From: a bacterium
GTDB taxonomy: Bacteria > Sysuimicrobiota > Sysuimicrobiia > Sysuimicrobiales > Segetimicrobiaceae
Direction of reading: 5' to 3'
DNA length: 37,495 nt
Assembly: GCA_035703895.1 (NCBI GenBank)
Contig: DASSXJ010000152.1
Coordinates: 1-37,495, forward strand
The translations under genes were made by a program, and so were the position numbers. Below are positions 1 through 37,495 of this stretch, one piece after another. Each line of letters starts with the position of its first letter. Within the stretch, counting starts at the first letter, position 1. The notes beneath the pieces were generated by a model. The model was not told the origin of the DNA, made no database searches, and worked only from the letters and a program-made list of their open reading frames with translations.

Positions 1-2
1 CC

Positions 3-719
3 CCAAAGGCGGCGGAGCAGCTACCTGCAACTCCATCCCTCCGGACTCCTCCGCCGCCGCCGGCCTCACCCCACCAGATATCTCGGCCGCTTGTCGCCTC
101 GGCCCCCCAGGTGTCTCCACCGCCTGCAGCCTCAACCCCTAGTGCGTCTCCACCTGCGGCACCAAGCTCCCCGACGTCTTCGCCAACTGCGGCCTCGGCC
201 GCCACCTGGGGTCTCAACCCCCGGACGTCTGCGCCGCCCGCGGCCCCAGCGCCACAGATCACTCCACCCCCTCCTGACCCCAGCCGACTGTACATGGTTC
301 GGGTCGGTCCTGTGTCGGATCGCGAACTCGCCGCGACCATCACCAAGCAACTAGCGGCGGGAGGATTCTCGCAGACGAATGTCACCAGCCGGACGGGATA
401 TCGCGTGGTGTCCGAACCTCTCCCGCGGAGCATCGCCGATGGTGTCATCTCCACATTGGCGGGGCGCGGCTTCCACGGCCAAATCGAGCCGCTGGCCGGT
501 GATACGGTCCAGTTGGTATTCGGCATCTTCAGCTCGCAGAAAGAGGCGGAAACCTTGTCCCAGCGGATCGCCGGGGCGGGATACGACGCATGGGTTCGTG
601 AAGGAGTGATCTACACGCTGCAGCTCGGGCCGTATCCCCAATCTTCTGTGAGCACGATTACCGGAATCGTCAAATCCGCGGCCGCGGCCGCGGCGGTCAC
701 GGCGGATCCTGTGCCATGA
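3..719 (+). CDS. SPOR-domain envelope protein, 5' end cut by window edge
   Basis: The reading frame is open from the first bases of the window, so the true start lies upstream. The visible N-terminal ~85 residues are a Pro/Ala/Ser-rich linker made of degenerate 11-residue units. The last ~155 residues form a SPOR-type region: a first half starting RLYMVRVGPVSD and a second half starting VQLVFGIFSSQKEAETL, the hydrophobic-Q-x-hydrophobic-x-F pattern of SPOR repeats. SPOR domains bind denuded septal peptidoglycan in the periplasm, so a role in cell-wall binding or division is inferred. The stop TGA overlaps the ATG of the next gene (ATGA), which implies translational coupling. By hand count the C-terminal region differs from that of the next gene at only about 20 of 155 positions, so the two arose by tandem duplication. 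What the missing N-terminus carries is unknown. Confidence 0.8.
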   Translation, partial: PKAAEQLPATPSLRTPPPPPASPHQISRPLVASAPQVSPPPAASTPSASPPAAPSSPTSSPTAASAATWGLNPRTSAPPAAPAPQITPPPPDPSRLYMVRVGPVSDRELAATITKQLAAGGFSQTNVTSRTGYRVVSEPLPRSIADGVISTLAGRGFHGQIEPLAGDTVQLVFGIFSSQKEAETLSQRIAGAGYDAWVREGVIYTLQLGPYPQSSVSTITGIVKSAAAAAAVTADPVP

Positions 720-1810
720 AGGTCCTCGGCATCACGCTTTTGCTGGTCGGTGTCCTCGCAGCCAGGGTGATCGCGCAGGGAACGCTAGACGTTTCCACTC
801 CTCCATCGGCCTCATCCTCGGCGCCCTTCCTGATCGTCCCCGGTCAAAGCATCGGACCCGTGCGGTTGGGGACGCCACTGCGGGGGGACCTGGTGCGGCT
901 GGGGCCAGCGAAGGGGACCGCAAAGTTGGACGACGGGACCACGATGTACCGCTGGTACGAGCCGCCGAGCAATATCGGCATCGGCGTGCGAACCAATCAG
1001 AACGGCATGGTGCTCTGGGTGTGGGTCCTGAATGACGCGCGGTACAGTACCAAGGAAGGGCTGCACGTCGGGAGCAGTGAGGCGGAGATCAAGGCCGCCC
1101 TGGGCGTCCCCACCCGTGTCGAGGACGGTTCGCAGGCGAAGACCAGGACGCTGATTTACGAGGCGCTCGGATTGTGGCTCAATATTCAGCTCGATCGGCA
1201 GTTGAATTTTTTCAACACCGTCTTCGATATCGGAGTCATGGTCCCCGCGGCATCCGCGCCGCCCGCGGCCTCGGCCCCCCCGGCGTCCGCGCCGCCTGCG
1301 GCCTCGGCCGCCCCGGCGTCTCCGCCACCTGTGGCCTCGGCCTCACAGATCACTCCGCCCCCTCCTGACCCCAACCGTCTCTATATGGTTCGGGTCGGTC
1401 CGGTCTCGGATCGCGACCTCGCAGCAGCCATCACCAAACAACTGGTAGCCGGGGGATTCTCGCAGTCGAATGTCGCGAGCCGGACGGGATATCGCGTGGT
1501 GTCCGAACCCCTCCCGCGGAGCGTCGCCGAGGGCCTCGTCGCCACATTGGCCGGGCGAGGTTTCCACAGCCAAATCGAGCCGCTGGGCGGCGATACGGTT
1601 CAGTTGGTATTCGGCATCTTCAACTCGCAGAAAGAGGCGGAAACCTTGTCCCAGCGCATCGCCGCGGCCGGATACGACGCATGGGTGCGTGAAGGAGTAG
1701 TCTACACGCTGCAGCTCGGGCCGTATCCCCAATCTTCTGTGGATGCGATTACCGGAATCGTCAAGTCCGGTGCCCCGGGTGCGGCTGTGACCGCGGATCC
1801 CGTCCCTTAG
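716..1810 (+). CDS. Secreted SPOR-domain protein, paralogue of the preceding gene
   Basis: This 364-residue protein begins with a signal peptide (MKVLGITLLLVGVLAARVIAQG). Residues ~40-175 form a globular domain with a motif near GQSIGPVRLGTPLRGDLVRL, a pattern seen in periplasmic proteins of unknown function. Residues ~178-215 are a Pro/Ala/Ser linker of 11-residue repeats, and residues ~215-355 are the SPOR-type region shared with the gene before it. The start ATG overlaps the previous stop. The layout of export signal, unknown domain, flexible tether and peptidoglycan-binding end suggests a periplasmic protein that places its N-terminal domain at the cell wall. The role of that domain is not recognised. 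No regulatory gene is adjacent. Confidence 0.85.
   Translation: MKVLGITLLLVGVLAARVIAQGTLDVSTPPSASSSAPFLIVPGQSIGPVRLGTPLRGDLVRLGPAKGTAKLDDGTTMYRWYEPPSNIGIGVRTNQNGMVLWVWVLNDARYSTKEGLHVGSSEAEIKAALGVPTRVEDGSQAKTRTLIYEALGLWLNIQLDRQLNFFNTVFDIGVMVPAASAPPAASAPPASAPPAASAAPASPPPVASASQITPPPPDPNRLYMVRVGPVSDRDLAAAITKQLVAGGFSQSNVASRTGYRVVSEPLPRSVAEGLVATLAGRGFHSQIEPLGGDTVQLVFGIFNSQKEAETLSQRIAAAGYDAWVREGVVYTLQLGPYPQSSVDAITGIVKSGAPGAAVTADPVP
1250..1345 (+). repeat. Three 33-bp tandem repeats encoding the Pro/Ala linker
   Basis: Units start at 1250, 1283 and 1316. The first two match almost exactly, each opening GCRTCCGCGCCGCC; the third is more diverged and incomplete. Each unit encodes 11 residues of the type ASAPPAASAPP. 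The in-frame period means copy number can change linker length without breaking the SPOR domain. A more degenerate version of the same unit lies at about 111-250 in the upstream paralogue. Confidence 0.8.
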
Positions 1811-1898
1811 TCCCTTAGCTCGGCCGCTCAGTGAACATGGCGCGCGGGCCGTCTGGCGGTGCCCGGACGTGATGCGCGTGTCAGGCGAAGGGTCACGT

Positions 1899-1913
1899 TT
1901 CTCGTAACGAGAA
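1899..1913. promoter_or_regulatory. Perfect inverted repeat, possible operator
   Basis: TTCTCG-TAA-CGAGAA is a 6-bp perfect dyad with a 3-bp spacer, about 60 bp upstream of the molybdoenzyme start. The following bases (TAGTAAT, 1914-1920) could serve as a -10 element, with GGTCAC near 1891 as a weak -35. That would put the dyad between the promoter elements, where a dimeric regulator would act as a repressor. The dyad is seen; the promoter and regulator are inferred. Confidence 0.4.
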
Positions 1914-1958
1914 TAGTAATCGCACTCGGATTGTGGGTCGCAGCTGATGGATGCCCGA

Positions 1959-1965
1959 GAGGAGG
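1959..1965 (+). promoter_or_regulatory. Shine-Dalgarno that fixes the molybdoenzyme start
   Basis: The purine run GAGGAGG (within 1957-1965) lies 6 nt before the ATG at 1972. It falls inside the reading frame that would begin at the earlier ATG at 1951, so 1972 is the better start. Confidence 0.7.
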
Positions 1966-1971
1966 CACCGA

Positions 1972-3210
1972 ATGCGCGGGGATGATCTGCTCGACGAGCA
2001 CACCTACAACCAAGTGAGAGGCGACCAGTTCGTCCGCGAGCAGGCGAAGGGGGCGGGGCTGTCGCGTAGGCGCCTGCTCCAGATCCTGACCGCCGGAGCG
2101 GGTGCGGCGGCCGTGGGGGGCGTCGGGCTGCGTGCGGTCGACGCGCAGACCCCCACCGACCTTGTGGTCAAGCCGACTCCCCCGGAATTCTTCTACGACC
2201 TCGGCAGCAACAAGGAGATGCGCTGGGAGGTCATGTACACGCGGGGTTACGTCGTCCCGAACGAATTGTTTTTTGTCCGCGACCACAGCCGGAGCGCACG
2301 TCTCGACGCTGCGTCCTGGCGGCTACGGGTGGAGGGCTCCGGTGTGTCGAGCCCCCGGGAGTTCACGTACAATGAAATCCTTGCTCTGCCGTCGGTGTCG
2401 GTCATGCGGTTCGTAGAGTGCGCCGGAAACGGTCGGAGCTTCTTCGAGGCGCCGTACGGGAAGAAGGCGCAAGGCGGGCAGTGGAAGTTGGGAGCGGTTG
2501 GAGTGGCGGAGTGGACCGGGGTCCCTCTGCGTGAAGTGCTGGACCGGGCGGGGCTCAAGCGCACCGCCCAGGACGTGATGCCCGAGGGGCTGGATGAGCT
2601 GAAGGTGCGCCGGCCGATGCCCATCGCAAAAGCCCTCGCCGACGACACGCTTCTCGTGTACGCCATGAATGGGCAGACCCTCCCGCCGGACCACGGATTC
2701 CCCGTCCGGGTCCTGGTTCCCGGTTGGATCGGCGTGGCGAATATCAAGTGGGTAGGACGGATTGAGGTCTCGGAGCAGCCGTTGTCCTCCGCTTGGAATA
2801 CCGAATCGTATATCCTGATCGGTCCTGGGTACCATCCAAACCCTCCGGCCAAAGGTCCGGTGCTCACTCTTCAGAACGTAAAAAGTGCGTTTGAGTTACC
2901 TTGGGATGCGGAACTCCCGGCCGGACGGCGTCTGCTGCGCGGGCGGTCCTGGTCGAGCCACGGGAAGATTGCCAAGGTGGAGGTCAGCTTGGATCGCGAG
3001 ATCACCTGGCGGGAGGCGCGCCTGAGGGAGCCTAATATCGCGCAGGCCTGGGTACGGTGGGACCTGGATTGGGACGCGCGACCTGGCGGCTACAGCCTGC
3101 GGGCACGAGCGACAGACGAGCGGGGCAACAGGCAGCCGGCAACCGTCCCGTGGAACGACCAGGGATACTTGTATGGCGGGGTCGTCGGTCACCCCCTGAC
3201 GGTGCGATGA
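1972..3210 (+). CDS. Sulfite-oxidase-family molybdopterin oxidoreductase, Tat-exported
   Basis: This 412-residue protein starts at the ATG preceded by a strong Shine-Dalgarno. A Tat signal (SRRRLLQ, residues 31-37, then an Ala/Gly-rich hydrophobic stretch ending VDAQ) predicts export in folded form with its cofactor. The Mo-binding domain follows: MRFVECAGNGRSFFE carries the Cys (about residue 150) that ligates molybdenum in this family, and GWIGVANIKWVGRIEV is typical of the same fold. The C-terminal ~110 residues match the Mo-co dimerisation domain. Family members oxidise sulfite (SoxC, SorA type) or reduce oxidised methionine or other S/N-oxides; the presence of the dimerisation domain favours sulfite oxidation. 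No heme domain or c-type cytochrome gene is adjacent. The next gene is a cupredoxin 22 bp downstream and is a plausible electron partner. The substrate is inferred. Confidence 0.88.
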   Translation: MRGDDLLDEHTYNQVRGDQFVREQAKGAGLSRRRLLQILTAGAGAAAVGGVGLRAVDAQTPTDLVVKPTPPEFFYDLGSNKEMRWEVMYTRGYVVPNELFFVRDHSRSARLDAASWRLRVEGSGVSSPREFTYNEILALPSVSVMRFVECAGNGRSFFEAPYGKKAQGGQWKLGAVGVAEWTGVPLREVLDRAGLKRTAQDVMPEGLDELKVRRPMPIAKALADDTLLVYAMNGQTLPPDHGFPVRVLVPGWIGVANIKWVGRIEVSEQPLSSAWNTESYILIGPGYHPNPPAKGPVLTLQNVKSAFELPWDAELPAGRRLLRGRSWSSHGKIAKVEVSLDREITWREARLREPNIAQAWVRWDLDWDARPGGYSLRARATDERGNRQPATVPWNDQGYLYGGVVGHPLTVR

Positions 3211-3232
3211 TTCGAAGATCGTCGCGTGCTCG

Positions 3233-3634
3233 ATGATCGGATACTCGACCGGCCGGGGGCCCGCACGGGTACGGATCGCGGTCATGGCGTTGGCAATTCT
3301 CCTGGCATTCGGCGCGGCGTTGTTTTTCGCGCGCTCGAGCCCAAGTGCTCCGCCCCCGGTAGGATTGATCGCCAAAGAGTTCCTGTTCGACCCCAAAGGA
3401 GTCACCGTGGGGACCGGCGAGATCGCGTTCGTCGTCAAGAATCAAGGCGCCATCGAGCACAACCTTGTGCTCGAGGTCCCCGGAGGGAAGACGGTGACCC
3501 TGATCGCCATCATCGAGCCCGGCCAGATCGGGAAGGGCACGGTCTCGCTGCCCGCGGGAATCTATACCATGTACTGCAGTTTGCCGGGCCACAGGGATGC
3601 TGGAATGGCGGCAACCCTCCGCGTGAGTCCGTAG
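3233..3634 (+). CDS. Membrane-anchored cupredoxin (type 1 copper protein)
   Basis: This 133-residue protein has an N-terminal hydrophobic anchor (residues ~14-33, VRIAVMALAILLAFGAALFF), a short Pro/Ser spacer and a single plastocyanin-like domain. All four type 1 copper ligands are visible: His76 (IEHNL), then Cys115, His120 and Met125 in YCSLPGHRDAGM. It should be an outward-facing one-electron carrier. It follows the Mo oxidoreductase by 22 bp on the same strand, so the two are probably co-transcribed, and the cupredoxin may take the place of the cytochrome c that usually accepts electrons from sulfite dehydrogenases. The start ATG lacks a clear Shine-Dalgarno; Met18 is an alternative but would shorten the anchor. 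Confidence 0.88.
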   Translation: MIGYSTGRGPARVRIAVMALAILLAFGAALFFARSSPSAPPPVGLIAKEFLFDPKGVTVGTGEIAFVVKNQGAIEHNLVLEVPGGKTVTLIAIIEPGQIGKGTVSLPAGIYTMYCSLPGHRDAGMAATLRVSP

Positions 3635-3649
3635 GAGACGACGCTAGTG

Positions 3650-3910
3650 CTAGTGAGTGTGCCCAATCAAGAGGATGGCGATCCACAAGAGCGTCAAGGT
3701 GGCAAGGAAAAGGAGTACGGTGACCCACAGCAGGATGTCGGTGCTGGCATTCAAGCGTCGGGTTTCTCGGAGGGAAAGGTACGCGATCATCGGCATGAGC
3801 CTCGCGATCGTTGAGGACGCGTATGGTCGTTCGTCCACAACGCGCAGCAGTTTGATGATGTCCTCCTCAGAGACCAACGGCGTTTCTTGAGGTTTTCGTT
3901 TCCACCACAT
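3650..3910 (-). CDS. Small single-pass membrane protein, function unknown
   Basis: The predicted 86-residue protein has a charged N-terminal half (SEEDIIKLLRVVDERPYASS) and a strongly hydrophobic C-terminal helix (residues ~60-82, LLWVTVLLFLATLTLLWIAI) ending in GHTH. A GGGGGG-TGAG purine tract lies upstream of its ATG on the minus strand. It is convergent with the cupredoxin gene (15-bp gap) and divergent from the DUF4331 gene. The clear membrane helix and the purine tract favour this strand over the overlapping plus-strand frame, whose translation has no such features. No family is recognised. Confidence 0.6.
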   Translation of the reverse strand: MWWKRKPQETPLVSEEDIIKLLRVVDERPYASSTIARLMPMIAYLSLRETRRLNASTDILLWVTVLLFLATLTLLWIAILLIGHTH

Positions 3911-3976
3911 TCATCTCACCCCCCGCCATTCAGTCCTACGGCATGGCATCTCCGTCTTCCTGGACCGGCCCGAAAC

Positions 3977-3997
3977 CCCGACCCCCCGCCGGTCGGG
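3977..3997. other. GC-rich inverted repeat in a divergent intergenic region
   Basis: CCCGACC (3977-3983) pairs with GGTCGGG (3991-3997) across a 7-nt C-rich loop. It lies between the divergent small membrane protein and DUF4331 genes. No T-run follows, so it does not look like an intrinsic terminator. An operator or a 5' leader hairpin is possible. The rest of this ~160-bp gap shows no convincing promoter by eye. Confidence 0.35.
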
Positions 3998-4073
3998 TGA
4001 TCCATGATGCGTTCGCCTGCGTACTCTTCTCACGGTCAACAAACACCAGGCACGAGAGCGATTGGAGGAGAGT

Positions 4074-5606
4074 ATGCGGGGGGCCAGACGTCTTCGTGCA
4101 GTGCTGTGTGGAGTGGTGGCGGTCGCGCTTGTCTCGGTCGTACTGGGGCCCCCACCGCCCACCTTGAGAGCTTCGAGCCACCGGGACGCGCCGCTGATCA
4201 CGGAGGACCCAACGGCCGATAATACCGACGTCTACGCGTGGGTCGATCCCAGCCGCCCAGATTTTGTCACGGTCGTCTCCAACTGGATTCCGTTTGAGGA
4301 ACCGACAGAGGGGCCCAACTTCTACCGGTTCTCGGACCAGGTTCTGTACAAGATCTCGATTGTGGTCAACCGCAATGGGCACCTGCGGAGGGCGCTGGAC
4401 TACGAGTTTCGGTTCCACACCAAGATCGTCAACGGGAACACGTTTCAGTACAACACGGGGCTGATCGGGCTGCCGGGGTTGAACCCGTCCTCGCCGTACC
4501 CGAACCTCAACATCCGCCAGAGCTACACCATGACGGAAATCCGGCACGAGCGGGGCGACGACGCCGATCGCACCGTCCTCTTCCGCAACGCGCGCACGGC
4601 GCCGATCAACGTGGGCCCCAACTCCACCGGAGCGTGCAGTCAGGTCGTTGTGATGCTTCACGGCGTTCCCCATGCGGTGGAGAGCTGTCCCTATTACGTC
4701 GGCCTGGCCAACGCCGCCATCCTCACGATCGCCGGCCGAAGTGGGGCGCGGGTCTTCGCCGGTCCCCGTTCCGAGCAGTTCTTCGTCGACCTGGCGGCGT
4801 CGTTCGACCGCCTGGGGGGATTGTCGAATGAGGTCCGCAACCCTGGGGTCAACTCCACGAAGGGCTTCAACGTCCACAGCATCGCCCTGGAGATCCCGAC
4901 CAAACTTCTCGATCGGCTGGGCGCCAATGGGAAGATTGGCGTGTGGTCGTCGTCGAGCCGGATGAGGGTCCCCGTCCTCGACACCGACGAAGTCAGCGGG
5001 GACGACAGCCGCTGGGTCCAGGTGTCCAGGCTTGGCTTTCCGCTCGACAACGAGGTCCTGCAGCCCCTCCGGGCTAAGGACCAGTTCAATGCCACAACGC
5101 CGTTTCAGGATGAAAACCTGTTCGCCAACTTTATCGTGAATCCGGGAAACACCCAGGGGTCGCAGTCGCTGGTCAACCTCCTCAGCGGGATTACCGGCTG
5201 CACGGATTTGAACAACCGTGCCGATCTGCAGGCCATCATCCTGACGGGCATCCCGACGGGAGTGCTGCCGGGCCTGGACAACTTCACCGGCCCTGAACGC
5301 GCCGACCTCCTGCGGCTCAACTATCGGATCCCTCCCACGCAGGGCATCGACCCCAACAATCCCGGCAACAACCGGCTGGGGATCCTCGTAGGGGACAACG
5401 CGGGGTTCACGAACGGCCGCCGTCCCTTCGACGACACGGTGGACATCGCGCTCAAGGCTGTCGGTGGTGCCGCCCAGGCCCTGGTGGGCCTGACCCCGTG
5501 CGCGGCCGCCGCGAATCTCACCGACAACGTCGCCGGCCCCGACACGCCGTTCTTGACCGTGTTTCCCTATCTCGGCACCCCGCTCTCGGGGTTTGGCAAG
5601 CATTGA
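4074..5606 (+). CDS. Secreted DUF4331 family protein
   Basis: This 510-residue protein starts at the ATG at 4074, preceded by GGAGGAG (4064-4070); a TTG at 4062 in the same frame is less likely because it overlaps that Shine-Dalgarno. It has a signal peptide (residues ~1-30) and then opens with ASSHRDAPLITEDPTADNTD, the hallmark start of DUF4331 proteins, with the family's DVYAWV segment next. The length is usual for the family. DUF4331 proteins are secreted or periplasmic and have no established biochemical function. The conserved His and Asp residues near the mature N-terminus could bind metal, but that is a guess. A TPR protein gene begins 25 bp after the stop, so the two are probably co-expressed. 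Confidence 0.88.
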   Translation: MRGARRLRAVLCGVVAVALVSVVLGPPPPTLRASSHRDAPLITEDPTADNTDVYAWVDPSRPDFVTVVSNWIPFEEPTEGPNFYRFSDQVLYKISIVVNRNGHLRRALDYEFRFHTKIVNGNTFQYNTGLIGLPGLNPSSPYPNLNIRQSYTMTEIRHERGDDADRTVLFRNARTAPINVGPNSTGACSQVVVMLHGVPHAVESCPYYVGLANAAILTIAGRSGARVFAGPRSEQFFVDLAASFDRLGGLSNEVRNPGVNSTKGFNVHSIALEIPTKLLDRLGANGKIGVWSSSSRMRVPVLDTDEVSGDDSRWVQVSRLGFPLDNEVLQPLRAKDQFNATTPFQDENLFANFIVNPGNTQGSQSLVNLLSGITGCTDLNNRADLQAIILTGIPTGVLPGLDNFTGPERADLLRLNYRIPPTQGIDPNNPGNNRLGILVGDNAGFTNGRRPFDDTVDIALKAVGGAAQALVGLTPCAAAANLTDNVAGPDTPFLTVFPYLGTPLSGFGKH

Positions 5607-5631
5607 GCTTCCGCCCTCTCCTGCACGGTTC

Positions 5632-6972
5632 ATGAGACGGCGGCTGGGGCGGGTCGACCTGCGGGGCCTGGTCCTTGCGGGAATGTTGGTCGTGGTCGGC
5701 GCCCTGGTCATCGGCGCGGACCGGCCGGCTCGGGTCGCCTCCGCAAGGCTGCCCGTCTTCCCCCAGGGACGATTCGCTCCGGGGGACTCGCTGCCGGACC
5801 AACAGATCCGATTCTACCAGGATCGCCTCGCGGACAATTCGCGCGACGCGCTCTCGTGGGACATGCTGGCCATCGGCTACATGCGCAAGCTCCGTGAGTC
5901 GGGTGATCCTGGATATGCGCTCCGGGCCGAGGAGTCCCTCCGTCGGGCCCTCGCCGCGGATCCGCGGGACGGCCAGGCGTCCGGCCTCCTCGCCTGGGTG
6001 GCGCTGGTGAAGCACGAATTCGCCGGCGCGGCCGCGCAGGCGGAGGCGTTGATCCGTGAGTCTCCATCCGACGACATGCTGTACGGCATCCTTGGGGACG
6101 CCGACGTCGAACTCGGCCGGTATGGGGAGGCCAGGCAGGTCTTGCAGCGCATGATGGACCTCAAGCCGGGCCCAGCGGCGTACACGCGCGCCGCCTACCT
6201 CCGCCAGCTGCACGGGGATATTCAGGGCGCGATCCACCTGATGCAGTTTGCCGTGGAGGCGGCGAGCCCTCGTGATCGAGAGAACCTGGCCTGGACTCGG
6301 GTTCAGCTGGGGAACCTCTACTTCGGCCGCGGCGATCTTGCCGGCGCGGAAACGCAGTACGCAGCGGCCCTACGCGTCTACCCAGGATATCTCTACGCGC
6401 TCGCGGGCCTGGGGGGCGTCCGGGGGGCCCAGGGCCGTTTTGACGACGCGATCCCCCTGTACGAGAAGTCGCTCGCGGTCATCCCCCTCCCCGTGGTTGC
6501 GGAGGCGCTCGGTGATCTGTATCTCCGTTTAGGAAGGCGGGAGGAGGCGGAGCGCGAGTTCTCTCTGGTCGAGTACATCGGTCGGCTGACCCAGCTCAAC
6601 CGAGCCGTGTACAATCGGGACTTGGCGTACTTCTACGCCGATCACCAGCGGCACCTCGATCAGGCGGTGGCGCTGGCCGAGCGCGAGGCCATGCAGCGCC
6701 ATGATGTGTACACGGACGATACGCTGGCCTGGGCCGACTTCCAGGTCGGCCGGTACGTCGAGGCGGACCGTTTGATGGCTCGGGCCCTGTCCTTGGGGAC
6801 ACGCGATGCGCTTCTCCTTTACCATGCGGGGATGATCGCGAGGGGGCTGGGAGACCACCCGCGGGCGGCACGCTACCTCGAGCAGGCCCTGCGGACGAAC
6901 CCGTACTTCCACATCCTGCACGCGGGCGAGGCCCGGCGCGTTCTGCACGACCTGCGCCCTGGAATTCCCTGA
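5632..6972 (+). CDS. Exported tetratricopeptide repeat protein
   Basis: The chosen ATG gives 446 residues with an N-terminal export signal or anchor (residues ~12-28, GLVLAGMLVVVGALVIG). A TTG at 5593 in the same frame would overlap the DUF4331 gene and add 13 residues; neither start has a good Shine-Dalgarno. From residue ~55 to the end the protein is helical repeats of TPR type, roughly eight or nine. Clear units are YALRAEESLRRALAADPRD, AGAETQYAAALRVYPGYLYA and PRAARYLEQALRTNPYFHI. TPR proteins act as protein-protein scaffolds. Its tight coupling to the DUF4331 gene suggests the two proteins work together outside the cytoplasm. It ends 55 bp before the convergent PilX-like gene, with no clear terminator between them. 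Confidence 0.82.
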   Translation: MRRRLGRVDLRGLVLAGMLVVVGALVIGADRPARVASARLPVFPQGRFAPGDSLPDQQIRFYQDRLADNSRDALSWDMLAIGYMRKLRESGDPGYALRAEESLRRALAADPRDGQASGLLAWVALVKHEFAGAAAQAEALIRESPSDDMLYGILGDADVELGRYGEARQVLQRMMDLKPGPAAYTRAAYLRQLHGDIQGAIHLMQFAVEAASPRDRENLAWTRVQLGNLYFGRGDLAGAETQYAAALRVYPGYLYALAGLGGVRGAQGRFDDAIPLYEKSLAVIPLPVVAEALGDLYLRLGRREEAEREFSLVEYIGRLTQLNRAVYNRDLAYFYADHQRHLDQAVALAEREAMQRHDVYTDDTLAWADFQVGRYVEADRLMARALSLGTRDALLLYHAGMIARGLGDHPRAARYLEQALRTNPYFHILHAGEARRVLHDLRPGIP

Positions 6973-7027
6973 ACGGGCTGCTTCCGTGCGCCGCGCCGCT
7001 GGATGGCAGCACCGGGAAGTGGGGAGC

Positions 7028-8608
7028 TCATTTCAGTTGCTGCCAGGACAGGATCGAGAGGCCTGTTCCAAAGACGGAGAGCGCGAGCGGATCAAACCGT
7101 AACACCACGGTCGCGTTCTCGCTCATAAAGCTCGGGTTCGGTGTCCCGCGATTCCCATGATACATCGCCCCGATGTGATCCACAGAAGCCCCGGGGCCAA
7201 TGGCCATGCCGTCCGCCGTGTAAATCAGGCCGTCCACCGTCAGTTCCTGTCGGGGTCCCCCGCACAAGACGAGCCGTCCGGAGCCGTTCACCGCCTGCCC
7301 ATGACAGACGGGGGTCGAACGGGCGGTGGGGACGCTCGTTCCGAAGACCAGGATGCCGGGAGTTTGGCGGCCGACAGCGGTGCTCAGATCGTGTCGGTTC
7401 GTGAGCCGGGCATCCTCAGTCAAGATCACGTCCCCTGCCACGGCCAACGTAACATCCCCCCCACTGCCCCCAAGGTCGAGGTCCTGCACCAACTGCAGCG
7501 TGCCGGTCACATAGATCGTGCCTCGAAGCCGCTCGGCGCTGTGCGTGCCAAGGTAGCCGACGATCTCATAAAATTCGAGCGGTGTATAGATTGAGTTCGT
7601 CCTCTTCGAGAGCCCTGCTGCCCTATTGATCGAAGCGTTGGCGTCGTTTCCGGCCGCACGGCTCACGAACCCGTCCGGGTTGAGCGAGAGGAGCGGGAGC
7701 TCGGCCTTGCGGATCCGCTGCAGGTAGACGTGGGGGAGGCCGCCGGCGCTCCCCGCCGTCCGCTCCACCGTGCTGCGGAGCGTGACCGCGTCCTCGATGT
7801 CGTTCGCGTGATACGGAGCGGTCACACAGGCGTACGATGTTCCACAGGGGTTCGCGCTCTGCCCCAGTTGCGGACGCGCCTTGACGATCTCCCCAAAGAT
7901 CGAGAGCACCCAGGGTGTGGCATCGGCCGCCGGATCCGGATTGTAGTCGGGGCGTTCCGCAAAGCCGAACAACCCGTAGTCCGGGATTCGGCCGGCGTCC
8001 CGCAGGCTCACGATCTCCACTCCCCTCTCGCTTAAGGCGTTGAGGCGGACGTCCGCGTCGGCGAAGCGGATCTCGCTAAAGGATCCCAGGCTCGCACCAT
8101 TCCCGGGAGATCCCACGCCGTAGGGCGCGAGGTAGATGCGCGAGCCGGCCCCACGGAGTTCGACGCGAGAGACTCCAAAGAGCGCGATCGCCTGCGGCGT
8201 TCCCGCGATGGCGCACTCCCGTACCCGCGACGAGATGGCCCGTGCAAGGAGCGGCACTTCGCCGAGGGCCTCGAGCGTCTTGAACCCGGGCCCGCACCCC
8301 GCGGCCGGCCCGGCATCGACCCAGTAGGTGTAGTGTCCCCCGCCATAGGCCGCGGTGACGCCGCGGGCGGGGGTGGTGAAGGTCCGCGGGTCGACGGCAG
8401 CCGCGAGCTCCGCCCGCGCCACTTCGAGGCCGGATTCGGCGAGAAAGTAGCTGCGGGCCACGGCATGCTGGATCGAGGCGTGCAGCATGTCGGTGTTCAT
8501 GAGGCCGATCAGCGCGAAACAGATGGTGGTGATGATCGTGAGTACGGCGAGCACCATGATCAGCGCCAGCCCGCCCTCGCGCGCAGGCACCGTCGAGGAC
8601 GCCCTCAT
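7028..8608 (-). CDS. PilX-like minor pilin / pilus assembly protein
   Basis: This 526-residue protein starts at the ATG that overlaps the preceding PilW-like stop (ATGA). The N-terminus (EGGLALIMVLAVLTIITT, then a helix with FLAESGLEVARAEL) is the PilX N-terminal domain: a prepilin-like Gly followed by a hydrophobic helix and the AE(S/A)GLE motif. The usual +5 Glu of prepilins is absent, as in other PilX-type proteins. The remaining ~450 residues are beta-rich with several Cys, including SANPCGTSYACVT, and a late Gly-rich stretch (LGGSGGDVTLAVAGDVILTE) that reads like repeating beta-strands. It is much longer than proteobacterial PilX, which has about 200 residues, so it may be a tip or adhesive subunit. 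It is the last gene of a sigma-PilV-PilW-PilX group. Confidence 0.8.
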   Translation of the reverse strand: MRASSTVPAREGGLALIMVLAVLTIITTICFALIGLMNTDMLHASIQHAVARSYFLAESGLEVARAELAAAVDPRTFTTPARGVTAAYGGGHYTYWVDAGPAAGCGPGFKTLEALGEVPLLARAISSRVRECAIAGTPQAIALFGVSRVELRGAGSRIYLAPYGVGSPGNGASLGSFSEIRFADADVRLNALSERGVEIVSLRDAGRIPDYGLFGFAERPDYNPDPAADATPWVLSIFGEIVKARPQLGQSANPCGTSYACVTAPYHANDIEDAVTLRSTVERTAGSAGGLPHVYLQRIRKAELPLLSLNPDGFVSRAAGNDANASINRAAGLSKRTNSIYTPLEFYEIVGYLGTHSAERLRGTIYVTGTLQLVQDLDLGGSGGDVTLAVAGDVILTEDARLTNRHDLSTAVGRQTPGILVFGTSVPTARSTPVCHGQAVNGSGRLVLCGGPRQELTVDGLIYTADGMAIGPGASVDHIGAMYHGNRGTPNPSFMSENATVVLRFDPLALSVFGTGLSILSWQQLK

Positions 8609-9225
8609 CGATTCTTTGGCACGAAGACGGTCTGGTTGAAGAAGGTGCGTTGCAGGCCCGTGCGCGACCCGGTCGCGCTCAGCTCCTCGATCGCCATCGC
8701 GATCGCATTGGGCTGGGGGTTCCCCTCCGGCAGCAGCGTGAAGGAGGCCGCCACCACCTGTCGCCCAATGACCGCGTACGGGGCGAGGATCGGGGGCCAC
8801 CGGGTGGCTGGGAAGGCCGTTGCCGGATTGCACCGGGTTCTCAGTTCGTCTGTCGCCGTATCCCTCCAGATGTAGATCGTGGCCTGCCAGTCCGGCGCGC
8901 CGTTGAGGAGGGTGAACGGACCGGAGCAGGCGCTGCGGGCAGTCACGAAACCGATACACCCCTCATACCCACCGGCGCAGCCCGTGTCGGCCGAGTAGAC
9001 GCGGAGCCGGCCGACGCCAAGGGTGGTCTCATGGAGTTGCCGGGCCACCCGGTCGACGGCCAGCCGGGCGTCCTGCTGGGCGGCGAGCCTGCCGTTGATA
9101 TGATGGGAGAGGGCAAAGGCTGGAATGAAGATCTGATAGATGGCCACGATGACGAGCCCGAACAAGACGAGCCCCATGACCACATCCACGATTGCGTATC
9201 CCGCATCCACCCCTCGCGGCCTCAT
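8605..9225 (-). CDS. PilW-like type IV prepilin
   Basis: This 206-residue protein begins at an ATG overlapping the stop of the PilV-like gene. After an 8-residue leader the sequence GYAIVDVVMGLVLFGLVIVA is a class III prepilin signal: Gly at the cleavage site, an aromatic at +1, and a long hydrophobic helix that doubles as the pilus core. The +5 residue is Asp rather than the usual Glu, which may affect N-methylation or subunit docking. The globular part contains Cys pairs likely to form disulfides (DTGCAGGYEGCIGF). Minor pilins of this type prime pilus or pseudopilus assembly in the inner membrane. The fixed order PilV-PilW-PilX and the 4-nt overlaps indicate co-translation. Confidence 0.82.
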   Translation of the reverse strand: MRPRGVDAGYAIVDVVMGLVLFGLVIVAIYQIFIPAFALSHHINGRLAAQQDARLAVDRVARQLHETTLGVGRLRVYSADTGCAGGYEGCIGFVTARSACSGPFTLLNGAPDWQATIYIWRDTATDELRTRCNPATAFPATRWPPILAPYAVIGRQVVAASFTLLPEGNPQPNAIAMAIEELSATGSRTGLQRTFFNQTVFVPKNR

Positions 9226-9686
9226 CGCGACTCCCGGCTCCCGATGCGGGTCTCGAGTGTCCGGCTCTGGGTGACCAACGTTCCGGCGCACCCCGTCCCC
9301 GCAGTTCCCGCCGCGCACGCCGAGCCGTAGGCCACTTGCCAGCTGACAGTGACGGTGAGGTCGAGGAACCCGGGGGTGGACGTGTCGACCCCTGTGTGGA
9401 CCGTGTACGGCCGCCCCTGCCCGGGAGGTACCTGCTCGACTACGATGCGACCGTCCTCGCCGGCGATCGCCGACGGAGGCAGCGAGTGCAGCACCTCCAT
9501 CCGCGCTCGCGCGAGATTCGCGGCGATCGAGGCGCTCTCGGCGGACGCCCCCGAGGACAGGGCCAGGAGGAACAAGCCGCCGAGGCTGAGTACGACGACG
9601 CTGAACAGGGACAGCGCGACGAGGATCTCGATCGTCCCGAACCCACGCGGTGGCAGCATGCTCCGGGCCATCCTGTCGAGCGTCAT
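9222..9686 (-). CDS. PilV-like type IV prepilin
   Basis: The chosen ATG is preceded by GGTGAGGTG and gives 154 residues; an upstream in-frame TTG would add 17 residues with no supporting ribosome site. The prepilin signal is canonical: a basic leader, then RGFGTIEILVALSLFSVVVL with Gly-Phe at the cleavage site and Glu at +5. A Cys-containing C-terminal domain follows (YGSACAAGTAGTGCAGT). It should be cleaved and methylated by a PilD-type peptidase, which is not in this window. The ECF sigma gene ends 77 bp upstream on the same strand and may share its transcript. Confidence 0.85.
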   Translation of the reverse strand: MTLDRMARSMLPPRGFGTIEILVALSLFSVVVLSLGGLFLLALSSGASAESASIAANLARARMEVLHSLPPSAIAGEDGRIVVEQVPPGQGRPYTVHTGVDTSTPGFLDLTVTVSWQVAYGSACAAGTAGTGCAGTLVTQSRTLETRIGSRESR

Positions 9687-9763
9687 TCGCACCTCACCGC
9701 CATCGTCCTCCTCGCGCCGCAAACGATCCGGCGTCAAGCGTCGTGTGGCACCATCCGGATGCG

Positions 9764-10336
9764 CTATTGGGGAGTCATCGCGGGCGCTCCCCGCACGAGC
9801 CGCCGCAGGTTCTGCAGGCCAAGCCGCACCCGGCTCTTCACGGTTCCAAGCGGAAGTGCCAGCGTGTCGGCGACTTCGCGTTGGGTAAACCCGGCAACGT
9901 GCGTGAGCCAGATGGCCTGACGCTGCTCCGGCGCCAGCCCCTGAATCGCCCGCCGGATCTGGGAACTCAGGACCTTGGTGACCGCCCGCTCTCCCGGGTC
10001 ATCGGGTGCGACGGCGGTCACGGCATCGACATCAGGAGAGTTCGGAATGGCATCGCCCCGCCGGCGCCGGACGTGGTCGATGACGAGATGGTGTGTGATC
10101 GTCAGGAGCCAGGTGGCGGCAGAGCCGCGGGCCGGATCGTACCGGGCCGCTTGGCACCAGACGCGGAGGAACGCCTCTTGCGAAACCTCCTCCGCCTCAG
10201 TGGTATCGCGCAACAGGCGCAGGCACAAGGAAAAGACGAGCCGCCCGTAACGTCCGTACAATGTCTCGAAGGCGGCCGCATCACCGCTGTTGATCCACTT
10301 GAGAAGCTCGCCGTCACTCCACTCCGGCCCGTCCAC
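9764..10336 (-). CDS. ECF-family RNA polymerase sigma factor
   Basis: This 190-residue protein starts at a GTG preceded by GAGGTGGGGG. Region 2 is clear (FETLYGRYGRLVFSLCLRLL followed by EAEEVSQEAFLRVW), and so is region 4 (LAPEQRQAIWLTHVAGFT, then EVADTLALPLGTVKSRV, the -35-binding helix-turn-helix). Regions 1.1 and 3 are absent, as in the ECF group. No anti-sigma gene is adjacent on either side, so how it is held inactive is not visible. It lies directly upstream of three minor-pilin genes on the same strand, which suggests that it controls surface-fibre expression. That link rests on position only. Confidence 0.92.
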   Translation of the reverse strand: MDGPEWSDGELLKWINSGDAAAFETLYGRYGRLVFSLCLRLLRDTTEAEEVSQEAFLRVWCQAARYDPARGSAATWLLTITHHLVIDHVRRRRGDAIPNSPDVDAVTAVAPDDPGERAVTKVLSSQIRRAIQGLAPEQRQAIWLTHVAGFTQREVADTLALPLGTVKSRVRLGLQNLRRLVRGAPAMTPQ

Positions 10337-10410
10337 GCGCCCCCACCTCTACGCTAGTGCATTCGAATGGGGTCAGCGTTCGGTTTGGGTGCTCAGAGCG
10401 GGTAACGTCT

Positions 10411-11424
10411 TTAGCCCCAGCGCTCCTCAATGCGCAATAGGCGCCATGCCCCGTACGAGAGCGACCATGTGACGACAAACAGGCCGACGAGCAGGTAGCC
10501 GATCCACCCGAAGTCTAGGGCCTGCAGGCGGTCCCAGAACCCGCCGCCGAGCCCCAGGGCCTGAATGAAGACCTGCATGAGCTCGATGAGGCCAATGAGG
10601 AGCGCAGCGACGACCGAGAGCCCTGTGACCGTGAGATTATAATAGATCTTTCGCAGCGGCGTCCCAAAGGCCCAGCGGTACGCGGTCGTCATGAAGATCC
10701 CGTCGGCCGTGTCCATCAAGCTCATCCCCGCTGCGAAGAGCACGGGGAGCGCGAGGATCCCCCACACCGGGAGGGCGCTGGCGGCTGCCCCGGCCGATAA
10801 CGCGAGCAGCGCGACTTCACTCGCGGTGTCAAATCCCAGCCCGAAGAGGAACCCCAGCGGGTAGACGTGCCAGCTGCGCCCGATCAGGCGAAAGAGCGGG
10901 CCGGCGACGCGGGCGATGAGGCCGCGGGAGAGGAGGAGCCGCTCCAGTTCCCCCGGATCGTGGGTGCCGTGCCGCATCCGCTGGAAGATCAGGAAGATGT
11001 CTAGCCAGATGAACAGGTTGAGCAGGCCGATGAGGAGGAGGAACCCCCCCGAGACCGTCGTGCCGATCACCGCGCCGATCGCCTGGAGGTGGGGGAGCGC
11101 CTGCTGGGTCCAGCGGGCGACGAGCGCGGTGGCGAGAACCATGAACAGGACCACCGTGGAGTGGCCTAATGAAAAGTAGAACCCGGCCCCTAGCGGGGAT
11201 TGGTCCTGACACACCAGCTTTCGGACGGTGTTATCGATCGCCGCGATGTGATCCGCGTCGAAGGCGTGACGGAGTCCCAGCGCATAGGCGAGGAACCCCA
11301 TGCCCAGGAGCGCAGGGTGAAGACGCGCAGCGGGCAGCAGCGCCAGAATGCCAAGGACGTGTAATCCGAGGATTGTCCCTCCGTATCCAAGCCACGCTCT
11401 TGCTCCCGGTCCTCCTTTGTCCAT
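10411..11424 (-). CDS. NiCoT-family nickel/cobalt permease (HoxN/NixA type)
   Basis: This 337-residue polytopic membrane protein carries the family signature RHAFDADHIAAIDN at residues 52-65. His53, Asp58 and His59 form the HX4DH metal-selection motif of transmembrane helix II. The second and third signatures, LGFDTASEV and GMSLMDTADG, are also present. About eight hydrophobic segments are visible, as expected. It imports Ni2+ or Co2+ across the inner membrane. It begins 27 bp after the NicO-type permease gene on the same strand, so the two form an operon. No nickel enzyme gene (urease, hydrogenase, Ni-SOD) or B12 synthesis gene is in the window, so the metal and its user cannot be assigned. 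Confidence 0.92.
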   Translation of the reverse strand: MDKGGPGARAWLGYGGTILGLHVLGILALLPAARLHPALLGMGFLAYALGLRHAFDADHIAAIDNTVRKLVCQDQSPLGAGFYFSLGHSTVVLFMVLATALVARWTQQALPHLQAIGAVIGTTVSGGFLLLIGLLNLFIWLDIFLIFQRMRHGTHDPGELERLLLSRGLIARVAGPLFRLIGRSWHVYPLGFLFGLGFDTASEVALLALSAGAAASALPVWGILALPVLFAAGMSLMDTADGIFMTTAYRWAFGTPLRKIYYNLTVTGLSVVAALLIGLIELMQVFIQALGLGGGFWDRLQALDFGWIGYLLVGLFVVTWSLSYGAWRLLRIEERWG

Positions 11425-11451
11425 CGGTCCCCCTCGATATTCGCCTCCAGG

Positions 11452-13032
11452 CTATCGGATGAGTCGGAGCGACACGATCGTCTGAATCACGATCACCGCT
11501 CCAAGCGCTGCCACGGCTGCCGCTGAAAACACCGGAAGCCGCCGCAGCATCGGTCTCACAAGGCGCCGGCCCGGGATCGGCATCCGCGCATCCGAGACGC
11601 TGTCTAAGAGACGAGTCATGAACGACCTGCTGTAGACCATCAGCAGGCCGGCGGCGGTGAGGACCGCGGCCAAGCCGAGGCTGAACATCGAGATCAGCAG
11701 GAGGCCCAGCCCGACCTGTCCCACCGAGATCGCCGCCAGCATCACGACCAGGGCGGAAGGGCAGGGGAGCATGCCGCCTGTGATGCCGATCATGATGAGG
11801 TCGCGCGGCCGAATCGCCTCTCCCGGGTGCGGGTGGTGATGATGTCCATGGCCATGATCGTGATGGGCGTGGTGGTGATCCAGCGCGTGCGCGGCGCGTA
11901 AAGTGCGGAGTCTGCCCCACAGGAGCGAGCCTCCCACCCCCACAAGCATGACGCCCGACAGCACGCTCAGCCATGGAAAGAGTTTCTCCGGGACCACATA
12001 CCGCGATGCTACGAGTGTGCCGAACCCCAGGACAAAGACCCCGGTCGTGTGGGTGAGCGTGACCACGGTTCCAAGGAGCACGGCCTGGCTCGGCGTTCCA
12101 CGCGAGCCGATGAAGTAGGCGGCAAGAATCGCCTTCCCGTGTCCCGGGGTCAAGGCGTGGTAGGCGCCCAGCACGAACGCCCCCAAGATCACGAGGGCGA
12201 GTACCTCAAAGCTGAGAGGGCCCCCAACATGAATCCGCTTGAAGAGCGCCCCGAACGCCGTGCTCTCCGCGACATACCGAGGACCCGGAGTCTGGCCGCC
12301 GGCGTCGGCCACGGTTGCCCCCTCGGCAATCCGGCACCCGGACAGGCGCAGGTTGATCGACGGTTTCGCCTGGAGTGGCCCGGGATGGGCCTGCCGCGGC
12401 GCGGCACCGATCCGGAACCGGGCCACGGTCTCGTCCGGCGGGGACTTGAGGAGGTCAACCGGGTAGGACCGCAGGCGGTTGCTACCGCGGTCGGCCGCGG
12501 GCACGGATGATGACTGCACCAAGGGGCCTGTCACGATAATTTCCTTCCAGCCCACGCGGCTCGGAAAGGTACCGTCTCGATAGGTCAGATCAACCGGCCG
12601 GCTCCCGCTTGGGCCCGAGGTCCCGCTCCCGTCCGCCCACAGCTCTTCCTCGACCCGCAGGATCGGAAGTCCCCCCACGCCCGGCAAGCAGGAGACGGTT
12701 GCCACTTGAAGCCGGAGGGGCACCGGAACCCCGCTGGCGGCAAGGTGCAAGTCGAGCCCCCACTGCGGGAGCCGCGCCGCGAGATGCCGCTCCATCGCAG
12801 TCTCGTCCAGGTGCTCCAGCTCCTGAAAGGTGGGGATCTCCGCCATGTCGAGGATATGGCTGATGTGGATGCCGTCAGGTTGGGCGTCGATGGCGGTGTA
12901 ATGGTTGATGGTGAAGTTGCCGAGTGGATGGGCAGCGGCCGAGAGAGGGCTCAGCACCAACCCCATGATGATCGCGGCGAAGAGCGCGGTTGCGCGTCCG
13001 CGGATGTTCGTCCCGGTGAATGCCGTCCTCAT
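11452..13032 (-). CDS. NicO/RcnA-family nickel-cobalt transporter with large extracytoplasmic N-terminal domain
   Basis: The start was placed at the ATG that begins MRTAFTGTNIRGRATALFA, giving 526 residues with a signal peptide ending SAAAHPLGNFTIN. Residues ~30-290 form an extracytoplasmic domain whose mature end begins with His and continues through NHYTAIDAQPDGIHISHI. The membrane part starts near residue 290. It contains YHALTPGHGKAILAAYFIG (the HX5GHGK motif of NicO proteins), a His-rich cytoplasmic loop (DHHHAHHDHGHGHHHH) and GGMLPCPSALVVML. RcnA-type members export Ni/Co; others import, so direction is uncertain. The extra domain is absent from E. coli RcnA, which is about half this length. 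It heads an operon with the NiCoT permease. Confidence 0.85.
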   Translation of the reverse strand: MRTAFTGTNIRGRATALFAAIIMGLVLSPLSAAAHPLGNFTINHYTAIDAQPDGIHISHILDMAEIPTFQELEHLDETAMERHLAARLPQWGLDLHLAASGVPVPLRLQVATVSCLPGVGGLPILRVEEELWADGSGTSGPSGSRPVDLTYRDGTFPSRVGWKEIIVTGPLVQSSSVPAADRGSNRLRSYPVDLLKSPPDETVARFRIGAAPRQAHPGPLQAKPSINLRLSGCRIAEGATVADAGGQTPGPRYVAESTAFGALFKRIHVGGPLSFEVLALVILGAFVLGAYHALTPGHGKAILAAYFIGSRGTPSQAVLLGTVVTLTHTTGVFVLGFGTLVASRYVVPEKLFPWLSVLSGVMLVGVGGSLLWGRLRTLRAAHALDHHHAHHDHGHGHHHHPHPGEAIRPRDLIMIGITGGMLPCPSALVVMLAAISVGQVGLGLLLISMFSLGLAAVLTAAGLLMVYSRSFMTRLLDSVSDARMPIPGRRLVRPMLRRLPVFSAAAVAALGAVIVIQTIVSLRLIR

Positions 13033-13047
13033 GCTTTCATGTACGTA

Positions 13048-13063
13048 CCGGTTCGGCAACCGG
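13048..13063. promoter_or_regulatory. Inverted repeat just upstream of the NicO gene
   Basis: CCGGTT-CGGC-AACCGG is a perfect 6-bp dyad with a 4-nt centre, 16 bp upstream of the NicO start codon and within the ~110-bp divergent gap shared with the alkyltransferase-like gene. It could be an operator or a small leader hairpin near the ribosome site. No recognisable NiCo or cobalamin riboswitch core is present. Confidence 0.35.
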
Positions 13064-13145
13064 ATTGATGATGTGGCGGGGGGTCGCGGACTACCCACTT
13101 GTAAACCTTCGTCGACGGGAGGCAGAATGGGCTCGTGAAAGATCG

Positions 13146-13484
13146 ATGACCCCTCAACCCCGCGTCGGTCCGCGTACCCCGCCGTCCAGGTTCTTCGCGC
13201 GAGTCTACGCGGTCGTCCGCCGAATTCCTCGCGGCAACGTGACCAGTTACGGGTCGATCGCGCGCGCCCTGGGCGTACCGCAGGGCGCGCGCACGGTCGG
13301 CTGGGCACTCAGGGCATGTCCGGACGATATCCCCTGGCACCGCGTCGTGAATGTGCAGGGCAAGATCAGCTGGAGGCCGACCGGCGGATTCACGCTTCAG
13401 CGCACCCTCCTGCAGCGGGAGGGCGTCCGGTTCAACCGTCAAGGGCGGATCAACCTGGCGAAGTTTGGCTGGAAGGATCTGTGA
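13146..13484 (+). CDS. Alkyltransferase-like (ATL) DNA damage recognition protein
   Basis: This 112-residue protein has the DNA-binding fold of O6-methylguanine-DNA methyltransferases: VYAVVRRIPRGNVTSYGSIA, then the recognition helix with GARTVGWALRACP (Arg49 is the expected base-flipping arginine finger). At the active site PCHRV reads PWHRV, with Trp64 in place of the alkyl-accepting Cys, which is the defining feature of ATL proteins. ATLs bind O6-alkylguanine without repairing it and hand the lesion to nucleotide excision repair. The length matches single-domain ATLs. It is divergent from the nickel operon and followed 96 bp later by the sensor kinase. Only a weak GAAAG precedes the ATG. 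Confidence 0.93.
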   Translation: MTPQPRVGPRTPPSRFFARVYAVVRRIPRGNVTSYGSIARALGVPQGARTVGWALRACPDDIPWHRVVNVQGKISWRPTGGFTLQRTLLQREGVRFNRQGRINLAKFGWKDL

Positions 13485-13580
13485 GCCCGCGCCCAGGTCT
13501 AGCATGTGCGGCGAGTGGGCATTTTCCTGGAAGAACCCCACAACATCCTCGTCAGTCGCGCCACGAGGCCGGGAGCGTTG

Positions 13581-16463
13581 ATGCGGCTTACCACGCTGCA
13601 GTGGGCAGTGGGCATGTTTTCCGCCCTGTTGGGGGCGATGATGCTCATTGTCCCGCACCGGTTCGAGGCCGCGACCTACGCGGTGCTCCAACCGCATCTG
13701 CTGTGGTGGGGGGTGGCGTTCCTGCTGGCAGGGGCCGGCGTATTGGCTGCGGCGTTGATTCCTCTGAGGTGGCTGCTGCTCTTCACCCACCTCGCCGCCG
13801 GGATGGTGCTGGTCGTCCTCGCGACCGGCTTTGCCTCTCAGGATGCGTGGCCTAGAGCGATAAACTTCCTGGTCCTGGGACTGGGCGCCGCGCTTGTTCC
13901 GTTCGTCTCTCGCCGGGGTAAGATCGAGACGAGCGAGTCCGGCTGCGATCTCCTGGCGCTGTTGGTGGGGCTGGGGGCCGCCGCCACCGGGCTGATCATC
14001 ATCGCGTTTCCCGGTCAGCTCGGGGGGCAGTTCTACGATCTGATCCGGGCACATCTGCCGCTATACGGCGTGCTGTTTATGGTCACCGGGCTTGCGCTCG
14101 CCGCGGCCCAGCTCCGCCCCGCCTCGTCTCCCATTATCAGATGGGCCTTGTACCTGGCCGCGGGCTCCACGCTGCTCGCGTTCGCGGGGAATACCGCCGT
14201 GGTCGTCGGGGACTGGACCGGCACTGCGTATTTCGGCGGGTTCGGCGCCCTCGTGGCGATGACCCCCTGGTTGGACCCGGTGCTCGGACACATCGATTCG
14301 TCATCGCTCCGAATCCGGCTGGCGCTGGCCCTGATCGTCGCCGTGGCGGCTCCGCTGATCGCCGCGGTCACCATCGTGACGGACCGGGCCGAGCTGTCCG
14401 CGACCAGCCAGGCCCTAACACTCCAAGAGACGATCGCGAATACGCTTGCCGATGACATTTCGCGCTACCTGTCGTTCCACCGGGCCGCCGCCGCCGGGTT
14501 GGCCAAGGCGATCAATTTGGTCCAGATGACCCCTCCTCAACAAGAGGCGCTGCTACGGACCCTCGGCGAGGAGTACCCGGATGTCTTTACGTTTGCGACC
14601 TACGACGATCGAGGGCACCCGCTGGCCCGCGGCGACTCGTTTCCGCGGGAGTCCATTGGGGGATCCCCGGTGTTCGAGCAGTCCCTTCGAAGCAACGCCG
14701 AGTCGCTGGCCTACCATGTGTCGCCGCTCAGCCACCGCCTGCTCTTCGAGTTCGGAGCGCCGCTCCGCCGGCCCGGCAACTCCTGGGCCGGGTTGCTCGT
14801 GGTGTCGGTCGAGTCCGCCCGTGTCGCCTCAACGATCGAACGAATCGGTGCCGAGACCAAAGGCCTGGCCTATGTGGTCAACAACCAGGGCCGTCTCCTC
14901 GTGCATCGGGATGCCGCTCTCAACGGATCCTTCCTTGACGTCTCGGATTTGCCCCCGGTCGCCAACCTGCTCGTGGGGCGCAGCGCCGACGGCGTGCTGA
15001 GGTACGAGAACAAGAATGGCTGGCAACTGGCCGGGTTCGCGCGCGTGGCGGGGACCGCACTGGGCGTCGTCGTAGAGCGTCCGCTCGCGGTCGCCGTCGC
15101 CGGCGCGCACACCGGCCGGGAGATCGCGTTTACGATTCTGCTCTTGATGGTGGGCGGGGCGGCGGTCGGGGGGATCCTCGCGGCGGGCGCCCTGGCGCGG
15201 CCGCTCGAGGCGCTGGCGCGTGAGGCGAGACGGCTCGGCGAGGATGACGCCACGGTGGCCCTGCCCGAGAGCAGTATTGCAGAGGTGAAGGACTTGGCGC
15301 GCACGTTCGGCGAGATGAGCGGCCGTCTGTCCGCGCGGACGCAGGAGCGCGAGCGCGCCTATGGGGCCCTACGCGAGCGCGAAGCCCGGATCCGTTCGAT
15401 CATGGATTCCACGTCCGACGGGTTCATCTTCGTCGGCCGGGACGGCCGGGTCAAGTCCATGAACCAGCGGGCCATCGAGTTGCTTCCCACCGGAGCCGCG
15501 TGGGCCGGCGGCGCGGACTTTGCGCGCGCGGTGGCAGAGATCGACGCGCGTCCGCCGGAGCGCGAAGCGCTGGCCGCAACACTCCGATTGCTCCTCGAGG
15601 ACCGCGACCCGGCGGGGAAGGGAGATCTCGAGGTCCGGGGAAGCGGGCGCGTGCTTCACTGGGATGCCCAGCCCGGCAAGGATGAATCGGGAGCCACGGT
15701 CGGCCTCACCATTACGCTCCACGATGTGACCGAGGAGCGCGAGGTCAGCCGCATGAAGTCCGACTTCGTCTCCTTCGTCACGCACCAGCTGCGGACGCCG
15801 CTGGCGGGGATCAAGTGGCTGCTCGAGCTGGCCGCCGAGACCCAAGACACCGGGGAGCTCCAAGCCTACATCCAAGACGCCCGGGAGGCCAACGAGCGGT
15901 TGGTGAACCTGGTCAATGACCTCTTGGACATCTCCCGGCTCGAGAGCGGGCGGTTGGCCGTGTCGCTCCAGGAGCTCAATTTGGGCACGATGACGGAGAG
16001 TGTGCTCGAGGAGCTGGGCCCGCTCATCAAAGAGAAGGGGCATCGATTGTCGGTGAGCGGGGTGGAGAGGGTCCCACCGATCGTGGCCGACCCGCAGCTG
16101 CTCCGCCAGGTGGTCATCAACCTCGTCTCCAACGCGATCAAGTACACCCCCCCGCCGGGAGAGATCGCACTCCAGATGCGCCCGGAGAACGGCTCGGTGC
16201 AGTGGGCAATTCAGGATAACGGCATCGGGGTGCCCAAGGACGCCCAGCCCCGCCTGTTTGAGAAGTTCTATCGGGCGGACAACGTGCACAAAATCGAAAC
16301 CGAGGGGACGGGATTGGGCCTCTACCTCGTCCGGCTGATCGTCGAGCGGTTCGGCGGCCGGATCTGGTGCGAGTCTGAGGAGGGCAAGGGCTCGACCTTC
16401 CTCTTTACCGTTCCCCTCCCTGGAGGGAAGGACACGTGGACGCATCCCGCAAGCGGGTCTTGA
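13581..16463 (+). CDS. Hybrid-topology sensor histidine kinase with membrane and Cache-like input domains
   Basis: The ATG at 13581 follows GGGAG and gives 960 residues; a GTG at 13506 would add 25. Residues ~1-240 contain about eight hydrophobic helices, an integral-membrane module. A further helix near residues 250-270 leads into an extracytoplasmic sensor of Cache type (residues ~280-500) that includes GLAYVVNNQGRLLVHRD. Next come a closing transmembrane helix (~515-540), HAMP, and a PAS domain (IRSIMDSTSDGFIFVGRDG). The kinase core has the H-box FVTHQLRTPLAGIKW with His735, the N-box near Asn851, DNGIGVPKD and GTGLGLYLV. No receiver domain is attached. Its 3' end overlaps the first stand-alone receiver by 28 nt, so it very probably phosphorylates one or both receivers that follow. 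The ligand is unknown. Confidence 0.93.
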   Translation: MRLTTLQWAVGMFSALLGAMMLIVPHRFEAATYAVLQPHLLWWGVAFLLAGAGVLAAALIPLRWLLLFTHLAAGMVLVVLATGFASQDAWPRAINFLVLGLGAALVPFVSRRGKIETSESGCDLLALLVGLGAAATGLIIIAFPGQLGGQFYDLIRAHLPLYGVLFMVTGLALAAAQLRPASSPIIRWALYLAAGSTLLAFAGNTAVVVGDWTGTAYFGGFGALVAMTPWLDPVLGHIDSSSLRIRLALALIVAVAAPLIAAVTIVTDRAELSATSQALTLQETIANTLADDISRYLSFHRAAAAGLAKAINLVQMTPPQQEALLRTLGEEYPDVFTFATYDDRGHPLARGDSFPRESIGGSPVFEQSLRSNAESLAYHVSPLSHRLLFEFGAPLRRPGNSWAGLLVVSVESARVASTIERIGAETKGLAYVVNNQGRLLVHRDAALNGSFLDVSDLPPVANLLVGRSADGVLRYENKNGWQLAGFARVAGTALGVVVERPLAVAVAGAHTGREIAFTILLLMVGGAAVGGILAAGALARPLEALAREARRLGEDDATVALPESSIAEVKDLARTFGEMSGRLSARTQERERAYGALREREARIRSIMDSTSDGFIFVGRDGRVKSMNQRAIELLPTGAAWAGGADFARAVAEIDARPPEREALAATLRLLLEDRDPAGKGDLEVRGSGRVLHWDAQPGKDESGATVGLTITLHDVTEEREVSRMKSDFVSFVTHQLRTPLAGIKWLLELAAETQDTGELQAYIQDAREANERLVNLVNDLLDISRLESGRLAVSLQELNLGTMTESVLEELGPLIKEKGHRLSVSGVERVPPIVADPQLLRQVVINLVSNAIKYTPPPGEIALQMRPENGSVQWAIQDNGIGVPKDAQPRLFEKFYRADNVHKIETEGTGLGLYLVRLIVERFGGRIWCESEEGKGSTFLFTVPLPGGKDTWTHPASGS

Positions 16464-16858
16464 TCGTCGAAGACGACCGCTTTCTCCGGAGGGCCTGTCA
16501 GGCGCGCCTGGAGCAGCAGGGCTACACCATCCTCACGGCCCAGGACGGCGAGGAGGCCGTCCGGGTCGCCAGGACGGAGATCCCCGATCTGATCCTGCTC
16601 GATCTCTTAATGCCGAAGCTGCACGGCCTCGAGGTGCTGCGTATCCTGAGGGCGGAGGAAGGGACCCGAGCCATCCCGGTCCTGGTCCTCTCCAACTCGT
16701 CCCGCCAGGGGGACATGGACGACATCCAAAGGCTCGGAATCTCCGGGTACTTCGTGAAGGCGAATCTCTCGCTCCAAGATCTCAGCCATCAAGTCAAGCT
16801 GGTGCTCGAGTCTTCCGCGCCGGCAGGGGGAACGGATGCAGCGCATCCTGGTCGTTGA
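16436..16858 (+). CDS. Single-domain response regulator (CheY-like) 1
   Basis: This 140-residue receiver has no output domain. Phosphorylation-site residues are all visible: acidic pair Asp13/Asp14 (IVEDDRF), phospho-acceptor Asp56 (ILLDLLMP), Ser86 (VLSNSS) and Lys108 (FVKANLS). The start is a GTG inside the kinase gene (28-nt overlap), and the stop lies inside the next receiver gene, so translation is coupled. It should take phosphate from the upstream kinase and act by protein contact. PilB, two genes downstream, is the obvious candidate target by position, but nothing in the sequence shows the contact. Confidence 0.93.
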   Translation: MDASRKRVLIVEDDRFLRRACQARLEQQGYTILTAQDGEEAVRVARTEIPDLILLDLLMPKLHGLEVLRILRAEEGTRAIPVLVLSNSSRQGDMDDIQRLGISGYFVKANLSLQDLSHQVKLVLESSAPAGGTDAAHPGR

Positions 16859-17213
16859 GGACGACCGGTTCCTGCGAAAGGCGGCCGAAGCCGCGCTCCG
16901 ACGCCAGGGGTTTACCGTGCTTGTGGCCGCGGACGGGGAGGAGGGACTGCGGGTGGCCCGGTCCGAGCTTCCCGATCTCGTGCTCCTGGATCTGATCATG
17001 CCCGGGCTGCAGGGCTTCGAAGTGCTGAAGCTGCTCAAGGCGGAAGCCGCCACCTCGGCGATCCCGGTGATCATCCTCAGCAACCTCGGTCAGGATTCCG
17101 ACGTGAAGGCGGCGATGGACGCGGGGGCCGTCGATTACCTGGTCAAGGCCAACCTGGCGTTGGACACGCTCGTGGCGCGGGTGAAAACGCTGTTCGAGGC
17201 GCGGACGCCGTGA
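16836..17213 (+). CDS. Single-domain response regulator (CheY-like) 2
   Basis: This 125-residue receiver begins at an ATG 23 nt before the end of receiver 1, with GGCAGGGGGAACGG just upstream. Its active-site residues are Asp9/Asp10, Asp52 (VLLDLIMP), Ser82 (ILSNLG) and Lys104 (LVKANLA). It resembles receiver 1 closely, including the LSN and VKAN segments, which points to duplication within the operon. The alpha4-beta5-alpha5 face differs between the two (QGDMDDIQRLGISGYF against DSDVKAAMDAGAVDYL), so they may contact different partners. Its stop overlaps the GTG start of pilB (GTGA). Confidence 0.93.
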   Translation: MQRILVVEDDRFLRKAAEAALRRQGFTVLVAADGEEGLRVARSELPDLVLLDLIMPGLQGFEVLKLLKAEAATSAIPVIILSNLGQDSDVKAAMDAGAVDYLVKANLALDTLVARVKTLFEARTP

Positions 17214-18946
17214 CGTCGGGGCTGCGGGTCAGCGATGCCGAACTCAAGACCCTCCTCGTGACCCAACTGGAGGTCATGGACGAGTCCGAGTTCGAGCGGG
17301 TGCGGGCGCTCGCCGCTCGGTTCAAGATCCCCTTTGAGCAGGCGGTCGTCGAGCGAGGCGGGATCCCCCTGCGGTTCCTCTTGGAGCAGCTCGGCAAGCT
17401 CTGGGGCGTCGAATTCACCGAGCTGCGCGCCGCCAACGTCAGTCCCGAAGCGATCCGGTCGGTGCCCGAGGAGTACGCCCGGGCGCATCTCCTGATCCCC
17501 TTCGATCGCCGGGATGGGTCCCTGCACGTGGCCATGTGGGATCCACGGGACCAGGCGGCGATCGAGGAGATCCAACGGATGGCGTGGATGAAGGTCGTCC
17601 CGTATCTCGCGACCGACACCGCGATCCATCGCGCCCTCCTCCAATACAAGGGCGACCTGCGCGCCATCCTCGAGCGCGTGGCGGAACAGCAACAACCCGG
17701 GACCGCGGAGCCGGATGATGAGGGGAAGTCGGCGATCGAACTGCTCGACAGCATCCTCGAGTACGCGGCGGTGTCCGAGGCGTCCGACATCCACATCGAG
17801 CCGTTCGAACTCGAGGGCGTGGTTCGGTTCCGCGTCGACGGCGCGCTCCAGGACGTCCTCAGCCTCCCCACCAGCCGGCTGCCGTCGCTGGTCGCGCGCG
17901 TCAAAATCCAGAGCGAGATGCGGATCGATGAAAAACGGGCGCCGCAGGACGGACGGTTCGACGCGGCGTACGGCGGGTTGAAGCTGGACCTACGCGTCTC
18001 TTCCATGCCGACCCACTGGGGGGAGAAGATCGTCATCCGGGTGCTCAGCAAGGAGCGGTCGCTGCTCGATCTGGAGGATCTTGGGCTCTCCCCCGCCGAC
18101 CGCGAGATCATCGTGCGAAACATCCAGCGTCCCTTCGGGATGATCCTGATCACGGGCCCGACCGGCTCGGGCAAGACGACGACGCTCTACGCCACCATCA
18201 ATCGCCTGCACGTCGAGCGGCACAACGTCGTGAACATCTCCACGGTTGAGGATCCGGTCGAATACACGATTCCACGGGTGAACCAGGTCTCGATCAACCC
18301 GGTGGCCGGCCTCAACTTCGCCACCGGCCTTCGCGCGCTGTTGCGACAGGACCCCGACATCATCATGGTAGGGGAGATCCGGGACCATGAGACCGTCGAG
18401 ATGGCCGTCCGGGCCGCGCTCGTCGGGCGGCTGCTCCTGTCCACGCTCCATACGAACGAGGCCACGGTGGTGGTGCCGCGCCTCCTGGATATGGGGGTCG
18501 AGCCGTTCCTGATCAACTCCACCCTGATTCTCGTGATTGCCCAGCGGCTCGTCCGGAAGATCTGCGTGCACTGCCGTCAGAGTGTCCCGCTCGACCGGAC
18601 GTTCCTCGAGCGCCTGCGCGCCCGGTCCGACTACGAGGAGACGATCCACGTGCTCCAGACTCAAGGGGTCCTCGGGAAAGCCGCCGATCCGTTGGTCGGG
18701 ATCCACACGTTCAAAGGTCGCGGCTGTTCGCAGTGCCTCAACACCGGCTATCGTGGTCGCATGGGGGTGTTCGAACTGCTCGAGATCACCGATCCCATCC
18801 GGACGTTGATCCTGGAGCGGGGCGACGCGGGCATGATCCGGAGGGCGGCCATCGCCGGAGGGATGCGGACGATGTTCTGGGACGGCCTCGCGAAGGCATT
18901 CATGGGCGAGACCACGATCGAAGAGATCTTTCGCGTGGCCCTGTAA
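17210..18946 (+). CDS. pilB: Type IV pilus / type II secretion assembly ATPase (PilB/GspE)
   Basis: This 578-residue AAA+-like secretion ATPase has an N-terminal MshEN/GspE-N domain (residues ~30-150; RFLLEQLGKLWGVEF and AHLLIPFDRRDGSLHVAMWD). The catalytic domain carries Walker A GPTGSGKTTTLYA (Gly316, Lys322), the Asp box, Walker B DIIMVGEIRDHETVEMA and the His box LLSTLHTNEA. A four-Cys zinc site follows (Cys452/455 and Cys506/509, CVHC and CSQC), typical of extension ATPases and absent from PilT. It powers pilin polymerisation at the inner membrane. PilC, PilD, PilQ and PilT are not in the window. The GTG start overlaps receiver 2, which places the motor in one operon with its probable signalling system. 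The pilin genes at 7028-9686 may encode its cargo. Confidence 0.95.
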   Translation: MTSGLRVSDAELKTLLVTQLEVMDESEFERVRALAARFKIPFEQAVVERGGIPLRFLLEQLGKLWGVEFTELRAANVSPEAIRSVPEEYARAHLLIPFDRRDGSLHVAMWDPRDQAAIEEIQRMAWMKVVPYLATDTAIHRALLQYKGDLRAILERVAEQQQPGTAEPDDEGKSAIELLDSILEYAAVSEASDIHIEPFELEGVVRFRVDGALQDVLSLPTSRLPSLVARVKIQSEMRIDEKRAPQDGRFDAAYGGLKLDLRVSSMPTHWGEKIVIRVLSKERSLLDLEDLGLSPADREIIVRNIQRPFGMILITGPTGSGKTTTLYATINRLHVERHNVVNISTVEDPVEYTIPRVNQVSINPVAGLNFATGLRALLRQDPDIIMVGEIRDHETVEMAVRAALVGRLLLSTLHTNEATVVVPRLLDMGVEPFLINSTLILVIAQRLVRKICVHCRQSVPLDRTFLERLRARSDYEETIHVLQTQGVLGKAADPLVGIHTFKGRGCSQCLNTGYRGRMGVFELLEITDPIRTLILERGDAGMIRRAAIAGGMRTMFWDGLAKAFMGETTIEEIFRVAL

Positions 18947-18964
18947 GGATCGCGACTCCCCGCC

Positions 18965-19738
18965 CTACGGCTTCGCCGCCCGTAGAAGCGCCAGGTATTC
19001 TTCGACCGTGTCCGCCCCGGTGATGGCGCGGAGGACGACCTCGTCGACCGCGCCCTGCCATTTCTCAACCGCCGGCGGGATGGCGTCCGGACGCTCGGCC
19101 GCGATGGCCGTGTCCATCGGCGTGACCCTCATGCGCGCAAAGTGGGCCCCGTACGCCGGGATCGCTGCGTACCGGTTCCCCTCCAGCGCCAGTTTGTCGC
19201 AGGCCGCCGGCCCGAGGGCCACGCGGACATACGCGAAGCGCTGGGGCGGTTCGCGACCCGCTGCGGCTGCGCCGTCACGCACCCACGCGGTGGATCGACG
19301 CGCGTGTTCGGGAGTCAGCCAATTGAACAGCACGGCGTCGGCGACCTCTCCGGCCAAGCGGCACATCTGCGGACCGAGCGCGGCCACGACGAGGCGGACA
19401 GGGAGGTGGGCCCGCAGAGTGGCGACCCCTTCGCGGACACGCGCAAGGGCCCCCGGGTTCGCACTTCCGACGCCCAGGAGGAGACGGGGGAGGGGAAGGT
19501 CGTTGGCCCGCACGCCCTGGTCGATGCTGTCTGGTCCGCGCGTGTACAGGGGAATCACCCCGACCCCGAGCTCGACGTGCCGTGTCTCGCGCGCCGCCGG
19601 CGCAAGCGCGACCAGCCCATCGATCGCGCCGGGATAGTTGACCCAGAAGGAACTATACCCGAGCGCCTCGGCCTCCCTCGCCGACGCGCCGACGATCTCG
19701 GGCGCGGTGCCCGCGAACAGTGCAAAGCCTCGTCTCAT
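18965..19738 (-). CDS. LLM-class (luciferase-like) flavin/F420-dependent oxidoreductase
   Basis: This 257-residue protein starts at an ATG preceded by GAGAGGAGAGAG, a strong Shine-Dalgarno on the minus strand. The sequence fits the luciferase-like monooxygenase fold: REAEALGYSSFWVNY near the start, then VELGVGVIPLYTRGP, LLLGVGSANPGALARVREGV and LVVAALGPQMCRLAGEVADAVLFNW. The last segments match the LLM barrel strands that line the flavin or F420 pocket. At 257 residues it is shorter than most members (300-350), mainly in the insertion regions. The substrate cannot be predicted. It is convergent with pilB (18-bp gap) and divergent from the quinone oxidoreductase-like gene, with which it shares a ~226-bp promoter region. 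Confidence 0.85.
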   Translation of the reverse strand: MRRGFALFAGTAPEIVGASAREAEALGYSSFWVNYPGAIDGLVALAPAARETRHVELGVGVIPLYTRGPDSIDQGVRANDLPLPRLLLGVGSANPGALARVREGVATLRAHLPVRLVVAALGPQMCRLAGEVADAVLFNWLTPEHARRSTAWVRDGAAAAGREPPQRFAYVRVALGPAACDKLALEGNRYAAIPAYGAHFARMRVTPMDTAIAAERPDAIPPAVEKWQGAVDEVVLRAITGADTVEEYLALLRAAKP

Positions 19739-19910
19739 CGCTCTCTCCTCTCGAGGTCCGCGCGGTGGCCCGCGCGCCCGCGGGCCTGCTTGTGAGTTCG
19801 CCGGGGAGGCCCTCACAACCCGCCGGGATCCTCGCTATGGTTGCGGGTCCGACGCGAGGTCCCAGGCTCAGGGCAGGGGTCAACGCGAAGACCCCCTAAT
19901 ATGCCTGTGG

Positions 19911-19931
19911 GGCGGCGCCGTAGGCGCCGCC
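19911..19931. other. Perfect 9-bp GC hairpin in the divergent promoter region
   Basis: GGCGGCGCC-GTA-GGCGCCGCC is a perfect dyad located 33 bp upstream of the quinone-oxidoreductase-like start and 172 bp upstream of the divergent LLM start. There is no T-run, so it is unlikely to be a terminator for either gene. It could be an operator or a 5' leader structure. The remaining ~200 bp of this gap hold no feature that can be assigned with confidence. Confidence 0.5.
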
Positions 19932-19964
19932 GCGCGAAACGATCTATGTGCGAAGGAGGGGGCG

Positions 19965-20933
19965 GTGAACGCGATCCGTGTGCATGCCGTTGGGGGACCT
20001 GAAGTGTTGTGTCTCGAGGAGCTGCCGACACCCACGCCGGGACGTGGGGAGGCGCTCGTGAAGATCGAGGCCGCCGGGGTGAATTATACCGATATCTATT
20101 ATCGGATGGGCTGGACGAAAGCCGCAGTCCCCTTCACCGTGGGCGTGGAAGGGGCGGGGACCGTGGAGGCGCTCGGGCCAGAGGTCGGCGGGCTCAAGCA
20201 GGGCGACCGGGTTGCGTACACCGGGTCGCTTGGCGCCTACGCGGATTACGCGTCCGTACCGGTGTGGCGGCTGGTCCGGCTTCCCGGCGGTACGGATGCG
20301 CGCACCGCCGCGGCCGCGATGCTGCAGGGGATGACCGCGCACTACCTCTGTCACAGCACGTACCCGCTCAAGTCCGGCCAGACCGCCCTCGTCCATGCCG
20401 CGGCCGGAGGGGTCGGGCTCCTCCTGGTGCAGATGATAAAGATGCTGGGCGCCCGGGTGATCGGCACCGTGTCGACAGAGGAGAAGGTCAGGCTCGCGCG
20501 GGAGGCCGGGGCCGATGAGGTGATCATGTATACGAAGGCGGACTTCGAGGCGGAGACGAAGCGGCTCACGGACGGCCGCGGGGTCGACGTCGTCTACGAT
20601 TCTGTCGGGAAGACCACGTTCGACAAAAGCCTCAATTGTCTCGTCCCGCGAGGGTACCTCGTGCTCTTCGGCCAGTCGAGCGGGCCCGCGCCGCCGCTCG
20701 ATCCGCAGGTCCTCATCAAGGGATCGTTGTTCCTCACCCGCCCCACCCTCGGAAACTATACGGCCACGTCCGAGGAGATCAATGAACGGGCCGGAGACGT
20801 GCTGGGGTGGGTCGCGTCGAACCGGCTGCGCGTGCGGATCGAGGCCACGCTTCCCCTGGCGGAGGCCGCGGAAGCCCACAAGCGGCTCGCCGGGAGAGGG
20901 ACCTCGGGGAAGCTCCTGTTGATTCCGCGATGA
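19965..20933 (+). CDS. Quinone oxidoreductase-like medium-chain dehydrogenase/reductase
   Basis: This 322-residue protein starts at a GTG preceded by GGAGG (19955-19959). It belongs to the zinc-independent quinone oxidoreductase (Qor) group of the MDR superfamily. The GroES-like N-terminal domain includes AGVNYTDIYYRMG and VGVEGAGTVEALGPEV. The Rossmann NADPH-binding motif is HAAAGGVGLLLVQMIKMLGA, preceded by MLQGMTAHYLC, the family's conserved helix. The Cys and His ligands of the catalytic zinc site are absent, as expected for Qor. Predicted activity is NADPH-dependent one- or two-electron reduction of quinones or enals in the cytoplasm. It stands alone: leuS starts 55 bp downstream, but the functions are unrelated. 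Confidence 0.9.
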   Translation: MNAIRVHAVGGPEVLCLEELPTPTPGRGEALVKIEAAGVNYTDIYYRMGWTKAAVPFTVGVEGAGTVEALGPEVGGLKQGDRVAYTGSLGAYADYASVPVWRLVRLPGGTDARTAAAAMLQGMTAHYLCHSTYPLKSGQTALVHAAAGGVGLLLVQMIKMLGARVIGTVSTEEKVRLAREAGADEVIMYTKADFEAETKRLTDGRGVDVVYDSVGKTTFDKSLNCLVPRGYLVLFGQSSGPAPPLDPQVLIKGSLFLTRPTLGNYTATSEEINERAGDVLGWVASNRLRVRIEATLPLAEAAEAHKRLAGRGTSGKLLLIPR

Positions 20934-20988
20934 CCCCGAGTTAGAGTAAGGGGTAATCTCTACAGCGGATTTGCATCCCTAGACGCAT

Positions 20989-23427
20989 ATGGGCGACACC
21001 TACGATCCCAAGCACATCGAGGCGAAGTGGCAGGCCCGCTGGGACGCGGACGGGCTGTACCGCACCCGCGACGACCCGAGCCGGCCCAAGTTCTATTTCC
21101 TGACGATGTACCCGTATCCCAGCGGGGACCTGCACCTGGGTCACTGGTACCCGATGACGCCGTCGGACACCAAGGCCCGCTACCTCCGGATGCGGGGTTA
21201 CAACGTGCTCTTTCCCATCGGGTTCGACGCCTTTGGGCTGCCGGCGGAGAACGCGGCGATCCAGCACGGCATCCATCCATACAAGTGGACGATTGCCAAC
21301 ATCGAGCGCATGCGTGGACAACTGCGCTCGATGGGCGCGATGTTCGACTGGTCTCGGGAGATCGTCACCTGTCAACCCGAGTACTACACCTGGAACCAGT
21401 GGTTTTTCCTGAAGTTCTACGAGGCGGGGCTGGCGTACCGTGCCTTCGCGGCGGTCGATTGGTGTCCCAACGACAACACGACGCTCGCCCGCGAGCAGGT
21501 CATCGGGCCCGATCGCGTCTGCGAACGCTGCGGGACGCCGGTCATCAAGAAAGACCTCGAGCAGTGGTTCTTCCGGATCACCCGGTACGCGGACGAGTTG
21601 CTCGACTTCAGCAAGATGGACTGGCCGGAGCGGGTGCAGACGCTCCAGCGCAACTGGATCGGCCGGAGCGACGGCGCGGAGATTGTCTACACGAGTGAGC
21701 GGGGCGACCCGATCACGGTGTTCACGACGCGCCCCGACACGCTGTACGGCGCCACGTTCCTCGTGCTGGCACCCGAGCATCCCTTGGTGGAGAAGCTCAC
21801 GACGCCCGAGCACCGGGCCGAGGTTGCCGCCTACGTCCATCGTGCCCGGCGCCAGTCGGAGATCGAGCGGCTGGCCGAGGATCGCGAGAAGACCGGCGTC
21901 TTCATCGGGGCGTTCGCGCGCCATCCGCTGACCAACGCCCGAATCCCCATCTACATCGGAGATTACGTCCTCTTGACGTATGGCACCGGGGCCATTCACG
22001 CGGTGCCGGCGCACGATACTCGCGACTTCGCGTTCGCCCGCAAGTACCGGCTGCCGATCCCGGTGGTGATCGCCCCCCCCGACTGGGACGGCAAACCCCT
22101 CCCCGAGGCGTATGTCGGTGAGGGCGTGATGGTCAACTCGGGCCCGTTCGACGGGACGCCGAGCGACGAGGGGCGCGCGCGTGTGACCGAGGCGCTCGAG
22201 CGAGCCGGCCGCGGCAAGGCCGCCGTGACGTACCGGCTGCGAGACTGGTTGATCAGCCGGCAACGATATTGGGGGACCCCGATTCCCATCATCTATTGTC
22301 CGGGGTGCGGCCCGGTTCCGGTTCCGTACTCAGATCTGCCCGTAGTGCTCCCGGAGGACTCGCAGTTCCTCCCCACAGGCGAATCGCCGCTCAAGCTCGA
22401 CGAACGGTTTCGGCGCACGCGCTGCCCGCGGTGCGGGGGCGCGGCCGAGCGCGAGACCGACACGATGGACACCTTCGTCGATTCGTCCTGGTACCAGTAC
22501 CGATATCTGAGCCCCCACGACGGCGACCGCCCGTTTGACCCTGCCGAGGCCCGAATCTGGGTTCCGGTCGATCAATACACCGGCGGCATTGAGCATGCGG
22601 TGCTGCACCTGATGTACACCCGGTTCTTTACGAAGGCCATGCGCGACATGGGGTTGCTGTCGTTCGATGAGCCGATGCTCCGGCTGTTCAACCAAGGACA
22701 CATCCTCGGGGCCGACGGCAACAAGATGAGCAAGTCACGCGGGAACGTGGCCAATCCGGACGACTATGTCGGCACCATGGGTGCCGATACGGTCCGGACC
22801 TATCTCATGTTCATTGGACCGTGGGACGGCGGAGGCCCGTGGAACCCCCAGGGCATCGAGGGATTGCACCGGTTCCTCCATCGGGTCTGGCATTTAGTGG
22901 TCGACGCGGCGCCGCCCGGCCCGGGCGGCGCCGACGGCGCGGCGACCGTGCGCCGGGTCACCCACCAGACGGTCAAGCGGGTCACCGACGACCTCGAGGC
23001 GTTCCGGTTCAATACGGCGCTCGCGGCGCTGATGGAGTGTACCAATGCGCTCTACCGGGCCCGTGAGCAGGGCGCGGCGGGGACAGAGGAATGGTCGCCC
23101 GCGCTGCGGACCATGGTGCTCATGCTGGCCCCGTTCGCGCCGCACCTCGCCGAAGAGCTCTGGGCACAGCTGGGAGAGTCGTACAGCGTGCACCAGCAGG
23201 CCTGGCCCGCGTGGGATCCGGAGGCGGTGCGGGAGGACACGGTCACGCTCGTGCTGCAGGTGAACGGCCGGGTCCGGGATCGGGTCCAGGTGCCGGCCGG
23301 CCTGGACGAGGCGCATCTGCGGGAGACCGCCCTCGCGAGCGAAAAGGTGCGAAAGTTCATCGACGGGATGCAGGTTCAGGACGTGATCGTGGTCCGCGGG
23401 AAACTTGTGAACGTCGTGGTGCGCTGA
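20989..23427 (+). CDS. leuS: Leucyl-tRNA synthetase
   Basis: This 812-residue class I synthetase is of normal bacterial length. The HIGH motif is HLGH (His49-His52), preceded by MYPYPSGDLHLGHWYPM, which is characteristic of LeuRS. KMSKS is at residues 579-583 (GADGNKMSKSRGN). The CP1 editing domain (~residues 220-390) contains FTTRPDTLYGATF and HDTRDFAFARKY, the Thr-rich loop and Asp needed to hydrolyse mischarged tRNA. Paired CxxC zinc sites are seen (CERC; CPGC and CPRC). The C-terminal tRNA-binding domain ends VRGKLVNVVVR. The 55-bp leader is too short for a T-box, and no clear Shine-Dalgarno precedes the ATG. Confidence 0.98.
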   Translation: MGDTYDPKHIEAKWQARWDADGLYRTRDDPSRPKFYFLTMYPYPSGDLHLGHWYPMTPSDTKARYLRMRGYNVLFPIGFDAFGLPAENAAIQHGIHPYKWTIANIERMRGQLRSMGAMFDWSREIVTCQPEYYTWNQWFFLKFYEAGLAYRAFAAVDWCPNDNTTLAREQVIGPDRVCERCGTPVIKKDLEQWFFRITRYADELLDFSKMDWPERVQTLQRNWIGRSDGAEIVYTSERGDPITVFTTRPDTLYGATFLVLAPEHPLVEKLTTPEHRAEVAAYVHRARRQSEIERLAEDREKTGVFIGAFARHPLTNARIPIYIGDYVLLTYGTGAIHAVPAHDTRDFAFARKYRLPIPVVIAPPDWDGKPLPEAYVGEGVMVNSGPFDGTPSDEGRARVTEALERAGRGKAAVTYRLRDWLISRQRYWGTPIPIIYCPGCGPVPVPYSDLPVVLPEDSQFLPTGESPLKLDERFRRTRCPRCGGAAERETDTMDTFVDSSWYQYRYLSPHDGDRPFDPAEARIWVPVDQYTGGIEHAVLHLMYTRFFTKAMRDMGLLSFDEPMLRLFNQGHILGADGNKMSKSRGNVANPDDYVGTMGADTVRTYLMFIGPWDGGGPWNPQGIEGLHRFLHRVWHLVVDAAPPGPGGADGAATVRRVTHQTVKRVTDDLEAFRFNTALAALMECTNALYRAREQGAAGTEEWSPALRTMVLMLAPFAPHLAEELWAQLGESYSVHQQAWPAWDPEAVREDTVTLVLQVNGRVRDRVQVPAGLDEAHLRETALASEKVRKFIDGMQVQDVIVVRGKLVNVVVR

Positions 23428-23473
23428 GAGGACGGAGGAACTTTTCGCCGGCCTGCTTCGTCTGTATACGGGA

Positions 23474-24097
23474 ATGGGCAGGCTGGCCGTGATGGCGCCG
23501 ATGGCGCAACCTGGCATCATCCGCCCGGGACAGTACACGCCGGAAGAGCTGGCGCGCTACGAGGCCATCGTGCACCGCTACGCGCGCCACGTGTACAACA
23601 TCGCCTACCGGATGGTGGGCAACGAGGCGGACGCCAGAGACCTGTCTCAAGAAGCGTTCCTGCGCGTCTACCGAGCGTTGCGGCGCGTCGAGCCCGGGGC
23701 CCCGCTGGAGAGCTGGCTCTACCGGATCGTCAGCAACCTGTATATCGACCTTCTCCGGAAGCGCCCCCGGTCCCGGGTGGAGTCGCTCGACGTGCCGATG
23801 GACACTCCGCGCGGTGAAGTGCTGCGGGAGTTCCCCGACAGCACCTCGAGCCCGGAAGCGATCTTGGAGCGGGAACACCTCGACGGCGCGATCCAGCGCG
23901 CGTTGGGAACGCTCAGCGAGGAGCTCAGGTTGGTCGTGGTGCTGAGTGATATCGAAGGGTTTGCGTACGAGGAGATCGCCGCGATCCTGCGCGTGCCGCT
24001 CGGGACGGTGAAGTCCCGCCTGCATCGGGCGCGGCAGATTCTCCAGCAGCGGTTGGCGCCGTACATCGAGGCCCGGAAGCGAGGATGGGAGGGATGA
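23474..24097 (+). CDS. ECF sigma factor (RpoE/SigW-like)
   Basis: This 207-residue sigma factor has region 2 (YRMVGNEADARDLSQEAFLR with VYRAL) and region 4 (LSEELRLVVVLSDIEGFAYE, then EIAAILRVPLGTVKSRLHRA). An N-terminal extension of ~30 residues precedes region 2; Met7 is a possible alternative start. Its stop overlaps the start of the anti-sigma gene, and an RseB-like gene follows, the classic order of an RpoE-type envelope-stress regulator with its partners. It should be released when the membrane anti-sigma is inactivated, then transcribe envelope repair genes and probably its own operon. No autoregulated promoter could be identified by eye in the 46 bp after leuS. Confidence 0.95.
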   Translation: MGRLAVMAPMAQPGIIRPGQYTPEELARYEAIVHRYARHVYNIAYRMVGNEADARDLSQEAFLRVYRALRRVEPGAPLESWLYRIVSNLYIDLLRKRPRSRVESLDVPMDTPRGEVLREFPDSTSSPEAILEREHLDGAIQRALGTLSEELRLVVVLSDIEGFAYEEIAAILRVPLGTVKSRLHRARQILQQRLAPYIEARKRGWEG

Positions 24098-24609
24098 AGC
24101 TCAATCATCACCGCGCGGGGCACCTCCTCTCGCCGTACCTTGACGGCGAGCTGCTCCCCCAGGAAGCGGTCGCGGTCCAGGACCACCTCCTGGAGTGTGC
24201 CGTGTGCCGCGCGGCCTATGATCGTCTCCGCGCCACCAAGACGCTCCTGGGCGAGCTGCCGGTCGCGGAGCCCCCGGCCGAGTTCTGGACTACCCTGCGG
24301 GCGCCCCGGGGGTCCTGGTTCCCACTAAGGACGCCGCTCCCGCTGCGCTGGCCGGCGCTTCGCCGCCGGGTCGCATGGGTCGCCGCCGCGGGGATTGTGG
24401 TGCTCGCCCTGGCTCTGGCCCCGTGGATCAAAGGCAGCGTGGACCGGCTGCACGCCGCCGAGATCGGGGTGGATCTGTACGTTCGCGAGCACGCGCTCCA
24501 GATGAGCACCCAGCCGTTGACCGATCGGGCGTTTCTCGGCGTGGTCGCAGGCGACTCGGACCTGGTGCTCGTGGGGGAGTCGGCTCGCCCCGGGGAGACG
24601 GCGCCATGA
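24094..24609 (+). CDS. Membrane anti-sigma factor with HxxxCxxC zinc finger
   Basis: The chosen ATG overlaps the sigma factor stop (ATGA) and gives 171 residues; an ATG at 24085 would add three. The N-terminal cytoplasmic domain is of the zf-HC2 anti-sigma type: YLDGELLPQEAVAVQDHLLE followed by CAVC, forming the HxxxCxxC zinc motif that grips the sigma factor. A single transmembrane helix (residues ~90-107, VAWVAAAGIVVLALALAP) leads to a short extracytoplasmic tail. This fits control of the upstream ECF factor by sequestration at the membrane, with regulated proteolysis or a redox change of the zinc site as possible triggers. Confidence 0.92.
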   Translation: MKLNHHRAGHLLSPYLDGELLPQEAVAVQDHLLECAVCRAAYDRLRATKTLLGELPVAEPPAEFWTTLRAPRGSWFPLRTPLPLRWPALRRRVAWVAAAGIVVLALALAPWIKGSVDRLHAAEIGVDLYVREHALQMSTQPLTDRAFLGVVAGDSDLVLVGESARPGETAP

Positions 24610-25928
24610 TCCTGGCCCGCATGAGCCGCGCGCTCGCGATCTCAGCGGTGCTCGTTCTTGTGGCGGCGGAGGTGAACTTTGCCGCGCCCCCGGGCCCTCC
24701 CGCGCTCGCGCCCGCGCGGATCTTGCAGCTGGCGCTCGACGCTCCCCGCCTCGTGGACTACGAGGGGACGAAGGTGGTGACCGCGCTCAGGGGAGGGCGG
24801 ATGGAGACGATCACGGTCGCGGAGTCTCACAAGCGGCCCGACTCGATCCGTCTGGAGTACCTCTCGCCGGAGGATCTGGCCGGCCGGCTGATCGTGGACA
24901 ACGGCGCGGTGACCTGGCACTACGAGCCCCGGCTGAACATGGCGTTCGAGGGACCCACTCTTGAGGGCGGCGTCTTGAGCCGGGATCTCACCATGCTGCT
25001 GCGCAACTACCGAGTGACCGCGCTCGGCGTCGAGGACGTGATCGGGCGCCAGGCCTATGTCATCGCCCTCGATCCCGTCAAGTCCGGGGTGCGGCGCCAG
25101 CTGTGGGTGGATCGCGCCACCGGGACCGTGCTGCGCAGCGAGGAACGGGATCCGTCGCGGGGCGTAATCCTCAGCACCTACTTTTCGCGCATCAGCTTCA
25201 GCCTGAATCAGCCAGAGGCGTACTTCCAGTTTCGGATGCCGGCCGGGGCTAGGCTGTTCAAGATGTTTGCGACCGAGGCGGGCTCGACGAGCCCGGCCGC
25301 TCTCCAGGCCCGGGTGCGGTTCCCGGTGCTCATCCCTCCCGTGCTCCCCGAGGGGTACACGTTCCGGGGCGGGGCGCTGAGCCGGTTCGGGAGCCTCGAA
25401 TCGGTGTACCTCCGCTACAGCAACGGCGGCAACCTCATCTCGTTCTTTGAGGCGCCTGCGGGATCGATCGGATGGCCGTCGGCAGGGCAGCGGACCACGG
25501 TCGAAGGGCGGCCGGCGCGGCTCGTCGATCTCGGATACTTTCGGGTGTTGATCTGGGAGCAGCGTGGCCTCCGCGTGACAGCGGTGGGCACGGCTCCGAC
25601 CGAGACGCTGCTGACCGTGGCCGGACACATCGCCGCCGGGCGGGAGCAGGCGCTGGTCCACGACGTCTCGACCAGGATCCAGAGTGATCCCACGACGGTC
25701 AGCAAGCTCCGTGGTGAGGGGCTGACCTTTCCCGAAGTCGCGCGGACGATCGTGCTCTCCCAGCGGCTCGGCACGGATCTGCCCACCACCGTTCGGTTCG
25801 TCCGAGGGAGCATGACCGCGACCGACCTGGCCGGCAAGTTGGGGATGCGGCCGGAGACGCTCCAGAAGACAGTGGAGCAGGCCGCCGGTGAGCTCAAGGG
25901 CATTCCCGCGCTTAAGCCACCGCGTTGA
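24606..25928 (+). CDS. RseB/MucB-like periplasmic sigma-regulatory protein
   Basis: This 440-residue protein starts at an ATG overlapping the anti-sigma stop. A signal peptide (residues ~6-26, MSRALAISAVLVLVAAEVNF) is followed by a LolA/RseB-like beta domain: VDYEGTKVVTALRGGRMETI, then RLEYLSPEDLAGRLIVDNG and YVIALDPVKSGVRRQLWVD. The second half (LPEGYTFRGGALSRFGSLES) resembles the MucB C-terminal domain. RseB proteins bind the anti-sigma outside the membrane and shield it from proteolysis until misfolded envelope components titrate them away. An odd feature is the C-terminal ~35 residues, where TATDLAGKLGMRPETLQKTV reads like a helix-turn-helix despite the export signal; it is more likely a helical pair than a DNA-binding unit. 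Confidence 0.82.
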   Translation: MILARMSRALAISAVLVLVAAEVNFAAPPGPPALAPARILQLALDAPRLVDYEGTKVVTALRGGRMETITVAESHKRPDSIRLEYLSPEDLAGRLIVDNGAVTWHYEPRLNMAFEGPTLEGGVLSRDLTMLLRNYRVTALGVEDVIGRQAYVIALDPVKSGVRRQLWVDRATGTVLRSEERDPSRGVILSTYFSRISFSLNQPEAYFQFRMPAGARLFKMFATEAGSTSPAALQARVRFPVLIPPVLPEGYTFRGGALSRFGSLESVYLRYSNGGNLISFFEAPAGSIGWPSAGQRTTVEGRPARLVDLGYFRVLIWEQRGLRVTAVGTAPTETLLTVAGHIAAGREQALVHDVSTRIQSDPTTVSKLRGEGLTFPEVARTIVLSQRLGTDLPTTVRFVRGSMTATDLAGKLGMRPETLQKTVEQAAGELKGIPALKPPR

Positions 25929-26017
25929 CCGATCCGGGGGCGTCATGTCGGCGCCCCCTCGCCGGCCGGCGCGCCGCCCGAGGAACCTTTTCGCGCCTCT
26001 GCCACGTTACTCTAGAC

Positions 26018-26941
26018 ATGACGCGGTCCTTCGCACGACGCCATGCTGCGCTCGCCGGGCTCCTCGCCGTGCTGGTCACCGGTCCGCTGGTCACCGCGGC
26101 CTCGGTTGCCGGAACGCCGGCACCGCTTTCCAAGGGTTGGGGCTGGATGCTCGCCGCCGGGACCGTCTCCGGCGTGGATCCCAACGCCCGCACGGCAACG
26201 CTGGCGATCGCTGGGCAGGGCCGGCTCGAGACGTCTGAAGGCGGAGGCAACTGGCGCCGCCAGTTGGTGACCGGTTCTCAGCTCGTGCACCTGCTGCCGG
26301 AGACGGTGATCGCGGACGGCGGCGACGAACCCGCGACGCTTGCGGCGATTCACCCCGGCGCTCCCGCCTCGGTGTGGGGGGTCGTGAAACCGGATGCCTC
26401 CGTGCTCGGGCTCAAGGTTCTGATGACGCCCCCAGTTCCCCGTCAGTCGCCCGCGTTCTCCCTCACCACGTCACGGCCGGGTGGCGTGTCGGGAGCGGTG
26501 CTCCGCTCGTCGGGCGGGATGCTCGAGCTGGTGAGCGCCCAGGGAGCCCGCCGGAGCGTCATCGTGACCGGGGCCACGACCGTGCGGAAGGCGTCCGGGA
26601 TCGTCACAGCGGCCATGATCGCGCCGTACGATGTCGTGCGGGTAGACGGGGCGGTCAACGCCGACGGCAGCGTCGCGGCGACTCGCATCGAGGTGGAGCT
26701 GGAGGCGGCCGCTGCCGCGAAGGTGTCCGGCCCGTTGGATCAGGTCTTTCAGGAGCTCGAAGGCCTGGTCGTGGGCGGCGTGCTGGTCCCGATTCCCACG
26801 GGGTGCTACTTCATCAAGGGATCCGGGCCCGGGGCGTTCAAGCAGTTGACGCCCGGACAACCGGTGACCGTGTACGGCGTGCCGATCTCCGCCGGGACCG
26901 CATTCGTGGGCCTGCGCGCGCGCGTCATCGTCTGGCGGTAG
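26018..26941 (+). CDS. Exported protein with DUF5666-like repeats
   Basis: The ATG at 26018 gives 307 residues with a signal peptide (RRHAALAGLLAVLVTGPLVT...ASVAG). A TTG at 25925 overlapping the RseB-like stop would add 31 non-signal residues and is less likely. The mature protein is made of short beta units: TVSGVDPNARTATLAIAGQG, PASVWGVVKPDASVLGLKVL and VRVDGAVNADGSVAATRIEV. They resemble the DUF5666 OB-like repeats of unknown function in secreted proteins. A Cys (GCYFIKG) is present near the C-terminus. It lies 89 bp after the RseB-like gene and may belong to the same envelope-stress transcript. No Shine-Dalgarno is evident before the ATG. Confidence 0.72.
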   Translation: MTRSFARRHAALAGLLAVLVTGPLVTAASVAGTPAPLSKGWGWMLAAGTVSGVDPNARTATLAIAGQGRLETSEGGGNWRRQLVTGSQLVHLLPETVIADGGDEPATLAAIHPGAPASVWGVVKPDASVLGLKVLMTPPVPRQSPAFSLTTSRPGGVSGAVLRSSGGMLELVSAQGARRSVIVTGATTVRKASGIVTAAMIAPYDVVRVDGAVNADGSVAATRIEVELEAAAAAKVSGPLDQVFQELEGLVVGGVLVPIPTGCYFIKGSGPGAFKQLTPGQPVTVYGVPISAGTAFVGLRARVIVWR

Positions 26942-26975
26942 ACGCTCGGAACGTTCTCTCACGGGTGGTGCGCTC

Positions 26976-27275
26976 GTGGAGATCCGCGTCCTACAGAGGC
27001 AGATCGAGGCCACGTTCGGGACGCGCGATCGATCCCGAGGCGCCGATGGGACGTTTCGTCGCCTCGTCGAGGAAGTCGGGGAGGTGGCCAAGGCGCTCCG
27101 CGCCGCGGATCGATCCGCGCTCACCCTCGAACTTGCCGATGTCGTCGCGTGGACTCTGAGCGTGGCGGCGTTGCACGGGATCGATCTGGACGGCGCGCTC
27201 GAGCGGTTCAGCCGAGGATGCCCGCGCTGCGGCGCGTCCCCCTGTCGCTGTCCCGCCGATCCCGGCGTCCTCTGA
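26976..27275 (+). CDS. MazG-like nucleotide pyrophosphohydrolase with Cys-rich tail
   Basis: This 99-residue protein starts at GTG. The MazG helical fold is indicated by RLVEEVGEVAKALRA (the ExxE metal site) and LELADVVAWTLSVAALHGID (the ExxD site), which together bind the Mg2+ ions used to hydrolyse NTPs to NMP and pyrophosphate. It is a single-domain version, whereas E. coli MazG has two domains. The last ~18 residues contain CPRCGASPCRCP, a zinc-knuckle-like tail appended after the core. Likely roles are house-cleaning of non-canonical nucleotides or control of (p)ppGpp levels. It is convergent with speB, with a gap of only 14 bp. Confidence 0.85.
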   Translation: MEIRVLQRQIEATFGTRDRSRGADGTFRRLVEEVGEVAKALRAADRSALTLELADVVAWTLSVAALHGIDLDGALERFSRGCPRCGASPCRCPADPGVL

Positions 27276-27289
27276 CCCCGGCGCGTGCC

Positions 27290-28117
27290 TCACGAATCCC
27301 GAGGAGCGAAGAGCAGGAGCATGTCCCGCACGAGAGACGCGGCGATGACCGGGGTGCGCCCTCCGGGATCCCAGGGTGGGGCCACCTCGACGATGTCCAT
27401 CCCGACAATGTGGTGGCCGCTCAGGCTGCGCAGCGCGGCGAAGAGCTCGGGATACACCGCCCCGTCCGGTTCAGGGTTGCCGGTTCCCGGTGCCACCGAC
27501 GGATCGAGCACGTCGATATCGACGCTGAGATACAGCGGCCGCGACCGAAGCGTCGCCAGCAATGGGTCCGGAAGGGACACTCCGCGGGACACGTGCAGGC
27601 TGCGCGACCGCGCGAGAGCGAACTCCTCCCGGGTTCCCGCGCGGATCCCCAACTGCACGAGCGGGCATCCTTCGTCCAGGATCCGGCGCATCACCGTCGC
27701 ATGGCCGATGGGGTGTCCCTGATACGCGTCTCGCAGGTCGGTGTGTGCATCCCACTGGATGACGACGAGGTCATGGTGGCGCGCGATCAGGGCCTGGACC
27801 GCGCCCAGCGTGATCGTGTGCTCGCCCCCCAGCAGGAACGGGAGGCCGGGGCCGAGGTGGCGGCGGATCGCCCGGACCATGGCTGCGGGATCGAGGGTTT
27901 CCAGTTGAAGGTCGCCGCCGTCGACGAACGGCAGGTGCTCGAGGTCGCGGTCGATGAGGGGACTGTACGTCTCGATGCTCTCCGACGCCCAACGGATCGC
28001 CGTCGGGCCCCACCGGCTGCCCCTGCGAAACGACGAGGTCGCATCGTAGGGAACGCCGATGAGCGTGGGGGCGGGCCCGGGCACCTCCCCGGGAGCGCGC
28101 GAGGCCAGGAAGGTCAC
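27290..28117 (-). CDS. speB: Agmatinase-type ureohydrolase (SpeB family)
   Basis: This 275-residue protein starts at a GTG overlapping the speE stop (GTGA). Manganese-binding motifs of the arginase/agmatinase family are all present: GGEHTITLG, then VIQWDAHTDLRDAY, and later LSVDIDVLDPS. The N-terminal GVPYDATSSFRRGSRWGP is typical of agmatinases and archaeal members. It removes urea from agmatine to give putrescine. As the partner of SpeE in organisms using the agmatine route, it may instead act on N1-aminopropylagmatine to give spermidine directly. It is the last gene of a three-gene polyamine operon headed by an arginine decarboxylase, so its substrate should derive from arginine. Which of the two substrates it uses cannot be read from the sequence. 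Confidence 0.9.
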   Translation of the reverse strand: MTFLASRAPGEVPGPAPTLIGVPYDATSSFRRGSRWGPTAIRWASESIETYSPLIDRDLEHLPFVDGGDLQLETLDPAAMVRAIRRHLGPGLPFLLGGEHTITLGAVQALIARHHDLVVIQWDAHTDLRDAYQGHPIGHATVMRRILDEGCPLVQLGIRAGTREEFALARSRSLHVSRGVSLPDPLLATLRSRPLYLSVDIDVLDPSVAPGTGNPEPDGAVYPELFAALRSLSGHHIVGMDIVEVAPPWDPGGRTPVIAASLVRDMLLLFAPRDS

Positions 28118-28962
28118 TCGGCCTCGATGTCGCCCCGCAGGTACGGAGGCAGGTCGAACGCAGCGTGGTGCCTGGAGGGCGTGTAGTATTTGAGCGCGAA
28201 TCCCGCCACCCGCCGTGCGATGTCGACGTCCCGAACCCGCGCCGGGTCGGGCGCCAGACTTCCGATCGTGAACGACCAGAGGACGCCGGGGTACGCCATC
28301 ACCGTCGCGACACACGTCCGGATGACAGGAAACGACGGACGCAGATGCCGCCGTACCATCCGGACCAGTTCCTGCTGATACACCGCGGACCCGGATTGCG
28401 CGACCACCATGCCGTCGGGTCCGAGACGGCGCGCCACCTGGGCGTAGAACTCCTCCGCGAACAGCCCGATCGCAGGGCCTTCGGGGTCGGTGGAGTCGAT
28501 CAGCACCACATCGAACTGGTCGGTGGTCTCGCGCACGTACGCGATCCCGTCGCCGATCACGAGCGCAGTGCGGGGATCCTCGAAGGCGCGGCCGCAGATC
28601 GCCGGGAGGTACTCCCGACCTGCCCGGATCACTGCTTCATCGATCTCGACCATCGTGACCCGCTCGACCGGGTGCTTGAGGACTTCCTCGAGCAGCCCGC
28701 CATCGCCCCCGCCAATAATGAGGACGTGCCGGGGGGCCGGATGCGTGCACAGAGCCGGGTGGGCCAGCATCTCGTGGTATACGAATTCGTCACCCTCGGT
28801 CGTTTGCACGGCGCCATCGAGGACGAGCATCCGGCCGAACAGCGGGCTTTCGTAGACCTCGAGGTACTGGAACGGCGTGCGTTCCTCGTGGATCCTCCGG
28901 GTGACCCGGAACGCGGCGGTGACGTCCACCGCGCCCTGATCGACGATCCACGCCCCTTTCAT
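28114..28962 (-). CDS. speE: Spermidine synthase / agmatine aminopropyltransferase
   Basis: This 282-residue protein starts at an ATG overlapping the upstream decarboxylase stop. The aminopropyltransferase fold is clear: FQYLEVYESPLFGRMLVLDG, the pattern GDEFVYHEMLAHPAL, the decarboxylated-SAM-binding loop VLIIGGGDGGLLEEVLKH, VEIDEAVIRAGREYLP, and the catalytic Asp region VVLIDSTDPEGPA. The enzyme transfers the aminopropyl group of decarboxylated S-adenosylmethionine to putrescine or, in thermophile and archaeal versions, to agmatine. The decarboxylated SAM needs SpeD, whose gene is not in this window. The length is normal. Position between arginine decarboxylase and ureohydrolase fits either route to spermidine. 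Confidence 0.95.
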   Translation of the reverse strand: MKGAWIVDQGAVDVTAAFRVTRRIHEERTPFQYLEVYESPLFGRMLVLDGAVQTTEGDEFVYHEMLAHPALCTHPAPRHVLIIGGGDGGLLEEVLKHPVERVTMVEIDEAVIRAGREYLPAICGRAFEDPRTALVIGDGIAYVRETTDQFDVVLIDSTDPEGPAIGLFAEEFYAQVARRLGPDGMVVAQSGSAVYQQELVRMVRRHLRPSFPVIRTCVATVMAYPGVLWSFTIGSLAPDPARVRDVDIARRVAGFALKYYTPSRHHAAFDLPPYLRGDIEAE

Positions 28963-29438
28963 CGGGGGAGGCCGGTCGAGGTCGGCCAGAACAGCGCCAC
29001 CGCGACCGCGCATCCGGCCCGTTCCACCGTGTGCTCTGCCACGGTCGTGATCAGCTCGTCCAACACGAGTCCGCGAATGCGAAACCCCTCTTCGAGCATG
29101 CGGCGCACGGCCCCGTCCACGTCTGCGCCGGAGGTGTGCGCCGTGTGCTCCATGATCACCCCGTACCGTTCGCGAGAGATCCCGACACCGATTGCAGCGG
29201 CGATGCGATCCCCGGCCCGGGAGCTCGCGATGCGCGCGTACACTGCGGGGAGGAGCAGCCCTGGGGGATACCGGGGCAGATCGATGACCCGTGCGCCGGG
29301 GGGCATGATGCTTGTGACGCGGATGAAGTTGATGTCGGCGACGCCGGCGTCCTGGAGCGCCCGGTCGAACGCATTGAGTTCCGTGGTGCCCTCGCCGTGT
29401 CCGGCGACGAGTGAGACGGCTTTCGGGGACTGCCACAT
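28959..29438 (-). CDS. pdaD: Pyruvoyl-dependent arginine decarboxylase
   Basis: This 159-residue protein has the PvlArgDC pattern: LVAGHGEGTTELNAFDRALQ, then INFIRVTSIMPPGARV. In the family the proenzyme cleaves itself before the Ser of the VSSIMPP sequence, and that Ser becomes the pyruvoyl cofactor. Here the site reads VT-SIMPP, which puts cleavage between Thr42 and Ser43 and leaves a 42-residue beta chain. The Glu in GVIMEHTAHTSG resembles the conserved proton donor. The enzyme converts arginine to agmatine in the cytoplasm. The Thr in place of the usual Ser before the cleavage site is unusual but conservative. No good Shine-Dalgarno precedes the ATG; the length of homologues supports this start. 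It heads the polyamine operon. Confidence 0.92.
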   Translation of the reverse strand: MWQSPKAVSLVAGHGEGTTELNAFDRALQDAGVADINFIRVTSIMPPGARVIDLPRYPPGLLLPAVYARIASSRAGDRIAAAIGVGISRERYGVIMEHTAHTSGADVDGAVRRMLEEGFRIRGLVLDELITTVAEHTVERAGCAVAVALFWPTSTGLPR

Positions 29439-29451
29439 GCGGCTAGATATT

Positions 29452-29462
29452 CCACCAGGTGG
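29452..29462. promoter_or_regulatory. Small dyad in the spe/liv divergent region
   Basis: CCACC-A-GGTGG is a perfect 5-bp dyad 14 bp upstream of the arginine decarboxylase start, in the 140-bp divergent gap shared with livG. It is short and GC-rich, so chance is possible. No other signal in this gap is convincing. Confidence 0.25.
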
Positions 29463-29578
29463 GGAGAAGACCTTGTGCCCGCGGCCCGTGCCGTAGTCCC
29501 GCGTTGGGAGGGGATAGCCCCCGGCCCGGTCGAACACCATCGGTTACGGTGGGCGCGGGCGGTCCAGGGAGTGGTGGG

Positions 29579-30367
29579 GTGACGGCCGGAGCTGACGACG
29601 CGCTGCTCACGGTCGAGCGCGTCTCGCTGGAATTTGGCGGCCTCGCGGTCCTCCACGACGTTTCCCTCGAGATCCGGCCCCGCGAGCGGCTCGCCGTGAT
29701 CGGGCCCAACGGAGCCGGGAAAACCAGCCTGCTCAACTGCATCAACGGCTTCTATCATCCCAGCGCCGGCGGGATCGTGTACCGAGACCACGACATCACC
29801 CGCGCGGCCCCGCACGAGATCGCTCGGCTCGGTGTCGGCCGCACGTTCCAAAACATCGAGCTCTTCACGGGCGCGACCGTGCTCGACAACCTGCTCTTGG
29901 CCCGTCACCGCCACATCCGGTACGGCGTGCTCGCCGCCGCGCTGTACTACGGGCGCGCGCAGGCCGAGGAGACCGTCCATCGGGCCCGGGTCGAGGAGGT
30001 CATCGACTTTCTCGAGCTCGAGCCGATCCGCCACGCGATCGTCGGCGGATTGCCCTACGGCCAGCGCAAGCGCGTCGAACTGGGACGGGCGCTCGCGACC
30101 GATCCGGAACTCCTCCTGCTCGACGAGCCGATGGCCGGGATGACGATTCAAGAGAAACAGGACATGGTCCGGTTCGTCGTCGACGCGAACGAGGCGCTCG
30201 GCATCACGATCCTGCTGATCGAGCACGATATGGGCGTCGTCATGGACGTGGCCCACCGGGTCTGTGTCCTGGACTTCGGCGATGTGATCGGTGAAGGGAC
30301 GCCGGACGCCATCCGGTCGAACGCCCGGGTGGTGCGGGCGTACTTGGGCGAGGAGGTCGTCCGGTGA
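29579..30367 (+). CDS. livG: Liv-type ABC transporter ATP-binding protein 1 (LivG)
   Basis: This 262-residue ATPase starts at a GTG inside GTGGTGGGGTGA. It shows Walker A GPNGAGKTSLLNCINGFY, the Q-loop in RTFQNIELFTG, a divergent ABC signature (LPYGQRKRVELGRALA, where the usual LSGGQ is LPYGQ, as in many LivG proteins) and Walker B LLLLDEPMAGM with the D-loop, then the His switch LIEHDM. It pairs with LivF to drive the LivH/LivM channel. Its stop overlaps the start of the acyl-CoA ligase gene (GTGA). The 5' region is divergent from the polyamine operon. Confidence 0.95.
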   Translation: MTAGADDALLTVERVSLEFGGLAVLHDVSLEIRPRERLAVIGPNGAGKTSLLNCINGFYHPSAGGIVYRDHDITRAAPHEIARLGVGRTFQNIELFTGATVLDNLLLARHRHIRYGVLAAALYYGRAQAEETVHRARVEEVIDFLELEPIRHAIVGGLPYGQRKRVELGRALATDPELLLLDEPMAGMTIQEKQDMVRFVVDANEALGITILLIEHDMGVVMDVAHRVCVLDFGDVIGEGTPDAIRSNARVVRAYLGEEVVR

Positions 30368-32289
30368 CGCCCGCGATGGGCGATTCGTTGGGGCTGACGC
30401 TTCCCCAACTCCTGGCCGCCCGCGCGGCGGGACCGGAGGGTGGACGCATCGCGCTCCGCTACAAGGATCGAGGCATCTGGCAGGAGTTCACGTGGCAGGA
30501 CTACCAGGCGCAGGCCCGCGCGTTTGGGTTGGGGCTCGTGGCGCTGGGCCTCGCGCCGGGCGAGAAGGTCGCGATCCTGAGCGAGAACCGGCCAGAGTGG
30601 CTGGTGGCCGAGGTCGGGACGTGCGCCGTCGGAGGGATCGCGGTGGGCGTGTACCAGGACGCCATCGCCCGGGAGATCGGGTACGTCGTCGATCACGCCG
30701 ATGCGACCTATGTCGTCGCCGAGGACCAGGAGCAACTGGACAAGATCCTGGACGTCCGAGCCGCGCTCCCGAAGGTGCGGAAGATCATTACGGTGGATCC
30801 CAAGGGGATGCACCGCGTGCACGATCGCGACGTCATGCGGTTCCCCGACGTGGTCGACCTGGGCCGGCGGTATGACCGCGATCATCCTGGCGTGTTCGAG
30901 GAATGCCTCCAGAGCGGCAAGCCGGAGGACATCGCCAACATCGTGTACACCTCCGGCACGACGGGGGCCCCAAAGGGGGCGATGCTCACCCACCGGAGCC
31001 TGATCAACATGGCGGTCACCTTTGCCGCCGTGGATCCGGTGCGTCCGAGCGACCAGCTGTTTTCGTACCTCCCCCTGCCGTGGATCGGGGAGCTCGCCAT
31101 GGCCGTCGCCACAGCGCTCGCGTTCGGGGTGACCGTGAACTTTCCGGAGGAGGTCGAGACGACGCGCAGCGACGGCCGGGAGATCGGGGCCCACGTCCTC
31201 TTCGCACCGCCCCGGCTCTGGGAGGCGCTGACCAGCCAGGTCCAGGTCAAGATCATGGACACCACCCCGTTCAAGCGGGCCGCCTACCGCCTGGCGTTGC
31301 GGTGGGGGTATCGGGTCGCCGACAAGCGCCTGCGGCGAGAGCGGTTGACCATCATCGACCGCTGCCTGTACTCGCTCGGGTATCTGCTGGCGTTTCGGGC
31401 GGTCCTGGACGACATGGCGATGCTGCGCATCCGCCACGCGTACACCGGCGGCGCGGCGCTGGGGCCGGACACGTTCCGGTTCCTCCGCGCCCTCGGGCTC
31501 AACATCAAGCAGCTGTACGGGCAGACCGAGATCGCCGGATACAGTTGCGTGCACCGGGACGACGATGTCCGGTTCGAGACGGTCGGCCGTCCCACGCCGG
31601 GGGTGGAGGTCCGCATCTCGCCCGAGGGCGAGATCCTCGAGCGCAGCGACAGTGTATTTCTCGGCTACTATAAGGACCCCCACGCCACGCGTGAGGCGCT
31701 GGCGGACGGATGGCTGCACACCGGGGACGCCGGATACTTGACCGAAGACGGGCACGTGGTGGTGATCGACCGCCTGGCCGATGTGATGCGCCTGGCCGAC
31801 GGGACGTTGTTCTCTCCGCAGTTCATCGAGAACAAGTTGAAATTCAGCCCGTTCGTTCGCGAGGCGGTCGTGGTCGGTCACGGCCGCCCGTTTGTCACCG
31901 CCATCCTGAACATCGACCTGGCGGTCGTGGGCAAGTGGGCCGAGGACCGGCAGATCGCCCACACCACCTACACCGACCTCTCCCAGAAGCCCGAGGTCTA
32001 CACGCTGATTGCCGATGAGGCGCGCCGCGCGAACGAGACGCTGCCCAGCGCCGCCCGGATCCGGCGATTCGTCCTTCTCTATAAGGAATTGGATGCCGAC
32101 GATGGCGAGCTGACCCGCACGCGCAAGGTCCGGCGCCGCGTGATCGCCGAGCGCTACGCCGATCTCATCGAGGCGCTGTACGGAGGCCGCCCCGACCGCG
32201 TCTCCGTGCGGGCGACGATCACCTACCAGGACGGGACGACGGCGGTGGTGGAAACTGCGGTGCGCGTGGTGGAGGTGCCTGTGTCGTGA
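30364..32289 (+). CDS. Long-chain-type acyl-CoA ligase (AMP-forming) inside the liv operon
   Basis: This 641-residue protein is an adenylate-forming enzyme of the long-chain fatty acyl-CoA synthetase type (FAA1/FadD15-like length). The AMP-binding P-loop is IVYTSGTTGAPKGAMLTHRS. The second motif is QLYGQTEIAGYSC, then GWLHTGDAGYLTEDGHVVVI and DRLADVMRLADG, the hinge before the C-terminal lid. The hinge region reads DRLADVM where DR.K is usual, as in other long-chain members. It would activate a carboxylic acid with ATP and CoA. It sits between livG and livH with 4-nt overlaps on both sides, so it is made in step with the transporter. This suggests the imported compound, or a product of it, is converted to a CoA thioester. 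The substrate is not predictable. Confidence 0.93.
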   Translation: MTPAMGDSLGLTLPQLLAARAAGPEGGRIALRYKDRGIWQEFTWQDYQAQARAFGLGLVALGLAPGEKVAILSENRPEWLVAEVGTCAVGGIAVGVYQDAIAREIGYVVDHADATYVVAEDQEQLDKILDVRAALPKVRKIITVDPKGMHRVHDRDVMRFPDVVDLGRRYDRDHPGVFEECLQSGKPEDIANIVYTSGTTGAPKGAMLTHRSLINMAVTFAAVDPVRPSDQLFSYLPLPWIGELAMAVATALAFGVTVNFPEEVETTRSDGREIGAHVLFAPPRLWEALTSQVQVKIMDTTPFKRAAYRLALRWGYRVADKRLRRERLTIIDRCLYSLGYLLAFRAVLDDMAMLRIRHAYTGGAALGPDTFRFLRALGLNIKQLYGQTEIAGYSCVHRDDDVRFETVGRPTPGVEVRISPEGEILERSDSVFLGYYKDPHATREALADGWLHTGDAGYLTEDGHVVVIDRLADVMRLADGTLFSPQFIENKLKFSPFVREAVVVGHGRPFVTAILNIDLAVVGKWAEDRQIAHTTYTDLSQKPEVYTLIADEARRANETLPSAARIRRFVLLYKELDADDGELTRTRKVRRRVIAERYADLIEALYGGRPDRVSVRATITYQDGTTAVVETAVRVVEVPVS

Positions 32290-33173
32290 CGATCCTCCTA
32301 CAGCTTGTCGTCACCGGGGTTGTGGTGGGCATGGTGTACGCTTTGGCGGCGCTCGGGTTCGTGCTGATCTACAAGGCCAGCCGCGTGATCAACTTCGCGC
32401 AGGGGTACTTCCTCGCGCTCGGCGCGTTCGGGGCCCTGGCGATCGCGCAGCTCACCCATCTTCCATTCATCCTCGCCGTGATCGCGAGCATCGCCGCGAG
32501 CGCGCTCCTCGGCCTGCTCGTTGAGCGAATCCTGCTGCGGCCGATGATCGGGGAGCCGGTGATTGCGGTGATCATGGTCACGATCGGCCTGGCCGCCGTG
32601 CTCCGCGGCGGGATCGTGCTGGTGTGGGGCGCCGGGAACTTCGGGTTCCCGCAGGTGCTTCCCGAGGCGCCGCTGACGCTGGGTCCGCTGATCGTGTCCC
32701 CCGTGCACCTCGGCGCGCTTGGTATCTCACTCGCATTCCTGGCGGTGTTTGCGTTCTTCTTCCGCAACACCACGCTGGGGGTGGCGATGCGCGCGGTGGC
32801 CGACGACCAGCAGGCGGCGCAGTCGCTCGGGGTCAGCGTCCGCCGCATCTTCGCCGTGTCGTGGGCGATCGCGGCGGGCGTCGCCGCGGTGGCCGGCGTG
32901 GTCGTGAGCAGCCTCAACGGATTGAACGCCGATGCGCTGAGTTTCATCGGCCTCAAAGTGTTTCCGGCGGTGATCCTGGGGGGACTCGATAGTGTCCCGG
33001 GCGCGGTGGTCGGCGGGGTGGCGATCGGGGTGCTCGAGAACCTGGCCGGCGGGTACCTCGACCCCCTCGTGGGCGGCGGGACGAAAGAGGTGGCGCCGTT
33101 TGTGGTCCTGGTGCTCGTGTTGATGCTGCGGCCCTATGGGCTGTTCGGTACCGTGGAGATCGAGCGTGTGTGA
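32286..33173 (+). CDS. livH: Liv-type ABC transporter permease (LivH)
   Basis: This 295-residue membrane protein has about eight hydrophobic helices. Family features are GMVYALAALGFVLIYKASRV and INFAQGYFLALGAFGAL near the N-terminus, and the late loop RAVADDQQAAQSLGVSVRRI that contacts the ATPase. GLKVFPAVILGGLDSVPGAV is the other conserved LivH stretch. It forms half of the channel with LivM. The GTG start overlaps the acyl-CoA ligase stop (GTGA). Confidence 0.95.
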   Translation: MTILLQLVVTGVVVGMVYALAALGFVLIYKASRVINFAQGYFLALGAFGALAIAQLTHLPFILAVIASIAASALLGLLVERILLRPMIGEPVIAVIMVTIGLAAVLRGGIVLVWGAGNFGFPQVLPEAPLTLGPLIVSPVHLGALGISLAFLAVFAFFFRNTTLGVAMRAVADDQQAAQSLGVSVRRIFAVSWAIAAGVAAVAGVVVSSLNGLNADALSFIGLKVFPAVILGGLDSVPGAVVGGVAIGVLENLAGGYLDPLVGGGTKEVAPFVVLVLVLMLRPYGLFGTVEIERV

Positions 33174-33192
33174 CCTGGGCCGACCGCCCAAG

Positions 33193-33234
33193 ACGCGCAC
33201 ATGAGCACGCGCACATGAGGACGCGCGCGTGAGG
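33193..33234 (+). repeat. Three 14-bp tandem repeats carrying chained start/stop codons before livM
   Basis: Copies are at 33193 (ACGCGCACATGAGC), 33207 (ACGCGCACATGAGG) and 33221 (ACGCGCGCGTGAGG). Each contains ATGA or GTGA. ATG 33201 opens a 5-codon frame that stops at 33216-33218 inside the next ATGA, and ATG 33215 opens another that stops at 33230-33232 inside the GTGA whose GTG (33229) starts livM. The result is two mini-ORFs linked stop-to-start into livM. Whether they are translated is unknown. Confidence 0.75.
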
Positions 33235-34293
33235 AGATTCGTCTTCTCCGACTGCGGGGACTTCAAGACCCGGTACGAACAGGAAGCCGCGCTGTTTCCG
33301 AACGATGTGGGCCGTCTCGCCCTCTGCGTCGCGCTCGTCATCTGGTTTCTGGCTATACCCGCCCTCGCGGGACCGTATCTGCTGTCCATCGTCAACCTGA
33401 CCGGGGTCGCGATCATCGGCGCTACGGGATTGAACCTGTTAACGGGCTACACTGGCCAGATCACAATTGGGCACGGCGCGTTCATGGGGGTCGGCGCCTA
33501 TACGGCGGCGATCCTGGCCGCGCGGGTCCATCTGCCTTTCCTCGTCGTAATCCCCCTCGCCGGGCTGGTCACGGCCGGGGTGGGGGCGTTCTTCGGCATC
33601 CCGTCCCTCCGGCTCAAGGGCCTGTACCTGGCGATCGCCACGCTCGCGGCGCAGTTCATCCTCGAGTATGTGTTCCTCCACTGGGACTGGTTGACCCGGG
33701 GTACCTCGGGCTTCCCCGTTCCTACCGCGAGGATCGGCCGGTGGGCGGTGGTCGGAGAGCGCCCATTCTTCTGGGTGATCGGGGCCGGAGTCGTGCTGAT
33801 CACGTGGCTCAATCTCAACCTCCTGAGAACCCGCGTCGGCCGGGCCTTCGTGGCGATCCGGGACAACGATCGGGCGGCGTCCGCGATCGGGATCCCTCTA
33901 TTCGGCTACAAACTGCAGGCGTTTTTCCTCAGCGCCTTCATGGTCGGCGTGGCCGGAGCGCTGTACGCGTACTACATCGGCGTCGTGACGCCGGGCAGGT
34001 TCAGCCTGGAGCTGTCGATCGATTATCTCGCGATGGGGATCGTGGGCGGGCTCGGCACCGCCCTCGGCCCGATCTATGGGGCGGTGGTGATCACGGTGCT
34101 CCCGGAGATTCTGCGGTCTCTCAGCCAGGCGCTGAGCGGTGTGTTTCCGAACATCACCACCGCCCTCAATGCCCTGCGGGACGTGGTCTTTGGGATCGTC
34201 ATCATCGCCTTCCTGATCTTCGAACCCGAAGGATTGGCGGACCGATGGCGGGTGCTGCGCGCATACTTCAAGCAATGGCCGTTCGCGTACTGA
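33229..34293 (+). CDS. livM: Liv-type ABC transporter permease (LivM)
   Basis: This 354-residue membrane protein has about ten hydrophobic helices. Conserved features are GLNLLTGYTGQITIGHGAFM, YLAIATLAAQFILEYVF and RVGRAFVAIRDNDRAASAIG (the ATPase-contact loop), then YLAMGIVGGLGTALGPIYGA. The only in-frame start that fits is the GTG at 33229, which is the third unit of a 14-bp repeat and lacks an independent Shine-Dalgarno; initiation may depend on re-initiation from the mini-ORFs. The N-terminal ~25 residues (RRFVFSDCGDFKTRYEQEAA) are an unusually polar cytoplasmic extension. Confidence 0.94.
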   Translation: MRRFVFSDCGDFKTRYEQEAALFPNDVGRLALCVALVIWFLAIPALAGPYLLSIVNLTGVAIIGATGLNLLTGYTGQITIGHGAFMGVGAYTAAILAARVHLPFLVVIPLAGLVTAGVGAFFGIPSLRLKGLYLAIATLAAQFILEYVFLHWDWLTRGTSGFPVPTARIGRWAVVGERPFFWVIGAGVVLITWLNLNLLRTRVGRAFVAIRDNDRAASAIGIPLFGYKLQAFFLSAFMVGVAGALYAYYIGVVTPGRFSLELSIDYLAMGIVGGLGTALGPIYGAVVITVLPEILRSLSQALSGVFPNITTALNALRDVVFGIVIIAFLIFEPEGLADRWRVLRAYFKQWPFAY

Positions 34294-34340
34294 GATCGTT
34301 GTGGCCGGACCGCCGCCGGAGCCGGGGTCCGAGACCCTGA

Positions 34341-34348
34341 GGGAGGTG
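34341..34348 (+). promoter_or_regulatory. Strong Shine-Dalgarno for the substrate-binding protein
   Basis: GGGAGGTG lies 6 nt before the ATG at 34355, one of the best ribosome sites in the window. It sets the start of the binding protein, which must be made in excess over the membrane subunits, and rules out the earlier in-frame GTG at 34301. Confidence 0.7.
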
Positions 34349-34354
34349 GGAAGC

Positions 34355-35533
34355 ATGAGACGACGCGAGGTGCTCACCGCAGTGGGGGGAGCGGCGGCCG
34401 TCCTGATCACCCGATCGTGGAAGGCGTCGGCGCAGGCGCAGGCGGTGAAGTTGGGCGCGCTGTTCGACATTACCGGAGCCACGGGTGACATCGGCGCCCA
34501 CTACGCCGACGGCTTTCGCGACTACATTCGTTGGACCAACGAGCACGGCGGCATTCGGAACGGGATGAAAGTGGACCTGCTCTTTACCGACTATCAGTAC
34601 AAGCCGGATCAGGCCATCGCCTTCGTCAAGAAGCTGGCGGAGCAGGACCAGGTGCCGGCGATCAGCGGCTGGGGAACGGGGGACTCGATCCTCATGAAAC
34701 CCCAAATCGAGAGCGCCGGTGTCCCGTACATCCCGGCGAGTTTTCACGCCGGCCTGCTTGACCCGCCGAACGAGTGGATCTGGCTGATCGGGCCGTCCTA
34801 CACCGACCACATGAAGGCATTGCTCGATTACATCAAGCGGACGCACAAGGGCATCGGGAAGGCGAGGGTGGCGCTCTGCGTCAACAACTCGGACTTCGGC
34901 CGGTCGCCGGTCGGGCCGGCGAAGGAGTACGGCCCGAAGATCGGCATCGACATCGTCGGCGTCGAGGAAGTGGCCGCCGGAACTATTGACGCCACGAGCC
35001 AGCTGCTGAACTTGAAGCGCTTCGCCCCGACCCACATCATCAACCAGAACGTGGCGCGTCCCTCTGCGATCGTGATCCGCGATTCGCGGAAACTGGGGAT
35101 CAACGCGCAGGTCTTGGGGATCCACTACACCGGGGACGAGCTGCTGTTCGAACTGGCCGGGGATGCGGTGGACGGGGTCATCGCGAGTTCGTTCGTCAGC
35201 AACTGGTTCGAAAAGGTCCCAGGCATGACTCAGGTCCAGCAGATCAATGCAGCGTATCATCCCGACGCCAAGGTCCGACCGCTCCACTACACGCAGGGGA
35301 TCGTCCACGCCATGGTGTGGGTGGAGATCTTCAAGCGCGCGCAAACGGTGGACCGGGCCGGGATCGCCAAGGTGCTGAACGGGGGGTTCAGCATGACGAC
35401 CGGGGGGCTGACGGCTCCGATCACGTATGGGAAGGACGACCGGAAAGGCGCGGATGGGATCAAGCTCTTCCGGGCCGATATCAAGACGAAACAGTTCAAG
35501 CCCATTACGGATTGGTACGAGGCGCCGGCGTGA
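34355..35533 (+). CDS. Liv-type ABC transporter substrate-binding protein
   Basis: This 392-residue protein has a Tat-like signal (MRRREVLTAVGGAAAVLITR ending KASAQA). The mature part begins VKLGALFDITGATGDIGAHY, the usual start of type I periplasmic binding proteins of the LivJ/HAAT family. Further family segments are AIAFVKKLAEQDQVPAISGW, INAAYHPDA and QGIVHAMVWVEIFKRAQTVD. These proteins bind branched-chain amino acids, amides, aromatic acids or other short carboxylates outside the membrane and deliver them to LivHM. The SGWGTGD loop at the binding cleft is not diagnostic for a ligand. The CoA ligases around it suggest a carboxylic acid. The stop overlaps the livF start (GTGA). Confidence 0.93.
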   Translation: MRRREVLTAVGGAAAVLITRSWKASAQAQAVKLGALFDITGATGDIGAHYADGFRDYIRWTNEHGGIRNGMKVDLLFTDYQYKPDQAIAFVKKLAEQDQVPAISGWGTGDSILMKPQIESAGVPYIPASFHAGLLDPPNEWIWLIGPSYTDHMKALLDYIKRTHKGIGKARVALCVNNSDFGRSPVGPAKEYGPKIGIDIVGVEEVAAGTIDATSQLLNLKRFAPTHIINQNVARPSAIVIRDSRKLGINAQVLGIHYTGDELLFELAGDAVDGVIASSFVSNWFEKVPGMTQVQQINAAYHPDAKVRPLHYTQGIVHAMVWVEIFKRAQTVDRAGIAKVLNGGFSMTTGGLTAPITYGKDDRKGADGIKLFRADIKTKQFKPITDWYEAPA

Positions 35534-36396
35534 CCCCGGCGCGTGCCCCGGCCGAGGCGCCGGGGATGTCGGCAGGCGGGGACGGGTCCGCGGGGCGCGA
35601 TCCAGCGGAACCGCTCCTCGTCAACAACATCGAGGTCGTGTACCATGACGTGATCCAAGTACTGAAAGGCGTGTCGCTCAGCGTCGCGCAGGCGCGGATC
35701 GTTGCGCTCCTCGGGACGAACGGCGCCGGAAAGACGACGACGCTACGGGCGATCTCCGGGCTGCTCAAGACCGAGGACGGCCGCATTCGGGACGGCACGA
35801 TCACCTACGCCGGGATGCGGATCGACGGTCTCCCGCCCGAGACGATCGTCCGGCGTGGGATTGTCCAGGTGCTGGAAGGCCGGCGGGTGTTCAAGCACCT
35901 CACCGTGGAAGAGAACCTCAGGGTGGGGGCGGTGGTGAGCGCGGACGCGTTTCCCGAACGGCGGGACCTCGTCTATAGCTACTTCCCCGCACTCGAGCGC
36001 CACGCCCGCCGCCTCGCCGGGTACCTGTCCGGGGGTGAGCAGCAGATGATCGCGATCGGCCGGGCGCTCGTTGCCCGGGCGCGGCTCCTGCTCCTCGATG
36101 AACCGTCGCTCGGGCTCTCGCCTCGCCTGGTGGAGGAGATCTTCGGCATCATCCGGCGGCTCCGGGATGAACAGGGGATCACGGTGCTCCTGGTGGAGCA
36201 GAACGCCCGCCAGGCGCTCGGGATCGCGGACTACGGGTACGTGATGGAGGGCGGCAAGATCGTCATGGAGGGAACCGCGGGCGCGCTCCTGGGCAACCCC
36301 GACATCAAAGAGTTCTACCTCGGGCTCACGGAGGCGGGGATCCGCCGCGACTACGGCGCGTTCAAGTACTATCGGAGGCGCAAGCGCTGGCTGTAG
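35530..36396 (+). CDS. livF: Liv-type ABC transporter ATP-binding protein 2 (LivF)
   Basis: This 288-residue ATPase starts at a GTG overlapping the binding-protein stop; a Met 12 residues in is an alternative. An N-terminal ~33-residue low-complexity extension precedes the domain. Walker A is LLGTNGAGKTTTLRAISGLL, the Q-loop region VQVLEGRRVFKHLTVEENLR, the signature YLSGGEQQMIAIGRALVARA, Walker B LLLLDEPSLGLSP, and the His-switch position is VLLVEQNARQALG, where Gln replaces His as is usual in LivF. The C-terminus has an extra basic tail (YYRRRKRWL). It works with LivG. Confidence 0.95.
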   Translation: MTPARAPAEAPGMSAGGDGSAGRDPAEPLLVNNIEVVYHDVIQVLKGVSLSVAQARIVALLGTNGAGKTTTLRAISGLLKTEDGRIRDGTITYAGMRIDGLPPETIVRRGIVQVLEGRRVFKHLTVEENLRVGAVVSADAFPERRDLVYSYFPALERHARRLAGYLSGGEQQMIAIGRALVARARLLLLDEPSLGLSPRLVEEIFGIIRRLRDEQGITVLLVEQNARQALGIADYGYVMEGGKIVMEGTAGALLGNPDIKEFYLGLTEAGIRRDYGAFKYYRRRKRWL

Positions 36397-37495
36397 ACCG
36401 CACGGATGCACTTTACGAGGCGAGCGAAGGGGCCTCCCCCGAGGCTCGCCTGCGACGGCAAACGGAGCGCCTCCGCGCCGCGGTGGCCGCGGCGGAGAAC
36501 GCCCCGGGGATGCGCGAACGCTTACGGACTAGCGCGCTCGCGCCCCAAGACGTAGTCGGCATCGAGTCACTGCGGCGCCTTCCCGTGTTACGCAAGGAGG
36601 CGTTGCCGGCCACGCAGGCGGCCGCCCTCCCGTTTGGCGGCCTGTTGGAGGTCCCCACCGGAGATCTCCGGCGCATCTATGTCTCGCCCGGCCCGATCTA
36701 CGATCCCGAGGCACGCGGGAGGGATCCTTGGGGGCTGGCGCCGGCGGTGCATGCCGCCGGCTTCCGCCGCGGGGATATCGTGTTGGTCACCTTTGCCTTT
36801 CACCTGACCCCGGCCGGCCACATGATAGATAGTGCTCTAGAGATGCTCGAGTGCGTGACCGTCCCGGGCGGAGTCGGAAACACCGAGGTTCAGGCTCGGG
36901 CCCTCACCGACCTGCACGTGACGGGTGTGATCGGAACGCCGAGCTTCGTGCTGACGCTTCTTGAGCGGGCGGCGGCCCAAGCCTCGCGCGCGTCCGTCGA
37001 GGTGGCGCTGGTCTCGGGGGAGTACCTCACTGCCGGCCAGCGCCGGAGGGCGCATGAGGAATTTGGTGTCCGCCTGACCCAAGCGTACGCGACGGCGGAC
37101 GTCGGGTTAATCGCGTACGAGTGCCCGGTGCAGCAGGGGCTGCACGTCGCCGACCGCGTCGCGGTGGAGGTGCTGGACCCGGAGAGCGGCGAGCCGGTGG
37201 CCCCGGAGACCCCCGGCGAGGTGGTCGTCTCGCTCCTCGAGCCCCCGTATGCGCTGCTTCGGTTCGCCACCGGAGACCTCGCCGCGTGGTCGCGCGCCCC
37301 CTGTCGATGCGGCCGCACCACTCCGCTGCTTGCCGGGATCCTGGGCCGCGTCGGCGATGCGGTGAAGATCCGTGGTCTCTTTGTCCATCCGGCCGAGGCC
37401 GACCGGGTCATCCTGGGGTTCCCCGAGGTCGCCCGGTACCAGATCGTGGTGAGCCGGCCTGGCGGGCGCGACGAGGCGCGCCTCCTGCTGGATCT
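36387..37495 (+). CDS. PaaK-like phenylacetate-CoA ligase family protein, 3' end cut by window edge
   Basis: The frame is open from before livF's stop to the window end, with no stop. Similarity to the phenylacetate-CoA ligase family runs from LYEASEGASPEARLRRQTER (36411 onward) through LRRLPVLRKEALP, the family region GVIGTPSFVLTLLERA, VSGEYLTAGQRRRAHEEFG, then QAYATADVGLIAYEC, LLRFATGDLAAW and GRVGDAVKIRGLFVHPAEAD. The Cys pair in APCRCGR is also typical. No ATG, GTG or TTG precedes the homologous start; the first canonical codon is GTG 36483, followed by ATG 36510, both inside it. CTG at 36387 is a possible start overlapping livF. Where the SSGTTG nucleotide loop is expected the sequence reads IYVSPGPIYDPE. 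It probably activates an aromatic or branched acid brought in by the adjacent transporter; activity is uncertain. Confidence 0.8.
   Translation, partial: MAVDRTDALYEASEGASPEARLRRQTERLRAAVAAAENAPGMRERLRTSALAPQDVVGIESLRRLPVLRKEALPATQAAALPFGGLLEVPTGDLRRIYVSPGPIYDPEARGRDPWGLAPAVHAAGFRRGDIVLVTFAFHLTPAGHMIDSALEMLECVTVPGGVGNTEVQARALTDLHVTGVIGTPSFVLTLLERAAAQASRASVEVALVSGEYLTAGQRRRAHEEFGVRLTQAYATADVGLIAYECPVQQGLHVADRVAVEVLDPESGEPVAPETPGEVVVSLLEPPYALLRFATGDLAAWSRAPCRCGRTTPLLAGILGRVGDAVKIRGLFVHPAEADRVILGFPEVARYQIVVSRPGGRDEARLLLD

Follow-up and report, generated by a model that had tools for sequence, protein, structure and literature searches.

How environmental signals are passed on to the pilus extension motor is in large part unsettled. 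In one of the closest described cases, the single-domain regulator EmvR of Xanthomonas oryzae pv. oryzicola binds PilB and acts as a non-competitive inhibitor of its ATPase activity, an effect lost in the variants D15A, D59A and T87A, with the histidine kinase ColS upstream and no need of a transcription output (PMC11973254). A CheY-like regulator is paired with a pilus motor ATPase also in Synechocystis: an interaction with PilB1 is reported for PixE, a PATAN-domain protein that a blue-light receptor releases (PMC7690835, its reference 61, Jakob et al. 2019). In the Pil-Chp system of Pseudomonas aeruginosa one CheA-type kinase, ChpA, works with a receptor, adaptation proteins and the two lone receivers PilG and PilH, which are antagonistic on pilus extension (PMC10519157) and on PilB localisation (PMC10519157, PMC12632253); no contact of PilG or PilH with PilB had been reported as of a 2024 review (PMC11656802). 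The N-terminal domain of an assembly ATPase can itself be the regulatory input, as in MshE/PilB proteins with MshEN, the domain through which MshE binds c-di-GMP (PMC5013675). No kinase-REC-REC-PilB operon appeared in the titles and parts of abstracts of the open-access literature searched.

Such an operon is present in the window, by which is meant the whole analysed stretch of 37,495 nucleotides. The features referred to below are the following, with the evidence for each in brackets.

7028..9722, minus strand: three prepilin-like genes, PilX/GspK-like, PilW-like (signal only) and PilV/GspI-like (NCBIfam)
13020..13484, plus strand: MGMT-like (ATL) gene that bounds the cassette on the left (Pfam, synteny)
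13581..16463, plus strand: sensor histidine kinase, 960 aa (Pfam, hydropathy, internal repeat, orthologue L040:5080-8733)
16436..16858, plus strand: REC1, receiver-only response regulator (Pfam, alignment, tree)
16836..17213, plus strand: REC2, receiver-only response regulator (Pfam, alignment, tree)
17210..18946, plus strand: divergent PilB/GspE-type assembly ATPase, 578 aa (Pfam, NCBIfam, tree)
18155..18178, plus strand: Walker A of the ATPase, GPTGSGKT (motif location)
18422..18430, plus strand: HIS-box variant VGR of the ATPase, residues 405-407 (alignment; relatives have TGH)
19965..20933, plus strand: quinone-oxidoreductase-like gene that bounds the cassette on the right, with leuS next at 20989 (synteny)

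The genes for the kinase, REC1, REC2 and the ATPase form one unit on the plus strand with intact reading frames and stop-to-start overlaps; REC1 has a GTG start and overlaps the kinase gene by 28 bp, REC2 overlaps REC1 by 23 bp and the ATPase gene, also with a GTG start, overlaps REC2 by 4 bp. The ATG of the kinase at 13581 is supported by nucleotide and protein similarity to the orthologue in a congener (genome G033), which starts there. A scan of the operon region gave no promoter-like site, and no terminator-like site above chance. Reading frame coordinates and domain calls thereby bear out the four overlapping genes described in the initial annotation, and its statement that no other pil gene is present is right within the limits of the operon; elsewhere in the window, 3.9 kb upstream of the kinase, there are the prepilin-like genes.

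When compared with the described systems, the locus resembles EmvR-PilB with ColS in that a histidine kinase stands upstream of single-domain regulators which, by analogy, may act on PilB directly and without a transcription output. EmvR is however an orphan and single regulator (PMC11973254), while in the window two receivers share one overlapping operon with a kinase and with an additional, divergent PilB. The likeness to PixE and PilB1 lies in the combination of a CheY-like regulator and a pilus motor ATPase (PMC7690835), but the receivers of the window are bare REC proteins beside their own kinase. One kinase and two lone receivers are shared with Pil-Chp, to which the operon does not belong: the kinase is a membrane kinase of the HisKA type with HAMP and PAS, and no Che genes were recognised among the neighbours scanned. 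The unusual part is an operon dedicated to kinase, REC, REC and motor, in which the motor is a modified spare one.

The kinase consists of an N-terminal membrane domain, a Cache-like periplasmic part, a TM helix, HAMP, PAS, HisKA with the box HQLRTPL and HATPase_c, and searches against Pfam returned dCache (1.2e-5, under the Pfam cut-off), HAMP, PAS_4, HisKA (4e-17) and HATPase_c (1e-31). Since HisKA with its phospho-His and HATPase_c are both present it is a HisKA-type sensor histidine kinase, and the sequence THQLRTPL is found in the kinases of all four cassettes described here. The N-terminal membrane domain (13581-14405) gave no match in Pfam; it resembles a duplicated four-helix unit with a further TM helix (internal repeat, E 2e-5) and is possibly an undescribed sensor module. 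The single-sequence AlphaFold model of the membrane part is of low confidence (mean pLDDT 55.9).

Both receivers have a REC domain alone and retain the acidic pair, the phospho-Asp (D56 in REC1, D52 in REC2) and the Lys, with Ser as the Thr/Ser switch residue, which makes them single-domain response regulators, and both are under purifying selection. They had been described from the outset as receiver-only proteins with intact phosphorylation sites that differ on the output face; the alignment of REC1 and REC2 agrees with this on each point and adds that the kinase-facing side differs too. REC1 has K after MP and SNSSR after beta4, REC2 has G and SNLGQ at these places. The differences fall in alpha1 (17-18), in the beta3-alpha3 loop (57) and at 84, 86, 95-96 and 113-114 (REC2 numbering, to which 5 is added for CheY numbering), and five positions, 17, 26, 57, 84 and 86, are fixed and different between the paralogues. 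From CheY-type receivers, positions 17-18 and 57 are presumed to face the kinase or the active site and positions 84, 86, 95-96 and 113-114 are taken to lie on the output side. A first REC tree with distant outgroups gave no resolution of REC1 and REC2, while a reduced sequence set resolved REC1, placing REC1 of all four cassette genomes in one clade (support 97/99.9). REC2 was not recovered as a clade, nor was a REC2 clade rejected (p 0.175), and a separate REC1/REC2 duplication within the window's genus was rejected (AU p 0.004). As judged from the reduced set, the duplication is older than the genus split and the receivers are old paralogues.

In the ATPase the domains T2SSE (1e-120) and MshEN (9e-20) were identified with Pfam. 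Full-length alignment to solved PilB and PilF located Walker A, the atypical Walker B with the catalytic Glu, the ASP-box Glu, the arginine fingers and the tetracysteine zinc site characteristic of the T2SSE superfamily. Its best NCBIfam scores are under the equivalog cut-offs both for PilB (TIGR02538, 489 vs 676 bits) and for GspE (TIGR02533, 495 vs 630), and in the tree the protein lies outside both main PilB groups of the phylum, joined to its orthologue on a stem of 1.66 changes per site; because of these scores and this long orphan branch it is here called PilB-like. Further ATPases of PilB/GspE size and PilT-type genes are found elsewhere in the same genome. A single-sequence AlphaFold model of the PilB-like ATPase had a low mean pLDDT (35.5).

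The motor is altered in the HIS-box, which reads VGR in the window and in the G033 orthologue but TGH in all other distinct ATPases of the phylum where the motif was read (41/41). By counting back from the second HIS-box histidine, which is retained at residue 414 (H420-equivalent), VGR was matched to T411 and H413 of Geobacter PilB, residues that sit at an inter-subunit contact (PMC5424180). The assignment to the superfamily stands despite the substituted histidine, since the same study calls one HIS-box histidine highly conserved but omits it from the list of fully conserved residues (PMC5424180). The c-di-GMP motif of MshEN (two 24-residue RLG...Q sequences) was not matched even in relaxed form in either orthologue, which distinguishes them from MshE. 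A lineage-specific loss of the c-di-GMP input, as a swap, was considered as well but is weak, since the relaxed motif, present in at least one copy in 25 of 43 other ATPase rows, is absent in 18 of these 43 too.

To follow the distribution of the cassette, all 43 available genomes of the phylum were searched with PilB, REC2 and the kinase core, and the full kinase-REC1-REC2-PilB order was found in two of them, the window's genome and G033. In G033 the cassette lies between an MGMT-like gene and an oxidoreductase-leuS pair, as in the window, and the proteins share about 76% (PilB), 74% (REC2), 69% (REC1) and 63% (kinase core) identity with those of the window. Between the two genomes dS of the cassette genes is 0.82-1.13, with 0.96 for the neighbouring leuS, and dN/dS is 0.18-0.29, the PilB-like ATPase having 0.18. 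The identical order and chromosomal place, together with the low dN/dS, show that the arrangement is not due to chance; with dS near that of leuS they indicate that the common ancestor of the two congeners probably already had the four-gene unit, which was inherited vertically and maintained by purifying selection. Among the 43 genomes the PilB-like orthologue was found only in the two with the cassette at this site and is always adjacent, overlapping or abutting. A third congener, G030, has an empty site, where the MGMT-like gene (L102:7590-7905) has the oxidoreductase as its immediate neighbour at a distance of 18 bp (L102 7886-7905), which shows that the cassette is either there as a whole or missing as a whole; in G031 and G032 the contigs are too short or incomplete at the cassette site to be informative. 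Conservation of the order in relatives, proposed at the start as a check, is therefore seen in a congener but is not wide, and with two genomes carrying it the full order could be a local arrangement. A contig scan outside the phylum returned solely one Myxococcota PilB (39% identity), and a scan of viral sequences gave no match.

In a sister genus (genomes G023 and G025) a kinase followed by the REC1 and REC2 orthologues was found without PilB, the kinases being 54-55% identical to that of the window over the PAS-HisKA-HATPase core. The G023 kinase (L071 6138-8060) contains three PAS domains and lacks a membrane sensor, the G025 kinase is 77% identical to it over the full length, and the G033 kinase (L040 5080-8733) has a membrane sensor together with an extra PAS-like region, a combination which shows that the sensor part was shuffled. 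On the common kinase core the sensors are thus membrane-Cache-HAMP only, triple PAS only, or both. Judged from the sequences compared, the kinase-REC1-REC2 core is older than its link to PilB. In G023 the core is located 7.4 kb from a full Tad locus with Flp-type pilins, CpaB-, TadZ/CpaE-, CpaF- and TadBC-type genes and a secretin (CpaC-type), and this secretin gene recurs at the corresponding position in G025, which gives a second link of the cassette to pilus machinery. The region between the G023 core and the Tad locus (L071 8805-15427) contains two LuxR-type response regulators, an AAA ATPase and a GAF-GGDEF protein.

The reading preferred here, with slightly better than even confidence, is a two-component cassette devoted to the control of an accessory pilus-assembly ATPase, which at least one receiver would bind. 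The membrane kinase would sense an envelope or periplasmic signal and would phosphorylate both receivers, of which at least one would bind the co-encoded PilB-like ATPase and set how active it is or how it is recruited to the host's main type IV pilus platform, which is encoded elsewhere with its own pilB, pilT and pilC, so that control would run through protein contact rather than transcription. Direct control of PilB by a receiver is plausible and not new in kind, given EmvR and PixE and, less directly, PilG and PilH, and the proposal of the initial annotation that the phosphorylated receivers act on PilB directly is partly supported. The last pair also offers an analogy by which the receivers may be opposing signals, one an activator and the other an inhibitor or phosphate sink. 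A sub-case, compatible with control of the ATPase by the cassette and held tentatively as a real possibility, makes one receiver the PilB effector and the other, which would never touch PilB, only a phosphate sink or a brake on its partner; it agrees with the differences at 17-18 and 57 as well as on the output face, and with PilH being reported to act on PilG, while the full active sites and the purifying selection in both receivers speak against it. Operon membership can however serve co-expression alone, and since the core of the sister genus has no PilB next to it, PilB need not be its sole target, or a target at all. The main rival, considered rather unlikely, takes kinase-REC1-REC2 as a general signalling core whose receivers have their targets elsewhere (a different motor, exopolysaccharide export or further enzymes), with PilB simply co-transcribed in the window's genus. 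It fits the greater age of the core and its PilB-free form, followed by LuxR-type regulators and a GGDEF protein before the Tad genes, and a single-domain response regulator is reported to activate a phosphoglycosyl transferase (PMC12802240); it sits less well with the sole PilB of the clade always adjoining the cassette, with the absence of the entire block at the G030 site and with the sister-genus cassette likewise being near pilus genes.

A point against the preferred reading is that a motor with such a changed HIS-box may be a weak one. Carried further, the PilB-like protein would be a degenerate or signalling ATPase in which inter-subunit coupling is broken and which modulates the main PilB hexamers of the host, an improbable explanation for which the VGR of both orthologues at the contact of T411 and H413 (PMC5424180), the orphan branch and the report of PilB as a signalling protein in Myxococcus (PMC5544727) can be cited, but which is at odds with its dN/dS and with the presence of Walker A, Walker B with the catalytic Glu, ASP-box, arginine fingers, second HIS-box His and zinc cysteines. 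Under dedicated control of the accessory ATPase the same substitution admits a bolder version, to which little probability is given: a self-contained pilus throttle of kinase, two antagonistic receivers and a spare motor with its inter-subunit coupling site remodelled from T/H to V/R, in which cooperativity would depend on receiver binding instead of c-di-GMP. More generally the operon hints at a self-contained system in which a signal is sensed and pilus assembly set directly, and suggests that control of PilB by lone receivers may exist beyond the organisms where it was found. With kinase, both receivers and presumed motor target in one operon it is a small purifiable system for phosphotransfer, binding and ATPase tests.

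Regarding the surroundings, the PilX/GspK-like family numbers five copies in the window's genome, of which one is next to another PilB (contig C164), and gave no match in G033 or in the other genera of the same bacterial family; the prepilin-like genes were dropped as part of the operon unit since G033 has the operon without them. Only in the window genome are the PilB-like gene and the oxidoreductase separated by a luciferase-like monooxygenase gene (18965-19738, minus strand), and in G033 a RidA-like gene (by sequence) is found instead, on the other side of the cassette.
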